Assembly: GCF_009913235.1 (NCBI RefSeq)
Contig: NZ_CP047897.1
Coordinates: 1,941,501-2,005,500, forward strand
DNA from: Nibribacter ruber
Lineage (GTDB): Bacteria; Bacteroidota; Bacteroidia; Cytophagales; Hymenobacteraceae
DNA: 64,000 nucleotides
Direction: 5' to 3'
Every line of letters begins with the position of its first letter. The first letter of the stretch is position 1. Of the stretch, positions 1-64,000 are shown piece after piece. The notes below the pieces were generated by a model, which saw nothing but the letters and a program-made list of their open reading frames with translations, did not search any database and was not told the origin of the DNA. Position numbers and translations under genes: made by a program.

Positions 1-620
1 AAGACGCTGAGGCTCTTGTCTGCCTTCAGTCCCTGCCCTGTCTTGAGCTCGTTGATGGCTGCCACCAGCGAATCCTTGGCGGTGGTGGCCAGGTTGCCAA
101 GCGTGCCTATCCAGCCACTTAAGATGCCGCCTTGCTTGGCGCTCAGCGCATTCGTAGCGCTCACACTGGCCAAGCTATCCTCTACAATGATATTGGAGAG
201 TACCGACAGCTTGCTTTTCTCAGCCAGTGTGTAGTTCTCGTCAGAAAGCTGTTTGGTGCCAGACTTATCTACTTTCAGGCTTAAGGCACCCTCTGCAGAA
301 GTGATCCTAGATTCAAGACTGGCCACGTCCAGGTATTTCTCCCAGTAGGCCGTGTTCTGGGTCGGGGCAACTGCGCTGTTGAAAGCCATTTTTACTCTCC
401 AAAGAACGTTGCCAGAAAGCCAGTAGGTGTCTGCCTCCTTGGCACCGTCTTCATAGACGCCCTTGAACTTACCGGTAAGGCCGGCAAGCTTTGGTGCGAT
501 GCCGTCCACGGCAAGAATTATGGCTGTGCGGATCTTGCCCACATCGGTCCCCCCCTGTTCCCCTGAAATAAGTTGCGCGGCAATGGATGCCTTCAGTTGC
601 GCTATTTCTTCTGCTGTCAT
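1..620 (-). CDS. Phage tail/fibre-type structural protein (partial)
   Basis: The gene starts at an ATG at 620 and runs off the left edge, so only about 206 N-terminal residues are present. The visible part reads MTAEEIAQLKASIAAQL and later has stretches such as SATNALSAKQGGILSG and LVAAINELKTGQG, a style common in phage tail-fibre and tail-associated proteins, where helical segments lead into a trimeric shaft. Its ATG overlaps the TGA of the upstream gene (ATGA), so the two are probably translationally coupled. I see no catalytic motif. The tail assignment is inferred from composition and position at the distal end of the leftward prophage operon. Confidence 0.6.
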   Translation of the reverse strand, partial: MTAEEIAQLKASIAAQLISGEQGGTDVGKIRTAIILAVDGIAPKLAGLTGKFKGVYEDGAKEADTYWLSGNVLWRVKMAFNSAVAPTQNTAYWEKYLDVASLESRITSAEGALSLKVDKSGTKQLSDENYTLAEKSKLSVLSNIIVEDSLASVSATNALSAKQGGILSGWIGTLGNLATTAKDSLVAAINELKTGQGLKADKSLSV

Positions 621-1261
621 ATCAGTATTTTAAACTCCAGTGTGAATTCACTTTCGATGGAAAGGGTCTCTCCAGGCTGCACAATTTTCACCACCTCACC
701 GTTGAACATCACCTTGATAGGTTCACCGGATCCAGAGCCTGGCACCGGTGGGTTGGCCTCTCCCAGATCAGTGACCTCAAAGTTTCCTGAGTAGAAGAAA
801 GCCGGGAATATGCTCTCGGCCTTGAAGCCAGCGGCATAAGCATTGTTTCTGGAAGGCGAGTCACCGGAGGCGTACTTGTACTCAAAGCCCAGTGAAAAAT
901 CTCTGTGGCCAGAGAATTTGAGGTAACCGTTAAAGTCCCGGTGCAGCACCACATACCGGCCGCGCATGATTTTGTAGAGCAGCTGGGCCAGTTCGGGTGT
1001 GTCTTTTGGGAAACTCCCCTTCAGGTCATGGTTGTAGTAGATGCCGCGCTGGTCCTGCTTGGGCACTAGATTGAAGCCTGCAGAGTCTCTGGTGAATACC
1101 AGCATGCCCCAAGTGGCCCCTTCCTTCAGCACAATGTCGCCGATCAGGCGCAGACCGTCCGTATCTGGGAACTGGTCCCAGTCAATGTTTGAGTGGGCGG
1201 TATAGAAGACCGCCTCAACACCACCCATGTTGTCTGAGTCAATCTGCAGGATGTTGTCCAT
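617..1261 (-). CDS. Putative phage structural protein
   Basis: A 214-aa protein from the ATG at 1261 (MDNILQID). A longer reading from a TTG at 1285 is possible, but it begins inside a GACCTTTG promoter-like box. The protein is rich in aromatic and beta-type segments (RGRYVVLHRDFNGYLKFSG, then a Pro/Gly hinge PPVPGSGSG at about residue 180) followed by a short beta-rich end. It has no signal peptide or TM segment. It ends with an ATGA overlap into the tail-type gene, so it is probably a virion component of the same module. I do not recognise the family. Confidence 0.6.
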   Translation of the reverse strand: MDNILQIDSDNMGGVEAVFYTAHSNIDWDQFPDTDGLRLIGDIVLKEGATWGMLVFTRDSAGFNLVPKQDQRGIYYNHDLKGSFPKDTPELAQLLYKIMRGRYVVLHRDFNGYLKFSGHRDFSLGFEYKYASGDSPSRNNAYAAGFKAESIFPAFFYSGNFEVTDLGEANPPVPGSGSGEPIKVMFNGEVVKIVQPGETLSIESEFTLEFKILI

Positions 1262-1352
1262 AATAGGGAAAAGATTATGGGGCAAAGGTCACACGCGCAG
1301 GCGCATTCAGAAAGGACACCTATTACAGCAGGTATGGTAGGGAGAGGCACAA

Positions 1353-1382
1353 GAAAAAACCCCCACCAGTCTGGCAGGGGTT
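1353..1382 (-). terminator. Rho-independent terminator
   Basis: On the minus strand a nested hairpin (AACCCC/GGGGTT outer stem, CCAG/CTGG inner stem) is followed by a run of Ts. It lies downstream of the 186-aa gene at 1468-2028 and just before the structural genes, so it separates an early or accessory transcript from the late genes. Confidence 0.75.
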
Positions 1383-1410
1383 CTTGGGTAAGCTAGTTTT
1401 GGGGGTAAGT

Positions 1411-1440
1411 TATTTGACCTGTTTTCCTGAAAACACCGTG
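1411..1440. repeat. Degenerate copy of the dispersed palindrome
   Basis: The core GACCTGTTTTCCTGAAAACA resembles the centre of the palindrome family found downstream in the window. The outer TTTTTGG/CCAAAAA arms are mostly lost. Confidence 0.35.
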
Positions 1441-1467
1441 TAAAAGCGAGGGACAAAACTGAAAGTA

Positions 1468-2028
1468 CTAAGCGGCCATTTTCGCAACTTTTTTTTGCAG
1501 ATAACGTGAGTCCAGTGCCTTTACCGTTTGGAGAGTAAAAAGGAAAGGAAGGAAGTCTACTCCCTTTAACCTTTTCTTGCCGGCCTTGTTCTTCTTTGCC
1601 CAGTAGCGCTGGTAGGCTTTCTTCAATGCGTCAAACTTCACATCGGTTTCATCAAAGCCATACTTGGCCATGAAGACCTCAATGGCCTGCTTCTGCTCCA
1701 CGCCGAACATCTCCAAAAATTCAATTATACCGAACATCTCGGCCTCAATCAGGTCCTGCACCAATGTGTTGAATTGGTGGGCCGTCTCAGAGCTAACGTT
1801 GCGGCAACCGCGCTCAAAGAAGGAGTGCTCACCCACGTTAACCTTAAAGACGCAGGGGTACCCAGCCACAAAAGAATCAAACTGGCTGTCAATGTTCTCA
1901 CGGCGCAGCATACTGAAAAGAGCAATGCCCAGATGGGTTCTCTTGTTCAGACGGAAGCCACGGGGGAATTTCTCAGCCAGGAATTTTGAGACGTGGGATT
2001 TGACAGGAATCTCGATGGGTAGCTGCAT
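1468..2028 (-). CDS. Conserved-looking prophage protein of unknown function
   Basis: A 186-aa cytoplasmic protein with no TM or signal peptide. The N-terminal half has basic patches (KSHVSKFLAEKFPRGFRLNK) and an acidic middle (IEAEMFGIIEFLEMFGVEQ). The C-terminal third is strongly basic (YQRYWAKKNKAGKKRLKG, then QKKVAKMAA), which suggests nucleic acid or virion contact. It is followed by a good terminator at 1353-1382 and preceded by a roughly 130-bp gap with a perfect DnaA box, so it is probably its own transcription unit. Family not recognised. Confidence 0.6.
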   Translation of the reverse strand: MQLPIEIPVKSHVSKFLAEKFPRGFRLNKRTHLGIALFSMLRRENIDSQFDSFVAGYPCVFKVNVGEHSFFERGCRNVSSETAHQFNTLVQDLIEAEMFGIIEFLEMFGVEQKQAIEVFMAKYGFDETDVKFDALKKAYQRYWAKKNKAGKKRLKGVDFLPFLFTLQTVKALDSRYLQKKVAKMAA

Positions 2029-2085
2029 AGGGAATATGTAATAAGATACATAAATTTCTCTATATATCTCACTGCTGGAAAGGAC

Positions 2086-2094
2086 TTATCCACA
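2086..2094 (+). promoter_or_regulatory. Perfect DnaA box
   Basis: TTATCCACA lies in the 128-bp gap between the 186-aa and 75-aa prophage genes. It is a single site without clustered copies, so a role in replication is only possible. Confidence 0.4.
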
Positions 2095-2156
2095 CAATTA
2101 GTTCAGTGTAGAAAAAGGTCTTCCAGACTACTGCAGCCGCCTAATTATCTTCCGCT

Positions 2157-2384
2157 CTAAACCTGTTCCAGGAAGCCGTTGGCCATCAGATCTTGTGCGA
2201 AATTCTCGGTGGAGTCGGTGCGTATGACTGAGCCACGCTGGATCATGCAGCGGTCTGCCACTTGGCGCATGAAATCAGGCAAATCAGAAGAAGGCGTGAA
2301 GCTTTGCTCCTGCATCTGGGTCACCAGTGACAGGAAGGAGGAGGCGTTGATCTCGCCTCCCCCCAGTACCTTGTATTTTTTCAT
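2157..2384 (-). CDS. Small protein in an operon with the amidoligase
   Basis: A 75-aa protein beginning MKKYKVLGGGEINASSF, 10 bp downstream of the amidoligase stop and on the same strand, so almost certainly co-transcribed. It is predicted soluble, with alternating polar and hydrophobic residues, two Gln/Glu-rich helices and one Cys. Amidoligases of this class need a peptide or small-molecule substrate; a short tightly linked protein is a natural candidate substrate or partner, but that is inference. No known family recognised. Confidence 0.65.
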   Translation of the reverse strand: MKKYKVLGGGEINASSFLSLVTQMQEQSFTPSSDLPDFMRQVADRCMIQRGSVIRTDSTENFAQDLMANGFLEQV

Positions 2385-2394
2385 TCTCTCTTTT

Positions 2395-3327
2395 TTAAGC
2401 CGCTAAGGTAGTAATGCGCTCGCGGTAGAAATTTACGATGTTTACGTGGTTAAAAGTAGTAAGGGAGTCAATACTTTGCTCGGTGGCCACCTTATCTTTT
2501 GAGAAGTCTATCAGGTTGTTAAGGAAGCGCACCCAGTTCTCTACCTTCTCAAATTCTATGGTACCAGAGTGCTGTCTGAACTCTACCGTACCGTGTCTGA
2601 AGAAGCTTTCCACATTCAGCTTGCTGTAGCGGCTCTGGCCGTTTACCTTCTCGGCTATCTTCTCCAAAGTGGTGCATCCCTCAATGGCGGTGTAGGCGGC
2701 GGCTTTGCTGGAGAACCTGTTCAGAAGGCTTTTGCAGTACATGTTGTTGCTGCCTCTGCGGCTTACCGGCATGAAGCTATCTATCAGGCCTTCGTAGTTT
2801 AGGTAGTTCTTGAAAAGGTTCTTCCACTGGGCCAGTCCGAAGTCTGCGGCTCCGAAGTGGATGTGCATCCCGCAGCTCTTGTTTACTTTGGCGTTGCAGC
2901 GTTTAAGTACTTGGCAAACTTTCTTAAGTTCTTCAATACCAGCCTCGCCTTGCAATACTGGGCTTACCAGTTCAAAAGCCTCCTGCCCGCTTACCGAGGC
3001 GTCCGTCACAAGTTTCCAGTGGTTTCTGGTGGTATGGTTGTAGCCTTCTATCTCTATGCTGATACCTGCGGCGGCAAGCTCTGCCTTCAGGCGCGTCATG
3101 CTTACGCCGTATGCCTCTATTTCTACGCCAAAGGTTCTGTTGAAAATTGCGGCGGTGGCGGCGGCTATCTGGCCTCTGCGTTGCATGGCCGCATATACGT
3201 TCTGTACAAAGCCGTACCCTACGCCCATCATCTCGGCTACCTGCTTGCGGGTGAAGCCAAGAGTCAGAAGCTGTTGCATTTTGTAGGTTTTGGTGCTTGG
3301 TAAGGCTAGTATTTCTGCTGCTGTCAT
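2395..3327 (-). CDS. HTH-fused amidoligase-family enzyme
   Basis: A 310-aa protein with two parts. Residues 20-50 form a helix-turn-helix-like segment (FTRKQVAEMMGVGYGFVQNV). From about residue 62 there is an amidoligase-type ATP-dependent ligase domain of the glutamine-synthetase-like fold: FGVEIE (66-71), WKLVTDAS (about 104-111), ELVSP (119-123) and CGMHIHFG (152-159), the signature acidic, basic and His positions of the family. Such enzymes join an amine to a carboxylate in a small molecule or peptide. The gene has a duplicated 62-bp leader ending at its ATG and a 75-aa gene directly downstream. The HTH raises the possibility that the ligase also regulates its own promoter. Domain call is good; substrate unknown. 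Confidence 0.8.
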   Translation of the reverse strand: MTAAEILALPSTKTYKMQQLLTLGFTRKQVAEMMGVGYGFVQNVYAAMQRRGQIAAATAAIFNRTFGVEIEAYGVSMTRLKAELAAAGISIEIEGYNHTTRNHWKLVTDASVSGQEAFELVSPVLQGEAGIEELKKVCQVLKRCNAKVNKSCGMHIHFGAADFGLAQWKNLFKNYLNYEGLIDSFMPVSRRGSNNMYCKSLLNRFSSKAAAYTAIEGCTTLEKIAEKVNGQSRYSKLNVESFFRHGTVEFRQHSGTIEFEKVENWVRFLNNLIDFSKDKVATEQSIDSLTTFNHVNIVNFYRERITTLAA

Positions 3328-3386
3328 GGTCGTATAGCGTTTTATTGTTGAGTCTAAGTACGACCATTAACCGGCACACATCAAGT
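3325..3386 (-). repeat. Leader repeat copy A (amidoligase gene)
   Basis: A 62-bp segment ending at the amidoligase ATG. It matches 3702-3763 with about 7 mismatches, including an identical 22-nt core. TGGTCGTA and TACGACCA flank the core as a perfect inverted repeat, so the transcript could fold a hairpin that ends at the start codon. Confidence 0.7.
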
Positions 3387-3533
3387 TATCAATACACTCT
3401 TTTTCAAGTTGTTGCAAAGTTCTTTAATACCACAAATCATGCACTGGAACAGTGCAATCAAACAATAAAGGCAGTACCTCCCTCCCCTCCAGAACATAAC
3501 TGCAGGGGTTGGGTTTCCGGTAAATTCAGGATC

Positions 3534-3704
3534 CTAGAATACGCTTACCTCTATGCCACCGGCCTTTACAAGTATTGAGATGTGGCGGTTAAGCGCTACG
3601 TGGTAAAGTCCGTTCAAAAGTACTATGCCCCACTTGGCTTGGTTCTCGGTACCGTTGTGAAAGCTTCTGGCGGTTTCTACTTTTGAAAATCTGAAGGTTG
3701 ACAT
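3534..3704 (-). CDS. Small 56-aa prophage protein with duplicated leader
   Basis: I start it at the ATG at 3704 (MSTFRFSKVETARSF) rather than at an upstream start, because the 62-bp leader shared with the amidoligase gene ends exactly at this ATG. The product is 56 aa and basic, with the segment KWGIVLLNGLYHVALNRH. A similar KWGIV segment occurs in the 53-aa protein at 4512-4673, so the two may belong to one small-protein family. No TM or signal peptide. Function unknown. Confidence 0.6.
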   Translation of the reverse strand: MSTFRFSKVETARSFHNGTENQAKWGIVLLNGLYHVALNRHISILVKAGGIEVSVF

Positions 3705-3763
3705 GGTGGTATGGCGTTTTATTGTTGAGTCTAAGCACGCCAATTAATCGGCTCACATCAAGT
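3702..3763 (-). repeat. Leader repeat copy B (56-aa gene)
   Basis: Direct repeat of 3325-3386, ending at the ATG of the 56-aa gene. The matching block further upstream (GTTCTTTAATACCAC near 3418 and near 3797) is also shared, so a whole control region of roughly 130 bp seems to have been duplicated. The arms here are TGGCGT/ACGCCA instead of those in copy A. Confidence 0.7.
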
Positions 3764-3855
3764 CAATTGCGCTTTAATTAACCTCAATTCTGAAGGTTCT
3801 TTAATACCACCAATTATATCTGAAATGGTGCAATTAAGGCAATAGAAAAAGCTGG

Positions 3856-4497
3856 CTATTTACCGGCTTTTTCTATGAGTGCTTTCTTTATTTTCTGAAC
3901 GGTTTGGTTGGAAACCTCGCAGAGCTTTGCAACTTCCCGGATGCTTTTGCCTGATTTAAGAAGGCGCACCGCCTTGGGATTTTCCTCCAGCAGCTTCTTA
4001 TCGGTTTTCACGGATCCCTTTGGTCTGCCGATCACCTTGTTTTTGCGCCTGGCCTCTTCCAGACCTGACCGGATGCGCTCACCTAATTGCTCTGTCTCAG
4101 AACTGGCCAGTTCAGCAAGGATGACAAACACAAGATTAGCGGCTGGGTTCTTTCTGCCGTCATCTAACAGCGTCTCAAGGTTCAGGCTTTTCACGAAGAC
4201 CGAGACTTTCAACTCCGTGAACCGGTCAATGAGATTCAATATCTCTGAGGTCTTGCGGCCAAGCCTTGAAATCTCAGAGACCAGCACCTTTTGGATGGCG
4301 CCAGTCTCTGCAAGTTTAATGAGTTGCAGTAGCTCTGGCCGTTCCTCCTTTTTCCGTTTAGTTGCAGAGCCAACCTCCTGAAAGATTTGCACTACCTGGA
4401 ATTGATGCTTAGTGGCCAGTAACTCAAGTTCACTGATCTGGCGCTGGTAGTCTTGTCTCTTGCTGGAAACCCGTACATATAAGGCTACTGGCGTCAT
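3856..4497 (-). CDS. Serine recombinase (resolvase/invertase family)
   Basis: A 213-aa small serine recombinase. The N-terminus MTPVALYVRVSSKRQ has the catalytic Ser of the YxRVSS motif. The catalytic domain continues with ISRLGRKTSEILNLIDRF and the Arg/Glu helix LASSETEQLGERIRSGLEEA, followed by the GRPKGS hinge and a C-terminal HTH (EVAKLCEVSNQTVQKIKKAL). Length is normal for a resolvase or invertase. It lies beside two direct 62-bp repeats (3325-3386, 3702-3763). Direct repeats would give resolution rather than inversion, but no classical crossover dinucleotide is evident. It is less likely to be the prophage integrase, since a tyrosine integrase sits at 14257-15600. Confidence 0.9.
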   Translation of the reverse strand: MTPVALYVRVSSKRQDYQRQISELELLATKHQFQVVQIFQEVGSATKRKKEERPELLQLIKLAETGAIQKVLVSEISRLGRKTSEILNLIDRFTELKVSVFVKSLNLETLLDDGRKNPAANLVFVILAELASSETEQLGERIRSGLEEARRKNKVIGRPKGSVKTDKKLLEENPKAVRLLKSGKSIREVAKLCEVSNQTVQKIKKALIEKAGK

Positions 4498-4511
4498 AGA
4501 TTAATCGTTAG

Positions 4512-4673
4512 TTATTTTAATAAACAAGAATAAACAACCTGACGTTGAATGACCTTTCCTTGGTTATCAAGAATGGAAACGATGCCCCATTTCAGGCCTT
4601 TCACATCTTTGACAGACCAGGTATTAAAAGGCTTTTCAGGAAGTGGCTTTTCAGGAAATAGAGAGAGTTGCAT
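4512..4673 (-). CDS. Small 53-aa prophage protein (KWGIV type)
   Basis: ATG at 4673, stop TAA at 4512-4514, 53 aa. The N-terminus MQLSLFPEKPLPEKPF is Pro-rich, and the second half GLKWGIVSILDNQGKVI resembles KWGIVLLNG in the 56-aa protein at 3534-3704. It lies 14 bp upstream of the serine recombinase on the same strand and 10 bp downstream of the next gene, as expected for a real small gene in the leftward early operon. Function unknown. Confidence 0.55.
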   Translation of the reverse strand: MQLSLFPEKPLPEKPFNTWSVKDVKGLKWGIVSILDNQGKVIQRQVVYSCLLK

Positions 4674-4683
4674 AATCATTAGT

Positions 4684-4926
4684 TTAGTCTTCGTTTTCTA
4701 CTTGATGACCAGGGCACCCGCCGCCGAAATGGTCAAACCCTTCACAGTCTGCGCTACATGGTAAGAGCTTCCATCCTTTAGCTTGGCATTCAGCAAGAAA
4801 CTTTCTTGCCTCAGAATCAGATAAAGCTCTGCCGTTTTTTTCAACTATTCCTGTTAGCTTCTTGCGTTTAAAATTTCTCAACAGCCCTTCTATATTGGTT
4901 GAGAGGTGCATTCTTTTAGTTGGCAT
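4684..4926 (-). CDS. Small Cys-rich prophage protein
   Basis: An 80-aa protein from MPTKRMHLSTNIEG; an ATG two codons upstream at 4932 overlaps the previous stop and is equally possible. The basic N-terminal half (LRNFKRKKLTG) is followed by ARKFLAECQAKGWKLLPC and a Cys/His cluster (CSADCEGFDHFGGGCPGH) that could bind zinc. I have the impression of similar small proteins in other Bacteroidota phages, without a known role. Confidence 0.6.
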   Translation of the reverse strand: MPTKRMHLSTNIEGLLRNFKRKKLTGIVEKNGRALSDSEARKFLAECQAKGWKLLPCSADCEGFDHFGGGCPGHQVENED

Positions 4927-4931
4927 AATCA

Positions 4932-5111
4932 TTAGGTTTTTGTCTTTCTTTTCATGTGTTCCGCAAAAGCAATCCTAAATCTTAACTCTTGGGTCAGTTT
5001 GTTCAGGTACTTTTTGCGGCGGTTCTCCTTTTTCAAAAACACTCGGTATGCTTCCGGCCATTCTTTGGGGTTAACCCGGTGCTTATAGCTGTATCTAAGT
5101 CGTTTTACCAT
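4932..5111 (-). CDS. Small basic 59-aa prophage protein
   Basis: ATG at 5111, TAA at 4932-4934. The product is 59 aa and very basic (MVKRLRYSYKHRVNPKEW, then KKENRRKKYLNKL), helical with no TM. It ends in an overlap with one possible ATG of the next gene and starts 5 bp after the stop of the 84-aa gene, so it fits tightly into the operon. It may bind nucleic acid, judging by charge only. Confidence 0.55.
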   Translation of the reverse strand: MVKRLRYSYKHRVNPKEWPEAYRVFLKKENRRKKYLNKLTQELRFRIAFAEHMKRKTKT

Positions 5112-5116
5112 TAAGT

Positions 5117-5371
5117 TTATAAAGCATGTCTGGCCAAAAACTCTTCAGCAGAAGCTTCTGAATAATCTCTTATAAATGCTCTGGCTTGCTCTGGCAATTC
5201 AAACTCTATTTCCTCAAACTTGAACACCGACTCTCCATCTTCTTCATGAGTGTCTTTAAGCCAGGCTTGCACCGTCACGGTCTGGTCAAAATCTTGTGTT
5301 TCCTCATTCTGTGTTTCGGCTCTATAAATAAGCACGTCTTGGTTTTGGGTATTTAGAATTTTGTGGTCCAT
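5117..5371 (-). CDS. Small acidic prophage protein
   Basis: 84 aa, strongly acidic, starting MDHKILNTQNQDVLIYRAET, with an Asp/Glu-rich C-terminal half (KFEEIEFELPEQARAFI). No TM or signal peptide. Acidic small phage proteins sometimes mimic DNA or act as inhibitors, but nothing here shows that specifically. Confidence 0.55.
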   Translation of the reverse strand: MDHKILNTQNQDVLIYRAETQNEETQDFDQTVTVQAWLKDTHEEDGESVFKFEEIEFELPEQARAFIRDYSEASAEEFLARHAL

Positions 5372-5430
5372 TTTATTTGGATTGTAGTGTTAAAAAGAAG
5401 TGGTTAAAGAGGTACAAAAAACGAAGGGTG

Positions 5431-5470
5431 AAAAGTGGCCTGATTTCTCAAAAACAGGCCTCAAAACAAG
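5431..5470. repeat. Degenerate dispersed palindrome
   Basis: GTGGCCTGATTTCTC followed by AAAAACAGGCC keeps the GGCCTG/CAGGCC arms of the palindrome family, but the outer T5/A5 arms are lost. It lies between two small leftward prophage genes and could act as a weak terminator. Confidence 0.45.
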
Positions 5471-5505
5471 GACTCTTTTTTCAGCACACTTTTTCTGAAT
5501 TATGG

Positions 5506-5772
5506 TCACTTATTGAAGTGATGTTCTGCCAGAGCCTTTGCCTGGTTTATAGAAGAAAGCGCGCAGGCATTCACATATTCATCTGCCTTACAATCCTTCA
5601 GCCAGTAGCTCCATTCTGAGGCAGGAGCTTCTGTCACGCCATGGGCTATATCCCAGAACTTTTTATGCCCCACCCCTATTTCACCACCTGATATCTGGCC
5701 TATTTTATCTCCATCTCTCAGGATGTTAAGGCCACCCTGCTCATTGTCTTTATATTCTAAGTTTGAGTTCAT
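5506..5772 (-). CDS. Small prophage protein of unknown function
   Basis: 88 aa, starting MNSNLEYKDNEQGGLNIL, Gly-rich in the first half (DGDKIGQISGGEIGVGHKKF), ending in a helix. Soluble. It is followed by a degenerate palindrome and preceded by about 155 bp with no ORF I can support. Family not recognised. Confidence 0.55.
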   Translation of the reverse strand: MNSNLEYKDNEQGGLNILRDGDKIGQISGGEIGVGHKKFWDIAHGVTEAPASEWSYWLKDCKADEYVNACALSSINQAKALAEHHFNK

Positions 5773-5927
5773 AAAGTATATTTTAAAATGTGGGTTGGGA
5801 AATTGCCGTCTCTCCGGCTGTCAATCCATTGCTGTCTTAGAGGGCACAACTCACGCGCCTCCCTACCTCTTGTCAGATCAGCCTTACCGCCGCTGGATTT
5901 ATCGCTCGTCTTATGCTAGGGAAGCGC

Positions 5928-6296
5928 TTATGTCTTGAAAGATGCCACGTTCAGATTGATGGCCTTTTGCTGGACTTTTCCCAAAATCACCTGCAATACC
6001 TGGTTGCAAGTGTTGATGGAGATGCAGAGTTGGACGGCCAGCAGCTCATCCCATTTGAAGTTGAATTTGAACGGGCTGGGCTTTGGTTTCATGGCCTCGG
6101 TAGATGCTCTGGCCGTAAGCCGCTTGCAAACTTTTGCCAGGGGTTTGAGGGCTAATGCCTCTTCTTGTGTCAACTGGCGCTCCTGGGTGGTGTAGATGAT
6201 GAATTCGTGAATGGCCAGAGCAAGGGCCATCGCCTCCAGACGGTTGGTCTCAATCGCCTGCTGGGCAAATTGATCAGTTCCAAGCACCGTCTTCAA
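5928..6296 (-). CDS. Helical prophage protein of unknown function
   Basis: 122 aa if started at the TTG at 6296, which overlaps the upstream gene by 23 bp and has GAGGAAC just upstream; an ATG at 6230 would give 100 aa. The sequence is Ala/Leu-rich and helical (MALALAIHEFIIYTTQERQL, EALALKPLAKVCKRLTARA), then PKPSPFKFNFKWDELL. No motif recognised. Start is uncertain. Confidence 0.5.
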   Translation of the reverse strand: MKTVLGTDQFAQQAIETNRLEAMALALAIHEFIIYTTQERQLTQEEALALKPLAKVCKRLTARASTEAMKPKPSPFKFNFKWDELLAVQLCISINTCNQVLQVILGKVQQKAINLNVASFKT

Positions 6297-6537
6297 ATCT
6301 ATCTAGTTCCTCTTCCGTGCGGTTGTCATAGATCAGCGCCTTGGCAACGCTGGCACCCCATTTCTCCACCATCTTGCGGAGACGGCCGTAGCCTAGGTTC
6401 ATGTCTGGGATGGCAGAGTTTCTGGCCAGATCCCGGCTGTAGAATTTGCGGCTGTTGCCGTCTTTGAAGTAAACGACCGCTTTGGTAAGCGAGGTCTCGA
6501 CCATCTTCTGGCCTGCCTTTGTTCTTTCCTGGTTCAT
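6274..6537 (-). CDS. Small basic prophage protein
   Basis: 87 aa, starting MNQERTKAGQKMVETS. The core TKAVVYFKDGNSRKFYSRD is a beta-hairpin-like segment followed by MNLGYGRLRKMVEKWG. An internal ATG (MVETSLTK) is an alternative start. It lies just downstream of the replication-type gene. Function unknown; the basic character suggests a nucleic acid or protein partner. Confidence 0.55.
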   Translation of the reverse strand: MNQERTKAGQKMVETSLTKAVVYFKDGNSRKFYSRDLARNSAIPDMNLGYGRLRKMVEKWGASVAKALIYDNRTEEELDRFEDGAWN

Positions 6538-6591
6538 GCTGAATTGATTTTGCGTGGTATGGATCGGTTAAAAAAATGCTATTGCTTTTAG

Positions 6592-7926
6592 TTACACATT
6601 CTGATTCTGGGGGATGGCATGCTGGGCGTAGAAGCGGTTCAGGGCGTCCTTTCCCAGCGGTTTGATTTTGGCTTCATGGAATCTGAAAAGCTCCAGAGGG
6701 CTTTTTGCCTGCAGGCGCTTGGGTGCCTTTCCTTTTTTGTACTGGGTCCACTCGGTACGGGCCTGACGAAGTGCGTTTTCCACCTGGTACTGCAGCTTCC
6801 AGACGTCGCGGTTCACCAGCCATTCGTGGGTTTTCTTAAAACCGCGCTCGTTCTCAAAGTCAAAGTAGCCGGAGCCAAGGCCAAAAAGCGGGAACGGAGC
6901 CGGTGGGTACTTGTCTGGGTTCTTCCGGAAGTAGGCAGCGGCGATGTCAATGCGCTCCATCAGTTCCTCATGGTAGGTTTCCCAGTCCTTGGCAGTCATC
7001 TGGGCGTTTTTGAATCCTCGGTAAATACCAGTGTAGATGGCGTTTTTGGCCATTTTGTGTTGCTCTGGGCTGAAGGTGGACTCTGGGTAGAGCATCTTGT
7101 GGGCATACACCCAGAACTGGATGATCATCTCCTCAAAACGTGGCGCCAGAGCCTTTTTCGGCGCCGCCGCCCCCCCAGTCGTAGCCACGCATGCCGCTTG
7201 GCCTGCTACAGGGCTGTCAGTGGCCTTCTCGCCAGAAACGGGAGCTAGTTGCGGCCCTATGTTGCCAGTCGTGTCGCAGGTGTTCCCAGCGGCTTCGCGT
7301 AGCAAGCCAGGCTGAGGCATCGCCTCTCCCTTATCCACACTGCTGATTTTATCTTTTAAAGTATCTTGTGTTCTACAGGATACATTAAGCGGAAGATTGT
7401 TCTTTATGAACCGCGCAGGGTGGGCGATATGGGTAGTTTCTGCTGGGGGTTCCTCGGCCGTGGGGGGGGCTGTTTCGTGGGCGTTCCACAGGATTTCGGG
7501 ACTTATCCACAGCTCAAAATTGGCGTAGGTGCCATGGAACTTGTAACCGGTGACCAAACCTACCTCGGCGCTCTTAAGCACGTTCAGGTGGCTTCTGATG
7601 GCTCTGTCTGAGAGGGTGCGGCGCGAGGCCAGCGTCACGCAGTTCATGCTAAGGCTGGGCAGCGTTCCCTCCTCGGTGATGGCCATGGCCACCACAGGCA
7701 CCTTTATTGCCTTGTGGTAGGCAGCAGCGTAGTCAAGGATCAAACGGACGCCGGTGGCCTCCAGATTGCCAGGTATAAGCTTCTTTTTGGTGTAGTAGGT
7801 AACCTCCTCGCCTTTCACCAGACGCTTGCGCTCAATGGTGGGCTGGGCAGCGTTCAGGCGCTGTACCAGCTTGTGCCAGTTTAGAAGGGCCGTCTTTGTC
7901 TCAATTCGTCTATTCTGCGTAATCAT
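6592..7926 (-). CDS. Putative phage replication initiator (winged-helix type)
   Basis: 444 aa. The N-terminal domain (about 1-150) looks like a winged helix: LILDYAAAYHKAIKVPVVAM, then ASRRTLSDRAIRSHLNVLKSAEVGLV as the recognition region. A Pro/Ala/Thr-rich linker (about 150-270) follows, then a helical C-terminal domain (MLYPESTFSPEQHKMAKNAI, ending in basic GKAPKRLQAKSPLELFRF). This domain plan, with DnaA boxes and an AT-rich tract inside the linker-coding DNA, resembles phage replication initiators of lambda-O style, but family membership is not proven. A run of eight Gs (7462-7469) codes for part of the linker. Confidence 0.55.
   Translation of the reverse strand: MITQNRRIETKTALLNWHKLVQRLNAAQPTIERKRLVKGEEVTYYTKKKLIPGNLEATGVRLILDYAAAYHKAIKVPVVAMAITEEGTLPSLSMNCVTLASRRTLSDRAIRSHLNVLKSAEVGLVTGYKFHGTYANFELWISPEILWNAHETAPPTAEEPPAETTHIAHPARFIKNNLPLNVSCRTQDTLKDKISSVDKGEAMPQPGLLREAAGNTCDTTGNIGPQLAPVSGEKATDSPVAGQAACVATTGGAAAPKKALAPRFEEMIIQFWVYAHKMLYPESTFSPEQHKMAKNAIYTGIYRGFKNAQMTAKDWETYHEELMERIDIAAAYFRKNPDKYPPAPFPLFGLGSGYFDFENERGFKKTHEWLVNRDVWKLQYQVENALRQARTEWTQYKKGKAPKRLQAKSPLELFRFHEAKIKPLGKDALNRFYAQHAIPQNQNV
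7331..7511. other. Candidate intragenic phage replication origin
   Basis: Two perfect DnaA boxes (TTATCCACA at 7331-7339 and 7503-7511) flank an AT-rich tract (about 7340-7410) inside the linker-coding part of the putative initiator gene. Phage lambda places its origin inside the O gene in the same way. No iterons were found by eye. Confidence 0.4.
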
Positions 7927-8025
7927 AACTGCTTGAATATCTGCTTGAATATTTGGCTGCGGCGGTGGCGGGTGATGTCGGGCGTGTCCTCCCTATTCAC
8001 CTGTTGCCACCGCCTGTTGCAGACC

Positions 8026-8154
8026 CTATTTCTTGATGATGATTTCCTTTGGTAAAAACCGGCAGCAGAAACTGCGTGCCTCTTTACCGCCAATGGCCAG
8101 CACCAGGCTGACCAGAAGCACGGCCATGAGCCGCTTGTAATTAGTTATGTTCAT
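8026..8154 (-). CDS. 42-aa membrane/secreted prophage peptide
   Basis: ATG at 8154 overlaps the TGA of the upstream 128-aa gene (ATGA), stop at 8026-8028. The product begins MNITNYKRLMAVLLVSLVLA, a short positive N-terminus followed by a hydrophobic stretch, then GGKEARSFCCRF with two adjacent Cys. It could be an inner-membrane peptide or a cleaved signal sequence. Coupling to the previous gene supports translation. Confidence 0.45.
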   Translation of the reverse strand: MNITNYKRLMAVLLVSLVLAIGGKEARSFCCRFLPKEIIIKK

Positions 8155-8537
8155 GCCTCATCCTGTTTAGAGTAGAGGCCCAGTTTCCCGTCTAAGTCGT
8201 TCCTGAAGCTGTACTGGTGGCCGCATGCGCAGGACAGCGTTCCGCTTGTAAGCTCTTGCCTAAATAATATTGACCTTCCTAATTGTTTGGAAAACAGGTA
8301 CCATTCTCCAAAGGCTTGAGAGAAAATGTAGCTGTTTCTCTTTTTGCAGCGGTTGTTGAGGCAGTTGAAAAGCACTGCGGTCCTGCTTCCGTTTTTGGTG
8401 GGGACGGCCACTGGCTTGATCCCCTGGATCCGGAGGTTATGGTCCTGGATCACCTTGATCTGCTCGCGGTCGCCGATGATGAGCGCGCGGTTGCGGATAA
8501 GATTGCGCTTCTGGGTACTGATTTGATTTGTTTCCAT
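8151..8537 (-). CDS. Zinc-ribbon-like prophage protein
   Basis: 128 aa, starting METNQISTQKRNLIRN. Two Cys pairs, CLNNRC in the middle and CACGH near the end, look like a split zinc ribbon, with an aromatic segment (YIFSQAFGEWYLFSKQLG) between. Probably a small DNA- or RNA-associated early protein. The start lies inside the end of the preceding ORF. Confidence 0.55.
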   Translation of the reverse strand: METNQISTQKRNLIRNRALIIGDREQIKVIQDHNLRIQGIKPVAVPTKNGSRTAVLFNCLNNRCKKRNSYIFSQAFGEWYLFSKQLGRSILFRQELTSGTLSCACGHQYSFRNDLDGKLGLYSKQDEA

Positions 8538-8776
8538 GGTAGTGTGGGTATGTGGTATTTGCTGTTGATGATGGCGGCCATTCTCTGGGCTTTCTTTCTG
8601 ATTGCCTCAGACCGTCTCCGCTCACGGCGCTGGTATTCGAAAAGGGTCTTCTTGGTGACCCCGAAGGCTTCTGGCACCTTGTGCCTTTTATCGCCCGGTC
8701 CCTCAGAGAAGCAGACGGCGGCTCTCAGCTGGTGGCTCTCCAGGCGTTTCAGAAAATCGCTAAGGCTGGCCTCCAT
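8450..8776 (-). CDS. Helical HTH-like prophage protein
   Basis: 108 aa, starting MEASLSDFLKRLESHQLRAA. The middle AFGVTKKTLFEYQRRERRRS could be an HTH followed by a basic helix. The last 29 codons overlap the 128-aa gene in another frame, and the Ser/Ala/Arg-rich end looks less protein-like, so the true product could be shorter. Its start overlaps the upstream gene by 17 bp, in line with an operon. Confidence 0.45.
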   Translation of the reverse strand: MEASLSDFLKRLESHQLRAAVCFSEGPGDKRHKVPEAFGVTKKTLFEYQRRERRRSEAIRKKAQRMAAIINSKYHIPTLPWKQIKSVPRSAILSATARSSSATASRSR

Positions 8777-8984
8777 CTCGGTTCTCTTTTTCCAGGAGCG
8801 CGATTTCCTCTCCCTTTCTCTCTATGGACTTTTGCAGGCCGGCCACCCGGGCGCAGGTCTCCTGGTACAGTCTGGGGGAGGCGACCGGGTGAATGGCCTC
8901 GCGCAGGGTGACGGCGTGGCATGCCTCCTCCTCCAGGAACTCGCGGTCGCGCCTAAGAATGCGCAGCTTCTCTGCTAACTCCAT
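8760..8984 (-). CDS. Small coiled-coil prophage protein
   Basis: 74 aa, starting MELAEKLRILRRDREFLEEE. Heptad-like Leu/Ile spacing through both halves (VAGLQKSIERKGEEIALLEK) points to a coiled coil. It overlaps both neighbours (8953-9321 upstream, 8450-8776 downstream). Function unknown. Confidence 0.55.
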   Translation of the reverse strand: MELAEKLRILRRDREFLEEEACHAVTLREAIHPVASPRLYQETCARVAGLQKSIERKGEEIALLEKENRDGGQP

Positions 8985-9321
8985 TGCTTTCTAAGTTCTC
9001 AAGTCCAACAATGCGCAGGTCCAGCGCCTCAATGTCACAGTCCAGCCGGGCCACGATGGAATAGAAGTCCAGCTCGGTGATGCGGCCGGCCTTGCAGTCC
9101 TCCAGCAGCAGGTGCTTCTCCTGCAGGTAGATGCCCTTCAGTCTCTGCACCAGTCTGAGGATGGGTCTCAGCGGCAGCGCGTCCAGCTGCTCCAGGTAGA
9201 ACTCCTCATGCGTACAGTCCGGGCAGACCTCAACGCTGCGGTCCTCTCCCATTGGTATCTCTACCATTTGCTTCTGGCTTCCCTTCCAGCCACAGGCGGT
9301 GCACTCGATTTTTGCTTCCAT
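8953..9321 (-). CDS. Zinc-ribbon coiled-coil prophage protein
   Basis: 122 aa, starting MEAKIECTACGWKGSQ. CTACGW and CPDC form a clear four-Cys zinc ribbon in residues 7-36, followed by a long helical part (LRLVQRLKGIYLQEKHLLLE). Such proteins are often DNA-binding or adaptor proteins in phage early operons. It overlaps the next gene by 32 bp. Confidence 0.6.
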   Translation of the reverse strand: MEAKIECTACGWKGSQKQMVEIPMGEDRSVEVCPDCTHEEFYLEQLDALPLRPILRLVQRLKGIYLQEKHLLLEDCKAGRITELDFYSIVARLDCDIEALDLRIVGLENLESNGVSREAAHS

Positions 9322-9333
9322 GGGTAAAATAGG

Positions 9334-9570
9334 TTAGATAGCTAGCGTAAGGTCTGCAAGAACATTACCTGCGGCTTGAGTGAATTCCTGCTCTTCAATC
9401 TCGGTGACGGGTTTATCCAGATAGTTTACAATGTCTTTGGTGTCTAGGACATTGATCAGCCCCTGTCCAGGCTTTTTGAGAACATGAATGGTATTACTTA
9501 GAGTCTGCTTGTAGTAGTGAGTGCCACCGGAACGCAGACAAGGGTAAGCGTCTTTAAAGAATTTTAGCAT
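9334..9570 (-). CDS. Small prophage protein of unknown function
   Basis: 78 aa, starting MLKFFKDAYPCLRSGGTHYY, then a Lys/Val-rich strand (TIHVLKKPGQGLINVLDTKD) and an acidic C-terminal helix. Soluble, no motif recognised. It sits 12 bp upstream of the zinc-ribbon gene in the same operon. Confidence 0.55.
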   Translation of the reverse strand: MLKFFKDAYPCLRSGGTHYYKQTLSNTIHVLKKPGQGLINVLDTKDIVNYLDKPVTEIEEQEFTQAAGNVLADLTLAI

Positions 9571-9585
9571 GGCTATTTATTTAAG

Positions 9586-10152
9586 TTAAAATCTCAGTTG
9601 TGGCGCCAGAATCGGCATTTTGATGATGTTGAACAGGTCTTTCTCCTCTGGTACCGGAAAGGGCTTGCCGTTCTTGTAGAGGGTGCCGCCCTTGCTGTGG
9701 AACCCGTACTTGACCCACTGGCAGGCCAGCTTCTGGTGGGAGAACTCCGCGGAGCCGGTGCGTATGGCGTAGATCAGGCCCCAGTTCTCGCGGGTGGCGG
9801 TGAAGATGTCAATCTTCAGGTCTTTGCTGGGTATGTAGCCCTTGAACCATTTGGCGGTGGGCTTGAGGGGCCACTCTATGATGTCTGTGGTGTTGGGCTT
9901 TATCCACTGGACCCTTTCTATTTTTCTGAGCGCCTCATAGAGCATGTTGGTCATGGGGCCGGTTCCGCTGGGTACGCCGAAGAAGTCGGTGGGCGCGGGT
10001 AGCGTCTCATACCTTGGGATCGCCACCAACTCAATGTCGTTCACCTCGGGCTTTTCCCTTCTGATGGAGCCGGCCACCTCTATTCTGAGGCAGGACTCAC
10101 GCAGGTGGCGGGTGAACCACTCTGCTATTCTTCTGGCTTCGGCTAGCTGCAT
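9586..10152 (-). CDS. Minimal Pol X-like nucleotidyltransferase
   Basis: 188 aa from the ATG at 10152 (MQLAEARRIAEWF); a start at 10194 overlapping the upstream gene is possible. VAGSIRREKPEVNDIELV matches the GSxRR...DIE nucleotidyltransferase motif of DNA polymerase family X, and LKIDIFTATRENWGLIYAIR matches the third-carboxylate strand and following helix of the palm. The region after it (TGSAEFSHQKLACQWVKYGF) matches the thumb. The 8-kDa, fingers and PHP domains of cellular Pol X are absent. Role in phage DNA end processing or repair is inferred. Family call is good. Confidence 0.75.
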   Translation of the reverse strand: MQLAEARRIAEWFTRHLRESCLRIEVAGSIRREKPEVNDIELVAIPRYETLPAPTDFFGVPSGTGPMTNMLYEALRKIERVQWIKPNTTDIIEWPLKPTAKWFKGYIPSKDLKIDIFTATRENWGLIYAIRTGSAEFSHQKLACQWVKYGFHSKGGTLYKNGKPFPVPEEKDLFNIIKMPILAPQLRF

Positions 10153-10156
10153 GGCG

Positions 10157-10489
10157 TTAGGCGGTTTTGCGGCGCTGCACCTGCGGTTCGACATCCTTTA
10201 CCTGCCCGAACCTGATCACCTCGCTCCGGAGGGCGCGCAGATCGCCGTGGCTGAACTCGGCGTGCTCCAGTTTCACAGGGTAGCCGAAGCGGTCTTTCTT
10301 GCCCTCGTTCATCCATTTGCGGACGGTGGCCTGGCTGTGCTTGGTGAATTCCGCAATCTCCTTCACCGTCATGTAGCGGTCGTTGAGCTTGGCCAGCTCA
10401 GGTGCCACCAATGACATGATGCTCTGGAGTATCTCCTCTTTAGCGATGGCGATGTCGCCCTTCATTGCTATCTGATTCAAGTCTACCAT
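10157..10489 (-). CDS. Excisionase-like HTH protein
   Basis: 110 aa. After a helical N-terminus, MTVKEIAEFTKHSQATVRKW (from about residue 40) is a MerR/excisionase-type winged HTH: a helper strand, a turn at KHS and the recognition helix QATVRKWMNEG. Proteins of this shape act as DNA-binding accessory factors for phage recombination or as early regulators. Here it sits second in the leftward operon after the Cro-like gene. Confidence 0.7.
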   Translation of the reverse strand: MVDLNQIAMKGDIAIAKEEILQSIMSLVAPELAKLNDRYMTVKEIAEFTKHSQATVRKWMNEGKKDRFGYPVKLEHAEFSHGDLRALRSEVIRFGQVKDVEPQVQRRKTA

Positions 10490-10556
10490 GTGGAGTGGGT
10501 GTGTATAAATTCTTGATTTAATTGGAACTATTTAAGACACTTCGGAACGGTTTGTG

Positions 10557-10775
10557 TTATCTGGGCTGTACAGATGCCTGCTCCAACAATTGCTTCCTGG
10601 ACTCGGCTATCTTTTTGGCGGCCTCAAAGATTTTGGCCCCCTTGTTTTTGGCGTGGTTCCTTCTGCCGCTCATCACCGACATGATGGTGCTTTTAGAGGT
10701 ACCCGGAACCAGCTCCCTGATTACCTGGTAGTCCCCGCCACGAAGCCATTGTTTTATTTCTGTAAGGTTTTCCAT
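10557..10775 (-). CDS. Cro-like early regulator
   Basis: 72 aa, starting MENLTEIKQWLRGGDYQVI. The segment STIMSVMSGRRNHAKNKGAK is a compact HTH, followed by a basic helix (FEAAKKIAESRKQLLEQ). It is the first gene of the leftward operon and diverges from the repressor gene at 10898, the classical Cro position. Small HTH proteins of this type are common in Bacteroidota phages. Confidence 0.7.
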   Translation of the reverse strand: MENLTEIKQWLRGGDYQVIRELVPGTSKSTIMSVMSGRRNHAKNKGAKIFEAAKKIAESRKQLLEQASVQPR

Positions 10776-10897
10776 ACTTTGTGAATGCTTTACTGTACAA
10801 TACTATCATATTTTCAAGTTGGTTGCAAATATTCACTAATATATTTTCACCATTATTTGTACAAGCCCTGATACACAACCAGTTAAAAACAAAAATT
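10776..10897. promoter_or_regulatory. Divergent lysogeny control region
   Basis: This 122-bp AT-rich region between the Cro-like and repressor genes holds an inverted pair (TTGTGAATGC near 10789, ATATTCACTAA near 10840) and two TGTACAA words (10794-10800 and 10858-10864). A third TTGTACA copy lies at 11298-11304, upstream of the next cargo gene. These are candidate repressor operators; promoter boxes are not clear-cut. Confidence 0.55.
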
Positions 10898-11281
10898 ATG
10901 TTACTTGGAGAGAGAGTAAAACAGGAGATTGCTAAATCTTCATTCAAAACTGAAGAGATAGCAGAGGAGATAGGGATTACAGCCAACAACCTTTACAGGC
11001 TGTACAAAAAGGATTCCTTTGAAATAAAGTACCTGCTAAAAATCTGCGAATTGCTTAACCTCCCAGTTAGCCACTTTATTGACGCACCAAATAATATCTC
11101 CAACTCTGGCCAAATACAGGCAGCCAAGCAGGTGGGGAAGAACAATCAGACAATTAGCCTTGGAGGAGAAAGTAGCTTTGACCTGAAGCACCAATTAGAA
11201 TTGTGCCAAGTAGAGAAGGCAAGCCTTGAGCAAAGGCTAAAGGATAAGGAAGAATTAATTGAGGTGCTAAGAAGTAAGTAG
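10898..11281 (+). CDS. XRE-type phage repressor
   Basis: 127 aa from the ATG at 10898 (MLLGERVKQEIAKSSFKTEE); the reading frame is open further upstream, but that part lies in the operator region. The HTH is TEEIAEEIGITANNLYRLYK, followed by KYLLKICELLNLPVSHF as in XRE proteins. The C-terminus has a Ser/Gly linker and a coiled coil (LELCQVEKASLEQRLKDKEE) for oligomerisation, rather than a LexA-like cleavage domain. So induction is probably not by RecA self-cleavage. Divergent from the Cro-like gene. Confidence 0.75.
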   Translation: MLLGERVKQEIAKSSFKTEEIAEEIGITANNLYRLYKKDSFEIKYLLKICELLNLPVSHFIDAPNNISNSGQIQAAKQVGKNNQTISLGGESSFDLKHQLELCQVEKASLEQRLKDKEELIEVLRSK

Positions 11282-11365
11282 GCGTTTACCTTTTGAATTG
11301 TACAGTTATTAAAGATTGAATCACCTTAAACACAAACTATAGATTAAACCCTTACTAAACCCTTT

Positions 11366-12055
11366 ATGAAAAACTTCGGCAAAATCATTGGTGGGTTGTT
11401 CCTTGCCATTATTGCGTTACTCTTTATCGGCTACTTGAGTGATGATGAAACAAAAACAGCTTCTTCCCCAGAAAATAAGAAAGCCCAAAGCGCCTCTTTG
11501 ACACCATCAGATGCTAATGATGCCGAGTCAATCAAACTAAAAGAAGAGAGGATCGCGTCCGCTAAGAAGCAAATAATAGCACTCAAGAAAAGCTTTCATC
11601 ATGACAAGGACGAAATGAGCGGTCGCGGCTGGTATGACCATAAGGTATGGGGCAAGGGCTATCCTGAAAAAAATGCCTTAACCTGCACTGTGTTTGACAG
11701 CGGTCACATTATGCTGCGCTCTTTTTACACAGGAGATGACTGGTTATTTCACGAGAGTGTTAGTGTAAAAGTTGGTGAAGAAAGAATAGATTCTGATGCA
11801 ATCCCTTCATATGATGACAGCAACCGCCGTGATAATTCTGGTGGCACTGTATGGGAATCAATCACCTACGATTCAGATGAAGAGAATGGCATAATTGCGC
11901 TTATTGCTCAAAATGTTGAAAAGAAAATACTGGTTAGACTGAATGGAGACCAGTATTACAAAGATATTACTCTGACAAAAATAGAAAAGCAAGCAATTGC
12001 TGACGCTTATAGATTGTCAAATCTCATCAAAACCGCTAACGGCGAAGACATTTAA
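11366..12055 (+). CDS. Membrane-anchored cargo protein next to repressor
   Basis: 229 aa. The N-terminus MKNFGKIIGGLFLAIIALLF is a TM or signal anchor followed by a low-complexity Ser/Lys linker, a coiled region (EERIASAKKQIIALKKSF) and a folded beta-rich domain (about 100-180: GRGWYDHKVWGKGYPEKN, DSGHIMLRSFYTGDDWLFHE). It lies in the AT-rich cargo block immediately downstream of the repressor, preceded by a TTGTACA word. Genes at this spot in prophages are often expressed in the lysogen and block superinfection. That role is inference; I do not recognise the family with certainty. Confidence 0.6.
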   Translation: MKNFGKIIGGLFLAIIALLFIGYLSDDETKTASSPENKKAQSASLTPSDANDAESIKLKEERIASAKKQIIALKKSFHHDKDEMSGRGWYDHKVWGKGYPEKNALTCTVFDSGHIMLRSFYTGDDWLFHESVSVKVGEERIDSDAIPSYDDSNRRDNSGGTVWESITYDSDEENGIIALIAQNVEKKILVRLNGDQYYKDITLTKIEKQAIADAYRLSNLIKTANGEDI

Positions 12056-12058
12056 TTC

Positions 12059-12096
12059 CGTTTTTGGCCTGTTTTCTGGAAAACAGGCCAAAAATC
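12059..12096. repeat. Dispersed palindrome, near-perfect copy
   Basis: TTTTTGGCCTGTTTTC and GAAAACAGGCCAAAAA form a perfect 16-bp stem round a TG centre. It directly follows the 229-aa gene and is probably its terminator. It is the only well-conserved copy inside the prophage. Confidence 0.85.
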
Positions 12097-12108
12097 ATCC
12101 CCTCTCCT

Positions 12109-12240
12109 ATGCCAAAGTTTAACCTACCCTGTGACCGCTGGGAGTGGCGGGAGCTCGGCAACAAGATCCTGGCCGTGATAGCCGCCGCGTCTCTTATTGG
12201 CTGGCTGATCAGCAAGGCCTGGGAGTGGCTTTTTAACTAA
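12109..12240 (+). CDS. 43-aa membrane peptide
   Basis: ATG at 12109, TAA at 12238-12240. The product begins MPKFNLPCDRWEWRELGNK and continues with a hydrophobic TM stretch (ILAVIAAASLIGWLI), ending AWEWLFN. It is Trp-rich at both membrane borders. It sits 10 bp upstream of the membrane-protein gene of the GHKL/STAS trio and may be part of that operon. Small one-TM peptides occur in holin-like and toxin roles, but nothing here decides. Confidence 0.5.
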   Translation: MPKFNLPCDRWEWRELGNKILAVIAAASLIGWLISKAWEWLFN

Positions 12241-12250
12241 AATCAGTCTA

Positions 12251-12697
12251 ATGGAAAAGGATGTAGCAGAACTAATTATACAACATGTAGAAAATCTTAA
12301 AAGCCTTTCAGTAGGCTTGATAGCCCTACTTGTTGTTAACATACTAGGATTACTAGGACGATTTTGGGTAGAGGGAGTTTTGAAGAATAGGGATATCAAA
12401 ATAAACAAGGCGGCAATTATCAATAACAGAAAGGTAACAGTTCAAGAAAGTCTTTACCATTTATTTGATAGCCTATCCTTAATCAACCCTTATGATGCTC
12501 AAGAACTATCAATAAAAATTGTAGAGACTGATATGTTTATCAGGAAAAATAGCCTATTCCTCGATACTAGAATTCACAACATCTCTATTGCTTTGCTAGA
12601 TTATTTTAAAGAGGTCCAAGTCCAACCTCGGAAAAAGGATATAAAGTATGAATTTGATCATCTAGACATGTATACAGATGAGTTCACAAAATTTTAA
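12251..12697 (+). CDS. Membrane subunit of GHKL/STAS trio
   Basis: 148 aa. One TM helix near the N-terminus (SVGLIALLVVNILGLLGRFW, about 20-39) is followed by a cytoplasmic part of about 105 aa with alternating hydrophobic and charged residues (QESLYHLFDSLSLINPYDAQ, FIRKNSLFLDTRIHNI). Its last 20 bp overlap the ATPase gene in another frame, so translation is probably coupled. By position it could anchor or sense for the ATPase and STAS-like proteins. Family not recognised. Confidence 0.65.
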   Translation: MEKDVAELIIQHVENLKSLSVGLIALLVVNILGLLGRFWVEGVLKNRDIKINKAAIINNRKVTVQESLYHLFDSLSLINPYDAQELSIKIVETDMFIRKNSLFLDTRIHNISIALLDYFKEVQVQPRKKDIKYEFDHLDMYTDEFTKF

Positions 12698-13637
12698 AAG
12701 ATTAATTAGTGCTCCTAAACATTTTACAAATGCCAACATTTTTGATTTTATAAACTCCTGTGAACCAATATTTTCGTTAAAAAACAAGCAAGAGTCTGGG
12801 TTTGGGCTTAATATTAGTAAGATTGAACAAGCTTCTATGCTGGGAGTGTTGTTGATTTACAAAATCATGGACTTTGCTTTTGCGAATAATTGCTTTTCGC
12901 AGCCAACTTTACTTTATAATCCTGATTCGGATAATGTACTTGACAAGTATGGTTTTAAAAAACTAGTACATGCTCTGATGGCTAATTCCAAAGAAGAGGA
13001 AAAGGAAATGAGTAATCTTAAAATTTCCTACAAAGATAATTTCATCATTGCACCACAGGCTTTACTAAGAAAAAAACAATACAATCACAATTCATTAAAT
13101 TGGCAGTATTACCCGTTAATTGAGCAGTACTATAGTGAAAATAAAAAAGCAGTGTCAATGATACTCCTTTCCTTCTCAGAGATACTCTTGAACTTTTGGG
13201 AACATGCAGTTGATGACACGAAGTCCATAATAGTGGCGAATGGGAATAGTCAAAAAATAGAAATTGCTTGTGCAGACACAGGTAACGGCATAATTACTAC
13301 CTTGGGAAAGAGTTTGTCTACCAAGAACTTAGACCCTGAAAAAATACTATTAGAAGCTGTAAAAAAGGGAGTTACATCAAAAAAATTAACCAATCACATG
13401 GGATATGGTTTGTGGATTTTAGATGAGATTGCCACAAAAACCAAGGGGAGGCTTCAGATCATATCCCAAGGAGCAACTTATTCCAATAGTGGAGGTAGGA
13501 AGAAAGTGAGGAGATGTGGTTATTGGCAGGGAAGCATTGTATATCTATCTTTACCCATTGCTAATGCTGTATCATTAACAGACATCCTTCCAGAGGATGT
13601 TAAAACAAGAGGCACCATTCAAATCAATTTTGCATGA
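12678..13637 (+). CDS. GHKL-type ATPase with N-terminal STAS-like region
   Basis: 319 aa. The C-terminal half is a GHKL (histidine-kinase-type) ATPase: N box SEILLNFWEHAVDD (about 167-180, with E, N and H), G1 box ADTGNGI (199-205) and G2 box GYGLWI (242-247), then a closing beta-strand part. There is no phospho-acceptor His domain. The N-terminal 110 aa (KIEQASMLGVLLIYKIMDFA) looks like a STAS-type fold. The stop overlaps the ATG of the STAS-like gene (ATGA). Paired GHKL and STAS proteins elsewhere form anti-sigma/anti-anti-sigma switches. The domain call is strong; the biological role is open. Confidence 0.8.
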   Translation: MSSQNFKRLISAPKHFTNANIFDFINSCEPIFSLKNKQESGFGLNISKIEQASMLGVLLIYKIMDFAFANNCFSQPTLLYNPDSDNVLDKYGFKKLVHALMANSKEEEKEMSNLKISYKDNFIIAPQALLRKKQYNHNSLNWQYYPLIEQYYSENKKAVSMILLSFSEILLNFWEHAVDDTKSIIVANGNSQKIEIACADTGNGIITTLGKSLSTKNLDPEKILLEAVKKGVTSKKLTNHMGYGLWILDEIATKTKGRLQIISQGATYSNSGGRKKVRRCGYWQGSIVYLSLPIANAVSLTDILPEDVKTRGTIQINFA

Positions 13638-13921
13638 AAACATTATCGCTAGACAATTTCGCTCCTATTATCAGTGACAGACTTGTTGGTGATGAAATTT
13701 ATAACCTTATTAAGTCAGACCTTGAGACCTGCCAGCAGTTAGACATTGATCTCAAAGAGATTAAGTCAATGGCAACTTTCTGCGCAAAACAGATCTTTGG
13801 CAAACTTTACCTTGAGTTGGGAGGAGACAGCTTCTTTCAAAGAATTCGGCTTATTAATGCCACTGACGACTTAAAGACGATAATTAGGATTGGTATTCAA
13901 AGTGCTTTAGAGGATAGATAG
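13634..13921 (+). CDS. STAS-like (DUF4325-type) protein
   Basis: 95 aa, starting MKTLSLDNFAPIISDRLVGD. The pattern LDIDLKEIKSMATFCAKQIF, then IRLINATDDLKTIIRIGI, matches the STAS-like DUF4325 fold: a strand, a helix with the SFADE-like position replaced by MATFCAKQ, and a final strand and helix. Ser in the canonical phosphorylation position is not evident. It is coupled to the ATPase gene by ATGA and followed by a strong terminator, so the trio is a closed transcription unit. Confidence 0.7.
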   Translation: MKTLSLDNFAPIISDRLVGDEIYNLIKSDLETCQQLDIDLKEIKSMATFCAKQIFGKLYLELGGDSFFQRIRLINATDDLKTIIRIGIQSALEDR

Positions 13922-13941
13922 GATATCATGCTAAAATTTTA

Positions 13942-13975
13942 AAAAAAGCCGCAATTAACTTTGCGGCTTTTTTTT
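13942..13975 (+). terminator. Strong Rho-independent terminator
   Basis: AAAAAAGCCGCAA and TTGCGGCTTTTTT form a 13-bp stem with a T tract, 20 bp after the STAS-like gene. It closes the cargo block. Confidence 0.9.
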
Positions 13976-14027
13976 GTATAAACATTTTCAGACAGGCAAC
14001 ATATGGCTTTCACCAATCTTTAGCCCT

Positions 14028-14267
14028 ATGTGTACCAGTAGACAAACAAGCGTACCCAGTGTGATTATGATTGCCAACCAGGTGGGTGACAACCACCAAA
14101 GTGTAGAATTGGTCTGCGGAAGTTGCGAAGAGACGCGCATCCTGATGCTGGAGCAGAGCTACATCATCCAAAGAACACTTGCCCACATTCAATCCCTCCT
14201 TCTGGGAAAGGCGGGCCTGAATCAATTGTCAAACCAAAACCCATGCGAAACAACAAATGAAGACTAA
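14028..14267 (+). CDS. Small protein upstream of integrase
   Basis: 79 aa from the ATG at 14028 (MCTSRQTSVPSVIMIANQVG); an earlier TTG lies in the T tract of the previous terminator and is unlikely. It has a Cys pair (VCGSCEETR) and a helical end (SYIIQRTLAHIQSLLLGK). The stop overlaps the integrase ATG by 11 bp. An accessory factor for integration or excision is possible from position only. Confidence 0.5.
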   Translation: MCTSRQTSVPSVIMIANQVGDNHQSVELVCGSCEETRILMLEQSYIIQRTLAHIQSLLLGKAGLNQLSNQNPCETTNED

Positions 14268-15600
14268 GAGAAACATCAGATCAGACCGGCCGGACAAGCG
14301 AGGCTATGCCCCCATCAGATTCACCGTTCACCTGGACGGCGCCAGGTTCTACATTGAGACCGGGGAGCAGTGCCTTCCGGAGAACTGGGACGGTGGCATG
14401 CGGCTTGTCACCAGTGGGGACCACTATCACAAACAAATCAACGCGAGGCTCATAAAATGGGAAAGTATACTGGAGGAGATTGCCACCAGGTACAAGAGCC
14501 GGCGCAGGATCCTGACGCAGGACCTGCTGCTGAAGGAATTCTACGAGGCGGTGGATCCAGAGGAAGAAAAACAGGAAGTGGCCTTTTTTCAGGAAAACGC
14601 CTTTCTCACCCTCATGCATAAATGGCGCTCCCACCAGCAGAGTAAAATACAGCTGACCACCGGCAAGCCCTTAGCCGACAGCACCATAAAAGGCATCACC
14701 TCCACCATCAAGAGATTTGAGAAGTTCCAGGAGGCGCGCGGCCGGGAGATAACCTTTGAGGAAATGGACCTGAAGTTCTATGAGGAGTTCCAGCAGCACC
14801 TGCTCATAGACAAGAAGCAGAAGGTGAATAATTTCGGCAAGCACATAGACCGCCTAAAAACGTTTCTGAAATGGGCAGAGGTCCAGCATGACGCGCCGGT
14901 CAACCGGAAGTACAAGCTGTTCTCCAGCCCTGAGATTTACGTGGGCGTAGACGCGCTCTCGGCCTCAGAACTGCACGCCATCTATAACCTCAACTTTGAA
15001 GACCCGCAAACGAAGGAGAAGCTGTTCACCTGCTACAAGGAGAAGGGAGTCATCAAACTGGAGGGGAGCATGCGCTTTGGCCAGTGGTGCAAGTCTGTGG
15101 AAAAGGCGCGCGACATCTTTCTCATGTGCTGCTATACCGGCATGCGCATCAGCGACGCGCTCTCATTCACCATGCTGGACATAAACCACCAGCAGGGCCT
15201 GATCATACGGCCGGCCACCAAAACCCTGAACGACTGCTACATTCCGTTTTTTGATGACGTCCTCTTCAAGCCGAAGGAGATGGTCATGAAATACTACCTG
15301 CAGTACAACACCTGCATGCCCCCGGAGCCGGCCTCTAAGGTCAACGAGTACTTGAAAGAGATCCAGAAGCTGGTGGGGATAAAGCGTCTTACCCTCACCA
15401 CCAAGATAGGCAGGAAGACCTTTGCCACCTTGAAGCTCTACCAGGGCATTCCCTCCAGGATTGTGATGCAGGCCACCGGCCACAAGACGGAAAGCAGCTT
15501 CAACCGGTATGTGGGCGTGAACACCTCAGAACTGGGCCGGGCCTTCAAGCAGGGCTCTGCCGGCGTTGGCATGAGAGACGGCGTCATGATGGTAGGCTAG
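14257..15600 (+). CDS. Tyrosine integrase
   Basis: 447 aa, typical of Bacteroidota phage and ICE integrases: N-terminal arm-binding domain (RFTVHLDGARFYIETGEQCL), SAM-like core-binding domain (about 105-215), and catalytic domain. Catalytic Arg is in CYTGMRISDAL (near 297), box II is LTTKIGRKTFATL (near 383), and ATGHKTESSFNRYVGV gives the His and the nucleophile Tyr (near 417). At the HxxR position this protein has KxxR (KIGR), an uncommon but known variation. It is the last prophage gene; the attachment site should lie just to its right. Confidence 0.95.
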   Translation: MKTKRNIRSDRPDKRGYAPIRFTVHLDGARFYIETGEQCLPENWDGGMRLVTSGDHYHKQINARLIKWESILEEIATRYKSRRRILTQDLLLKEFYEAVDPEEEKQEVAFFQENAFLTLMHKWRSHQQSKIQLTTGKPLADSTIKGITSTIKRFEKFQEARGREITFEEMDLKFYEEFQQHLLIDKKQKVNNFGKHIDRLKTFLKWAEVQHDAPVNRKYKLFSSPEIYVGVDALSASELHAIYNLNFEDPQTKEKLFTCYKEKGVIKLEGSMRFGQWCKSVEKARDIFLMCCYTGMRISDALSFTMLDINHQQGLIIRPATKTLNDCYIPFFDDVLFKPKEMVMKYYLQYNTCMPPEPASKVNEYLKEIQKLVGIKRLTLTTKIGRKTFATLKLYQGIPSRIVMQATGHKTESSFNRYVGVNTSELGRAFKQGSAGVGMRDGVMMVG

Positions 15601-15688
15601 TGCAATATCAAGAGCAGGATTCAGGGAGCGTTTTGGGGAGCGTTTTGATTTTTCCCAAACAGGCCCAAACAGCTCTACAGAAACCAAG

Positions 15689-15724
15689 AACGGCCTTCTA
15701 GCTATCTAGGAGGCCGTTTTTATT
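15689..15724 (+). terminator. Terminator after integrase
   Basis: CGGCCT-CTAG and CTAG-AGGCCG form a stem round CTAT, followed by TTTTTATT. It closes the integrase transcript. Confidence 0.85.
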
Positions 15725-15766
15725 AAGGCTAATTTAGGTTGAAGACGTTAATTAACTCCCTACGCG

Positions 15767-15848
15767 ACCACAGTTAAATTTAAAAAGACCTGTAAGACAA
15801 CATCTTACAGGTCTTTTTCTTTTAGGACGTACACATATACGTACAACT
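15767..15848. repeat. 82-bp terminator-containing block, copy 1
   Basis: Begins ACCACAGTTA, holds a hairpin with A/T flanks (15782-15819: GACCTGTAAGA/TCTTACAGGTC), and ends CGTACACAT...ACAACT. A second block of equal length with the same ends but a different hairpin stem lies at 19037-19118. It lies just outside the integrase and is a candidate attachment or hotspot site. Confidence 0.55.
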
Positions 15849-16078
15849 TTACAATCCAGGCTGTTCTCCTAGGTAAATCCGATAATCCATCACAGTAATT
15901 TTTTTACCTCTACTGACTTAACCAAGTCGGGCTTTGTTGGAGTTAGACTGCAATCACGGCATACTGGCGACCAACCTTGCACCTTACGTTCATTCCCAGG
16001 AAAGCCTACTAACCCATACCTAACCAGAGGATTAAGCGCTCTCTATCAGTTACATATCAATTTTATTAGCAACAACCT

Positions 16079-16103
16079 GTATTTATACTATCCGTATAAA
16101 TAC
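16079..16103. promoter_or_regulatory. Perfect 10-bp inverted repeat
   Basis: GTATTTATAC and GTATAAATAC are separated by TATCC and followed by CTTTTTTAATG, 43 bp upstream of the small ORF at 16146. It could be an operator or a weak terminator. The word GTATAAATACCT recurs near 18559. The rest of the 545-bp gap 15601-16145 holds the integrase terminator and the 82-bp block, with no ORF I can support. Confidence 0.5.
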
Positions 16104-16145
16104 CTTTTTTAATGTTTTGGTGTTTTTCAAATCAAGCTATGGCTT

Positions 16146-16445
16146 ATGGAGACTGAAGTAGACAGTAGGATATTGTCATTCATGGACAAAGGCGCATTGC
16201 GCTATGACGTCTTCGATACCGCCTCATCCGATTCATCCTTGAATCTGCAGACCCTCAGCGATGACTTCTTCCCATTGGACTACATTGAAAAATCAGAGAA
16301 GCACTTCTCCTATTACTACTCCCTTAGGGCTTCGGGCGGCTTGGTGGTTCTGAGAATCACAATCAAAGACGGGGTAATGAAGGCGTTACTCGCACCCCAC
16401 TCACATTTTTCCGAGCTTAAACCACAGGTTAAGTTTAATGCTTAA
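16146..16445 (+). CDS. Orphan small protein
   Basis: 99 aa, starting METEVDSRILSFMDKGALRY, acidic first half, then an aromatic strand (EKHFSYYYSLRASGGLVVLR) and a short basic end. Soluble, no motif recognised. It faces the T9SS-type gene and shares the hairpin at 16535-16567 as a possible bidirectional terminator. Confidence 0.45.
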   Translation: METEVDSRILSFMDKGALRYDVFDTASSDSSLNLQTLSDDFFPLDYIEKSEKHFSYYYSLRASGGLVVLRITIKDGVMKALLAPHSHFSELKPQVKFNA

Positions 16446-16534
16446 AATTCTACGTCCATCTACTCCCAAAGCGCAACGCCTACCCAAAGGGGTTAGCGAA
16501 AGAAACTTTTTACTAAGGGGCATGCATAAAAATA

Positions 16535-16567
16535 GGGTGCCGGCATAACAAACATCCGCCGGCACCC
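16535..16567. terminator. Hairpin between convergent genes
   Basis: GGGTGCCGGC and GCCGGCACCC form a perfect 10-bp GC-rich stem between the rightward 99-aa gene and the leftward T9SS gene. There is little T tract, so it is a weaker intrinsic terminator. Confidence 0.6.
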
Positions 16568-16589
16568 TACCAGTCATCATCCTATCAAT

Positions 16590-17965
16590 CTAGTTCTTCT
16601 TGAGCAATTTAATGGAACTCATGCCGGACTTGCTGATTTTGCGGGCCATGTACACGCCCTCCTTCATGCCCCGTCCGTCCACCTCGACCCTTACGACCTC
16701 ATCAGCCTTGGCCTTACCGGACTTCAGCTGTCTGATTAAGGTGCCGTTCATGTCATAGAGGTTTATCACGTACTCCTCTCCCCTCGCGGACCTGAACTCG
16801 ACGGTGGTTCTATCGCCGAACGGGATGGGGTAGGCGACCATCCCCTCATCCTTCGCAGTGCCTGAGGAGGCTGGCGCCTTCAGGGAGGCCGGGGCAGCAC
16901 TTATCTCATCATCATAGTTGTCACAGTCGGTCGCAGGCGACACGCAGCCGCTGCTCTTGCTTCTGACGGTGATGCTGAAGCCGGCACCCGCCGCCACACT
17001 GAAGATTGGCGAGTCCTGCCAAGTAGTGCCTCCGTCGTTGCTGTACTCGAAGTCCGCGCCAACCGGCGAGGTCACCGTCACCGAGCCATTGGGCGAAGGC
17101 GCGCAGATGGAAGGCTCCACTATCGTCACCGCCGGTCTCAGGACTGCATCAGGCTGTGTGATTGTCTCTGAGGTGATGGCCTGGCAGCCACTGCCGTCCG
17201 TGACGGTCAGGGTGTAGGTGCCGGAGACCAGCCCGGTCAGGTCCTGGTCGTCCGCCTGCCCGGTCGGGATGACGCCGCCGCCGGTGGCCACCCATGAGTA
17301 GGTGTAGGGGGCCGAGCCGCCAGACACCGATGCGTTAATCGCGCCGTTCCCAGCGCCGGAGCAGGAAACGTTGGTCGCCACGGAAGAGGCGGTCAGGCCG
17401 GTGGACACTGCGATGGTAGGCAGGGTCCCGCACTTAGGAGCGATGAGGTTGGGTTTCAGAGTCTCACAGGTGCTCTTTTTCGCGGCATCGGTCCAGGCTA
17501 GGAACAGGTTGGTCAAGTCAATGGTCGAGCCGCACTCATAGGAAATCTCGGAGCCGGTTATCCCTGAGCCGGAGGAAGTGGAATTGACTATCTCCCTAAT
17601 TACGACTACAGCAAAGGGAAGCGTGGTGGTGTCGGTTTTCACGATAGGGCCCTTGCAGCCAGTAATCTCGGCCTGGTAGACCACGGTGCCGGAGCCGTCC
17701 TTTATCACGATGTCCCCCAGAAGGCGAAGCTGGTCCGGGTGGAGCCCGTCTTGTTGGCGATGGACAGCAGCAGCGGCGCGGTAATCACGTCGCCTGGCTC
17801 ACAGGCCTGACAGGCGGAGACGTCCAGGAAGGCGTCCACCAGTTCCAGGTCCTTGGAGGTACATCTGCTCTCAGGAGGCAGCGTGACCTGGGCCGAGGAG
17901 GTGAAGGATACCAGCAGTAGCGCCATCAGTGTCAGGGCGGTGCGCCAGAACGTGGCAGGTCTCAT
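16590..17965 (-). pseudogene. Frameshifted T9SS-exported surface protein
   Basis: Two leftward ORFs (17705-18067 and 16590-17708) read as one protein if one extra C is added to the C5 tract at 17714-17718: the first ends AFAFW-like ...SFAFWG and the second continues DIVIKDGSGT. From the ATG at 17965 there is a signal peptide (MRPATFWRTALTLMALLLVS, ending SSAQ). The body contains SprB-type repeats (SCSGAGNGAINASVSGGSAP, GLVSGTYTLTVTDGSGC). The C-terminus (about 80 aa: AYPIPFGDRTTVEF, MKEGVYMARKI) is a type A T9SS sorting domain. Either a real inactivating or slippage frameshift or a sequencing error in the homopolymer. Confidence 0.8.
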
Positions 17966-18163
17966 TTTTTGGAGGTTGAGGGATGTGGTATGGATTACTG
18001 GGGACACCTTTCTGCCGCCGCTTGCGGCTGTGGAAAGGGTTGGACGGGGTAAGGAAAATTTCTCCATAATTACTGGGTGTTAAATCTTTCAATCGAATCT
18101 TTACAATGGCAGGCAATGTACTTAGTCCGGGGCATGGCGCTTTCTGTTTAGGCACAGGCAATC

Positions 18164-18541
18164 GTGCGTCGGCCTTTTGGGAAAGCCGCCGAAGGGGGTA
18201 ACAGATAAGCTGCCCGAGGCTAAGTCCTTAGCGTGGAAGGGCAATCACAGCAGGGTTGAAAAGGAGAGGCAAAGTCGGGCTGGCGGTAACCAGCGGCTGA
18301 AGGGGCGGCAGAAGACCTGTCCAAGAACCTTGGATTGCCGCACCGGTCCTATATTGACCGATGGGCGTCCGGTTTGTCTGCACTTGGGCGCGAGGCACGA
18401 ATGATTAATACGAGAGGAAATGTCTGACAAGCCTGTAAAGGTGGGCCAAGGCTGCGATGTCCTAGTCCCCGAAGGCCTGTACGGAGCCGCCATGCACCTG
18501 AGGTGCGGCTCCTCTCTTTTCCACCGAGGGAAAGTGGATGT
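18164..18541 (+). ncRNA. Candidate group II intron remnant (structured RNA)
   Basis: This GC-rich, non-coding segment begins GTGCGTCGGCC, the GUGYG start typical of group II introns, and has dense local pairing and motifs like domain I (GGTAACAG, GAGAGGAAATGTCTGAC). It ends with a hairpin GGAGCCGC...GTGCGGCTCC at 18495-18513, in the place of domain V, and a short TCCAC/GTGGA hairpin (18520-18540) in the place of domain VI. No intron-encoded reverse transcriptase is present. The domain V-like hairpin lacks a clear AGC/GAAA pattern, so it may be degenerate, or this is another structured RNA. Confidence 0.35.
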
Positions 18542-19036
18542 CTGTCGCTGCCATAGGTATAAATACCTGTGACTCTAGTATATACTCGGTAATCTGGGGA
18601 AAGTTCGGATAATGCAGGGGATTTTCCGGCATAATACCATTCCTATCTAACTTGGTCTAAAATGAGCCAACACTTATGAGAACCAAAATATGACCTTCAT
18701 GAGATTGATAAATTTTTGAGCGGTGAGCTGGTTGCCTAAATCCAGATGCTACAGGCACTACCCTGTTGAGAACAGCCAAAGTTTGATACGCACCCACTGG
18801 TGGCTTGTCAAAGACGGGTGGGGTATGTATTCTGGATGGAAACCTTTTAGGCCTGACTGGGTACCCTGAGTTTTGGTAGGCCCTCTTTTGTTGATGTCAT
18901 CCGTATAGTAATTGAATCCCTCCTTTGCAGATTGGAACCCGTGCCGCCGCCTCTCCGTTTCCATGCAGTCTTCGCATCAAATACACTATTTGGCAGAGAG
19001 TATGCAACCACGAAACCCGAAAGAGGAGCCTTCACA
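18542..19036. other. Non-coding stretch, nothing recognised
   Basis: The gap between the structured RNA candidate and the 82-bp block has only short weak ORFs without codon pattern or motif. The minus strand around 18760-19040 could be a decayed coding fragment (TKEGLPKL, SLTSHQWVRI), but I cannot assign it. Confidence 0.4.
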
Positions 19037-19118
19037 ACCACAGTTATATTTTTAAAAGCCCTTTAGAGAAATCTGAAGGGCTTTTTTGTTTCTGCCGCGT
19101 ACACATTCACGCACAACT
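19037..19118. repeat. 82-bp terminator-containing block, copy 2
   Basis: Same ends and length as 15767-15848: ACCACAGTTA, then an AAAGCCCTT/AAGGGCTTT hairpin with a T tract, then CGTACACAT and CGCACAACT. The hairpin stem differs in sequence but pairs well. Together the two blocks bracket the accessory island. Confidence 0.55.
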
Positions 19119-19269
19119 CCAGCTTACACCTCCTCTTGCTTCTTCATTTTCCTTTCCAATAAAATTCCTAAAACCTTATATTTCAATTAAATTCCATATA
19201 TAATCCTATTACATCCTATATAAATAATTAATTATCAGCTATATCCACACATTCTATTTTATTTTATTC

Positions 19270-19277
19270 TATTTTTG
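19270..19277 (+). promoter_or_regulatory. Putative -7 box for 143-aa gene
   Basis: TATTTTTG fits the Bacteroidota TAnnTTTG box, 35 bp upstream of the ATG at 19312 in a very AT-rich leader. Confidence 0.5.
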
Positions 19278-19311
19278 CATTTCCCTTTCAGCTTTTGAGA
19301 AACGCATATTC

Positions 19312-19743
19312 ATGTCACAATTAACTACCACTCATGCCATCATGAGTTGGAGAGAAGAAGACAGCCTGCTGAGCGCTAAATGGTGCGGAGCTGTCTTCAG
19401 CCGAGAGTTTCAGCAGATAGCCCAGGCTTTGTTGGAAAAGACGGAGGCCTTTCACCTTCACAAGTGGTTTCTGCACCTGGAAGAGATGCAGGAGATTGAC
19501 TTTACAGATGAGAACTGGCTGTTCACACACTGGCTGGAGAACTTCTTAAACCTGCCCATCCAAAAATTAGCACTCATCCCGTCTAAGTACCTGGACAACC
19601 ACATGTCCATAGAGCAACTCATCAAGATGGCGCAGATTATTAAGCCGTTGGACGTGCAGTTCTTTACCGAGGAGAGGGAGGCGCTACTTTGGCTTCAGGA
19701 AAGACCTCAGACAGACTACACGGCATTTTTTACCGAAAATTAA
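19312..19743 (+). CDS. STAS/SpoIIAA-like hypothetical protein
   Basis: 143 aa, starting MSQLTTTHAIMSWREEDSLL. The order of segments (SAKWCGAVFSREFQQIAQAL, HKWFLHLEEMQEIDFTDENW, KLALIPSKYLDN, LDVQFFTEEREALLWLQE) is that of small SpoIIAA/STAS-type proteins common in Hymenobacteraceae: beta-alpha repeats ending in a short AALxWL-like helix. Cytoplasmic. No partner gene is adjacent. Function unknown. Confidence 0.55.
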   Translation: MSQLTTTHAIMSWREEDSLLSAKWCGAVFSREFQQIAQALLEKTEAFHLHKWFLHLEEMQEIDFTDENWLFTHWLENFLNLPIQKLALIPSKYLDNHMSIEQLIKMAQIIKPLDVQFFTEEREALLWLQERPQTDYTAFFTEN

Positions 19744-19775
19744 CCTCAGAGGCGCTCTGCTTCAGGAGTTTCTGG

Positions 19776-19783
19776 TACCTTTG
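19776..19783 (+). promoter_or_regulatory. Putative -7 box for endonuclease gene
   Basis: TACCTTTG lies 24 bp upstream of the ATG at 19808 and matches the Bacteroidota primary sigma box. The -33 TTTG is weak. Confidence 0.55.
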
Positions 19784-19807
19784 CACCCACTTCCATAACC
19801 TAATTAC

Positions 19808-22195
19808 ATGAGAACATTCTTACGCCCTCTCCTGCTGGTACTTCTGGTGGGTTGGTCAAGTGTTTCAAGCGTACTTGCCCAGTCTGCCCCACCCGCCAAC
19901 CTGGCAGGATCAGAACTTAAATCATGGCTTCGTCAGAACTGGTATGACGGCAAGCGGGTAGTGCTGAGCTACAGCGCCGCCAGAGGCAAAATGTACAACT
20001 ACGTAGACAACTACGACAACAAGGTGACCTGTGTCTACTCCGGCTACCAGGAGAGCAACCCCTACAGCGAAACCAACTCTACTCCCTCTCTAAGCGCCTT
20101 GAACTGTGAGCACACCGTGCCCCAGTCCTGGTTTAACGAGGTAGAGCGCATGAGAACCGACATCCACCACCTGTTCCCCACCGTGGAGCAGTGGAACAGT
20201 GACCGCGGCAGCGACCCGTTTGCGGAGATTCCCGATGCCCAGACCCAGAAATGGATAAGATTGCTGGCTTTCCAGACCGCCATCCCTACGTCTAACATTG
20301 ACGAGTACAGTGAAGATACGGGCACCCAGTTTGAACCGCGTGAGGACCATAAAGGAAACTTAGCCCGCGCGGTTTTCTATTTTTACACCATGCACGAAGG
20401 CCAGACCTTTGACGCCGGCAAAAACGTACCCAGCGCCGTTGCTGATATGCAGACTTTGTATAGCTGGCACCTGAAAGACCCGGTAGACGCCCGTGAGCTA
20501 GAGCGCAACGGCCGCGTACAACAGGCCCAGGGAAACCGCAATCCATACATTGACTACCCAGAGTTGGTGGCCCGTGCCTATGGCTTTGCCGCAGTGGCCT
20601 GCTCGGCCACCACGGCCGCCAGCCAGCCTACCTTCTCTGAAGCCACGCCAACCTCGTTCAAATTAACCTGGACCAGCGGCAGCGGCGACCGACGCCTGGT
20701 GGTAGTGCGCGAAGCCTCAGCGGTTAACTTCACTCCTGCCGGCGCTTACACAGCGGGTGTGAACGCAGATTTCTCTTTGGCCACTGACCAAGGTAGCGGG
20801 CAGAAGATTGTCTACAACAACACCGGCGACTCTGTCACCGTGACCGGCCTGACCGCTACCAAGACCTACCATGTTCAGATTTTTGAATACTGCAGCTCAG
20901 ACAACACCTACAGCACTGCCCCGGCACCAATCGGCCAGGTGACTTTGCCAGATTATGCCTGCCAGGGAGCTCCTACGCAGAATGTAAGCAGCGTTGTCTC
21001 TTCTACCATCACTTCTACCGGCTTCACTCTTTCTATGACCGCAGGCAATGGAGACGGACGCTTGGTATTGATAAAAGAAGCCCAGGCAGGAACGTTTGCC
21101 CCGCTGGCAGGCACCAGCTACACCGGCGCCAACAGCAACTACGGTCAGGCGGCAACCCAGGCAGACGGCTCTCGCCTGCTGTATGTGGGCAACGGCACCC
21201 AACTCACCGTAACTGGCCTTAAAACCGACACCGAATACCACGTAGCCATTTTTGAAAGCTGCTCTAACGGCTGGCAGTATGCTGCTACGCCGGCGGCGCT
21301 TCAGGTGAAAACCTTGCCAGGCGGCGGCGGACCGCTTCCTACCGGCGTTCTGGCGCGTCAGACGTTTGAAGAAACGGCTACAGACGGCTGGGAAGTAACT
21401 TCGGGCTTCACTAGCTCTACAGTCAACACGGGTACACCTGCCAACCAGCGCATTCACGGAGGCACCAAGTCCTTGCAAGTAACCACTACGGCGCAGGAGG
21501 TTGTCTTCAAATCGGTGACTACTACTGGCTACAAAGACGTGCTGGTTGAATTGTTCAACAGCTCCGTATCTACCACTACCGGCAACGGCATTGAGGCGGG
21601 TGATTACCTGGAGGTGTACACCGCCCTGAATGGTGCTACCTTCTCTGCTACGCCAGACATCAAAATCACCGGAGACGCTTCTGACAACAATGCCCGGTAC
21701 GGCATGGACGGCACGCTTCTATTAGAGACCATGGCCGGCACGCCGTTGGTGAAAACTTTCACGGGTGCAGCGCTTCCTACCATTACCGCAGAAAACGCCC
21801 CTTCCAGATTACTGGTGAAAATCCCAGACGGGACTACCTCTGTGCAGCTGAAAGTGGCATTGAAAACCAGTTCAGACAAAGAATTCCTGAACATTGATGA
21901 CGTGACCTTGTATGGCAACCCGTTGACCACTACCGGCCTTCCGCAGGAACTGGAAGCGCAGCTGCTGGTATATCCTAACCCGGCCCACGGCGTGGTAACA
22001 GTTAAGGCTCCGGCTGCCCTCAAGATTCAGCGCATACAGGTATTGAACGCCATAGGAAAAACAGTGCATAGCACCACTGCGGCTTCTAAAAATTCGTCTA
22101 CTACTCTAGACTTGCGCCATCTGCCGGCAGGTGTTTACTTCTTACAAGTATTCACGCCACAAGGCACTTCTACCAGACGCATAGTACTGAAGTAG
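19808..22195 (+). CDS. Secreted endonuclease I with T9SS sorting domain
   Basis: 795 aa. Signal peptide 1-25 (LLVLLVGWSSVSSVLAQ). Residues about 30-260 are an endonuclease I (NucM/EndA-type) domain: LNCEHTVPQSWF (catalytic His region), RTDIHHLFPTVEQWNSDRGS, and a late ARAVFYFYTMHE. Then come two homologous Fn3-like repeats of about 110 aa (TSFKLTWTSGSGDRRLVVVR; TGFTLSMTAGNGDGRLVLIK), a jelly-roll-like domain (about 515-700) and a type A T9SS C-terminal domain (LLVYPNPAHGVVTV, LPAGVYFLQVFT). It should degrade extracellular DNA or RNA for nutrients or in biofilms. Confidence 0.9.
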   Translation: MRTFLRPLLLVLLVGWSSVSSVLAQSAPPANLAGSELKSWLRQNWYDGKRVVLSYSAARGKMYNYVDNYDNKVTCVYSGYQESNPYSETNSTPSLSALNCEHTVPQSWFNEVERMRTDIHHLFPTVEQWNSDRGSDPFAEIPDAQTQKWIRLLAFQTAIPTSNIDEYSEDTGTQFEPREDHKGNLARAVFYFYTMHEGQTFDAGKNVPSAVADMQTLYSWHLKDPVDARELERNGRVQQAQGNRNPYIDYPELVARAYGFAAVACSATTAASQPTFSEATPTSFKLTWTSGSGDRRLVVVREASAVNFTPAGAYTAGVNADFSLATDQGSGQKIVYNNTGDSVTVTGLTATKTYHVQIFEYCSSDNTYSTAPAPIGQVTLPDYACQGAPTQNVSSVVSSTITSTGFTLSMTAGNGDGRLVLIKEAQAGTFAPLAGTSYTGANSNYGQAATQADGSRLLYVGNGTQLTVTGLKTDTEYHVAIFESCSNGWQYAATPAALQVKTLPGGGGPLPTGVLARQTFEETATDGWEVTSGFTSSTVNTGTPANQRIHGGTKSLQVTTTAQEVVFKSVTTTGYKDVLVELFNSSVSTTTGNGIEAGDYLEVYTALNGATFSATPDIKITGDASDNNARYGMDGTLLLETMAGTPLVKTFTGAALPTITAENAPSRLLVKIPDGTTSVQLKVALKTSSDKEFLNIDDVTLYGNPLTTTGLPQELEAQLLVYPNPAHGVVTVKAPAALKIQRIQVLNAIGKTVHSTTAASKNSSTTLDLRHLPAGVYFLQVFTPQGTSTRRIVLK

Positions 22196-22203
22196 AAGAA
22201 CCA

Positions 22204-22255
22204 GCCCATAAAAAAAGCGGGCTGCCCACGTGGGCAGCCCGCTTTTTTTATGGGC
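22204..22255. terminator. Perfect 52-bp palindromic terminator
   Basis: A flawless inverted repeat with 26-bp arms (GCCCATA7GCGGGCTGCCCAC and its complement), no loop. T tracts on both strands make it a bidirectional terminator between the endonuclease gene and the leftward small gene. Confidence 0.9.
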
Positions 22256-22284
22256 AATAGTAAGCTACTTGGCTGACTTAGTTG

Positions 22285-22488
22285 TTATGGTTTAGATTCT
22301 CCTTCGGGCCGGGCCTGCAGCTTTTGCAAGTAGGTGGCCTTTAAGGCGGCCAGGCGGGTAAGGGCGGCTTTTTTGAAATCCTCAATAGAAAGGAAACCTG
22401 CCTCTGCATCGTTGACACGAGTTGCCCCTGCTGCCTTCTTTTGCACAAGCGCCGTAGATTCTTCGTTCCCTTTCCCCCAATACAGCAT
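22285..22488 (-). CDS. Small helical protein
   Basis: 67 aa from the ATG at 22488 (MLYWGKGNEESTALVQKKAA); an upstream extension is basic and probably not translated. The C-terminal half is helical and Lys/Ala-rich (FKKAALTRLAALKATYLQKL). No motif. It shares the bidirectional terminator at 22204. Confidence 0.45.
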   Translation of the reverse strand: MLYWGKGNEESTALVQKKAAGATRVNDAEAGFLSIEDFKKAALTRLAALKATYLQKLQARPEGESKP

Positions 22489-22680
22489 AGCAGTAATTCT
22501 TTTAAATGACCCTACAAAAATATCCAATCGCACGCGCCGCCTTTTGCTTTTTGGCTGTACAGCGGGCAGACCTCGGTGAACGGGCACATAAACCAGTTAA
22601 ACGAAAATAAATCCAATTAAGCCACGCACTCACAGGCCATTTTTGCTGTTTCCTCTAAAAAGGTTTATTTTTACCGATGC

Positions 22681-22719
22681 CGTTTTCAGCCTGATTCCTG
22701 AAAAATTGCCCAAAAACGA
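22681..22719. repeat. Dispersed palindrome upstream of yheT start
   Basis: A degenerate copy (CGTTTTCAGCCTG ... CCCAAAAACG) that ends 5 bp before the ATG at 22725, so it would lie in the 5' leader rather than after a gene. Confidence 0.65.
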
Positions 22720-22724
22720 AGTCC

Positions 22725-23687
22725 ATGCCCTTACTCCCTGCCAGCCCCTACCGTGCCCCTTTTTTTCTCTTTAACGGGCACTTGCAGACCATCCTGCCCA
22801 GTACTCTGCGCAAGGCACCAGCGGTCTCCTATACCCGTGAGCGCATTGATACCCCGGATCAGGATTTCCTGGACCTGGACTGGTCAATTGTGGGCTCCAG
22901 CACCCTGGTGGTTGTGTCCCATGGCTTGGAGGGAGACACGCAGCGGCCGTACATGAAGGGCATGGTGAAGGCGGCCAATCAAACCGGCTGGGACGCTCTG
23001 GCCTGGAACTACCGAAGCTGTAGCGGCGAGCCCAACCACCTGCTCCGCTCCTACCACATGGGCGTGATGGAAGACCTGCACCTGGTCATTGAGCACGCCC
23101 TGGCCAAACATCGCTATGAAACGGTGTACCTGGTGGGTTTTAGCATGGGCGGCAACCTTACGCTCAACTACCTGTCACAATGGGCCGACAAAGTACCTAT
23201 GCAGGTGAAACGGGCGGCGGTCTTCTCGGTGCCCTGCCACATGAGCAGCGCCTGTGCCCAGCTGGCCAAGCCCCAGAACCGCATTTACATGCGCCGCTTT
23301 TTGAACACGCTGCACCAGAAACTGAAGTTGAAAGCCCAGAAGTTCACGGTGGACCTGGCAGACTACCACCAGATAAAAACCTTTGAGCAGTTTGATGACC
23401 GCTACACCGCCCCGCTGCACGGCTTTAAAGATGCGGCTGACTATTATGCGCGCTGCAGCTCCTCTTTGCATTTGAAACACCTTCGGCTGCCCACGCTATT
23501 GGTAAATGCCAAGAATGACCCGTTCCTGTCACCTGAATGTTTTCCCGTGGAACAGGCCCAGCAGAACCCCAATCTCTACCTGGAGATGCCAGAGTCCGGC
23601 GGACACGTAGGCTTTGCCGAAAGCTTTTTCACCGGCATCTATTATTCAGAGCGCAGGGCCATTGAGTTTTTGCAGGGCCGGGTATAA
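22725..23687 (+). CDS. yheT: YheT-family alpha/beta hydrolase
   Basis: 320 aa, standard for the YheT/AB-hydrolase COG0429 family. The N-terminal FFLFNGHLQTILPS is the family's signature, VVVSHGLEGDTQRPY is the oxyanion region, GFSMGGN holds the nucleophile Ser, and GGHVGF near the C-terminus holds the catalytic His; the Asp is probably in NAKNDPF. Cytoplasmic, substrate unknown (esterase-like). Confidence 0.9.
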   Translation: MPLLPASPYRAPFFLFNGHLQTILPSTLRKAPAVSYTRERIDTPDQDFLDLDWSIVGSSTLVVVSHGLEGDTQRPYMKGMVKAANQTGWDALAWNYRSCSGEPNHLLRSYHMGVMEDLHLVIEHALAKHRYETVYLVGFSMGGNLTLNYLSQWADKVPMQVKRAAVFSVPCHMSSACAQLAKPQNRIYMRRFLNTLHQKLKLKAQKFTVDLADYHQIKTFEQFDDRYTAPLHGFKDAADYYARCSSSLHLKHLRLPTLLVNAKNDPFLSPECFPVEQAQQNPNLYLEMPESGGHVGFAESFFTGIYYSERRAIEFLQGRV

Positions 23688-23689
23688 GT

Positions 23690-23727
23690 CGTTTTTGGGC
23701 TTTTTCCTGGAAAACAGGCCAAAAACG
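23690..23727. repeat. Dispersed palindrome
   Basis: CGTTTTTGGGC and GGCCAAAAACG arms directly after the yheT stop, a probable terminator. From 23728 to 23978 I find no ORF with support. Confidence 0.85.
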
Positions 23728-23978
23728 AAGGATGCTTCAGGTGGAGCCGTTCTTGGTTGTTAGTTATTTGTTGTTCGAGGAAAGGATGAAATTTGGAAAG
23801 CCCTTGAGCTGGCAGGTTCCCGGCATTTAAGATACATTGAAAGTCCCTATAACTTCTTGGGTTATCAATGGATGAAGCCGGAGCAGGTTATTTTCTTTCA
23901 CTTGCGCATCAGAAACGCTAACAGCCCTTTCACGAAGCTAGCTGCATTTTCTACTGGCATCATCAAACCAGATTAAGC

Positions 23979-24016
23979 CGTTTTTGGGCTGTTTCCTGGA
24001 AAACATGCCAAAAACG
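23979..24016. repeat. Dispersed palindrome fused to a terminator
   Basis: CGTTTTTGGGCTG and CATGCCAAAAACG. Its right arm runs straight into the hairpin at 24013-24053, so the two share bases. Confidence 0.85.
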
Positions 24017-24053
24017 ACGAGGCCCATAGGTTGTACCTATGGGCCTCGTCGTT
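24013..24053. terminator. Strong hairpin terminator
   Basis: AACGACGAGGCCCATAGG pairs with its full complement over a TTGTA loop (18 bp). It is placed to terminate the leftward glcD-type gene; the adjoining palindrome supplies T-rich sequence on the minus strand. Confidence 0.8.
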
Positions 24054-24086
24054 AAAAGGACTCAGGACTCGCAACTCAGAACTCTC

Positions 24087-25499
24087 TTATGCCATCTCAA
24101 AGATTTTGCCGGGGTTGAGGATGCCGTGCGGGTCAAAGGTTTTCTTGATGCCCCGCATGAGCTCAAACTGCTTTTCCTGCAGGGCAATGTGCATGTAGGG
24201 CTTCTGCACCAGGCCTATGCCGTGCTCGCCAGAGATGGTGCCGCCCAGGGCCACGCACAGCCTGAAGAGCTCTTTTATTCCCTCAGTGAGCTTGTTGTTC
24301 CAGTCCTCGTCAGACATGTCACCTTTGATGATGTTGATGTGCAGGTTGCCGTCACCGGCGTGGCCGTAGCAAACCGACTTGAAATTATAGCGCTGGCCAA
24401 TCTCTTTCACGCCTTTCAACAGGGCTGGCAGCTCGGCACGAGGCACCACGGTGTCTTCTTCTTTGTAGATGGAATTGTAGCGCACCGCGTTGCCCACGTT
24501 GCGACGCAGACGCCAGATGTCTTCTTTCTGGGCTTCGGTGTCCGCCAGCAGTACCTCGCCGGTGTTAAACTGCTCCAGTACGCCGTACACGCGCTCGGCA
24601 TCCTGGTAGAGCAAATCCAGATCCCAACCGTCCAGTTCAATGATGAGGTGAGACTCAATGTCCTCGGGCAGGGGCACGTCAATCTTGAGGTAGTCTGAGG
24701 ACCATTGCAAAGCCTCGCGCTCCATGAACTCCAGCCCAGATGGCGTAATGCCGGCCATGAAGATCTGCGCCACGGCGGCGCATGCTTCTTCTGAGGACCT
24801 GAACGGCACCAGCATGACCACATTCTTCGGCGGAAACGGAATAAGCTTGAACACGATTTTGGTGATGATGCCCAAGGTTCCCTCAGAGCCAATCATGAGG
24901 TGCGTAAGGTTATAACCCGTGGAGTATTTTAAGACGTTGGCGCCCGTCCAGATGATTTCGCCGGTAGGCAAGACCACCTCCATGTTGAGTACATAGTCCC
25001 GCGTCACGCCATATTTGACCGCTTTGGGTCCGCCCGAGGACATGCTCAGATTGCCTCCCAGAAAACAACTGCCCTTGCTGGCCGGGTCTGGCGGGTAGAA
25101 CAGGCCTTTGGCTTTGACGGCGTTCTGAAACTCCTCGTTCACCACGCCGGGTTCTACGGTGGCCTGCAGGTTGCGCTCATCAATCTGTATGATTTTGTTG
25201 AACCGCTCCATGGAGAGCACCACCCCGCCGTGCACGGGAAGCGCGCCGCCGCTCAGGCCGGTGCCTGCTCCCCGGGGGGTGAGGGGAATGTACTGCTCAT
25301 GGCAGAGACGCGCTATCTGACTCACCTCCTGGGTATTAACCGGCTTTACCACCACCTCTGGGTAGTAGTGCAGGTCTTCGGTCTCATCATGGGCATAGCG
25401 TTTTACCTCTTCTGGCGTGGCAGCGGTGAGCACATACGCCTCACCTACAATCTGCTGCAAAGTGGCTACTATTTCTGGGGTGACGGGGTTAAATTTCAT
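24087..25499 (-). CDS. glcD: FAD-linked oxidase (GlcD/lactate dehydrogenase type)
   Basis: 470 aa. An N-terminal PCMH-type FAD domain (VVKPVNTQEVSQIARLCHEQ, PRGAGTGLSGGALPVHGGVV for FAD pyrophosphate binding) is followed by the FAD-oxidase C-terminal domain (CYGHAGDGNLHINIIKGD, then GGTISGEHGIGLVQKPYM, the conserved active-site His region). It oxidises a 2-hydroxy acid such as glycolate or D-lactate. No GlcE/F subunit is adjacent, as is common for Bacteroidota paralogues, so the substrate stays open. Divergent from the NlpC/P60 gene. Confidence 0.9.
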   Translation of the reverse strand: MKFNPVTPEIVATLQQIVGEAYVLTAATPEEVKRYAHDETEDLHYYPEVVVKPVNTQEVSQIARLCHEQYIPLTPRGAGTGLSGGALPVHGGVVLSMERFNKIIQIDERNLQATVEPGVVNEEFQNAVKAKGLFYPPDPASKGSCFLGGNLSMSSGGPKAVKYGVTRDYVLNMEVVLPTGEIIWTGANVLKYSTGYNLTHLMIGSEGTLGIITKIVFKLIPFPPKNVVMLVPFRSSEEACAAVAQIFMAGITPSGLEFMEREALQWSSDYLKIDVPLPEDIESHLIIELDGWDLDLLYQDAERVYGVLEQFNTGEVLLADTEAQKEDIWRLRRNVGNAVRYNSIYKEEDTVVPRAELPALLKGVKEIGQRYNFKSVCYGHAGDGNLHINIIKGDMSDEDWNNKLTEGIKELFRLCVALGGTISGEHGIGLVQKPYMHIALQEKQFELMRGIKKTFDPHGILNPGKIFEMA

Positions 25500-25563
25500 T
25501 TTATAAAAAGACTGAAAGAAGTAACTTTAACGTTCCAAGGAAAACTTTTGCTAAGGTAAAGCT

Positions 25564-26232
25564 TTGACTACATTCTCTAAACACTCAACGCTACTTCTGT
25601 TAGGACTCCTTTTTTTGGCGGCCTCCTGCGGCAAGTCTTCTTATTCTACGTTCAGCAAACCAGAGGAGACGTACCGGTCTGCGCAGGAGATTGCTGAGCT
25701 CAAAAAGGCCGAGCGGCAGCAGCGGCGCATGGCCAAGAAATCTGGCTTCTTCTCCAAAACAAAGAAGAAAGAAGGGCTTGTCAAAATTAAAACCAAACCC
25801 GCCAGAAACAGCCGTAGCAGCAAAGACGCCGTGTACAGCAGCAAAAAAGTGGCCACGGTCATTTCTACGGCCCGCTCTTACAGGGGCACTCCCTACAAGT
25901 TTGGCGGCACCACCCGCGTGGGCATGGACTGTTCTGGCCTGCTGTGCACCTCATTCCAGGCCATTGACGTAAAGCTGCCCCGCACCTCTAGTGAACAGAG
26001 CCGCTACGGCCCCACGGTGAGCACCCGTGAGCTGCGCGCCGGCGACCTGGTTTTCTTCAGTTCCACGCAAAGCCCCAGCAACATTACGCACGCCGGCATC
26101 ATCACAGAGGTGGTCAATGACAATGAGATTTATTTCATCCATTCCTCTACCTCCCTGGGCGTGAAAGAAGACAACCTGTTTGCCCCTTATTATAAAAAGA
26201 ACTTCATAAAAGCGGTTAGGCCCGGTATCTAG
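25564..26232 (+). CDS. NlpC/P60 peptidoglycan hydrolase lipoprotein
   Basis: 222 aa. No in-frame ATG precedes the signal, so the start is the TTG at 25564. Signal peptide LLLLGLLFLAASC with lipobox Cys, then a basic linker (RRMAKKSGFFSKTKKKE). The NlpC/P60 domain has catalytic Cys in GMDCSGLL (near 122), His in THAGIITEV (near 178) and a polar third residue in FIHSST. It should cut the peptide stem of peptidoglycan at D-Glu-mDAP, anchored in the outer membrane. Confidence 0.9.
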   Translation: MTTFSKHSTLLLLGLLFLAASCGKSSYSTFSKPEETYRSAQEIAELKKAERQQRRMAKKSGFFSKTKKKEGLVKIKTKPARNSRSSKDAVYSSKKVATVISTARSYRGTPYKFGGTTRVGMDCSGLLCTSFQAIDVKLPRTSSEQSRYGPTVSTRELRAGDLVFFSSTQSPSNITHAGIITEVVNDNEIYFIHSSTSLGVKEDNLFAPYYKKNFIKAVRPGI

Positions 26233-26367
26233 TACCAACGGCCAGCCGCTTTTTTATTTGTCTGTTAACACCAGGCCGTTTTCTTTAAGGAGTTTGCAAG
26301 AATCAAAGCCTTGCGGTGAGCATCTCACAGCAGGAAACCCAGTTACCCACTACTTATTGAAGCAATT

Positions 26368-26376
26368 GTGGATAAG
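26368..26376 (-). promoter_or_regulatory. Single DnaA box
   Basis: TGTGGATAA, a perfect box on the minus strand in the 369-bp gap upstream of the TonB receptor. The gap also has a weak CGGC/GCCG hairpin near 26238 after the NlpC gene, and no ORF. Confidence 0.35.
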
Positions 26377-26411
26377 TGCTACAGTTTCTTGCAATTATGT
26401 TGAATAAATAC

Positions 26412-26444
26412 TTGGCATGTAAAGTAAATAAGTAGTTATCTTTG
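26412..26444 (+). promoter_or_regulatory. Promoter of TonB receptor operon
   Basis: TTG at 26412 and TATCTTTG at 26437-26444 fit the Bacteroidota primary promoter with a 22-bp spacer. This leaves a leader of about 150 nt before the ATG at 26602. Confidence 0.55.
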
Positions 26445-26601
26445 TAGTGTCAACTCACTGACCAACCTCATGATCTCTTTCCATTGGAGATTTCTTTCTT
26501 CCTCCCAAAGAAGTTCCGTTAGCATTCTTAATGTTAACATAACAATACCCTTACCCGCTTTTTCACTAACCCGTTTTACTTTTGTTCAAAAAAAACCCTT
26601 T

Positions 26602-29151
26602 ATGAAGTTTAAGTTACAAAGAATTTTGTGCGTAGTTCCTTTGCTGCTGCTGTTTGTCACGACGGCATTTGCACAAAGGACTATTAGAGGCAAGGTAGTG
26701 GATGCTACCACACAAGAGTCATTGCCAGGAGCCTCTGTGGCTGTTAAAGGCGGCACAGATGGTGTCACTACAGACGTAGACGGTACTTTTGCGTTAAAAA
26801 CCTCTGCTGAGAACGTAACCCTGGTAGTAAACTACATTGGCTATGTGCAGCAAGAAGTGTCTGTTTCTGGTTCTAACGCCGGAACCATCAAGTTAAAGGC
26901 TACTGAAAGCAGCGTAAACGAGGTACTGGTAACGGCTAACAGCTACGCCATTGACCGTGAGACGCCAGTGGCCATGTCTACCATCACCAGCGAGGTGATT
27001 GCAGAGAGAATTGGTAACCAAGAGTTCCCAGAGGTTTTGAAGTCTACGCCAGGTGTGTACGCTACTAAGTCTGGTGGTGGATTTGGTGACTCCAGAATCA
27101 ACGTGAGAGGTTTCCAGAGCCAGAACGTGGCCGTTATGATCAACGGTGTTCCGGTAAACGACATGGAAAACGGTTCTGTTTACTGGTCTAACTGGGCTGG
27201 TCTGTCTGACGTGACGCGCTCTATGCAGGTACAAAGAGGTTTGGGTGCTTCTAAAGTAGCCGTTCCTTCTATTGGTGGTACCATCAACATCATGACTAGA
27301 ACTACAGACGCTATCAAAGGCGGTAGCATCTTCCAGGGTTTTGGAAACAACGGCTACCTGAAAACCGGCGTTTCTCTTTCTACTGGTTTAACAGAGAACG
27401 GCTGGGCTGTTTCTGTGGCTGGTTCTAAGAGCGAAGGCAACGGCTGGGCCGAAGGTCTTGAGTTTGAAGCCTACAACTACTTCTTCAACGTTTCTAAAAA
27501 CCTGAACGACAAGCACGTATTGTCATTGACTGGTTTTGGTGCACCACAGGTTCACGGTCAGAGACAAACCAGATTGCCTATTGAAACTTACAGAAATGCC
27601 CCACAAGGCCTTAAGTTCAACCCAGACTGGGGTGTGAAAGACGGCAAAGTGGTAAACGTAGAAGACAACTTCTACCACAAGCCACAGTTCTCTTTGAACC
27701 ACTACTGGACCATTGATGAGACTTCTTTCTTGTCTACAGCTGCTTACGCCTCTGTGGGTACTGGTGGTGGTGGAGCCTTCACAGGAACTCTTCCTAGAAC
27801 TGGCAACCAATACTCTCCTTATGACCTGGATGCCGCCGTTAACGCGAACGTAGCCTCAGCTGACGGACGTGCGCTTTCTTTCCTGAGAGCCTCTAGAAAC
27901 GACCACAACTGGTACGGTATATTGAGCACCTACCAAAAAGGAGTAAGCGAAAACTTTGACCTTTTGGGCGGTATTGACTTCAGATACTACCATGGCAAGC
28001 ACTTTACAGAAGTAACAGACCTCTTAGGTGCTGACTATGTATTGAATACCGCCAACGTAAACACTCCAAATGACAGAGCCCGCGTAGGTGACAAGATCAG
28101 CTACTGGAACGATGGTATTGTTCTATGGGAAGGTGGTTTCTTGCAAGGTGAATACAAGACGGGTCCTTTGGCCACCTTCGTGTCCTTAGCTGCCTCTAAC
28201 ACTTCTTACAAGAGAATTGACTACTTCCTGTACAAAGACGAAGATCCAATGCAGGAGACTGCCTTCCAGAACTTCTTCGGTTATCAGGTGAAAGGTGGTG
28301 CTAACTACAACCTTACTGAAACCCACAACATCTTCGGTAACGCAGGTTACTTCACCAGAGCTCCCTTCTTCAACGCGGTATTCCTGAACAACTCAAACGT
28401 TGTGAACGAAGATGCCCAGAACGAGAAAATCCTGAGCTTTGAGCTAGGCTATGGTTACAGAACTTCTATGTTCAGCGCCAACATCAACGCCTACAGAACC
28501 ACCTGGCAAGACAGATCTTTCACAAGACGTTACGCTGGTGCCACTCCAGGAACTTTCTTCTTCGCCAACTTGCTAGGCGTTGACGCTATTCACCAAGGGG
28601 TTGAGTTGGACTTCAGCTTCCGTCCTATCCAGAAATTGACCGTTCAAGGTATGATGTCTGTGGGTGACTGGAGATGGTTGAACAACCTGGATGCCGTTAC
28701 AGTAACAGATGAGACGCAAACCGTTACCAGAACCATTGGGCCAATCTACATGAAAGACCTGAAAGTGGGTGATGCCGCTCAGAAAACTGCCGCTCTTCGT
28801 CTTGACTATGAGTTGATGCCAGACTTCAAAGTGGGTGCTGACTACAACTACTACGGTGACTTCACCGCTGATTTTGACCCATCTACTTTGTTAGAGGCTG
28901 ACTTGAAGCCTTGGCAAGCTCCTAACTACGGCCTGCTTGACCTGAACGCTGTATTTAGATTCAAAATCGGGAACTTAAACGCCTCTCTAATTGGTAATGT
29001 AAACAACGTCCTGAACACTGAGTATATCTCTGACGCTCAGGCTACTTTCACTGCCGTAGAGAATGGCCCGGACATTAGCAATGCTTCTAACTCTAGCGTG
29101 TTCTACGGAGTAGGCAGAACTTGGACTACAAGCTTTAAAATTAACTTCTAA
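26602..29151 (+). CDS. TonB-dependent outer-membrane receptor
   Basis: 849 aa from the ATG at 26602 (MKFKLQRILCVVPLLLLFVT); the frame is open upstream but lies before the signal peptide. After the signal (ending TAFAQ) there is a carboxypeptidase-like regulatory domain (IRGKVVDATTQESLPGASVA), a plug domain (PEVLKSTPGVYATKSGGGFG, INVRGFQSQNVAVMINGVPV) and a beta-barrel ending in the aromatic TSFKINF. Not a SusC with SusD: the next gene is a repeat lipoprotein instead, 6 bp downstream. Substrate not evident. Confidence 0.9.
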   Translation: MKFKLQRILCVVPLLLLFVTTAFAQRTIRGKVVDATTQESLPGASVAVKGGTDGVTTDVDGTFALKTSAENVTLVVNYIGYVQQEVSVSGSNAGTIKLKATESSVNEVLVTANSYAIDRETPVAMSTITSEVIAERIGNQEFPEVLKSTPGVYATKSGGGFGDSRINVRGFQSQNVAVMINGVPVNDMENGSVYWSNWAGLSDVTRSMQVQRGLGASKVAVPSIGGTINIMTRTTDAIKGGSIFQGFGNNGYLKTGVSLSTGLTENGWAVSVAGSKSEGNGWAEGLEFEAYNYFFNVSKNLNDKHVLSLTGFGAPQVHGQRQTRLPIETYRNAPQGLKFNPDWGVKDGKVVNVEDNFYHKPQFSLNHYWTIDETSFLSTAAYASVGTGGGGAFTGTLPRTGNQYSPYDLDAAVNANVASADGRALSFLRASRNDHNWYGILSTYQKGVSENFDLLGGIDFRYYHGKHFTEVTDLLGADYVLNTANVNTPNDRARVGDKISYWNDGIVLWEGGFLQGEYKTGPLATFVSLAASNTSYKRIDYFLYKDEDPMQETAFQNFFGYQVKGGANYNLTETHNIFGNAGYFTRAPFFNAVFLNNSNVVNEDAQNEKILSFELGYGYRTSMFSANINAYRTTWQDRSFTRRYAGATPGTFFFANLLGVDAIHQGVELDFSFRPIQKLTVQGMMSVGDWRWLNNLDAVTVTDETQTVTRTIGPIYMKDLKVGDAAQKTAALRLDYELMPDFKVGADYNYYGDFTADFDPSTLLEADLKPWQAPNYGLLDLNAVFRFKIGNLNASLIGNVNNVLNTEYISDAQATFTAVENGPDISNASNSSVFYGVGRTWTTSFKINF

Positions 29152-29157
29152 GAATAC

Positions 29158-30333
29158 ATGAAAAAGATATTCTATTTCCTTTCTACCCTTATGGTCGTTT
29201 TTTCTTCCTGCGACCCTATGGAGGATACTTATGAAGAGTTAGACGCTCTTCCGCGTGCCCAGGCAGAATTTAGAAAAGTGAACATCACTCTTTCTAAGGA
29301 GAACTACGAGTCCTTCAAGACTGCTCCAAGCACGGTTAACAAAGGCTTGTACTTTACCTCTGAAGCGGAAGCAGGTAGCATTGTTCCTAGCTACTTAAAC
29401 ACTGCCTACGGACAACTGGAAGAAGGCGACATCATCAATGTAACCTACAACCAGTTCGTTTCTGCCCAGACAAACGCCGTTTCTTCTAGAGAGACGTACA
29501 CTGTAACGGCAGAAGATTATACGGCTGCTGGCATTAGCAACAGCCGTTTTAACCTGGCCAACGGAGATGCAGACGCCATCAAGTTCTTGAACTACAAGTA
29601 CCCAGGTGCTGCTGAAGGCAAATTGGTGGTGCTTACCTTTAACGGGTACAACTCCAACGTAAGCTCTACCGCTGTTGAGATGACAGACTCTTTCTACTTC
29701 ATCAACGGTGCCTGGGCAAACGCTTACCACGTAACAGATGCAGACTATACTTCTGTAGACAACGGTCGTTATAAAAACTTCTCTAGCTCGCTAGATGACC
29801 AATTGCCAAGTTTCTTCAACAAGTTCTTGTCACAGTCTGTATTGGCTCCTAAAACCGGTGAAATCAGATACGTGAGCTACAAGTACTTTAGCGGTGGCGT
29901 TACCCAGCAAGCGGTAACGGCTATGCAGTACAATGGCACCATGTGGGTGAAAGCTCCATCTGTGGTAACTGTTCCGGCTACGTTGGCCTTCTCTAGAACC
30001 AACGGCACCTGGAAGCCAGATTTGACCATCAGATACACCATGGTTCCTGCTGACTACACTTGGATTTCAACTCAACCGAGCCTTGGAACAGAAGCACAAA
30101 GAACCAACCTTGGTAGCTTTGGTAACTTCTACATGAGCTTTGCCGGCAATGACTACAACTGGTCAGATGCCAACTTGGTAACAGCGCTTGCAGGCTTCCT
30201 GAAATACAAGTTCCCGAACGCGGAAGTTGGTCAGAAAGTAGCACTTACCTATGTATTCTATAAGAGCGGTGCCAAAGTAGGTACGCTTACTTTCCAAAAA
30301 CAAGCCTCTGGCGAGTTTACTTTGGTTAAGTAA
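29158..30333 (+). CDS. Four-repeat surface lipoprotein paired with receptor
   Basis: 391 aa. Lipoprotein signal MKKIFYFLSTLMVVFSSC. The mature part has four related units of roughly 70-90 aa, each with a VTxxDY-like start and an FLxxKYPxAxxGxxVxVTYxxY-like end: NITLSKENYESF...INVTYNQF; YTVTAEDYTAA...LVVLTFNGY; YHVTDADYTSV...IRYVSYKYF; YTMVPADYTWI...VALTYVFY. It follows the receptor by 6 bp and probably forms a surface lid or substrate-binding partner, by analogy with SusCD. Family name unknown to me. Confidence 0.7.
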   Translation: MKKIFYFLSTLMVVFSSCDPMEDTYEELDALPRAQAEFRKVNITLSKENYESFKTAPSTVNKGLYFTSEAEAGSIVPSYLNTAYGQLEEGDIINVTYNQFVSAQTNAVSSRETYTVTAEDYTAAGISNSRFNLANGDADAIKFLNYKYPGAAEGKLVVLTFNGYNSNVSSTAVEMTDSFYFINGAWANAYHVTDADYTSVDNGRYKNFSSSLDDQLPSFFNKFLSQSVLAPKTGEIRYVSYKYFSGGVTQQAVTAMQYNGTMWVKAPSVVTVPATLAFSRTNGTWKPDLTIRYTMVPADYTWISTQPSLGTEAQRTNLGSFGNFYMSFAGNDYNWSDANLVTALAGFLKYKFPNAEVGQKVALTYVFYKSGAKVGTLTFQKQASGEFTLVK

Positions 30334-30356
30334 GGATTGCTGAACAAATAATAAGA

Positions 30357-30387
30357 AAAGCCCTGCTATAATAGCGGGGCTTTTTTT
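30357..30387 (+). terminator. Terminator of receptor operon
   Basis: AAAAGCCCTGCT/AGCGGGGCTTTT stem with a T7 tract, 24 bp after the lipoprotein stop. Confidence 0.9.
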
Positions 30388-30443
30388 GGCTTGTGGGCAC
30401 TAGAAAATAAAGGGAGAAATTTTACAGGAATTTGCCCTCTACA

Positions 30444-30475
30444 TTTGGCAGTTCTCAAAAAGCCTGTTACTTTTG
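30444..30475 (+). promoter_or_regulatory. Promoter of tRNA-Ala
   Basis: TTTG at 30444-30447, 20-bp spacer, TACTTTTG at 30468-30475, a near-ideal Bacteroidota promoter 12 bp before the tRNA. Confidence 0.8.
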
Positions 30476-30487
30476 CATCACTAACCC

Positions 30488-30561
<74 letters not shown>

Positions 30562-30563
30562 CT

Positions 30564-30596
30564 AAAAGCCTTACTCAAACGAGTGAGGCTTTTTTT
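30564..30596 (+). terminator. Terminator of tRNA-Ala
   Basis: AAAAGCCTTACTC/GAGTGAGGCTTTT stem with a T tract right behind the tRNA. Confidence 0.9.
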
Positions 30597-30686
30597 ATTT
30601 CTTTATCTTAAAGTAATCTTGCCCTTCTGGTGCAATTGTCTTTCTATTACACGCTAAAATCACTATCCTAGAATTTAAGAGCTCAT

Positions 30687-31304
30687 ATGAAACGCCTTCT
30701 ATTCTTTCTGCTAGTCATTTCCTGGGGCTGCAAAGATGATGCCCCGGTAGTTCCCAAAAACCCCATCACGCTTGAAATAAAAGCCCTAGAATGGACCACT
30801 TCCTCCATGGATGCGGTCATTAGCTTATATGACTCTGAGCAAAACTGGGAAGCACGCACGGGGGCCATTAAAAGTCAGACAACTACCTCAAATGGGAAGG
30901 CTATCTTTACCAACCTAGCACCAAGACAGTACTGGTGGAGGGTGGAGAAAGGTTGCCTACTCAATGATTACAGTGATTTCTCTACTAGGAGAGCCCTCAA
31001 AGAAGAAGAATATTACTCTGCAAAAACATACTTGGTAGGATCTTTCACACTTGAACTAGTGAACACTTCGGCGCTCGCCTTCGAGGTGACGCTTAACTAT
31101 GGCACTGCCCCTGTAACAGTTAATGGAAACTCTACCCTAACTATTAAAAGGCTTAAGGCAGAATATGACTATATAACTGACGAATCCACTACTTACCAAA
31201 TTTCTGCTCGCGTAAAAACAAATGACGCATCTAAACCTTATGAGCAGATTGGTTTCTTAACCCCTTATTGTGGAAAAATCGAAAAAGTGGTGTTACCTAA
31301 ATAA
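30687..31304 (+). CDS. Hypothetical lipoprotein
   Basis: 205 aa with signal MKRLLFFLLVISWGC (lipobox SWGC), then an acidic DDAPVVPKNP linker. The mature protein is beta-rich, with an N-terminal carboxypeptidase-regulatory-like strand pattern (GKAIFTNLAPRQYWWRVEKG) and a second immunoglobulin-like part (FEVTLNYGTAPVTVNGNSTL). Cys residues at KGC and YCGK. Function unknown. Confidence 0.6.
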   Translation: MKRLLFFLLVISWGCKDDAPVVPKNPITLEIKALEWTTSSMDAVISLYDSEQNWEARTGAIKSQTTTSNGKAIFTNLAPRQYWWRVEKGCLLNDYSDFSTRRALKEEEYYSAKTYLVGSFTLELVNTSALAFEVTLNYGTAPVTVNGNSTLTIKRLKAEYDYITDESTTYQISARVKTNDASKPYEQIGFLTPYCGKIEKVVLPK

Positions 31305-31309
31305 ACTTC

Positions 31310-31397
31310 CGTTTTTAGCCTTTTTACCTCAAAACAGGCTAAAAACGGAAAGGCCCCTACTCCAGGCAGGGGCCTTTCCGTTTTTGGCCTGTTTTGC
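31310..31397. repeat. Composite palindrome/terminator with competing hairpins
   Basis: A full palindrome copy (31310-31347, compensated arms CGTTTTTAGCCT/AGGCTAAAAACG) is followed by AAAAACGGAAAGGCCCCT / AGGGGCCTTTCCGTTTTT (18-bp perfect stem) and a third half-copy CGTTTTTGGCCTGTTTT. The middle arm can pair either left or right. It sits between convergent genes and can terminate both. Confidence 0.85.
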
Positions 31398-31399
31398 GC

Positions 31400-32314
31400 T
31401 TATACAAACAACCCCTCCACAGACAAATACCGCTCACCGGTGTCATAGCAGAAAGTTAGAATCTTAGCGCCTTTCTCTAGCTCTTCTATCTTTTGGGCCA
31501 CCGCTGCTAGAGATCCTCCAGACGAAACGCCCACAAAGATTCCTTCTTCTCTTGCCGCCCGCCGGGTGTAGTCAAACGCTTCTTGCGGGGTAACTTGGAT
31601 TACGCCATCCAAGACAGACATGTCCATGATTTTGGGAATGAACCCGGCCCCTACTCCCTGGATGGGATGAGGCCCCGGCTCGCCGCCGCTCAACACAGGA
31701 GACAGCGTAGGCTCTACGGCAAACACCTTAAGGTTAGGAAACTTCTTTTTGAGCACCCGCGCCACGCCGGTAATATGCCCGCCGGTACCAACGCCGGTAA
31801 TAAGGTAATCCAGCCCGTCAGTAAAATCTGCCAGGATTTCTTGGGCGGTGGTTTCCATGTGGATTTGGGTATTGGCTTCGTTTTCAAACTGCATGGGAAT
31901 CCAGGCATTGTCGTTCTGCTGGGCTAGTTCATGGGCTTTCTCAATGGCACCTTTCATGCCTTTCTCGCGGGGCGTCAATTCCAGTTGGGCTCCGTAGGCA
32001 GCCATGAGCCTTCTGCGTTCAATGGACATGGATTCTGGCATGACCAAGGTAATTGGGTAGCCTTTTACCGCGGCTACCATGGCCAGGCCCACACCGGTGT
32101 TACCAGAAGTTGGTTCAATGATGCGAGTGTCTTTCTTTAGGAGTCCTCGCTTCTCGGCGTCCTCCACCATGGAAAGCGCAATGCGGTCTTTTATGCTTCC
32201 GCCGGGGTTGGCGCGTTCCAGTTTCATCCAGACATTGGCATCTGGGCCAAACAAGCGGTTAACCTTGACAGTGGGCGTGTTGCCTATGGTTTGTAGAATG
32301 TTCTCTGCTTTCAT
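31400..32314 (-). CDS. cysK: Cysteine synthase
   Basis: 304 aa, normal for CysK/CysM. PLP Lys in [10 protein letters not shown] (near 42), substrate loop [14 protein letters not shown] (near 68-81), GTGGHITG phosphate loop (near 176). It makes cysteine from O-acetylserine and sulfide. It is 85 bp downstream of the serine acetyltransferase on the same strand, so the last two steps of cysteine synthesis are grouped. Confidence 0.95.
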
Positions 32315-32398
32315 AAATAAGTAAAATAGTGAACGACCAGGGCTTGGCAGTACTACCGCTTCCTTGGTCTTAGGTGAAAATACTTTTTTGACGTTGGG

Positions 32399-33232
32399 TT
32401 AGATGGAGAAGTCAAGGATGCCTTCGGGTTCTTCGGTGCGGCTTACTTTTATCTGGGCACGGTGGTATAGTCTGGAGTACGGACCCACGCTTTCGGTGAG
32501 CCATACGTTGCCGCCAATGATGCTGTGAGCGCCAATGACGGTTGCGCCGCCCAAGATGGTGGCCCCGGCATAAATGACCACATGATCTTCAATGGTAGGA
32601 TGGCGCTTGATGTCCTGCATGTGCTTAGACACGCTCAAGGCGCCCAAGGTCACCCCTTGGTACAGCTTCACAAACCGCCCAATCTCAGTGGTCTCCCCTA
32701 TCACCACGCCCGTGCCGTGGTCAATGCAGAAAGGAACCCCAATCTTCGCCCCTGGGTGAATGTCTATTCCCGTTTTGGAATGCGCGTACTCCGTCAGGAT
32801 TCTGGGCAAGATGGGCACCTCATGCAGGTGCAGGAAATGCGCCATGCGGTACACGCCAATGGCCTGAAACCCCGGATAAGTGCGCATGACCTCCTCTATG
32901 TGGCGGGCGGCCGGGTCTTCCTGCAGAATGAAGCGGGCGTCCTCTATGATCTGGTCATACAGTTGGGGCAGTACTTGTATAAACTGCCGGGAGGTTTCTA
33001 TAGCCGAAAACGCACCCAGGTGCTGAACGCCCTGCAACAGCCGCTGCAGTTCTTGCTCCAGAAACTGGGCCTCTTGCCGCAAGGCATGTTCTGTCTTGTA
33101 AGGAGGTTCTGCCAACGGCGGAAACAGTAGCTGCATAAGCCGGTCCAAAAACTGGCACAGCAACGCCGTAGGGACGCGTAGTTGGTTTTGCTGGTGCAAG
33201 CCCCAAAGCCGATGTAAAAATGCCTCTTCCAT
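32399..33232 (-). CDS. cysE: Serine O-acetyltransferase
   Basis: 277 aa. A helical N-terminal domain (about 1-140) and a left-handed beta-helix acyltransferase domain (IHPGAKIGVPFCIDHGTGVV, RHPTIEDHVVIYAGATILGG). The catalytic His pair is in DIHPGAKIG and FCIDHGTG. It is EpsC-like in lacking a long C-terminal CysK-binding tail but ends GILDFSI, and a C-terminal Ile is the usual anchor for CysK binding. Feeds CysK downstream. Confidence 0.9.
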   Translation of the reverse strand: MEEAFLHRLWGLHQQNQLRVPTALLCQFLDRLMQLLFPPLAEPPYKTEHALRQEAQFLEQELQRLLQGVQHLGAFSAIETSRQFIQVLPQLYDQIIEDARFILQEDPAARHIEEVMRTYPGFQAIGVYRMAHFLHLHEVPILPRILTEYAHSKTGIDIHPGAKIGVPFCIDHGTGVVIGETTEIGRFVKLYQGVTLGALSVSKHMQDIKRHPTIEDHVVIYAGATILGGATVIGAHSIIGGNVWLTESVGPYSRLYHRAQIKVSRTEEPEGILDFSI

Positions 33233-33324
33233 ATTCTAGTAATACGTTCAATTTTAGAAGGTGCTACTATTTTTACCCTAGAAATATAAGCCAGGCGGTT
33301 TCCTTCAGGCAACTGGCGGCGCGG

Positions 33325-33362
33325 CGTTTTTGGCTTATTTTCCGGAAAACACACCAAAAACG
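33325..33362. repeat. Dispersed palindrome
   Basis: CGTTTTTGGCTTA and CACCAAAAACG arms in the gap between divergent cysE and the ABC transporter gene. Here it follows no gene end, so it is not a simple terminator. Confidence 0.8.
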
Positions 33363-33519
33363 ACATCGGTCTTTCACCAAGTAAATAGAAACCCAGGAGG
33401 GTACCTTAGGAAAGGCGTTCAATCCAGAAACCAAAACCTGCCTGAATTGTAGTTAGAGGGATAAGGCTATTTTTCTTGAATTACCGTAGGTAATCTCTTT
33501 AGCGTACCTTCACCTGTCT

Positions 33520-35379
33520 ATGGCATTCTGGTCCAACTTATTCACTAGCAAAAAAGCATCTTCTACAGGTAAACCACCTTTGTCTGTGCAGCAGCGCGTG
33601 AGCGCCCTAAAACACCTGCCCCCGTTTTTAAAGCTGGTCTGGCAAACCAACCCGCGCATGGCGTTCTTGAACGTAGTGTTGCGCTTATTCAAAGCGGCGG
33701 TACCGCTGGCCATGCTCTATGTGGGTCAGTTGATTATTGACGAAGTCATCAGCCTTACCCAGGTCACCGGCGAGCGTGAACTGCGCTACCTGCTCACGCT
33801 AGTCGCTATTGAGTTCGGCTTGGCCGTCATCTCAGATACACTCAACAGAGGCATCGCCTTAATAGACGGGCTGCTAGGCGATTTATTTGCCAACCAATCC
33901 TCCATCAGGCTCATGGAACATGCCGCCGAGCTGGACCTGGACCAGTTTGAGGACTCTACTTTTTATGACAAGCTGGAACGCGCGCGCCGCCAGACCCTCA
34001 GCCGAACCATTCTCATGAGCCAGGTGCTGGGACAATTGCAGGACTTGATCACCATGCTGTTCCTGGCCGTAGGCCTTGTAGCCTTTAACCCATGGCTGTT
34101 GCTCTTACTGCTAGTGGCCGTTCTACCCGCCTTCTTAGGCGAATCTCATTTCAATGAACGCAGCTATTCGTTGGTGCATGGCTGGACGCCTGAGCGCCGC
34201 GAACTGGACTATTTAAGGCAGACCGGGGCCAGTGATGACACGGCCAAGGAAGTAAAGATTTTCGGGCTGTCAGACTTTTTGGTGAACCGCTTTAGGGAGT
34301 TGTCTTCGCAGTTTTATTTAGACAACAAGAAGCTGGCCACACGTCGGGCTGGCTGGGGAAGTTTCTTTGCCGCGTTAGGCAGTGCCGGCTATTACGGCGC
34401 CTACGTGTACATCATTCTGCAGACGGTCAACGGGCAAGTGTCCATTGGCCAGCTCACGTTCCTGGCCGGTTCGTTCATGCGCATGCGCGGCCTCCTGGAG
34501 TCTATCTTGAACCGATTCACCAGCGTGGCCGAAGGCGCTTTATATCTACAGGATTTCTTTGATTTCTTTGAACTCCAGCCTCGCATTCACCGCAAACCCA
34601 ACGCCCCGGCTTTCCCGAAACCCATCCAGCACGGCTTTACGTTTGAGAACGTGGGTTTCCAGTACCATAACTCAGAACGCTGGGCCATTAGAAACCTCAA
34701 CTTCACCCTACGTGCCGGCGAGAAACTAGCTTTGGTAGGAGAAAATGGCGCCGGTAAAACAACCTTGGTCAAACTACTTTCACGCCTCTATGACCCTACC
34801 GAGGGACTCATTCTCTTAGATGGCATTGACCTCCGCGAATATGATCCCGCCGATTTACGTCGTGAGATTGGCGTGATTTTCCAGGACTTCGTTAGGTTCC
34901 AGATGAGCGCCGGCACTAACATTGCCATTGGCCGCATTGAAGAGAAAAGCAATCAGCCTCGCATAGAATCCTCGGCACACCAAAGCCTGGCAGATACCGT
35001 CATCGCTAAACTCCCCGAAGGCTACGACCAGGTCATCGGTCGCCGGTTCAACAAAGGCGTGGACTTGTCTGGTGGCGAATGGCAGAAAATCGCCCTCGGC
35101 CGTGCTTACATGCGGGACGCGCAGTTGCTTATCTTAGACGAACCTACCGCCGCCTTGGACGCCCGCGCCGAGCATGAGGTATTCCAGCGCTTCGCGGAGC
35201 TGACCAAAGGCAAAACTGCCGTCCTCATCTCCCACCGCTTCTCCACCGTCCGCATGGCTGATAGAATCTTAGTGATTGAGAACGGGCAATTCGTGGAAAT
35301 GGGCTCCCATGAAGAACTTCTCGCCAAAGGCGAACGCTACGCAGAACTGTTCAGACTTCAAGCGAAGGGATACCTTTAG
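33520..35379 (+). CDS. ABC transporter, fused permease and ATPase
   Basis: 619 aa. N-terminal TM domain (about 60-340, with helices such as WLLLLLLVAVLPAFLG), then the ATPase: Walker A GENGAGKTTLVKLL (near 409), Q-loop GVIFQDF, signature VDLSGGEWQKIALGRAYM (near 513), Walker B AQLLILDEPTAALD and switch H in LISHRF. Half-transporter of the exporter class, acting as a homodimer. Substrate unknown. Confidence 0.9.
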   Translation: MAFWSNLFTSKKASSTGKPPLSVQQRVSALKHLPPFLKLVWQTNPRMAFLNVVLRLFKAAVPLAMLYVGQLIIDEVISLTQVTGERELRYLLTLVAIEFGLAVISDTLNRGIALIDGLLGDLFANQSSIRLMEHAAELDLDQFEDSTFYDKLERARRQTLSRTILMSQVLGQLQDLITMLFLAVGLVAFNPWLLLLLLVAVLPAFLGESHFNERSYSLVHGWTPERRELDYLRQTGASDDTAKEVKIFGLSDFLVNRFRELSSQFYLDNKKLATRRAGWGSFFAALGSAGYYGAYVYIILQTVNGQVSIGQLTFLAGSFMRMRGLLESILNRFTSVAEGALYLQDFFDFFELQPRIHRKPNAPAFPKPIQHGFTFENVGFQYHNSERWAIRNLNFTLRAGEKLALVGENGAGKTTLVKLLSRLYDPTEGLILLDGIDLREYDPADLRREIGVIFQDFVRFQMSAGTNIAIGRIEEKSNQPRIESSAHQSLADTVIAKLPEGYDQVIGRRFNKGVDLSGGEWQKIALGRAYMRDAQLLILDEPTAALDARAEHEVFQRFAELTKGKTAVLISHRFSTVRMADRILVIENGQFVEMGSHEELLAKGERYAELFRLQAKGYL

Positions 35380-35439
35380 AAGTCTCTGAGTCGCGAGTTA
35401 TGAGTCGTGAGTCCTTGGGAATGGAGATGATTCTAATCT

Positions 35440-35560
35440 TGAGGATTGCCCAAACGAGAGTTTAAGGCAGCGAGCGCAGCTCAGAAGAGGGGTGTTTACA
35501 CCAGCAGATAAAATCAGCAATGTGTCAGAGACAAGGCAATGCCTTAAACCCTTATCCTAA
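35440..35560 (-). repeat. Second repeat family, module copy 1
   Basis: On the minus strand: CCTTGTCTCTGACACATTGC, TGTAAACACCCCTCTT, GCGCTCGCTGCCTTAAACTC, TCGTTTGGGCAATCCTCAAG. The same words in the same order occur at 42150-42255, and part of them near 37563 and 63120. It fills most of the 35380-35648 gap. Confidence 0.6.
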
Positions 35561-35596
35561 CCTTTTCCATGAGGGAGAAGGGACTATACGCTTAAC

Positions 35597-35634
35597 CGTT
35601 TTTGGCTTGATTTCTAGAAAACAAGCCAAAAACA
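35597..35634. repeat. Dispersed palindrome with compensated arms
   Basis: TTTTTGGCTTG pairs perfectly with CAAGCCAAAAA, where most copies have GGCCTG/CAGGCC. It follows the leftward 181-aa gene. Confidence 0.85.
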
Positions 35635-35648
35635 AAAAAGTATATATC

Positions 35649-36194
35649 TTATAATGGGGCTTCGGAAATTGCCAGTCTTTCTCTTATAACTTTTAGCAAC
35701 TTCTTTCTTCTCTCAAAAGAAAACGGAAATCTTCCTTTCAAGCCTGAGACGGGTCTTACTCCTATCAAAACCATTTTGGGTTTAAACACGAAAATCATTT
35801 GCATTTCAGCCAACAAGAAAGTTGCCTTTGTTTCTGTTACTACACCCACCAAGGAAGCAGATACAATGTTCCAATTTTGCTCACTCGCTAAGTCTTTAAT
35901 AATACCTAAAGCATCTTTTTGTGAAGAATCATGATTGATTTTAACTAGCCTAAAGTTCTCCTTGATTCTAAAATAAGCATAAACGGAGGTAAGAAATAAG
36001 AGAATAAAGGAAGTTAGGGTTATAAAAAGCTCTGTTTCACTTTTTTGTTGCTGGACGTCAGTATAAAGTTTAAAGCAGGCTCCTAGCTGGAGTAAAACCA
36101 ATAGAAGAAGAATAAAATACTCGTTTAATTTTGAATAATCTTCTTGTATAATCCTTTCTCTTTCTTTGGTGAGCTTAAGGTTGATTTTTTCCAT
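35649..36194 (-). CDS. Two-TM membrane protein of unknown function
   Basis: 181 aa, AT-rich for this region. Two TM helices near the N-terminus (YFILLLLVLLQLGACFKLYT and FITLTSFILLFLTSVYAYFR) are followed by a cytoplasmic domain of about 100 aa with alternating strands (WNIVSASLVGVVTETKATFL, MQMIFVFKPKMVLIGVRP). No known motif. Low GC suggests it is an accessory gene. Confidence 0.6.
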   Translation of the reverse strand: MEKINLKLTKERERIIQEDYSKLNEYFILLLLVLLQLGACFKLYTDVQQQKSETELFITLTSFILLFLTSVYAYFRIKENFRLVKINHDSSQKDALGIIKDLASEQNWNIVSASLVGVVTETKATFLLAEMQMIFVFKPKMVLIGVRPVSGLKGRFPFSFERRKKLLKVIRERLAISEAPL

Positions 36195-36238
36195 TTACAG
36201 TCTCAATATAGTCAAAATCAAACAAGCTAAAACCACCA

Positions 36239-37411
36239 TTACGCTTCTGCCCGCTTCGGGAATTTGCCTAGCATCACATACAAGAAAGCCGCAGTGCACA
36301 GCCCAGCCGCCACTTGAAACACCAAGGGCAAGCGGTCCAGGTGATTCCCGAAAATCCAGCCTGCGGCTAGGGCGCCAATACCTATGCCAGCTTCCAGCGC
36401 GATGTAGATGGTAGCCATGGCCCGGCCACGATGTGCTGGGTCGCTGAGGTCAATGGCCCAGGCGTAGAGTGTTGGCGAGTTCATACCGGTGCCTATTCCA
36501 TAGACCACCGCACCCGCCAGAAACCAAGTTTTATCGGTGGCTAAGCTGATGGTGACCATGGAAAGGGCCATCACCAACGTGGAGATGCGCAACAAGGTGA
36601 CGCGCCCGTATTTGTCAGAGGCACGGCCTGCCATGAACCGAATGCCAATAGAGGAAAGTGTGTAGAAAGTAAAGAAAAGTCCTTTGTTGGCGATACCCAG
36701 AGAACTACTGAAATCTGGCACCACCGTGAGCACGGCACCGTAGCAAAAGAGCGTCAGGAACATCACAATAAACGGTGGCATGACCTTAGGCTCCAGAATC
36801 TCATGCTTTTTGATGCGTAACAATCCCCAGTTAAATTTCTGCGGGCTAGATAAGGTTTCCTTCAGGCCAGATAGTACCAGAATAGACAGCAAGGCCATGC
36901 CCGAAGAGCAGTAAAACAGCGCATTCAAAGAGAAGTACCGGCTGAATTCTCCGCCAATGGCAGGTCCGGCGGCCAAGCCCAAGCTACCTGCCAAACCAAA
37001 CATGCCCAGTGCTGCGCCGCGTTTCTCCAAAGGCACCGTGTCGGCCACGTAGGCAGACTCGCCGGTGGGTGTGAAGCCCGTAGAGAAGCCATGGATGAGA
37101 CGCAACAGCATAAACGCGGCCACCGTGGCGACCAAGGGATACAAAAATCCGCAGAGTACGCAGACGGCCACGCCAAAATACATGACCGGAAGGCGTCCAA
37201 TGGAATCGGCAAGCTTCCCGCTAAAGGGCCGGGATAAACCGGCGGTGAGCGTGAACAAGCCGATTATGAAGCCCTTGTATTCGCCGCCGCCCAGACTGGT
37301 GAGGTAGTTGGGCAGTTCTGGAATAATCATGTTGAAGCTAGCCGAGAACAGAAACGAGCTCAGGCACAGCATCCAGAATTGACGGTTATAGACGTTGGGG
37401 GCAAAAGACAT
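36239..37411 (-). CDS. MFS transporter
   Basis: About 390 aa from the ATG at 37411 (MSFAPNVYNRQFWMLCLSSF). An upstream TTG lies in a GACCTTTG promoter-like box. Twelve TM helices in two halves; motif A is visible as GKLADSIGRLPVM and its second-half version GRASDKYGRVTLL. Drug or sugar-phosphate efflux type by general look; substrate unknown. Confidence 0.85.
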   Translation of the reverse strand: MSFAPNVYNRQFWMLCLSSFLFSASFNMIIPELPNYLTSLGGGEYKGFIIGLFTLTAGLSRPFSGKLADSIGRLPVMYFGVAVCVLCGFLYPLVATVAAFMLLRLIHGFSTGFTPTGESAYVADTVPLEKRGAALGMFGLAGSLGLAAGPAIGGEFSRYFSLNALFYCSSGMALLSILVLSGLKETLSSPQKFNWGLLRIKKHEILEPKVMPPFIVMFLTLFCYGAVLTVVPDFSSSLGIANKGLFFTFYTLSSIGIRFMAGRASDKYGRVTLLRISTLVMALSMVTISLATDKTWFLAGAVVYGIGTGMNSPTLYAWAIDLSDPAHRGRAMATIYIALEAGIGIGALAAGWIFGNHLDRLPLVFQVAAGLCTAAFLYVMLGKFPKRAEA

Positions 37412-37469
37412 GGCAAAGGCTATTCGGGGCAAAGGTCAGAAAGAATGGCGCGGGCTCCAATGAATACTT

Positions 37470-37507
37470 CGTTTTTCGGCTGTTTTCCAGAAAAGAGGCC
37501 AAAAACG
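37470..37507. repeat. Dispersed palindrome
   Basis: CGTTTTTCGGCTG and GAGGCCAAAAACG, upstream of the leftward MFS gene and far from any gene end. Confidence 0.8.
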
Positions 37508-37518
37508 ATTCTATAGCT

Positions 37519-37990
37519 GATTGTTGATTGCCAATTGTCAATTGCTGGTTGATTTTCCTGCTGGTGTAAACACCCCCCTTCGCCCCCTCAAGGGGGGGAA
37601 TCCGCGTTTAGTAGAGGCCTCTGTCATTATCACCCAATCCAGTCTTTCTGGCGAGTCGCCTAAGCAGGTTGCCGCCTCTGAAAGGACAGCGGACACGACG
37701 AAGTAGAACTGCTTGAACATAAAGCGGCGGCTACTATGCAGAAGAGGCAAGCTGGTACAGCGCGAGGCGGGAAGACGGGGCCCCGCGGCCGTGAGCGCTT
37801 AGCGGTAAAAATGCAACAAGGCGGCATAAGGGCACCGGAATACAGAACCTTCTCAGGAACAGCCAACGGAAGCGCACGGCGAAAAGTCACGGAGGTAAAT
37901 CCGCACATTGAATGGTACAAGGTAATGCAGTTGGTGAGGCAGTCATAGTCTTAGGTGATAACATCAACAACGGCGGAGAGTGAAGAGAAG
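37519..37990. repeat. Gap with rearranged repeat modules, no gene
   Basis: This gap starts with the word repeat ATTGTTGATTGCCAATTGTC, then GTGTAAACACCCCCTTCGCC as in the second repeat family, and ends with GAGGCAGTCATAG...GGTGATAACATCAACAACGGCGG, which matches 63063-63105. Several short ORFs cross it in all frames, but none has protein-like features. Confidence 0.55.
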
Positions 37991-37995
37991 AGGTT

Positions 37996-38033
37996 CGTTT
38001 TTAGCCTGATTTCTGGGAAAGAGGCCAAAAACG
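37996..38033. repeat. Dispersed palindrome
   Basis: CGTTTTTAGCCTG and GAGGCCAAAAACG, about 67 bp upstream of the ATG of the HEAT/cyclophilin gene. Confidence 0.8.
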
Positions 38034-38100
38034 GCTTTGGTGCTTGAGACTACTGCAATTCACGTGGGCTTTCGTATCTTCCGGTTATCAAACCAGACCT

Positions 38101-40035
38101 ATGAAAAACAGAATTAAAATAGCAGTTGCGGTTTTGTTGCTGGCATCTGCCTGCCAACAGCCGGGCCAGGAAAGCGGCAGCACCAATAAATTCTCAGATG
38201 CCACGCTCCGCAAAATCTACACCTTGCAAGACGAGCGCAAAACGCAGGAGTTGTTGACGTTTCTGCAACGCCCCGAGGCTATGTACCGTCGCGAGGCCGC
38301 TTTGGCCTTCGGGTCTGTACAGGACAGCACGGCCTTGCAACCGTTAGCCGCCTTGTTGCAAGACGCAGACCAAGAGGTTAAAAAAGCCGCCGCCTACGCC
38401 TTAGGACAGATAGGAAGCTCTACCGCTGAGACGCCTTTGATAGCCGCCTATGGCGCCGAGAAAGACCCTACCACCCGCGCCGAGTTCTTGGAAGCCTGGG
38501 GCAAGGTGGCCACACAGAAGGGGCTGGACATGATGGCTATGATTTCTACCTCGCAACCACAGTTACAGACCGGCCAAGCCTGGGGCTTGTACCGCGCTGG
38601 TCAGCGTAAATTAGCCTACGGTTCAGCCATCAAGAAAGCGAGTGAATTGCTTCGCTCAAATCAAGAATCAGCCAGATTGGGCATCGCGCATTTCTTGGGC
38701 AGGACGCCTAAGCTGGACCCTTCCTCTATCAAATCTGAGGTGTTCACAGTCGTACAAAAAGACCCAAGCGCCGAAGTACGGATGGCCGCCGCCTTGGCTT
38801 TAGGCAAAATGACCGACACGGTGGGTTTAGCGCCCGTGGTGGCTTCCCTTTTGAAGAACGATGTTGATTATAGAGTGCGCGTGAACGCCGTCAGGCCGCT
38901 ATATGCCTTGTCGTATGGTTCGGCACAGCAGGCGGCCTTTAATGCTTTGACAGACAAGCACCCGCATGTAGCCCTCAGCGCCGCCGATTATCTGGTTGCT
39001 AAAGCCCCGGCCACTGAGTCACCCAAACTATTGGAGCACGCCAACAAACAGCAAGATTGGCGCGTGCGTGCTACGCTTTACGGCGCGGCCTTGGCTTCAG
39101 CCAATGACAAAAGCGCCATCAGTGCGCAGATTAAACAACTCTTTGCAGCCAGCCAGAACCCATATGAGCAGGCGGCCTTGTTGACGGCCCTGAGCAAAGA
39201 CCCTACGCAATTTGCGTTTATTCAGGAGCAGACCTTCAACAGGAAGCACAACGCCATTAGCACGGCGGGTATTGAGGCCTTGGCGTCCATCAGAGGACAG
39301 AAGAACTTCAATCAGGCCAATGCAAAGGCCTTCGACCAGATGTTCCAGCAGGCGGTGGCTTCTGGCGATGTGGCCTTGGTGGGCGTGGCAGCCGGGGCCA
39401 TCCGCAACCCAGAGCTGAACATGAAGAACACCTACGCAGACCGCTCCTTCCTGACCCAAGCCCGTGATAAACTGGTCTTGCCGCGTGACATTGAAACGTA
39501 TCTGGAACTGCAGAAAACCTTGGATTACCTGGAAGGCAAAACCTCGGCCCCTACGCCTCCTACCCCATACGGAAACCCTATTAATTGGGCCACGGTCAAT
39601 AAACTAAAGAAAGGCCAGCGTGCACTTTTAAAGACGTCTAAAGGCGACATCACATTTGAATTACTGGTGGAAGACGCGCCGGGCTCGGTGGCAAACTTTG
39701 TGCAGTTGACTGAGAAAGGCTTCTTTAATGGCAAGAACTTCCATAGAGTGGTGCCTAACTTCGTGGCCCAGGGCGGTGACCCGCGCGGCGACGGCTGGGG
39801 AAGCTCTGAAGACGGCATCCGGTCTGAGTTCGCCAACCTGCATTACCTGGAAGGCTACGTGGGCATGGCGTCTGCCGGCAAAGACACCGAAAGCTGCCAA
39901 TGGTTCATTACCCACTCACCTACCCCGCACCTGGACGGCCGCTACACCATTTTTGCTAGAGTGGTGAAAGGCATGGACGTGGTGCACCAGTTGAATATTG
40001 GAGATACTATTGAGAAGGTGACGTTGGTGAGGTAG
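38101..40035 (+). CDS. HEAT-repeat lipoprotein with C-terminal cyclophilin domain
   Basis: 644 aa from the ATG at 38101 (MKNRIKIAVAVLLLASACQQ), a lipoprotein signal. Residues about 40-450 are HEAT/PBS-type repeats (REAALAFGSVQDSTALQPLA, VKKAAAYALGQIGSSTAETP, VRMAAALALGKMTDTVGLAP). From about residue 500 there is a cyclophilin peptidyl-prolyl isomerase: GDITFELLVEDAPGSVANFV, FHRVVPNFVAQGGDPRGDGW (catalytic Arg in FHRV), CQWFITHSPTPHLDGRYTIF. It may be a periplasmic folding factor with a protein-binding scaffold. Confidence 0.9.
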   Translation: MKNRIKIAVAVLLLASACQQPGQESGSTNKFSDATLRKIYTLQDERKTQELLTFLQRPEAMYRREAALAFGSVQDSTALQPLAALLQDADQEVKKAAAYALGQIGSSTAETPLIAAYGAEKDPTTRAEFLEAWGKVATQKGLDMMAMISTSQPQLQTGQAWGLYRAGQRKLAYGSAIKKASELLRSNQESARLGIAHFLGRTPKLDPSSIKSEVFTVVQKDPSAEVRMAAALALGKMTDTVGLAPVVASLLKNDVDYRVRVNAVRPLYALSYGSAQQAAFNALTDKHPHVALSAADYLVAKAPATESPKLLEHANKQQDWRVRATLYGAALASANDKSAISAQIKQLFAASQNPYEQAALLTALSKDPTQFAFIQEQTFNRKHNAISTAGIEALASIRGQKNFNQANAKAFDQMFQQAVASGDVALVGVAAGAIRNPELNMKNTYADRSFLTQARDKLVLPRDIETYLELQKTLDYLEGKTSAPTPPTPYGNPINWATVNKLKKGQRALLKTSKGDITFELLVEDAPGSVANFVQLTEKGFFNGKNFHRVVPNFVAQGGDPRGDGWGSSEDGIRSEFANLHYLEGYVGMASAGKDTESCQWFITHSPTPHLDGRYTIFARVVKGMDVVHQLNIGDTIEKVTLVR

Positions 40036-40144
40036 TTTTTTTGAGACGCAAGTATTAATGGAAAGCCATTTCTATCTGGCCGATTGGAAACTTGCGTGCA
40101 GGTGAAGAAGACTGTTAAAGATATTTAAATTGGGTGTGTAGGTA

Positions 40145-40975
40145 ATGAAAAATAGCTTAAGGGTAGCGTTATCAGCTACCATAATTATTGCAAGTAATTA
40201 TTTAGGCTATAAGGCTGGACCTGCCTCAATATTTTTAACTCCTGTCATTATACCTATTGTTTCATATCTTCTATTAAGGGCAGACATGAAATTGCCTTAT
40301 AAGATATTACTGATACCATCTGCCATCATAATCAATGATATACTTTTAAAGAACTTTGCTGGCGGCACTTATGACTTAGAAGGTGCTGCATGGATTAATC
40401 TTCTTTCCATGCTTGGGCTTGTTCTAGCTACAATTTTGACTTTTATAGATTTAAAATTCAGACAGAAATATGCGTTGATTAAATCTCTCTTGTTCCCTTT
40501 TCTATTATTTGTGATTACAGGGGCATACCTTTCATATTTTGCTCTTTACGGTCTTATTCAATCTGTTTCAGCTAGTGAATCAGTTAAATCATCCAAGGAA
40601 GAGGGAGTCTACATCAGCAGTTTGAAATTCTCAGACCAAAGGATAATCTATGAGGCAGATACCATAAATCTACTTGAAGGATGGGTAGAAAGTGAAAGAA
40701 GGATGAATCATCAAAACCTTGTTAAAAAGGAAGAACTATCCGGACAGATGAACTATATTATTAAGGCTCATAATAATCAAATTCCTTATCAGCCTACTGT
40801 TTACTACAAAATCAACAGCAATGATGTTAATGGGTCATCTCCAATTGATTCAACAATAATTTTTTCCTTACCTAAATCAGATGATTCAGTATATCTGACC
40901 ATTTTTAAACTAAGAGGCAATGTTAATAATGACACTATAATTCAGGTAATTAAAATAACTAAGGATAATAAGTGA
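40145..40975 (+). CDS. AT-rich membrane protein of unknown function
   Basis: 276 aa. Four to five TM segments in the first 150 residues (IFLTPVIIPIVSYLLL, LLSMLGLVLATILTFIDL, SLLFPFLLFVITGAYLSYF), then a C-terminal soluble domain (about 150-276). GC is clearly below its neighbours, so recent acquisition is possible. I do not recognise the family. Confidence 0.6.
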   Translation: MKNSLRVALSATIIIASNYLGYKAGPASIFLTPVIIPIVSYLLLRADMKLPYKILLIPSAIIINDILLKNFAGGTYDLEGAAWINLLSMLGLVLATILTFIDLKFRQKYALIKSLLFPFLLFVITGAYLSYFALYGLIQSVSASESVKSSKEEGVYISSLKFSDQRIIYEADTINLLEGWVESERRMNHQNLVKKEELSGQMNYIIKAHNNQIPYQPTVYYKINSNDVNGSSPIDSTIIFSLPKSDDSVYLTIFKLRGNVNNDTIIQVIKITKDNK

Positions 40976-41024
40976 ACACAGGTTTAGTTTAAAACTATCT
41001 ATATAAAATAAGATATTGTGTACG

Positions 41025-41067
41025 AAACAGAAACGCCTTTCCAAAAGATGGAAAGGCGTCTCTGTTT
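41025..41067 (+). terminator. Terminator
   Basis: ACGCCTTTCC/GGAAAGGCGT with outer AAACAGA/TCTGTTT closes the AT-rich membrane-protein gene. Confidence 0.8.
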
Positions 41068-41078
41068 AACGGCCTGTA

Positions 41079-41115
41079 CGTTTTTTGGCTATTTCCTGAA
41101 AAACAGCCAAAAAAC
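41079..41115. repeat. Dispersed palindrome with compensated arms
   Basis: TTTTTTGGCT pairs perfectly with AGCCAAAAAA. It lies at the end of the leftward rsmG gene. Confidence 0.85.
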
Positions 41116-41144
41116 AAATTCTGAATGAATACTTAGTGTAGTTG

Positions 41145-41786
41145 TTACGCAGTTGGATGCTGGGGCACATAGACCACTTTCTTCGTCTCGAAGAACTCCT
41201 CAGAAAAATAGGTATTGAGGTCATAGACCTGGTGCACCAAACCTGATTCGGCTAGTTCTTCAGTCAGATCACCACCTTTGAGGTAGTAGAGGCCTTGCTC
41301 AGGCACAGACTCTTTCTTGAAGCTGAACTGAATCCATTGGTAGAAGGTGGCTAGTCTGGCCACGGCGCGGCTCACAATGAAATCGTATTTGTCATGCACT
41401 TGCTCGGCGCGGGTCTGGGTGGCTTTTACGTTGTGCAGGTGTAGTTCATGGGCAATTTCCTGCACCACATGAATCTTCTTTCCGATAGAATCTACCAGAT
41501 GAAACTTCACCTCGGGGAACATGATGGCCAAGGGCAAACCAGGCAGGCCACCGCCGGTGCCTACGTCCATCACGCTGGTACCCGCCGGAAACTGCACTAC
41601 TTTAGCAATGGCCAGCGAGTGCAGAATGTGGTTTTCTACAATGTTCTCTGTGTCTTTGCGGGAGATGACGTTGATTTTGGCGTTCCAATCTACCAACAGG
41701 TCGGCCAATTGGGCAAACTGCTGTAATTGCTCCGGGGTTATTTCCGGAAAGTACTTCGTAAGGATTTCTACCGAGGCTGCCTTCAT
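41145..41786 (-). CDS. rsmG: 16S rRNA m7G527 methyltransferase
   Basis: 213 aa, the usual RsmG/GidB length. SAM-binding motif I VMDVGTGGGLPGLPLAI, LVDSIGKKIHVVQEI for the cofactor, and FIVSRAVARL (RAV signature). It adds a 7-methyl group to G527 of 16S rRNA. Confidence 0.95.
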   Translation of the reverse strand: MKAASVEILTKYFPEITPEQLQQFAQLADLLVDWNAKINVISRKDTENIVENHILHSLAIAKVVQFPAGTSVMDVGTGGGLPGLPLAIMFPEVKFHLVDSIGKKIHVVQEIAHELHLHNVKATQTRAEQVHDKYDFIVSRAVARLATFYQWIQFSFKKESVPEQGLYYLKGGDLTEELAESGLVHQVYDLNTYFSEEFFETKKVVYVPQHPTA

Positions 41787-41862
41787 ACGCTCAAAGATAA
41801 GGAAAAAGAGTCGCGAGTTCTGAGTTTAGAGTCGCGAGTCTTTGGGAGAGTAAGTAAGAGAG

Positions 41863-41900
41863 CGTTTTTTGGCTGATTTCTGGAAAACAGTCCAAAAACG
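41863..41900. repeat. Dispersed palindrome
   Basis: CGTTTTTTGGCTG and CAGTCCAAAAACG, upstream of rsmG. Preceded by the word repeat GAGTCGCGAGTT(C) that also occurs near 35384 and 24060. Confidence 0.8.
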
Positions 41901-41967
41901 AAAGCGCAGTCCCTTCTTCCTGAAGGAGAAGGTTAGGATGAGGGGTTGGCGTTAGAGAAGAACACCA

Positions 41968-42022
41968 CTGGCGCGAGTCTTCAGACTCGTGACTAGGGAT
42001 GCCGGTAGTCTCCAGACTACCC
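41968..42022. repeat. Two back-to-back short hairpins
   Basis: GAGTCT-TC-AGACTC and GGTAGTCT-CC-AGACTACC occur 20 bp apart in the gap 41901-42330. No ORF is supported here. Confidence 0.6.
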
Positions 42023-42149
42023 TCGCGGGCACCGCGAAACTGACATGCATTCTTCTCTTGCTGGTTTTCCCTGTATGCGTAATCATCCCCCTACCCCCAA
42101 AGGAGGACGGAACGCGTGTTCTTTTGTAGAGACTAGGAACCGCCTTGTC

Positions 42150-42260
42150 TCTGACGCATTGCCTCCTTTGATGATACAAGGTTTGCTATTGTAAACACCC
42201 TCTGTTAAGCTTCGCTCGCTGCCTCAAACTCTCGTTTGGGCAATCCTCAAGGGAGAATCT
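42150..42260 (+). repeat. Second repeat family, module copy 2
   Basis: CCTTGTCTCTGACGCATTGC, TGTAAACACCCTCTG, TTCGCTCGCTGCCTCAAACT, CTCGTTTGGGCAATCCTCAA, the same order as on the minus strand at 35440-35560. Followed by a tandem ACAGACGCT..GAGGTCTT pair (42282-42320). Confidence 0.6.
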
Positions 42261-42330
42261 GCACTTAGCAAACGCAGCTGGCACAGACGCTCGCAGGTCT
42301 TGACAGACGCTACGAGGTCTTTTGATAAAC

Positions 42331-42406
42331 CGCTCTCTTCATTTTTAGCCTATCTTCCAGAAAACACGCTAAAAACGAAGAGAGCGACCCAAGGGCCGCT
42401 CTCTTT
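42331..42406. repeat. Composite palindrome/terminator
   Basis: CGCTCTCTTC + ATTTTTAGC pairs with GCTAAAAACGAAGAGAGCG. The same GAAGAGAGCG can instead pair with CGCTCTCTTTT at 42393-42403. It terminates the leftward sigma-factor operon and offers two mutually exclusive folds. Confidence 0.8.
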
Positions 42407-42461
42407 TATCTTTTACATCAAGAAGCAAGTCTTACATCTTGCGTCTTGTGTCTTATGTCTC

Positions 42462-43070
42462 CTAAATTAGGTGTTTCTTGTTTTTCACCATGTCATAGAG
42501 CAACTCGCGGGCGCGGTGCAGCTGGGCTTTTACGGTGCCTAGCGGGGCGCTTAGCTCAGTGGCAATCTCCTCATAGGAAAGCTCATCAAAGTAGCGCAGG
42601 GTCACCAGGCGCTGGTACTTGTCTGGCAGTTTGCTCACAATGTACTGCATGATCTCAATCTTCTGGTTCTTGATGGCCGTCTCCTGCGGATTGAGGTTGT
42701 TGTCTTTGAAATCTATGGTTATCTCATCGCCGTTATCAATCTTGATAGCCGAGTCAATGGACATGGTCTTGATCTTGTTCTTTCTGATGAAGTCAATGCA
42801 GTTGTTGGTGGCAATTCTGAACAACCAGGTACTGAACGCGTACTCTGGGTTAAATTTGTGCAGGTTGCGGAACGCTTTGGCAAAGGCTTCAATGGTTAAA
42901 TCCTCAGCATCGTCTGGGTTGCGCACCATCTTGAGCACCACGTGGTACACGGGCTTCTTGTAGATTTGCATCAACTCAGCGTACGCCTTCTCATCTCCGT
43001 CCTCAACCGCCGACTGAATCAGTTTAAAATCGTGTTTCGCTTTCGCGGAGAACTGCTTATTTACTTCCAT
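42462..43070 (-). CDS. ECF-type RNA polymerase sigma factor
   Basis: 202 aa. Region 2: YKKPVYHVVLKMVRNPDDAE, DLTIEAFAKAFRNLHKFNPE and WLFRIATNNCIDFIRK. Region 4: LPDKYQRLVTLRYFDELSYE followed by the HTH EIATELSAPLGTVKAQLHRA. No adjacent anti-sigma factor. Its first codons overlap the end of the glycosyltransferase gene. Confidence 0.9.
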   Translation of the reverse strand: MEVNKQFSAKAKHDFKLIQSAVEDGDEKAYAELMQIYKKPVYHVVLKMVRNPDDAEDLTIEAFAKAFRNLHKFNPEYAFSTWLFRIATNNCIDFIRKNKIKTMSIDSAIKIDNGDEITIDFKDNNLNPQETAIKNQKIEIMQYIVSKLPDKYQRLVTLRYFDELSYEEIATELSAPLGTVKAQLHRARELLYDMVKNKKHLI

Positions 43071-44191
43071 CTTACCTTTTTAGTCGTTAAAACAGAGATT
43101 CCAATCCCTATATAAGTGAGGTAATACCCCATTTCCAGCACCGGTAATAACCACCAGGCAACCGGATTGTGTAGACGCCGCGCTACCGGCACATAAGAGG
43201 CCAAAAGACCAAGATACCGTACTCCAATAATAAGGCCAACCCAGAGCAAGTGCTGTTGCATGGCCAAAAGAATGGGTGATATTACATAAAATAGACCGTT
43301 TGCCAAGACAAAAAGTCCGATTCTGAACTGGTCTCTTTTCTGGTACTGCTTACCGGCGGCCATGTGCCGCTTCTTTTGTCGCCACCATTTGCGCCACCGC
43401 GTTTCGGGGGCACTCTGGGTGTGGGCTTCTTCTTCAATGACAATCTGAACCCGGGAATGTTTGGCCGCCGCCTGAACAAATAAATCGTCGTCGCCGCCCA
43501 ATGACTTGATGTGTGCAGAAAATCCCTTGTTTCGGAAGAAGGTTGATTTGGTATAGGCAAGATTCCTGCCTACCCCCATGTACGCTTGGCCTCGCTTGGC
43601 AAACGACAGATACTGCATTGCCGTCAAGAAGGTTTCAAATCTTACCAGTTGATTTAAGAATCCATATATTCTGATATACGGAGAATAGCCTAAAACGATG
43701 TCCTTGTTTTCCAGAAACCCGCTTGCCATGGTCTGGGCCCAGGTATTGGACACGGGCCGGCAGTCTGCGTCTGTGAACAAAAGATGCTCATGCTCAGCGG
43801 CTTTTATGCCCAGAAACAACCCGTATTTTTTAGGACTCATTTGGCTAGGCGTTTCCTTGGCCGTCACAATTCTTAAACGCGGGTACTCTTGTTGGTATTG
43901 CTTTAGCAGCAGGCTGGTGTCATCCCAGGAACGGTCATCTATGATGATGATCTCCCAAGGCTGAGGGTATTCCTGTTCTAACAGCAAGGGCAGTAGCTCT
44001 CTTAAGTTCTCCTCTTCATTGTGCGCACATACCAAAATAGACAGCGGCGGAAGGTCTTCTAACCTAGCCGGGGCCTGGTGTTTGTGCAAGGCCAGCGGCA
44101 GAAAGTAGTAGAACTCATAAAACAGTTGCACCAGCACGCAAGCGCCCAGCAGATACAGCAGCAGATGAGGTAGGGTGAAGTAGGCGTCCAA
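43061..44191 (-). CDS. Membrane glycosyltransferase family 2
   Basis: 376 aa. N-terminal TM helix, GT2 domain with LSILVCAHNEEENLRELLPL, IIDDRSWDDT and TDADCRPVS (DxD-type metal site), then QxxRW-like WRKWWRQKKRHMAAGKQY, then two or three C-terminal TM helices. Processive-type enzyme; product unknown. Overlaps the sigma-factor gene by 10 bp. Confidence 0.85.
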   Translation of the reverse strand: MDAYFTLPHLLLYLLGACVLVQLFYEFYYFLPLALHKHQAPARLEDLPPLSILVCAHNEEENLRELLPLLLEQEYPQPWEIIIIDDRSWDDTSLLLKQYQQEYPRLRIVTAKETPSQMSPKKYGLFLGIKAAEHEHLLFTDADCRPVSNTWAQTMASGFLENKDIVLGYSPYIRIYGFLNQLVRFETFLTAMQYLSFAKRGQAYMGVGRNLAYTKSTFFRNKGFSAHIKSLGGDDDLFVQAAAKHSRVQIVIEEEAHTQSAPETRWRKWWRQKKRHMAAGKQYQKRDQFRIGLFVLANGLFYVISPILLAMQQHLLWVGLIIGVRYLGLLASYVPVARRLHNPVAWWLLPVLEMGYYLTYIGIGISVLTTKKVRWK

Positions 44192-44261
44192 GGGAATAGT
44201 AGAAGTATACCCAAAAGTAGTACAAAATTCTCTGTTCTGCGGTTATACCGTGGTCAATCTG

Positions 44262-44269
44262 TATCTTTG
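44262..44269 (+). promoter_or_regulatory. Putative -7 box for tgt
   Basis: TATCTTTG, about 90 bp upstream of the tgt ATG. Confidence 0.5.
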
Positions 44270-44360
44270 TGGTTTGGAGAAAATTCAAGGCCAACTGCTG
44301 GTTTATTAGCAATGACCCAGAATAGCATCAAGCTTTTCTTCAGCACTTTACCGCTTGTAC

Positions 44361-45491
44361 ATGACTTTTGATTTAGTAGCGAAAGACCCTGCTTCCAAAG
44401 CCCGCGCCGGTGAGCTCACCACGGCGCACGGCACCATACAAACCCCCATTTTCATGCCGGTGGGCACTGCCGGTACCGTAAAAGCCGTGCACCAGCGCGA
44501 ACTCAAGGAAGACGTGAAGGCGCAGATTATTCTGGGCAACACCTACCATCTGTATTTGAGACCGGGCCTGAACGTACTGGAGAAAGCTGGCGGACTGCAT
44601 AAATTCAACGGCTGGGACAGACCTATCCTCACCGACAGCGGCGGATATCAGGTGTTCTCTTTGTCGGGCACGCGCAAGATCATTGAGGACGGCGTTAAGT
44701 TCAGAAGCCACATTGACGGCTCCAGCCACCTGTTCACGCCAGAAAACGTGATGGACACCCAGCGCACCATTGGCGCCGACATCATCATGGCCTTTGACGA
44801 ATGCACGCCGTACCCATGCGACTACAACTACGCCAAAAACTCCATGGACCGCACCCACCGCTGGCTACAGCGTTGCATTGACCGGTTTGACAGCACAGAG
44901 CCCAAGTATGGCTATGAGCAAACGCTCTTCCCTATTGTGCAGGGAAGCACTTACAAAGACTTGCGCATCCAGTCTGCTGAGATGATTGCCAGCAAAAATC
45001 GTCCGGGGAACGCCATTGGCGGTTTATCTGTAGGCGAGCCGGCAGAGATGATGTACGAGATGACCGAACTGGTCTGCGACATACTGCCTAGTGATAAACC
45101 ACGTTACCTCATGGGCGTAGGCACTCCGGCCAACATCTTGGAGAACATTGCGCTGGGCGTAGACATGTTTGACTGTGTATTACCAACCAGAAATGCCCGT
45201 AACGGCATGCTGTTCACTACACAGGGCATCATCAATATTAGAAATGAGCGTTGGAAAGAAGACTTCTCTCCTATTGACGCTGAGTTGGGCGGTTATGCCA
45301 GCACGTTCTACAGCAAAGCATACCTGCGTCACTTGATGCACGCCACCGAGATGTTGGGTGCCCAGATTGCCAGCGTGCACAACCTCACCTTCTATCTATG
45401 GTTGGTACGCCAAGCCCGCGAACAGATTATTGCCGGTACCTTCGCCTCCTGGAAAGATGTGATGGTAAAGAAATTAATGACCAGATTATAA
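44361..45491 (+). CDS. tgt: Queuine tRNA-ribosyltransferase
   Basis: 376 aa from the ATG at 44361. Catalytic Asp in RPILTDSGGYQVFSLS and nucleophile Asp in MAFDECTPYP; FDCVLPTRNARNG near the C-terminal half and the zinc-site CVLP type residues are present. It exchanges G34 for preQ1 or queuine in tRNAs with GUN anticodons. Followed by lptG after a word-repeat spacer. Confidence 0.95.
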   Translation: MTFDLVAKDPASKARAGELTTAHGTIQTPIFMPVGTAGTVKAVHQRELKEDVKAQIILGNTYHLYLRPGLNVLEKAGGLHKFNGWDRPILTDSGGYQVFSLSGTRKIIEDGVKFRSHIDGSSHLFTPENVMDTQRTIGADIIMAFDECTPYPCDYNYAKNSMDRTHRWLQRCIDRFDSTEPKYGYEQTLFPIVQGSTYKDLRIQSAEMIASKNRPGNAIGGLSVGEPAEMMYEMTELVCDILPSDKPRYLMGVGTPANILENIALGVDMFDCVLPTRNARNGMLFTTQGIINIRNERWKEDFSPIDAELGGYASTFYSKAYLRHLMHATEMLGAQIASVHNLTFYLWLVRQAREQIIAGTFASWKDVMVKKLMTRL

Positions 45492-45592
45492 TTATAAATT
45501 AGAAATTATGAATTAGAAATTGGGATTGATCGCATTTAGCTTGTCTACCTTGTAGTCACTTCTAATTTCTAATTTTTAATTCATAATTAGCA
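45487..45592. repeat. AT-rich inverted word repeat
   Basis: Left AATTATGAATTAGAAATT and right AATTTCTAATTTTTAATTC form an imperfect long hairpin between tgt and lptG. Similar words occur near 53333. Confidence 0.55.
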
Positions 45593-45596
45593 CCGC

Positions 45597-46679
45597 GTGA
45601 AACTGAAGCTATTAGATAATTACATTCTCAAGAAGTTCCTGACCACGTTTGTGTTTGTGGTGATCATATTGATTGCGGTGATCTGCGTGATTGACTTTGT
45701 GGAGAAGAACGATGACTTCATCCAGAACAACCTGTCTGCCAGAACCGTCATCTTTGACTACTACGTCAACATGATTCCGCATTACATCAACATGCTGAGC
45801 CCCATTACGGTGTTCATTGCCACGGTGTTTGTGACGGCCAAGCTGGCCTCGCACACAGAGATTGTGGCCATCTTGAGCAGCGGGGTTTCATTTAAGCGCA
45901 TGCTGGTGCCCTACGTCATCGGGTCGGTGATCATTGGGATTTTCATCTTCTTCTTCTCTTCCTACGTGATCCCGAACGCCAATAAAACCCGCGTGGCCTT
46001 TGAGATTAAATATGTTAAGAACCCTTACACCTATGAGGGCCGCAACGTCCATTTCAGAATTGGACCCGAGACCTTTGCCTACCTGGAAAGCTATAACAAC
46101 CACGCCAACGTGGGTTATAAATTCACGCTGGAGACTATTAAAAAGCAGGAACTGGTGCGTAAACTATCTTCTGAGTCCATTAGGTGGGACAGTACCAAGC
46201 AGAAGTGGCACATAGACGCCTACACGCTCAGGACCTTTAACGGCGACAAGGAAACCGTCACTACGGGCGGCCCAGTAGACACCACGCTTAACATGCTCCC
46301 CAAGGATTTTGCCAGCACCTACCGTCTGCGGGAAACCCTCACAATGGCAGAGCTCAACGATGTCATCAAGGAGAAGGAACTGCGCGGAGCTACAGACATT
46401 GCCGAGTACATGACTGAAAAGTACGAGCGCTACAGCTACCCCTTCGCTATTACGGTGCTCACCATCATTGGCGTAATCTTGAGCTCCAGGAAAGTGCGCG
46501 GCGGCGTCGGGTTTCAGATTGCCCTCGGGTTTATTCTGGCGTTCGTGTTTATCATCTTCGTGATGATGTCCCGAAGCCTGGCCCAGGTAGGCGGTATTCC
46601 GCCCATGCTAGCCGCTTGGATTCCCTTGGCCGTCTTCTCCATCATTGGCGTGGTACTGTATAAGACGGTACCTCGTTAG
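45597..46679 (+). CDS. LptF/LptG family LPS export permease
   Basis: 360 aa, GTG start. Six TM helices: three near the N-terminus (FVFVVIILIAVICVIDFVEK and two more), a periplasmic beta-jellyroll (about 110-280, FRIGPETFAYLES), and three at the C-terminus (ILAFVFIIFVMMSRSLAQVG). It forms the LptB2FG transporter that moves LPS to the outer membrane. Confidence 0.9.
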   Translation: MKLKLLDNYILKKFLTTFVFVVIILIAVICVIDFVEKNDDFIQNNLSARTVIFDYYVNMIPHYINMLSPITVFIATVFVTAKLASHTEIVAILSSGVSFKRMLVPYVIGSVIIGIFIFFFSSYVIPNANKTRVAFEIKYVKNPYTYEGRNVHFRIGPETFAYLESYNNHANVGYKFTLETIKKQELVRKLSSESIRWDSTKQKWHIDAYTLRTFNGDKETVTTGGPVDTTLNMLPKDFASTYRLRETLTMAELNDVIKEKELRGATDIAEYMTEKYERYSYPFAITVLTIIGVILSSRKVRGGVGFQIALGFILAFVFIIFVMMSRSLAQVGGIPPMLAAWIPLAVFSIIGVVLYKTVPR

Positions 46680-46685
46680 ACCAAT

Positions 46686-46723
46686 CGTTTTTGGCCTCTT
46701 TTCTAGAAATCAAGCCAAAAACG
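46686..46723. repeat. Dispersed palindrome
   Basis: CGTTTTTGGCCTC and CAAGCCAAAAACG, right after the lptG-type stop. Confidence 0.85.
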
Positions 46724-46772
46724 ACAATTCCCCTATTCAATTTCATACTCTCAAAGCCCCTATTAGACTCTC

Positions 46773-47696
46773 GTGCAAAAGCCCTCGTTTAAAGATTATT
46801 TAGAACTGCACTTCATCATACTACTGTGGGGGTTCACGGCTATTTTGGGCAAGCTGATTTCCATTCCGGCGGTGGAATTGGTGTTTTACCGTACCATTTT
46901 GGCGGCCGTGGCTTTGGCAGTGGTCATCAAACTGCGCGGCGAGTCATTTAAGATTGGCCGAAGAAACATCATCAAGATTGTGGGTGTGGGATTTATGATA
47001 GCGGCCCACTGGATTCTGTTCTTCGCGTCTGCCCGGGTAGCGTCTGTTTCTATCTGTCTGGCGGGCATGGCCACGGCTAGCCTTTGGACGTCTATTCTGG
47101 AGCCTATCTTCACCAAGAAGAAAATCAAAGCCCATGAGGTGGCTCTGGCCCTGCTCATCATGTTGGGCCTGTATGTCATCTTCCGGTTTGAGTTTGATCA
47201 TGCCGTGGGTATTGCAATGGCGGTAGGCTCGGCGTTTCTGGCGTCCTGCTTTACCATCATCAACAGCAAGCTTACCAAACAGCACGCGGCCACTACCATT
47301 ACCTGTTATGAGATGGCGGGCGCTTGGTTAGCCACTACCCTTTTCCTGCCGTTCTACCGAAACTACATGACCGATTCTGGCACTTTACAGTTAAGCGCAG
47401 ACCTCTGGGACTTCTTATGGATTGGGGTGTTGGCCTTGGTGTGTACCGTGTATGCCTATACTGCGGCTGTGCGCCTCATGCAGAAGTTCTCTGCCTACAC
47501 CATGAACCTAACCGTGAACCTGGAGCCTGTCTATGGCATTCTGCTGGCGTGGTTCATCTTCAAAGAAGGCGAGCAAATGTCGGCGGGCTTTTACTATGGC
47601 GCAGCTATCATACTGTTCAGTGTGTTCTTGCACCCTATTCTGGAGTCTATGCTGGCGCGCCGCCAACGCAACTTAAAGGACGCCCTGCCAAACTGA
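46773..47696 (+). CDS. EamA/DMT-family transporter
   Basis: 307 aa, GTG start (MQKPSFKDYLELHF). Ten predicted TM helices in two EamA repeats (about 10-145 and 155-290), e.g. FIILLWGFTAILGKLI and LYVIFRFEFDHAVG. The tail end overlaps the convergent ispE stop by 24 bp. Substrate unknown. Confidence 0.85.
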   Translation: MQKPSFKDYLELHFIILLWGFTAILGKLISIPAVELVFYRTILAAVALAVVIKLRGESFKIGRRNIIKIVGVGFMIAAHWILFFASARVASVSICLAGMATASLWTSILEPIFTKKKIKAHEVALALLIMLGLYVIFRFEFDHAVGIAMAVGSAFLASCFTIINSKLTKQHAATTITCYEMAGAWLATTLFLPFYRNYMTDSGTLQLSADLWDFLWIGVLALVCTVYAYTAAVRLMQKFSAYTMNLTVNLEPVYGILLAWFIFKEGEQMSAGFYYGAAIILFSVFLHPILESMLARRQRNLKDALPN

Positions 47697-48485
47697 GTAC
47701 TCTGCCGTGAACGGTAAGGGCTGTGCTGGTGCTTCTTTGAACAGGCCGTACATAGTAGATCCTGAACCAGACATAGAGGCATAGGTAGCACCCATGGCAT
47801 ACAATTGCCCTTTCAATTCTTTTAAGACAGGATACTTCGGAAACAGGCTGGCTTCAAAGTCATTGACCACAGTGTCTTTCCAAGTAGTAGGCTCATGCGC
47901 CAAAAGCGTTTTTAGGCTGTTTTCTGGGAATTGAGGCAAAACCCCGGCATAGGCTTCAGCGGTGCTGATGGGGAAGTTGGGATAGACCAAGACTACATGC
48001 CAGCCTTTTAGGTCTAAGTCAATCGGTTTAAAGACATCTCCTTTCTCTATGGCCAGCACCGGTTTGTTCTGCACGAAGAAGGCGCAGTCACTGCCTAGTT
48101 GCTTCGCGTAGTTTTCCAGTTGCTCAGCCGGTAAAGAGAGCGTGAAGAGGTCATTCAGGATTTTCAGTGTGAAGGCCGCATCTGCTGATCCCCCGCCCAG
48201 CCCCGCGCCCATGGGAATGACCTTGTGCAAATGCATCTGAATGGCCGGCAGGTGGTAGTCCTTTTTGAGCAGTTCGTACGCTTTCCAGCAAAGGTTCTGG
48301 GTTGGCTCTCCTGGCACGGATAAGCCAGACAGGGTGAAGGATGCCTCACTGGTAGTGGGAAGAATCTCCAGCGCATCGGTCCAGCCCACCGGGTAAAAGC
48401 AGGACACTAGGTTATGGAAGCCGTCGGGCCGCTTTTCTATCAACTGTAACCCAAGGTTTATCTTCGCGTTCGGAAACTGAATCAT
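47673..48485 (-). CDS. ispE: 4-diphosphocytidyl-2-C-methyl-D-erythritol kinase
   Basis: 270 aa, GHMP kinase. N-terminal AKINLGLQLIEKRPDGFHNL, ATP loop IPMGAGLGGGSADAAF, and C-terminal GSGSTMYGLF. It phosphorylates CDP-ME in the MEP isoprenoid pathway. A palindrome-like segment (47907-47943) lies inside the coding sequence in a variable region (PENSLKTLLA). Confidence 0.95.
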   Translation of the reverse strand: MIQFPNAKINLGLQLIEKRPDGFHNLVSCFYPVGWTDALEILPTTSEASFTLSGLSVPGEPTQNLCWKAYELLKKDYHLPAIQMHLHKVIPMGAGLGGGSADAAFTLKILNDLFTLSLPAEQLENYAKQLGSDCAFFVQNKPVLAIEKGDVFKPIDLDLKGWHVVLVYPNFPISTAEAYAGVLPQFPENSLKTLLAHEPTTWKDTVVNDFEASLFPKYPVLKELKGQLYAMGATYASMSGSGSTMYGLFKEAPAQPLPFTAEYSVWQGVL

Positions 48486-48551
48486 GCGTGCAAAATACTA
48501 AACAGTTATCAGGAAACAGTTACTAGTAAACAGATGGGAAATAGGTAACTT

Positions 48552-48589
48552 CGTTTTTGGCTTGTTTTATGGAAAATACCCCAAAAACG
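48552..48589. repeat. Dispersed palindrome
   Basis: CGTTTTTGGCTTG and TACCCCAAAAACG between divergent ispE and the transglutaminase gene, so not at a gene end. Confidence 0.8.
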
Positions 48590-48656
48590 CATCCTAGTCA
48601 GAGACCCTAGGTTCTTAAGAAACCAAACTTTTCCTCTGACTTTATATTGAAATAAG

Positions 48657-49766
48657 ATGAAACGCTTCGTCCTGCTCTTGTTCAGTGTATTCTACGCGGT
48701 TACTTCTTTTGCCCAGAAGCCACCTCAGTATGCCGCAGTAGACAAGAAAGTCATCCAACTGACGCAGAAGCAAACCCTGACGTTGGAGGAACTGGTAAAG
48801 GTGATCTCCCAGAACTTCACCACGCCAGAGGACAGGACCCGGGCCGCTTTTGTCTGGCTCACTGAGAACATTGCCTATGACATCCAAGCTTTGTATTTAA
48901 CGCCGTCCATTGGCAACAACAAATACCTCATTGAACAGACGTTAAAAACCAAAAAGGCGGTCTGCGAAGGGTACGCCGAAGTGTTTCAAACCTTGTGCAA
49001 CCAGATGGGCATCAAAGCCTATATGGTCACGGGATACACGTCCCTGGACAATCAAGTGAGCTCAAAGGCGCACGCCTGGTGCGCGGCGCAGGTAAACGGC
49101 AAGTGGTATTTATTTGACCCAACCTGGGGGGCGGGGTACGTGTCTGAAAAGGCGTTCACCAAACACAGAAACGAGCAGTTCTTTAAGGCTGAACCCGCCA
49201 GCTTTGCACCCACACATTTTCCTTCTGACCCGCTTTGGCAGTTTTCTACCTCACCCATCACCGGTAGAGAGTTTGCCGCAGGTGTTTCCTCCCTTCCCAA
49301 ACCAAGGAGTTGTTTCCAGTTCAAAGACACGCTGGCGGCGTATGAGAAACTAGATGACCATGGCCGCTTGCTGAGCACCGTCCGGAGGATGGAGGCCCCT
49401 GGCAACTTTCATCCTTTTTTGGCCAACCACCTGCTATCCTTGAAGAGCCAGATTGACTACCAGAACTACCTGGCGCTTTCTATGGCCTACAACCAGGGCA
49501 TAGACCTGCTCAACCAGTTCTTGTACTATAGAAACAACATGCTCTTCGGCAAGAAGCGCGAAGCCGAACTGAAGACGTTGATCACCACCTCCGTCTCAAA
49601 TTTCCAGGCCGCCAAACAAAGGTTAGACACCGTCAAGTGGCATTCAACCCAATATGAGATTGGTTCTATAAAAGACAACCTGACCAAGGCCTACAGCTTG
49701 GCCTTGGACCAGCAAAAATTCATCAACCGGATTTATGATCCCCTCGGCTTGAAAAAGAAAAACTAA
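48657..49766 (+). CDS. Secreted transglutaminase-like protein
   Basis: 369 aa. Signal peptide MKRFVLLLFSVFYAVTSFAQ. Transglutaminase-like core: AVCEGYAEVFQTLCNQMG (catalytic Cys), AHAWCAAQVNGKWYLFDPTW (His and Asp). Such proteins cut or cross-link peptides in the periplasm. Five bp before the sugar transferase gene, so it may be part of that operon. Confidence 0.85.
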   Translation: MKRFVLLLFSVFYAVTSFAQKPPQYAAVDKKVIQLTQKQTLTLEELVKVISQNFTTPEDRTRAAFVWLTENIAYDIQALYLTPSIGNNKYLIEQTLKTKKAVCEGYAEVFQTLCNQMGIKAYMVTGYTSLDNQVSSKAHAWCAAQVNGKWYLFDPTWGAGYVSEKAFTKHRNEQFFKAEPASFAPTHFPSDPLWQFSTSPITGREFAAGVSSLPKPRSCFQFKDTLAAYEKLDDHGRLLSTVRRMEAPGNFHPFLANHLLSLKSQIDYQNYLALSMAYNQGIDLLNQFLYYRNNMLFGKKREAELKTLITTSVSNFQAAKQRLDTVKWHSTQYEIGSIKDNLTKAYSLALDQQKFINRIYDPLGLKKKN

Positions 49767-49771
49767 CGCTC

Positions 49772-50389
49772 ATGTACCTTTCCTTCGGAAAACGCTTCTT
49801 AGACCTCGTCCTTGCCGGATCCGCGCTGTTGGTGCTGTGGCCGGTGATGCTGGTGGTGGCGGTGGCATTGTGGTTTGGATTTGACGGAAAGGTGTTGTTC
49901 AGACAGCAACGACCAGGGCTGCACGGCAAGGCGTTTACGTTCTACAAGTTTACCACCATGACTCAGGGCCGTGATGCTGCCGGTGAGCTACTACCAGATG
50001 AACATCGGCTTACGTCATTGGGAAGCTTCATCAGGAAAACTTCTTTGGATGAGTTGCCGCAGTTATGGAACGTGCTAAAAGGGGATATGAGTCTGGTGGG
50101 CCCCAGGCCCTTGCTGATGGACTATCTGCCTTTGTACACGCCTGACCAAGCCAGACGCCATGCCGTAAAACCGGGCATCACAGGCTGGGCGCAGGTAAAC
50201 GGACGCAACCTGTTATCCTGGGAAGAAAAGTTTACTTTTGACGTGTGGTACGTGGAACATGCCTCGTTTAAGGTAGACTTGCAGATTCTATGGCGCACGT
50301 TCAAACACGTGATTCAACCCGAAGGAATTTCGGCACCCGATACGGCCACCATGCCGCGGTTCACCGGTTCTTCTAATACTGCTTCATGA
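49772..50389 (+). CDS. pglC: Undecaprenyl-phosphate sugar transferase (PglC-like)
   Basis: 205 aa. One membrane-associated N-terminal helix (FLDLVLAGSALLVLWPVMLV), then the initiating phospho-sugar transferase domain: LFRQQRPGLHGKAFTFYKF, LGSFIRKTSLDELPQLWNVL (DE motif), MSLVGPRPLLMDYL, KPGITGWAQVNGRN. It transfers sugar-1-phosphate to undecaprenyl phosphate. Overlaps the next gene by 4 bp. Confidence 0.9.
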   Translation: MYLSFGKRFLDLVLAGSALLVLWPVMLVVAVALWFGFDGKVLFRQQRPGLHGKAFTFYKFTTMTQGRDAAGELLPDEHRLTSLGSFIRKTSLDELPQLWNVLKGDMSLVGPRPLLMDYLPLYTPDQARRHAVKPGITGWAQVNGRNLLSWEEKFTFDVWYVEHASFKVDLQILWRTFKHVIQPEGISAPDTATMPRFTGSSNTAS

Positions 50390-51039
50390 ACAGCACAGGA
50401 AAAGATATTGTCATTGTAGGGGCCGGCGGTTTGGGCCGCGAGGTCCTGATGCTCATCCGTCAGATAAACCAGCACACCCCTACCTGGAATTTCCTGGGCT
50501 TCTATGATGATGCTTCACCCGAGGCCGGCTTCGGGTACCCGTATTTGGGAACGGTGGATGACCTCAACAATACGCCCACTCCCCTTCACGCCGTCATCGC
50601 CATTGGGGATTGTCAGGCTAAGGCCAAGGTGGTGGAAAGGCTCTTTAATAACTTCTTGCTGTTCCCTGTGCTGGTGCATCCATCTGTGGTGAATGAAGTA
50701 GTGCAACTCAACCAGATTGACGAAGGTTCTATTATTTGCCAGAACTGCATCCTTACTATCAATGTGCGGTTAGGAAAACACGTTCTGCTCAATCTAGCCT
50801 GCACCCTAGGCCATGACGCCGTGTTAGGAGACTTCTGCTCTTTGATGCCGCAGGTAGCCGTTAGCGGCGGCGTAACATTACAAAAAGGTGTGTACATGGG
50901 CACCAACAGTTCCATCTTGCAATACAAATCTGTAGGCGTGTTCACCGCCATCGGGGCAGGCGCAGTCGTCACCCAAGACCTCCCTGACCATTGTACCGCC
51001 GTGGGTGTACCAGCCCGTATCATCAAGCAAGCGGTATGA
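50386..51039 (+). CDS. pglD: PglD-like sugar N-acetyltransferase
   Basis: 217 aa. N-terminal nucleotide/acceptor-binding domain (IVIVGAGGLGREVLMLIRQI), then a left-handed beta-helix (GSIICQNCILTINVRLGKHV, CTLGHDAVLGDFCSLMPQVA with the His base in GHDAVLGDF). It acetylates the 4-amino sugar made by the aminotransferase encoded next. Confidence 0.85.
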   Translation: MNSTGKDIVIVGAGGLGREVLMLIRQINQHTPTWNFLGFYDDASPEAGFGYPYLGTVDDLNNTPTPLHAVIAIGDCQAKAKVVERLFNNFLLFPVLVHPSVVNEVVQLNQIDEGSIICQNCILTINVRLGKHVLLNLACTLGHDAVLGDFCSLMPQVAVSGGVTLQKGVYMGTNSSILQYKSVGVFTAIGAGAVVTQDLPDHCTAVGVPARIIKQAV

Positions 51040-52172
51040 GCGCCAACCAGGATTTCATCTACCTGTCGCCGCCGCACATGGGCGGAAGAGAGCAGCACTA
51101 CATTCAAGAAGCATTCGATCAAAACTGGATTACCACCGCGGGCGCGAACGTAGATGGTTTTGAGAAAGAACTGGCTTCCTATGTGGGAGTACCGCATGCA
51201 GCCGTGCTTTCTTCGGGCACCGCGGCTTTGCATTTGGCTTTGCTGACCATGGGCATAGGCGAAGGGGACGAGGTCTTCTGCTCCAGCTTTACCTTTGTGG
51301 CCAGCACTAACCCCATCAAATATGTTGGCGCTACACCCGTATTGATTGACAGTGAACTTACCACCTGGAACCTCTGCCCGAAAGCGCTGGAACAAGCTAT
51401 GCAATCACGTCAGCAGAAAGGCAAACTCCCCAAAGCCTTGATTCTGGTTCATTTATACGGAATGCCTTCGCGCATGCAGGAGATTCTGGAGTTGTGCCAA
51501 CACTATGGCGTGCAAGTCATAGAAGATGCTGCCGAGGCACTAGGATCAACTTATAAGAACCAGCAGATGGGCACCTTCGGGGAGGCGGGTTTCTTCTCCT
51601 TTAACGGAAACAAGATTATCACTACTTCTGGAGGCGGCGCATTGATTTCTCAAAACAAAGACCTGGTTGAAAAAGCTAAATGGCTGGCCACCCAAGCCAA
51701 AGAACCAACGCCGCACTACCATCATACCACCATGGGGTTTAACTACCGGCTTAGCAATATCTGCGCGGGTATAGGCCGGGGTCAGTTAGAAGTCTTGGAG
51801 GAGCGTGTCCAACAGAAGCGACTGGTGTTTGCAAATTACCAAACGCTATTGCAAGATCTAGAGGAAATTCAATGGCAACCAGAGCCAAAAGGAAGCTTAA
51901 GTAACCGCTGGCTTTCCTGCTTCACTATCCAGAAAGGAAGCGCCGTCACGCCTGAGAAAATACGGCTGGCCCTGTTAGCGGACCAGATTGAAAGCCGACC
52001 GCTGTGGCAACCCATGCACCAGCAACCACTGTACCAAGGCTGTGACTATTTCGGGGAGAACGTGAGCGATGATCTGTTTGCCAGAGGCTTGTGCTTGCCA
52101 TCGGGCACAAAGCTCACTATGAGCCTGCAAGAGCGCATTGCTTCTATCATCAGAAAAGCGTTTTTGGCCTGA
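51036..52172 (+). CDS. pglE: PglE-like sugar aminotransferase
   Basis: 378 aa from the ATG at 51036, overlapping the upstream stop (ATGA). DegT/DnrJ/EryC1 fold: FVASTNPIKYVGATPVLIDS, EDAAEALGSTYKNQQMGTF, PLP Lys in FFSFNGNKIITTSGGGALIS. It makes a 4-amino-4,6-dideoxysugar from a 4-keto sugar. The 4,6-dehydratase (PglF) is not in this window. The last four codons and the stop (AFLA, TGA) lie in the palindrome at 52159-52196. Confidence 0.9.
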   Translation: MSANQDFIYLSPPHMGGREQHYIQEAFDQNWITTAGANVDGFEKELASYVGVPHAAVLSSGTAALHLALLTMGIGEGDEVFCSSFTFVASTNPIKYVGATPVLIDSELTTWNLCPKALEQAMQSRQQKGKLPKALILVHLYGMPSRMQEILELCQHYGVQVIEDAAEALGSTYKNQQMGTFGEAGFFSFNGNKIITTSGGGALISQNKDLVEKAKWLATQAKEPTPHYHHTTMGFNYRLSNICAGIGRGQLEVLEERVQQKRLVFANYQTLLQDLEEIQWQPEPKGSLSNRWLSCFTIQKGSAVTPEKIRLALLADQIESRPLWQPMHQQPLYQGCDYFGENVSDDLFARGLCLPSGTKLTMSLQERIASIIRKAFLA

Positions 52173-52196
52173 TTCTTAGAAAATAAGCCAAAAACG
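52159..52196. repeat. Dispersed palindrome overlapping a gene end
   Basis: CGTTTTTGGCCTG / TAAGCCAAAAACG. The left arm encodes the C-terminal residues and stop of the aminotransferase. The leftward transsulfuration gene ends 6 bp past the right arm. Confidence 0.85.
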
Positions 52197-52201
52197 AAAT
52201 A

Positions 52202-53329
52202 TCAAATAGCAGCCAGCGCTTTCTCTAAATCTGCAATTAAATCCTCTGCTTCTTCAATGCCTACAGACAGCCTGATTAGCCCAATGGAGATGCCCAGTTT
52301 GGCCCGTTGCTCTTCGGTGAGGGCTCTGTGGGATGTGCCTAAAGGATAAGAGACAGAGGAAACCACCCCTGCCAATGAAGGGGCAAACGGGATATGAGTC
52401 AGGCCGCGCATGAAGCGGTTCACAGTCTCTACCTCGTCTTTAATTCTAAAGGAAAGCATACCACCAAACCAGCCTTTCCCCTGCGCCGATGCCAATCCAT
52501 TCTGAGGATGAGTAGACAGACCTGGATAGTAGACCTCGCTTACTTTAGGGTGGTTTTGCAGGTAAGTTGCCAGCGCCAAGGCATTTTCTGAGTGTTGCCG
52601 GATGCGCAGTTTCAAGGTCTTGAGACCGCGGGCGGCTAGCCAGGAATCAAAGGGGCTCAGGTTTAAGCCCCAGGCCACCACAATTTGCTTGGCGCGCTGA
52701 GCGTCTTCCGTCACTTTGGCAACCACTACCCCAGCCGTCACGTCACTGTGCCCCGACAAGTATTTGGTTACGCTGTGAATGACGATATCAGCTCCTAACT
52801 CCAAAGGTTTAGTAATGACCGGTGAGGCGAAGGTATTGTCCACGACCAGCTTCACGCCTTGCTTCTGACATTCTACTGCTACTTTGGCTAAGTCCAACAC
52901 CGTCATCATGGGGTTACTAATAGTCTCTACCAACAGCACTTTGGTATTAGCTTGCACATAGTTACCAAAGCTGTACATCTCCCCCATCGGCACGAAACTC
53001 ACCTGCACCCCCATGCGCGTCAGTTCCTGAGTGAGCAGAGCGGCAGAGCCTCCGTAGATTTCCTCGGCGCACAGCACATGGTCCCCAGACTGGCAGTACA
53101 CCAGCACCGCCGTCAGAATAGCCGATATGCCCGAAGAAGTTGCCACTGCGCCTTGTCCGTTTTCCAATTGGTTTACCTCCTCAGCCAGCTCATCTGTGTT
53201 AGGATTGCCGTTCCGGCTGTACAGATAGCTTTGGCCAGGTTGCTCAAAATAGGCTTCTAAGGCGTTCAAATCCTCAAAGGTGAATACTGAGGTCTGGTAG
53301 ATGGGCGTAACTTTCGGAGATATAGACAC
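52202..53329 (-). CDS. Cystathionine gamma-synthase/lyase-family PLP enzyme
   Basis: 375 aa. Trans-sulfuration fold: YSRNGNPNTDELAEEV, VDNTFASPVITKPLELGAD, PLP Lys in HSVTKYLSGHSDVTAG, and the C-terminal LIRLSVGIEEAEDLIADL signature. MetB, MetC/MGL and CGL cannot be told apart by eye. Confidence 0.85.
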   Translation of the reverse strand: MSISPKVTPIYQTSVFTFEDLNALEAYFEQPGQSYLYSRNGNPNTDELAEEVNQLENGQGAVATSSGISAILTAVLVYCQSGDHVLCAEEIYGGSAALLTQELTRMGVQVSFVPMGEMYSFGNYVQANTKVLLVETISNPMMTVLDLAKVAVECQKQGVKLVVDNTFASPVITKPLELGADIVIHSVTKYLSGHSDVTAGVVVAKVTEDAQRAKQIVVAWGLNLSPFDSWLAARGLKTLKLRIRQHSENALALATYLQNHPKVSEVYYPGLSTHPQNGLASAQGKGWFGGMLSFRIKDEVETVNRFMRGLTHIPFAPSLAGVVSSVSYPLGTSHRALTEEQRAKLGISIGLIRLSVGIEEAEDLIADLEKALAAI

Positions 53330-53463
53330 TTTTTTTAATTAAGAATTAGTAATTAAAAATTGAAGAAGTACTGTCTGTTTTAATGGTTCAGATGACATTT
53401 GAATGAATCAACAGGCAGAACAGACAAATCTAGCAATACTCCCATCAAATTTTATGTACCATA

Positions 53464-54048
53464 TTATTTACAAAGAGCCTTAAATACGTTTCTAGCTTCT
53501 ATAAACTTCTGCCTCTGTTTATACTCTGGTAACTCTATTAGAAAGTAATCAGGTTCGTATGCGCTTATAAGTTTAAATCCTTCTTTTGTGAGAATTTCAA
53601 ACTTATAGTTCACACCGTCAGAAACAGTGTAAGTCATTGATCTTCCTCCATCATTATCTTTTGTAGCATAATTCAGAGAATCTTGATTAAGAGTCCAGAA
53701 TCCTAATCGCGATAATTCATCCAATAGCAAGTCACCTTTCTTTTTCCTTATTTTCTGTTTGGTGATAAATGGCTTGCTAAAACTCTTGTCTTTCTTCTGT
53801 TTCGAGGTGTAGCGCAAACAATACCATGTTTCATCTTTAGTAGCTAGAATTTTATAGTCTAGCTTATTACTCCACCAATAACTTTCTTCTGAGTAAGAAA
53901 TCAAAAAATCATATTGGTCATGAAAGGCCTTATAAATGACAGAATTGCTACGCTCCTCCGCATTTGTGTTCGCCTCAATGTGCGGCAAATTTTGGCCTAA
54001 CACACCAAATGAACTAGCAACGAAAAAGATTAGTAAGTGAATCTTCAT
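53464..54048 (-). CDS. Secreted protein of unknown function
   Basis: 194 aa with signal peptide MKIHLLIFFVASSFGVLGQ. Mature part basic in the middle (KQKIRKKKGDLLLDELSRLG) and Tyr/Trp-rich (YSEESYWWSNKLDYKILATK). AT-rich. Not recognised. Confidence 0.55.
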   Translation of the reverse strand: MKIHLLIFFVASSFGVLGQNLPHIEANTNAEERSNSVIYKAFHDQYDFLISYSEESYWWSNKLDYKILATKDETWYCLRYTSKQKKDKSFSKPFITKQKIRKKKGDLLLDELSRLGFWTLNQDSLNYATKDNDGGRSMTYTVSDGVNYKFEILTKEGFKLISAYEPDYFLIELPEYKQRQKFIEARNVFKALCK

Positions 54049-54187
54049 AATTAGCTCTTTCTGGAAGGGCTTATTCTATATGCTTTCTTCCAATGACTTA
54101 TAATAGCTATGAATAGGTGCACGCAACAATTAGCAATTGCAATCAGCAATTCTAAAGGTAAGTACAAACCTACCAAAGTGGCAAAAG

Positions 54188-54225
54188 CGTTTTTGCCCTG
54201 ATTTCTGGAAAACAAGCCAAAAACG
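54188..54225. repeat. Dispersed palindrome
   Basis: CGTTTTTGCCCTG / CAAGCCAAAAACG, next to the atpC terminator. Confidence 0.85.
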
Positions 54226-54236
54226 GTGGTAAAAGC

Positions 54237-54275
54237 GAAAGCCCGCCTTCTTTGCAGAAAAACGGGCTCTCAAAA
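54237..54275 (-). terminator. Terminator of atpDC
   Basis: AGCCCG and CGGGCT arms, with an inner TTCT/AGAA pair, close the leftward atpD-atpC unit. Confidence 0.6.
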
Positions 54276-54291
54276 TGAAAAACAGGAAATC

Positions 54292-54540
54292 TTAGGCGGT
54301 TACGGCTTCGGCCAAGACAATAATCTTATTGTCCAGCACTTCCACAACTCCCCCGTCAATCTGGAATACCACTGATGTACCAGTAGTGGGCGTCACGCGC
54401 ACAGGACCGTTAGCCAAGGCACTAATCAAGGCGGCGTGGTTGTTCAACACTTCAAAGCCACCATTAATACCAGGAAACTGAACCGAGGTCACGTCGCCTT
54501 CAAATACTCTCTTATCTGGGGTGATGATTTCTAAATACAT
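54292..54540 (-). CDS. atpC: ATP synthase epsilon subunit
   Basis: 82 aa. Only the N-terminal beta-sandwich is present (MYLEIITPDKRVFEGDVTSV, FEVLNNHAALISAL, GGVVEVLDNKIIVLAEA); the C-terminal helical hairpin is missing, as in many Bacteroidota. It is part of the F1 central stalk. Confidence 0.95.
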   Translation of the reverse strand: MYLEIITPDKRVFEGDVTSVQFPGINGGFEVLNNHAALISALANGPVRVTPTTGTSVVFQIDGGVVEVLDNKIIVLAEAVTA

Positions 54541-54544
54541 CTTT

Positions 54545-54615
54545 TCAGTTAACAGTTAACAGTAAAAAGTTATCAGTTAGAAGTTTTCCCTTGATTACTG
54601 CTAACTGATAACTGT
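54545..54615. repeat. AT-rich inverted word repeat
   Basis: AGTTATCAGTTAGAAGT on one side and TACTGCTAACTGATAACTG on the other make an imperfect hairpin between atpD and atpC. Similar words appear near 48500. Confidence 0.55.
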
Positions 54616-54624
54616 TACCTGAAT

Positions 54625-56139
<1,515 letters not shown>

Positions 56140-56178
56140 TTATAAATATTTAGATAGATACAGTACTCAATCAGGGTG

Positions 56179-56186
56179 CAAAAATA
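56179..56186 (-). promoter_or_regulatory. Putative -7 box for atpDC
   Basis: TATTTTTG on the minus strand, about 49 bp upstream of the atpD ATG. Confidence 0.5.
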
Positions 56187-56332
56187 GAGCATTCTGTCTT
56201 GATTTCCATAGAAGTATCTAAAAATCTTTGGGATTTGACGCACTACTCTGTTAATAGTGCCTCACCTGCCCAACCATACAGCTATCCACTCCTTCTATAA
56301 TAGATAGTATAGAAGGAAATGAGTAGTTTTAA

Positions 56333-56569
56333 TTATGCCGCCGATGAGGTTGAATCCACTATCACCTTCAAAGGTTGACCTAGAATCTGCATGGCCCGCT
56401 CCCATTCAAACTCACTGCGCAAGTGCACAAACACGTGGTTACCGTGCCGTACTAGACGCACGTCTTCCAGTACGCTTTCCAGTTTGGCGTCTAGTTTATT
56501 TAACGTACAGGTATAGACCGGACTGGCTGACCTGAAATAAAACCAAAGGGTGATGGCTGTCGCTTCCAT
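56333..56569 (-). CDS. Small protein of unknown function
   Basis: 78 aa, starting MEATAITLWFYFRSASPVYT, with LESVLEDVRLVRHGNHVFVH and a helical middle. Its ATG follows the upstream stop by one base, so coupled. Beta-alpha-beta pattern, no motif. Confidence 0.5.
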   Translation of the reverse strand: MEATAITLWFYFRSASPVYTCTLNKLDAKLESVLEDVRLVRHGNHVFVHLRSEFEWERAMQILGQPLKVIVDSTSSAA

Positions 56570-56570
56570 A

Positions 56571-56981
56571 TTACAAGGCTTGGTAAAGAACCGTCATCAC
56601 AGAACCCAGAGAAACCCACCAGAAGAAATCCACTAGCCGGGCGTTAGATAATATAAAGGTAGAAGGCCTTGAAGCAGACTCTTTCTCGATAGATGGGGTT
56701 ATCCGTTTTTGGGCTGATTTCCGCAAAACAAGCCTAAAACGCTCATGTCGGCTGGCTTTCTCTAGCGTGGGAAAGAAATAACTAACATGATACTTTTGTG
56801 GCTGATGGGTGCATTTTAAAGGAGAAGTGCCGGTTATCTGTTTTGAGGCTTCACCAATGACCATCCAATCCAGTTCTGCCTCGTCTTCACGCAGGTACAG
56901 GATATTGGTGAGTTGGTTGGAAAGTTGGTACACATACAACTTTTCGGGGGTTAACTCTTTGTTTCTCATAGCGGTTGCCAT
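56571..56981 (-). CDS. Protein with palindrome read through its C-terminal part
   Basis: 136 aa, starting MATAMRNKELTPEKLYVYQL. The first 80 residues look like an ordinary folded protein (YQLSNQLTNILYLREDEAEL). The next stretch ERFRLVLRKSAQKRITPS is the translation of the palindrome at 56704-56741, and the rest is a different-looking tail with a hydrophobic end (FFWWVSLGSVMTVL). A shortened or fused gene is possible. Confidence 0.5.
   Translation of the reverse strand: MATAMRNKELTPEKLYVYQLSNQLTNILYLREDEAELDWMVIGEASKQITGTSPLKCTHQPQKYHVSYFFPTLEKASRHERFRLVLRKSAQKRITPSIEKESASRPSTFILSNARLVDFFWWVSLGSVMTVLYQAL
56704..56741. repeat. Dispersed palindrome inside an ORF
   Basis: CGTTTTTGGGCTG / CAAGCCTAAAACG in frame inside the leftward 136-aa ORF. 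Confidence 0.8.
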
Positions 56982-57103
56982 TTAATAAAACATTACCCTG
57001 TAAGTCTACGGCTTCCATTTTTACTTCACCAGCCCCACCGCCAAGCTTAACCAAAGCATAACCGCCTCTTCATCTTGGCCTAACTAATTGGTAAACATTT
57101 CTT

Positions 57104-57141
57104 CATTTTTGGGCTACTTTTCTGTAAACAGGCTAAAAACG
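57104..57141. repeat. Dispersed palindrome upstream of purL
   Basis: CATTTTTGGGCTA / CAGGCTAAAAACG. It lies 37 bp before a -7 box, so upstream of the promoter. Confidence 0.75.
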
Positions 57142-57177
57142 AAGGCAAAAGAGGCAGGCGCGTTCAAAAGGAATCTC

Positions 57178-57185
57178 TATTTTTG
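57178..57185 (+). promoter_or_regulatory. Putative -7 box for purL
   Basis: TATTTTTG. Its last three bases would be the first possible TTG start of the purL frame. A promoter here implies that translation starts downstream. The -33 box is not clear. Confidence 0.4.
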
Positions 57186-57215
57186 CTTCGTCATTTCACC
57201 AAACCTGTACCTGCT

Positions 57216-59438
57216 TTGGAAAACCAGACCACGCTCACCACTGTTGACACCGCTCAGAAACTGGGCCTCCTCCCCGAAGAGTTTGACCGCATCAAAGAAA
57301 TCCTGGGTCGCACGCCCAACTTCACAGAACTGAGCATCTTCTCGGTGATGTGGTCTGAGCACTGCTCTTACAAAAACTCCATCGTCTGGCTTAAGACTTT
57401 GCCCAAAGACTCTCCGCGCATGCTGGCCAAAGCCGGCGAAGAGAACGCGGGTCTGGTAGACATCGGTGACGGACTGGCTTGCTCCTTTAAGATAGAAAGT
57501 CACAACCACCCATCTGCTTTGGAGCCCTACCAAGGCGCCGCTACCGGCGTGGGCGGAATTAACCGCGATATTTTCACCATGGGGGCGCGCCCTATTGCGC
57601 AATTGAACTCCCTTCGTTTCGGCAACATCAATTCAGACAAGACCAAAGGCTTGCTACGCGGTGTTGTGAAAGGCATTGGGGACTATGGCAACGCCTTCGG
57701 GATACCAACGGTGGGCGGGGAGCTGTTCTTTGACGAATGCTACAACATTAACCCACTGGTAAACGCTTTCTCTGCCGGTATTGTAGAAGTAGGAAAAACC
57801 GCCAGCGCCACGTCTTATGGCGTGGGCAATCCGGTATTTATCATCGGTTCGGCTACGGGCAAAGACGGTATCCATGGCGCCGCCTTCGCGTCTAAAGACA
57901 TCACTGAGGATTCTGTGAACGACCTTCCGTCTGTACAAGTAGGCGACCCGTTCCAGGAGAAACTTTTGCTAGAGGCTACCCTTGAGATACTGGCTACCGG
58001 TCGTGTGATTGGTATGCAGGACATGGGTGCCGCTGGTATTACGTGTTCTACCTCAGAGATGAGTGCCAAAGGCGAACACGGCATGGAAATCTGGCTGGAC
58101 AAAGTGCCTACCCGCCAAGCCAACATGCAACCGTTTGAGATTCTTCTTTCTGAAAGCCAGGAGCGCATGCTGGTGGTGATGGAAAAAGGCTCTGAAGACC
58201 TAATCCTGCAAATCTGCGAGAAATGGGATATGACCTGCGAGCAGATTGGCGAAGTAACTGACTCAAAACGCCTTCGCTATTATGTAAAAGGAGAACTGGT
58301 AGCCGACGTACCCGCTGATGACCTGGTGTTAGGCGGTGGCGCCCCGGTTTACCACAGAGAATACAGAGAGCCCGCGTATTACGCCGAGGCCCAGAAATTC
58401 AACATTGACTCAGTTCAAGAGCCAACCAACTATAAAGAAGTAGCCGAGTTTCTGGCCACGCACCCTAACATTGCCTCTAAGCGCTGGGTGTACAAGCAGT
58501 ATGACTCCATGATTGGCACAGCTACTTTGACTACCAACCGTCCGGCAGACGCGGGCGTGGTGAAAGTGAAAGGCTCCAACAAAGCCCTGGCCATGACGGT
58601 AGATTGCAACAGCCGTTACGTAAACGCCGACCCAGAGCAAGGTACGGCCATTGCCGTGGCCGAGGCCGCCCGTAACATTGTCTGCGCCGGCGGTGAGCCC
58701 GTAGCCATCACCAACTGCTTAAACTTCGGGAACCCATACGTACCAGAAGTGTACTGGCAGTTTGTGGGCGCCATCAAAGGCATGGGCAAAGCCTGTACCG
58801 CGTTCGGCACTCCGGTGACCGGCGGTAACGTGAGTTTCTACAACCAGTCCTCAGATGAAGGTCCGGTGTTCCCAACTCCTACCATTGGCATGCTGGGTCT
58901 CATTGAAGACAAGGCCAACACCATGACCCTAGCGTTCCAAAAAGAAGGTGACCTTATCTATTTATTAGGCGAAGCTCAAAATGACATTGCCTCTAGTGAG
59001 TACCTGTATTCTTACCACGGCGTGAAACTGTCTCCGGCCCCAGCCTTTGACATGGAGAAAGAACTGCTGGTACAGAAAACAGTGAAAGAACTCATTGAAA
59101 GACGTTTGGTACAATCGGCGCATGACTGTGCGGACGGCGGTTTGTATATCACTTTGCTGGAGTCGGCCATGTACCATCACCTGGGCTTTGAGATTGCAAC
59201 TGATAAAAAATTCCGGAAGGATGCGTACCTGTTTGGCGAAAGCCAGGGACGTATTGTGGTGAGCGTTAGCCCAGCCCAGCGCGAGGCCTTTGAGAAAGCC
59301 TTGACAGGCAACGGTCTGGTATTCACTCAACTTGGCGTAGTAACTGGTAATAATGTAGTGGTAGACGGCGAGGTTTTCCATGACATTGAGGCCATTAAAA
59401 ACAGCTATGACACCGCGCTGGAGCGGATTATGGAATAA
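57216..59438 (+). CDS. purL: Phosphoribosylformylglycinamidine synthase II
   Basis: About 740 aa. No in-frame ATG precedes the conserved start TTVDTAQKLGLLPEEF; I choose the TTG at 57216 because the TTG at 57183 lies in a promoter box. Signatures: MWSEHCSYKNS, ESHNHPSALEPYQGAATGVG, FGNPYVPEVYWQFVGA, HDCADGGLYITLLESA. Converts FGAR to FGAM in purine synthesis. Small PurL type, which needs PurQ and PurS. Confidence 0.9.
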   Translation: MENQTTLTTVDTAQKLGLLPEEFDRIKEILGRTPNFTELSIFSVMWSEHCSYKNSIVWLKTLPKDSPRMLAKAGEENAGLVDIGDGLACSFKIESHNHPSALEPYQGAATGVGGINRDIFTMGARPIAQLNSLRFGNINSDKTKGLLRGVVKGIGDYGNAFGIPTVGGELFFDECYNINPLVNAFSAGIVEVGKTASATSYGVGNPVFIIGSATGKDGIHGAAFASKDITEDSVNDLPSVQVGDPFQEKLLLEATLEILATGRVIGMQDMGAAGITCSTSEMSAKGEHGMEIWLDKVPTRQANMQPFEILLSESQERMLVVMEKGSEDLILQICEKWDMTCEQIGEVTDSKRLRYYVKGELVADVPADDLVLGGGAPVYHREYREPAYYAEAQKFNIDSVQEPTNYKEVAEFLATHPNIASKRWVYKQYDSMIGTATLTTNRPADAGVVKVKGSNKALAMTVDCNSRYVNADPEQGTAIAVAEAARNIVCAGGEPVAITNCLNFGNPYVPEVYWQFVGAIKGMGKACTAFGTPVTGGNVSFYNQSSDEGPVFPTPTIGMLGLIEDKANTMTLAFQKEGDLIYLLGEAQNDIASSEYLYSYHGVKLSPAPAFDMEKELLVQKTVKELIERRLVQSAHDCADGGLYITLLESAMYHHLGFEIATDKKFRKDAYLFGESQGRIVVSVSPAQREAFEKALTGNGLVFTQLGVVTGNNVVVDGEVFHDIEAIKNSYDTALERIME

Positions 59439-59466
59439 ATTTTCTGATTTTTTTTAGCGCGGGGTA

Positions 59467-59496
59467 TTGCGCTGAATAATTTCTTTCCTACCTTTG
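59467..59496 (+). promoter_or_regulatory. Promoter of tRNA-Gln
   Basis: TTG at 59467, 19-bp spacer, TACCTTTG at 59489-59496. Confidence 0.75.
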
Positions 59497-59532
59497 CATC
59501 ACCAAACGATAGCAATGCTGTCTAAGGAAGAT

Positions 59533-59605
59533 TGTCCGATGGTGTAACTGGCAACACGTCTGATTTTGGTTCAGAAGAGTCCAGGTTCGAAACCTGGTCG
59601 GACAA
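59533..59605 (+). tRNA. tRNA-Gln (TTG)
   Basis: 73 nt. Acceptor TGTCCGA/TCGGACA, anticodon stem TCTGA/TCAGA with loop TTTTGGT (anticodon TTG), T arm CCAGGTTCGAAACCTGG. Discriminator A, CCA not encoded. Confidence 0.97.
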
Positions 59606-59608
59606 CGT

Positions 59609-59644
59609 AAAAAGCCTCTAAGAAAACTCTTAGAGGCTTTTTTT
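59609..59644 (+). terminator. Terminator of tRNA-Gln
   Basis: AAAAAGCCTCTAAGA/TCTTAGAGGCTTTTT stem with T tract. From here to 59899 I see no gene. Confidence 0.9.
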
Positions 59645-59899
59645 ATGCCTTCTAGCTGGCTTTTTCCGCCGCATCCCTTTTTCAAGCAAGAAAGAGCTTC
59701 TCACCTTCGGCATAAATCATTTCCTATCTTAGGCATTGCCAAACCCCTTGCTCGCCAATCCTTCCCCTTCAAGAAGATTCGCAAAACCTTTCGCCGCGCT
59801 TCCACGAACAACTAGTAACAAACCATTGCCGGTGCAAACCAGGTCTTTGCTTTTCTGGGGCATTCCTTCGTTCCATTTCCACCTTTCAATTACACGCGT

Positions 59900-60223
59900 A
59901 TGCATGACATGACCAGCGTCTCACAGGTACTCAACCATCTTAAAACCGAAGGTTACACCCAGGATTTCAACTTAAGCGATACCTGTCTGGTCTGCCATGG
60001 CAATTCGTTGCAGTTGTTCCCAGATGAGTTTGTAGTAGACAAGCACTACCGCTTTGAAGGCGACACAGACCCTGGAGATGAGGCCGTGGTATATGCCATC
60101 TCCTCAGAAAAGCACCAGGTAAAAGGGACGTTGGTGAATGCCTATGGTATCTACAGTGACGCAGCCTCAGATGAACTGGTCAAAGCCCTGAAGGAAAAAC
60201 ACCCCGGCACCGGCAGCAACTAA
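59900..60223 (+). CDS. Small conserved protein, often called PRPP synthetase-like
   Basis: 107 aa, starting MHDMTSVSQVLNHLKTEGYT. DTCLVCHGNSLQLFPDEFVV and HYRFEGDTDPGDEAVVYAIS are the core. In Bacteroidota databases this small family is often labelled 'phosphoribosylpyrophosphate synthetase', but it has none of the PRPP-synthase motifs; the true prs is at 60902. CxxC suggests possible metal or redox binding. Function unknown. Confidence 0.6.
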   Translation: MHDMTSVSQVLNHLKTEGYTQDFNLSDTCLVCHGNSLQLFPDEFVVDKHYRFEGDTDPGDEAVVYAISSEKHQVKGTLVNAYGIYSDAASDELVKALKEKHPGTGSN

Positions 60224-60250
60224 CCTTATACCCCATTTTCTACTGCGCCC

Positions 60251-60766
60251 ATGGCAGACACGCGCCCCAGCATCTGGACGATTGGCCACTCCACCCGCCC
60301 TATAGAAGAGTTTCTGGCCGCACTGCTTTCCTTTGACATTAAAGTACTGGCAGATGTGAGAAGGTACCCGGGCTCTAAAAAGTACCCGCAGTTTAACGTA
60401 GAGGCTCTGCAAACCGCCCTGGCGCAGGTGGGCATTGAGTACCTACCTGAAATTGATTTGGGCGGCCGCCGCAAGCCTAAGCCAGACTCTAAGAACATCG
60501 TCTGGCGAAGCGAGTCTTTCAGGGGTTACGCAGATTACACAGAGACAGAACAGTTTAACCAGGGATTGGCCACCCTCACAGGCGTGGCTACCCAAAAGCG
60601 TACCGCCTACATGTGCTCAGAGGCCGTCTGGTGGCGTTGTCACAGGGCCATCATCTCAGACGTGCTCAAGGAAAAAGGCTGGCGCGTTGAACACATTATG
60701 AGTGAAGGCGTTGCCAAAGAGCACCCGTTCACGGCCGCCTATCTAGAGACGCATCCCCAGCCATAG
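60251..60766 (+). CDS. DUF488 family protein
   Basis: 171 aa. IWTIGHSTRPIEEFLAAL, VLADVRRYPGSKKYPQFNVE, IDLGGRRKPK and AYMCSEAVWWRCHRAIISDV are the DUF488 signatures, with a conserved Cys-Glu-x3-CHR-like site. Biochemical role not established. Confidence 0.85.
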   Translation: MADTRPSIWTIGHSTRPIEEFLAALLSFDIKVLADVRRYPGSKKYPQFNVEALQTALAQVGIEYLPEIDLGGRRKPKPDSKNIVWRSESFRGYADYTETEQFNQGLATLTGVATQKRTAYMCSEAVWWRCHRAIISDVLKEKGWRVEHIMSEGVAKEHPFTAAYLETHPQP

Positions 60767-60842
60767 ATTCAAAAACTAGTACCGCTTCTGCGTTCCTGAG
60801 TGCAAGTCTCCCAGAAAAAGCCTCTTTTATTTACCCGTATGG

Positions 60843-60873
60843 TTTGAGCCTACCAAAATATAGGCTACTTTTG
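60843..60873 (+). promoter_or_regulatory. Promoter of prs
   Basis: TTTG at 60843, 19-bp spacer, TACTTTTG at 60866-60873, 28 bp before the ATG. Confidence 0.8.
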
Positions 60874-60901
60874 CGACTTCATTTGGTAACCTCTTCTCCT
60901 C

Positions 60902-61834
60902 ATGACGCCTACGGTAAAAATCTTCTCCGGCACTGAGTCCCGGTATTTCGCAGAAAAAGTAGCCGCCGCCTATGGCACTACACTAGGCGACCTCACCATT
61001 CAGCGGTTTTCTGACGGAGAAGTTTCCGTCCACTTCAATGAGTCGGTGCGTGGTTGCGAGGTCTTCTTGATCCAGTCTACGTTTCCGCCGGCAGACAACC
61101 TGATGGAATTGATGTTGCTAGTGGACGCGGCCAGAAGGGCTTCGGCGCACAAAGTGATTGTGGTAATGCCATATTACGGCTACGCCCGCCAAGACAGAAA
61201 AGACAAGCCACGGGTTTCTATCGGAGCCAAAGTGATGGCCAACGCTATTCAGTCTGTAGGCGCTGACCGCTTAATGACCTGTGACTTGCACGCCGGCCAG
61301 ATCCAAGGCTTCTTTGACATACCGGTAGATCATCTGGATGGATCGGCTATTTTTGTGCCGTACCTGCGCAGCTTGAACCTGGGTCAGGACTTGATCTTCG
61401 CTTCTCCAGATGTGGGGGGCGTGGTAAGAACCAGAAGCTTTGCCAAGGTATTTGGCGTGGAGATGGTAGTCTGCGACAAGCATAGAAAGCGTGCCAATGA
61501 AATTGCCTCTATGCAGGTGATTGGAGACGTGGAAGGCATGGACGTGGTCTTGGTAGATGACTTGGTAGACACTGCCGGAACCATTACCAAAGCCGCCGAG
61601 TTGTTGAAAGCCAAAGGCGCCAAGAGCGTTAGGGCCATTGCCACACACGGCGTATTGTCTGGCCCAGCTTATGAGCGCATTGAGAACTCTGTGCTAGAAG
61701 AACTAGTGATTTCAGACACTATTCCTTTAAAGCATGAGTCTTCTAAAATAAAAGTGTTGACGTTCTCTGACCTGTTTGCCAGAGCCATCAGCAATGTAGT
61801 AACCCATGATTCTATCAGCTCCCTGTTTATATAA
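60902..61834 (+). CDS. prs: Ribose-phosphate pyrophosphokinase
   Basis: 310 aa, normal for bacterial PRPP synthase. FSDGEVSVHFNESVRGCEVF, YGYARQDRKDKPRVSIGAKV, DLHAGQIQGFFDIPVDH and the PRPP loop VVLVDDLVDTAGTITKAAEL. Makes PRPP for purines, pyrimidines, His and Trp. Precedes rplY as in other Bacteroidota. Confidence 0.97.
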   Translation: MTPTVKIFSGTESRYFAEKVAAAYGTTLGDLTIQRFSDGEVSVHFNESVRGCEVFLIQSTFPPADNLMELMLLVDAARRASAHKVIVVMPYYGYARQDRKDKPRVSIGAKVMANAIQSVGADRLMTCDLHAGQIQGFFDIPVDHLDGSAIFVPYLRSLNLGQDLIFASPDVGGVVRTRSFAKVFGVEMVVCDKHRKRANEIASMQVIGDVEGMDVVLVDDLVDTAGTITKAAELLKAKGAKSVRAIATHGVLSGPAYERIENSVLEELVISDTIPLKHESSKIKVLTFSDLFARAISNVVTHDSISSLFI

Positions 61835-61873
61835 TTGCTGATTGTCAATTGTTGATTGCTATTTAATTAAAGA
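61832..61873. repeat. AT-rich word repeat
   Basis: AATTGCTGATTGTCAATTGT and neighbours, between prs and rplY, matching words at 37519 and 54129. Confidence 0.5.
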
Positions 61874-61949
61874 AGTCTAGTGTCTAACATCTAGCTACTA
61901 ACGTCTTCTCTAAAAGAGTTTTTTCATTTTTTATTTATAACCATTTTTT

Positions 61950-62534
61950 ATGCAAAGCTTAGAGATTATAGGGTTTAAAAGAGCAAATCTCGGTAAATCC
62001 GAAGCTAAGGCGCTTCGTGAGGAAGCTCAAGTTCCATGTGTATTGTACGGCGGTTCTGAGCAGGTTCACTTCTCATCGCCTGCTATCTTGTTCCGCGAGT
62101 TGGTATATTCTCCAAACGTGTACCAGGTAGAGTTGAACATTGAAGGCACTATCTACAAAGCCATCATGCAAGACTTGCAGTTCCACCCAGTGAACGAGCA
62201 ATTATTGCACGTAGACTTCTTGTTGCTAGATGATGCCAAAGAAGTAAAAGTAGACGTTCCAGTACGTTACGTAGGTACTTCTCCAGGTGTAATGGCCGGT
62301 GGTAAATTGGTAACCAAACTGCGCAAACTACGCGTGAAGGCTCTTCCAGCTAACCTGCCAGATTCAATTGCGGTAGACATCTCTGACCTAGAGTTGGGTA
62401 AGTCTATCAAAGTGAACAAAATCACGCCAGAAGGTTACGCTATCTTGACTAACCCACTTTCTCCAGTTGCCACGGTAACTATCCCAAGAGCCCTGAAAAG
62501 CGCTCAGACAGAGGAGAAAAAAGGCAAGAAATAG
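61950..62534 (+). CDS. rplY: 50S ribosomal protein L25/general stress protein Ctc
   Basis: 194 aa. N-terminal L25 domain (IIGFKRANLGKSEAKALREE, VPCVLYGGSEQVHFSSP) and C-terminal TL5/CTC beta domain (VDVPVRYVGTSPGVMAGGKL, LPANLPDSIAVDISDLELG). Binds 5S rRNA. Lys-rich end. Confidence 0.95.
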   Translation: MQSLEIIGFKRANLGKSEAKALREEAQVPCVLYGGSEQVHFSSPAILFRELVYSPNVYQVELNIEGTIYKAIMQDLQFHPVNEQLLHVDFLLLDDAKEVKVDVPVRYVGTSPGVMAGGKLVTKLRKLRVKALPANLPDSIAVDISDLELGKSIKVNKITPEGYAILTNPLSPVATVTIPRALKSAQTEEKKGKK

Positions 62535-62553
62535 TCTTAACTTTTCCCTTTTC

Positions 62554-62591
62554 AAAAGTCCTGTTCTGCCTCGGCAGGGCAGGACTTTTTG
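62554..62591 (+). terminator. Terminator of rplY
   Basis: AAAAGTCCTG / CAGGACTTTTT with an inner CTGCC/GGCAG pair and T tract. Confidence 0.9.
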
Positions 62592-62634
62592 TTTTAGGCG
62601 AAGTAGAGGGTTGCCCTCATCTTCCTCAAACTTC

Positions 62635-62672
62635 CGTTTTTGGTCTGTTTTCCGGGAAACAGGTCAAAAACG
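62635..62672. repeat. Dispersed palindrome with extended arms
   Basis: CGTTTTTGGTCTG / CAGGTCAAAAACG, with further TTCCTCAA / TTGAGGAA outside (62620-62685). Confidence 0.8.
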
Positions 62673-62983
62673 GATGCTTGAGGAAAAGTACTGGACACTC
62701 GGCAATGCGTGAGAGACAAGACAGTGCCATTGCCTCTACAGAATATTTCTACCGCGCCAGCGCATAAAGGTATTGCAGCGTTTCCAACACCAGTCCGCCA
62801 TCCGACCGACCTTGCGCAGGGCAGCCTTGGCTGTGCGCCCGGAGCATGGAAGGGACCGAGTAATGGCTTATCTAAGTGGCAACGGCCTAAGCTGACTATG
62901 AAACAGATAACATTTGCCAAGTGCAGAAAACGAACCACCGCCTGTCCGAGCGGCAGCGAGTTCGGTGGTTCTTGATTCTTTTG

Positions 62984-63013
62984 GTTACTTTTCTCATCAA
63001 GGAGAAAAGTGAC
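62984..63013. repeat. Short palindrome in an intergenic repeat
   Basis: GTTACTTTTCTC / GAGAAAAGTGAC round ATCAAG, inside a GC-rich non-coding stretch (62690-63060) with no supported ORF. This word pair looks like a common Bacteroidota dispersed repeat. Confidence 0.6.
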
Positions 63014-63062
63014 AAACCCAGGCAGAAAGTAAGAAGGGGAATGATTGGTTAGAAGGAATTGG

Positions 63063-63210
63063 GAGGCAGTCTTAGTTGTCGGTGATAACACCAACAACGG
63101 CGGTCGGAATGACCAAATAGTGTAAACACCCCTCTTCGCTCCCCTCAAGGGGAGAATCCTCGCTGTCTCAGACTCTCGTTTGGGCAATCCTCAAGGGGAG
63201 AATCCGTAGT
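63063..63210 (+). repeat. Second repeat family, module copy 3
   Basis: GAGGCAGTCTTAGTTGTCGG plus ACACCAACAACGGCGG as at 37936-37980, then GTGTAAACACCCCTCTTCGC, CTCGTTTGGGCAATCCTCAA, each seen at 35440 or 42150 as well. Modules are in a different order from the 37.5-kb copy. Confidence 0.6.
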
Positions 63211-63243
63211 GAATAACAGGTTCAGCTATTTGGACTACAAAGC

Positions 63244-63281
63244 CGTTTTTGGCCTCTTTTCAAGAAAACAAGCCAAAAACG
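63244..63281. repeat. Dispersed palindrome
   Basis: CGTTTTTGGCCTC / CAAGCCAAAAACG, about 35 bp before the -33 box of pth. Confidence 0.85.
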
Positions 63282-63316
63282 AAACAGCTTTCTGCCCATC
63301 ACCCAATCTCTAGTTA

Positions 63317-63346
63317 TTGTTCCCTGTCTCCTCTTCAGTACCTTTG
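63317..63346 (+). promoter_or_regulatory. Promoter of pth
   Basis: TTG at 63317, 19-bp spacer, TACCTTTG at 63339-63346. It leaves only 4 nt before the ATG at 63351, so an almost leaderless mRNA, or translation from the ATG at 63423. Confidence 0.65.
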
Positions 63347-63350
63347 TAAA

Positions 63351-63983
63351 ATGCTACACCGTTTACGTAACTGGCTGAGCGGGAATAAACCGCCTCGGCC
63401 AACGGATGCCATACCTTCAGACATGAAATACTTACTAGTGGGCCTGGGCAACATTGGTCCAGAATACGCCGAGACGCGGCACAACATCGGGTTTATGGTC
63501 TTGGATTACCTGGCCAAAAAGAATGAAGTGGCTTTTGATACGGGCCGTCATTCGTTTGTGACCGAATTCAAGCACAAGGGAAAGCACTTTACATTAGTCA
63601 AGCCTACCACCTACATGAACTTAAGTGGCAAGGCCGTGGCGCATTGGTTGAGCGTTTTGAAGATTCCGGCTGAGCAGATGCTGGTGATTACAGATGACTT
63701 GGCCTTGCCGTTTGGCAAGTTGCGTATGCGGGCCAAAGGCAGTGCCGGCGGGCATAACGGTCTTAAGCACATTGAGCAGACCTTGGGCAACAATGAGTAC
63801 CCACGTCTAAGATTCGGGGTGGATTCTCAGTTCTCCAAAGGCAGACAGGTGGATTATGTATTGAGCCCCTTCTCTGAGGATGAAAAAATTGATTTGGGCA
63901 CCTACATTGAGAAGGCAGCTGAGATGAGTCTTTCCTTCGGGACCATTGGCTTGGAGCGCACCATGAACTTCTTCAACAAGTAG
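63351..63983 (+). CDS. pth: Peptidyl-tRNA hydrolase
   Basis: 210 aa from the ATG at 63351, or 186 aa from 63423 (MKYLLVGLGNIGPEYAETRH), the usual family start. Catalytic His in ETRHNIGFMVLD, KPTTYMNLSGKAV, and GSAGGHNGLKHIEQTLGN. Frees tRNA from stalled peptidyl-tRNA. The 24-aa N-terminal extension (LHRLRNWLSGNKPPRPTDAI) would be unusual. Confidence 0.95.
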   Translation: MLHRLRNWLSGNKPPRPTDAIPSDMKYLLVGLGNIGPEYAETRHNIGFMVLDYLAKKNEVAFDTGRHSFVTEFKHKGKHFTLVKPTTYMNLSGKAVAHWLSVLKIPAEQMLVITDDLALPFGKLRMRAKGSAGGHNGLKHIEQTLGNNEYPRLRFGVDSQFSKGRQVDYVLSPFSEDEKIDLGTYIEKAAEMSLSFGTIGLERTMNFFNK

Positions 63984-64000
63984 ATTTTGCACGTTAACAC

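Follow-up and report, generated by a model that had tools for sequence, protein, structure and literature searches.

A possible membrane-linked variant of the CapKS and VapKSC kinase–STAS switches in a prophage of Nibribacter ruber

The closest described relatives of the locus considered here are two systems in which a GHKL-type kinase acts on a STAS protein. As presented in the main text of PMC13373217 (EMBO J, June 2026), CapK is a kinase activated by ssDNA that phosphorylates the repressor CapS, and in VapKSC the VapS protein holds VapC, a PIN RNase, until Ser48 of VapS is phosphorylated by the kinase VapK, the freed VapC then acting against the phage. According to the same text, VapC is no longer neutralised if VapS carries S48E or loses its C-terminal tail, residues 94-116 being needed; F54 of VapK is a predicted ssDNA contact, with W68 as the CapK counterpart; and the VapKSC operon protects against one phage by about 2 log. 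Among the openly searchable papers covered by our search, this was the only one found to describe a GHKL–STAS system of this kind. A search of its main text for 'transmembrane', 'DUF4325' and 'Bacteroid' gave nothing; the listed passages with 'membrane' concern methods, and no membrane partner was seen.

We considered a trio of genes in the window, i.e. the whole stretch of 64,000 nt of N. ruber DNA that was analysed (Table 1). The initial annotation had described three coupled genes overlapping by 20 bp (membrane protein and GHKL genes) and by ATGA (GHKL and STAS genes) and closed by a strong terminator, and this held on inspection: all three ORFs are present on the + strand, and the closing hairpin, although a simple consensus terminator scan did not list it, was recovered by the z score of its folding energy. 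The GC content of the trio is 0.35 with respect to a median of 0.514, a value equally low in 1 of 974 segments of 1.6 kb. No Rfam family was found within 9-17 kb of the window, no NCBIfam model matched the trio above its cut-off, and none of the three proteins matched, at E 1, the models of PADLOC-DB 2.0.0 (2023), a library older than VapKSC. A 43-aa membrane peptide had also been placed ahead of the trio; the ORF exists, but in the 300 bp preceding each of the other six trios described below there is no similar hydrophobic ORF, hence we rejected it as a component and it is probably outside the system.

Table 1. Features of the trio and of its prophage surroundings, in positions of the window
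Feature	Position	Strand	Remarks
Prophage HTH repressor-like protein	10781..11281	+	HTH_26 1.2e-6
Terminator-like hairpin between the preceding gene and the trio	12060..12095	+	-20.9 kcal/mol, z -6.1
43-aa hydrophobic ORF	12109..12240	+	probably outside the system
Membrane protein gene, first in trio	12251..12697	+	148 aa, one TM
Predicted VapK/CapK-like GHKL kinase gene, second in trio	12678..13637	+	319 aa
VapS-like STAS (DUF4325) gene, third in trio	13634..13921	+	95 aa; without the VapS C-terminal tail
Intrinsic terminator hairpin closing the operon	13941..13974	+	-18.8 kcal/mol, z -5.7, T run
Prophage tyrosine integrase	14257..15600	+	Phage_integrase 4.7e-13
Candidate right attachment repeat, 19 bp	15755..15773	+	exact copy at L068:8998-9016

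The STAS protein matched PF14213 (DUF4325) with 26.9 bits, against a cut-off of 23 bits, over residues 19-79, in agreement with its earlier assignment; no family besides DUF4325 was found in it, so it has no C-terminal winged HTH. A profile of 22 STAS sequences, the window's included, matched PDB entry 9z7o ('Escherichia VapS') with an E value of 1.7e-22. Because the register of the two proteins is gap-free from Gly19 to Gly56, Thr48 of the window protein (codon 13775-13777) aligns with Ser48 of VapS, where the Ser48 numbering is that of PMC13373217 and an offset of 18 was inferred for the 9z7o chain. At this phospho-site column there is Thr in 7/7 trios with a membrane protein gene (membrane trios) and Ser or Thr in 16/16 loci with a PIN gene (PIN loci). 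Beyond window residue 95 the STAS tail has 0-4 aa in all seven membrane trios and 15-21 aa in all 16 PIN loci, i.e. the VapS-type tail is absent where VapC is absent. The STAS antitoxin feature, with Ser/Thr48, is recognisable by sequence in the window protein, whose function as an antitoxin is putative. A tblastn search with this protein in phages returned nothing.

Along its entire length the GHKL protein matched phrog_3364 (E 3e-24), and its matches to the Pfam HATPase models were under their cut-offs. The N, G1 and G2 boxes already recognised in it proved near-invariant in a family alignment of 65 rows, gaps left out: E168 59/61, N172 60/61 and H176 59/60 in the N box; D200 60/60, G202 60/60 and G204 59/60 in the G1 box; G242 60/62 and G244 61/61 in the G2 box. 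Foldseek alone, run on the GHKL protein, put Hsp90-type chains first, with low TM-scores. A VapK-type GHKL kinase domain can be assigned, with predicted kinase activity, and we regard it as very probable that the GHKL and STAS proteins are a kinase–substrate pair. The N-terminal part of the protein is probably a STAS-like region: its profile matched the STAS domain of prestin at positions 28-92 (E 8e-4), and in its model (pLDDT 70) strands alternate with helices. An hhalign comparison of this region with the STAS alignment was weak (probability 15%), and a later structural comparison of the GHKL protein barely covered it. With tblastn the window GHKL protein gave one partial hit in phages and nothing in plasmids.

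The same three genes, coupled and in the same order, were found at seven distinct loci, which are all of the window's clade found by the searches: the window, Spirosoma arboris (L072; its trio proteins are identical to those of IMG/VR contig L004, and the two count as one locus), Shiella aurantiaca (L070), Pontibacter vulgaris (L071), the genome G342 (L083) and the IMG/VR contigs L148 and L149. The distances are from -4 to -41 bp between the membrane protein and GHKL genes and from -10 to +8 bp between the GHKL and STAS genes, and the GHKL proteins are 37-55% and the STAS proteins 49-64% identical to those of the window. The prevalence of the membrane trio is low. In fact, a two-row membrane profile gave two strong matches in 395 genomes of the phylum, the window's own included, and weak ones at seven places in six genomes (E 6e-4 to 0.009), and a five-row profile gave the window's own match alone in 395 genomes of the class.

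The membrane protein of the window has, as had been read from the sequence, one TM (residues 18-36 by hydropathy), which is preceded by a 17-aa N-terminus and followed by a helical domain of about 112 aa, all-helical in an AlphaFold2 model based on 4 sequences (pLDDT 81). By the positive-inside rule, the charge distribution predicts an outer N-terminus and an inner (cytosolic) helical domain, a topology that the charge pattern does not give in L071 and L148. Clear homologues are present in five other trios (E 5e-11 or better), and the match to L148 is weak (E 0.011). Conservation concerns the cytosolic helical part, residues ~45-147, and the anchor is variable: the L071 protein aligns from window residue 45 onward and has an unrelated N-terminal TM of its own, and the L148 protein, which has two TMs and an N-part like phrog_8999 (E 6.5e-11), aligns from residue 49. 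The window protein matched no Pfam family at E 1, the Pfam matches of its family are each in 1/5 members, and phrog_34474 matched weakly (E 0.0045). Structural searches with the model gave no useful match in PDB (best E 0.72) or in BFVD (best E 0.078).

We propose, with a probability of about 0.48, that the trio is a prophage-borne, membrane-linked variant of the CapK/CapS–VapK/VapS switches, in which the switch controls a membrane effector for abortive defence. At rest, the STAS protein would bind the helical, cytosolic part of the membrane protein and restrain it. Infection or stress would activate the GHKL protein, which would phosphorylate Thr48 of the STAS protein; the phosphorylated STAS protein would release the membrane protein, and this, once free, would act at the inner membrane, so that growth would stop or the membrane potential would be lost and infection by a competing phage would be aborted. 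The phosphorylation, the release and the anti-phage role are suggested by the published relatives; the effector role of the membrane protein, and a trigger other than ssDNA or additional to it, are proposed from the present comparison only. That the STAS protein is homologous to VapS, that it has Thr at the phospho-site and that the kinase boxes are near-invariant argues for this effector model. Against it, the membrane segment is unconserved between the trios, a pattern unexpected in a pore-former and equally compatible with a tether, and the membrane protein gene comes first, by the kinase gene, unlike vapC, which comes last. A more specific version, in which a membrane effector with a freely exchangeable anchor has taken over from the VapC RNase, and another trigger from ssDNA sensing, possibly the disturbance of the membrane by a phage, in a class spread by phages, is held more tentatively.

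The initial annotation had proposed a candidate anti-phage or signalling system; this stands insofar as CapKS and VapKSC are immune regulators or anti-phage systems in the main text of PMC13373217, and is weakened in that the membrane protein may be a sensor or a tether. Precisely, the membrane protein could be the input of the system, with its helical domain docking the GHKL kinase at the membrane and sensing phage DNA entry or membrane disturbance instead of ssDNA, and with the STAS protein acting on an unlinked target. The column of window Gln51 is relevant here. VapK F54 was placed in it by inference from an alignment that did not include the Escherichia VapK sequence; it holds F or W in 14/16 PIN loci and an aromatic residue in 0/7 membrane trios, and therefore the published ssDNA trigger may not apply. 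The membrane protein gene also overlaps the kinase gene in 7/7 trios, and an exchangeable anchor on a conserved cytosolic domain would suit a sensor or tether. The cassette would then encode no effector, however, and no fourth gene common to the seven loci was seen by eye; furthermore, the 3-30 residues ahead of the first TM across the trios are few for a classical sensor. On balance we consider this reading rather unlikely.

The trio is cargo of a prophage of about 42 kb and lies beside its integrase gene, with the HTH repressor gene on the other side. The 19-bp repeat of Table 1 has its exact copy at the opposite prophage end, in L068 only among 155 fetched loci, and on the basis of this pair the prophage spans about 41.8 kb (G000 1,915,498-1,957,273); no tRNA gene was found at the right repeat end. 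Of ten proteins scanned to the left of the window, eight have PHROG matches, among them a tape measure protein, an endolysin, a large terminase and a head maturation protease, and a weak portal match (E 4e-5). Two further genes, inside the window, were noted. Between the repressor and the trio, a 229-aa protein with an N-terminal TM (11366-12055, +) matched the superinfection-exclusion family phrog_4980 weakly (E 0.02), and its gene is possibly a second moron. On the - strand, a 202-aa prophage protein (9586-10194) without a PHROG match at E 0.1 looks, by eye only, nucleotidyltransferase-like.

Of the other trios, those of Spirosoma, L148 and L149 are also on phage or prophage contigs (4/7 with the window); the Spirosoma trio has an integrase and a repressor as neighbours, and tape-measure genes lie downstream of the trio in L148 and L149. 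The earlier view that the prophage carries the trio as cargo, and that a membrane subunit is added to a GHKL/STAS switch, is supported; the cassette of three genes is conserved and, here, AT-rich.

This context could also point to a role of the trio in the prophage's own regulation (lysogeny, induction or superinfection immunity) and not in host defence. Its position between the repressor and integrase genes is compatible with such a role, and phages of Streptococcus, Marinitoga and Bacteroides contain GHKL–STAS pairs for which no effector is obvious (L152, L153, L154, L155), three of them near integrase genes, as in Streptococcus phages and Marinitoga phage MPV1. Given such phages, a GHKL–STAS pair may also be something other than a toxin switch, a further point against the effector model. 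In L154 and L155 the alignment has no Ser/Thr at position 48. We nevertheless consider prophage regulation improbable, because the trio has a hairpin on each flank and a GC content far under that of the prophage, and because copies exist with no phage gene seen nearby (none among 2, 2 and 4 scanned neighbours in Shiella, Pontibacter and G342, respectively), the G342 trio coming directly after thrABC.

We also considered the wider GHKL–DUF4325 family in a sample of 296 Bacteroidota genomes, including that of the window. Since phrog_3364 alone is unspecific (it matches 225/296 genomes of the phylum and 7/14 control genomes, many via the ATPase domain only), only GHKL ORFs with more than 60 bits beside a DUF4325 gene were counted. 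There were 58 DUF4325 places in 50 genomes: 25 with an adjacent GHKL gene, 21 GHKL–STAS fusions (L053, L054, L065, L066, L115-L129, L141, L142; mostly ~340-350 aa and mostly of family f23) and 12 with neither, of which one is at a contig edge and several are weak matches. The initial annotation would have lost ground had the genes been rarely adjacent elsewhere or always in non-mobile chromosomal operons; they are adjacent or fused at 46/58 places, and the phage and prophage contigs above argue against the second case.

After 14 of the 25 pairs there is a PIN-family ORF, within 200 bp in nine of them; for the other five (L005, L035, L036, L037, L042) the longest-ORF start was placed further off. 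The Pfam PIN domain was found in 3/7 scanned PIN-type third genes, in one of them 0.1 bit below the cut-off, and the remaining ones were joined via a profile built in this analysis; the L041 PIN protein matched the VapC of 9z7o with 1.4e-43. Restriction-modification genes lie upstream of 5/6 scanned PIN-type (VapKSC-type) loci: HsdR, HsdM and HsdS in L041, HsdS in L046, HsdM- and HsdS-like genes in L048, an Eco57I-type gene in L052, and a methylase and ResIII in L058. Upstream of L044, also PIN-type, there is a glycoside hydrolase. The layout with restriction-modification genes is reported for 88 of 443 capKS in the main text of PMC13373217. PIN-type cassettes also occur on a plasmid (L144) and on a phage contig (L145), and ATP-binding, STAS-like and PIN genes are consecutive on Deinococcus gobiensis plasmid P5.

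A second membrane class (L055, L057, L064; L055:8444-10396) has the GHKL and STAS genes and, last, a gene for a TM and helical protein, that of L064 matching SLATT_4 weakly (E 0.0045, below cut-off). Ser/Thr48 is kept in 1/3 of this class, which therefore may work differently. In L049 and L050 the GHKL–STAS pair is followed 61 bp on by a gene of 147 aa, with a RadC-like JAB domain in L049. In a GHKL tree of 46 rows, from which L148 and L149 were left out, each third-gene class is one clade (support 95/89 for PIN, 100/100 for the window's membrane class, 97/89 for the second one), hence the core and the third gene travel together; its deep branching is weak, with several long rows including L064 and L057, and it may join the window clade to L049/L050 falsely.

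SpoIIAB/SpoIIAA and RsbW/RsbV are sigma-linked pairs whose kinase has no N-terminal STAS region and which have no membrane subunit. An ordinary anti-sigma/anti-anti-sigma partner switch of this type, acting on a sigma factor, is very improbable for the trio, even if SpoIIAB chains rank first in the structural comparison of the GHKL domain (narrowly above topoisomerase II ATPase domains), in view of the additional STAS-like region that the N-terminus probably has, as do CapK/VapK, of a DUF4325 and not SpoIIAA-type STAS, of the patchy distribution, with the GHKL gene in 0/12 same-genus genomes, and of the lack of a sigma factor among the scanned neighbours.

If the membrane-effector reading is true, the kinase–STAS switch would be a general adaptor, used not only for transcription (CapKS) and for an RNase (VapKSC) but connectable also with a membrane protein and a different trigger, and temperate phages would spread it. 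The comparison yields testable predictions on the Thr48 switch, the tail-less STAS protein and the lack of an aromatic residue in the ssDNA column.

The initial annotation knew of no named system of this composition. Its core does have a named relative, VapKSC (June 2026), and is of a kind now published; a membrane version, in which the STAS protein is tail-less and the sensor column altered, appears to be missing from the searchable papers. The CapK and CapS module, which is linked to immune loci in the main text of PMC13373217, has the same kinase–STAS logic as the trio. CapS differs in its C-terminal winged HTH, with which it represses DNA, and CapK in an extra N-terminal HTH. In Francisella phage KIRK, as given in the searchable text of PMC7924643, Fhv_0046-0048 encode a 293-aa hypothetical protein, a 112-aa DUF4325 protein and a 125-aa TM protein; the DUF4325 protein is thus between a protein of ~300 aa and a TM protein, near CI and integrase, but the membrane protein gene is last. 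Shedu type I-D and GrwAB were set aside for their different architecture in the searchable text of PMC12137116. With respect to VapKSC, the window trio has no VapC (no match to the PIN profile in the window) and has a membrane protein as its third component, encoded first and adjoining the kinase gene instead of last as vapC; its STAS protein lacks the 15-21-aa C-terminal tail, and the residue in the ssDNA-contact column is non-aromatic, unlike in VapK and CapK. Since VapC, the VapS tail and the aromatic residue are all missing, we rejected membership in VapKSC proper. What the two have in common is a GHKL kinase and a DUF4325-type STAS protein encoded in one operon, Ser/Thr48, the kinase boxes and the capacity to sit on mobile elements.
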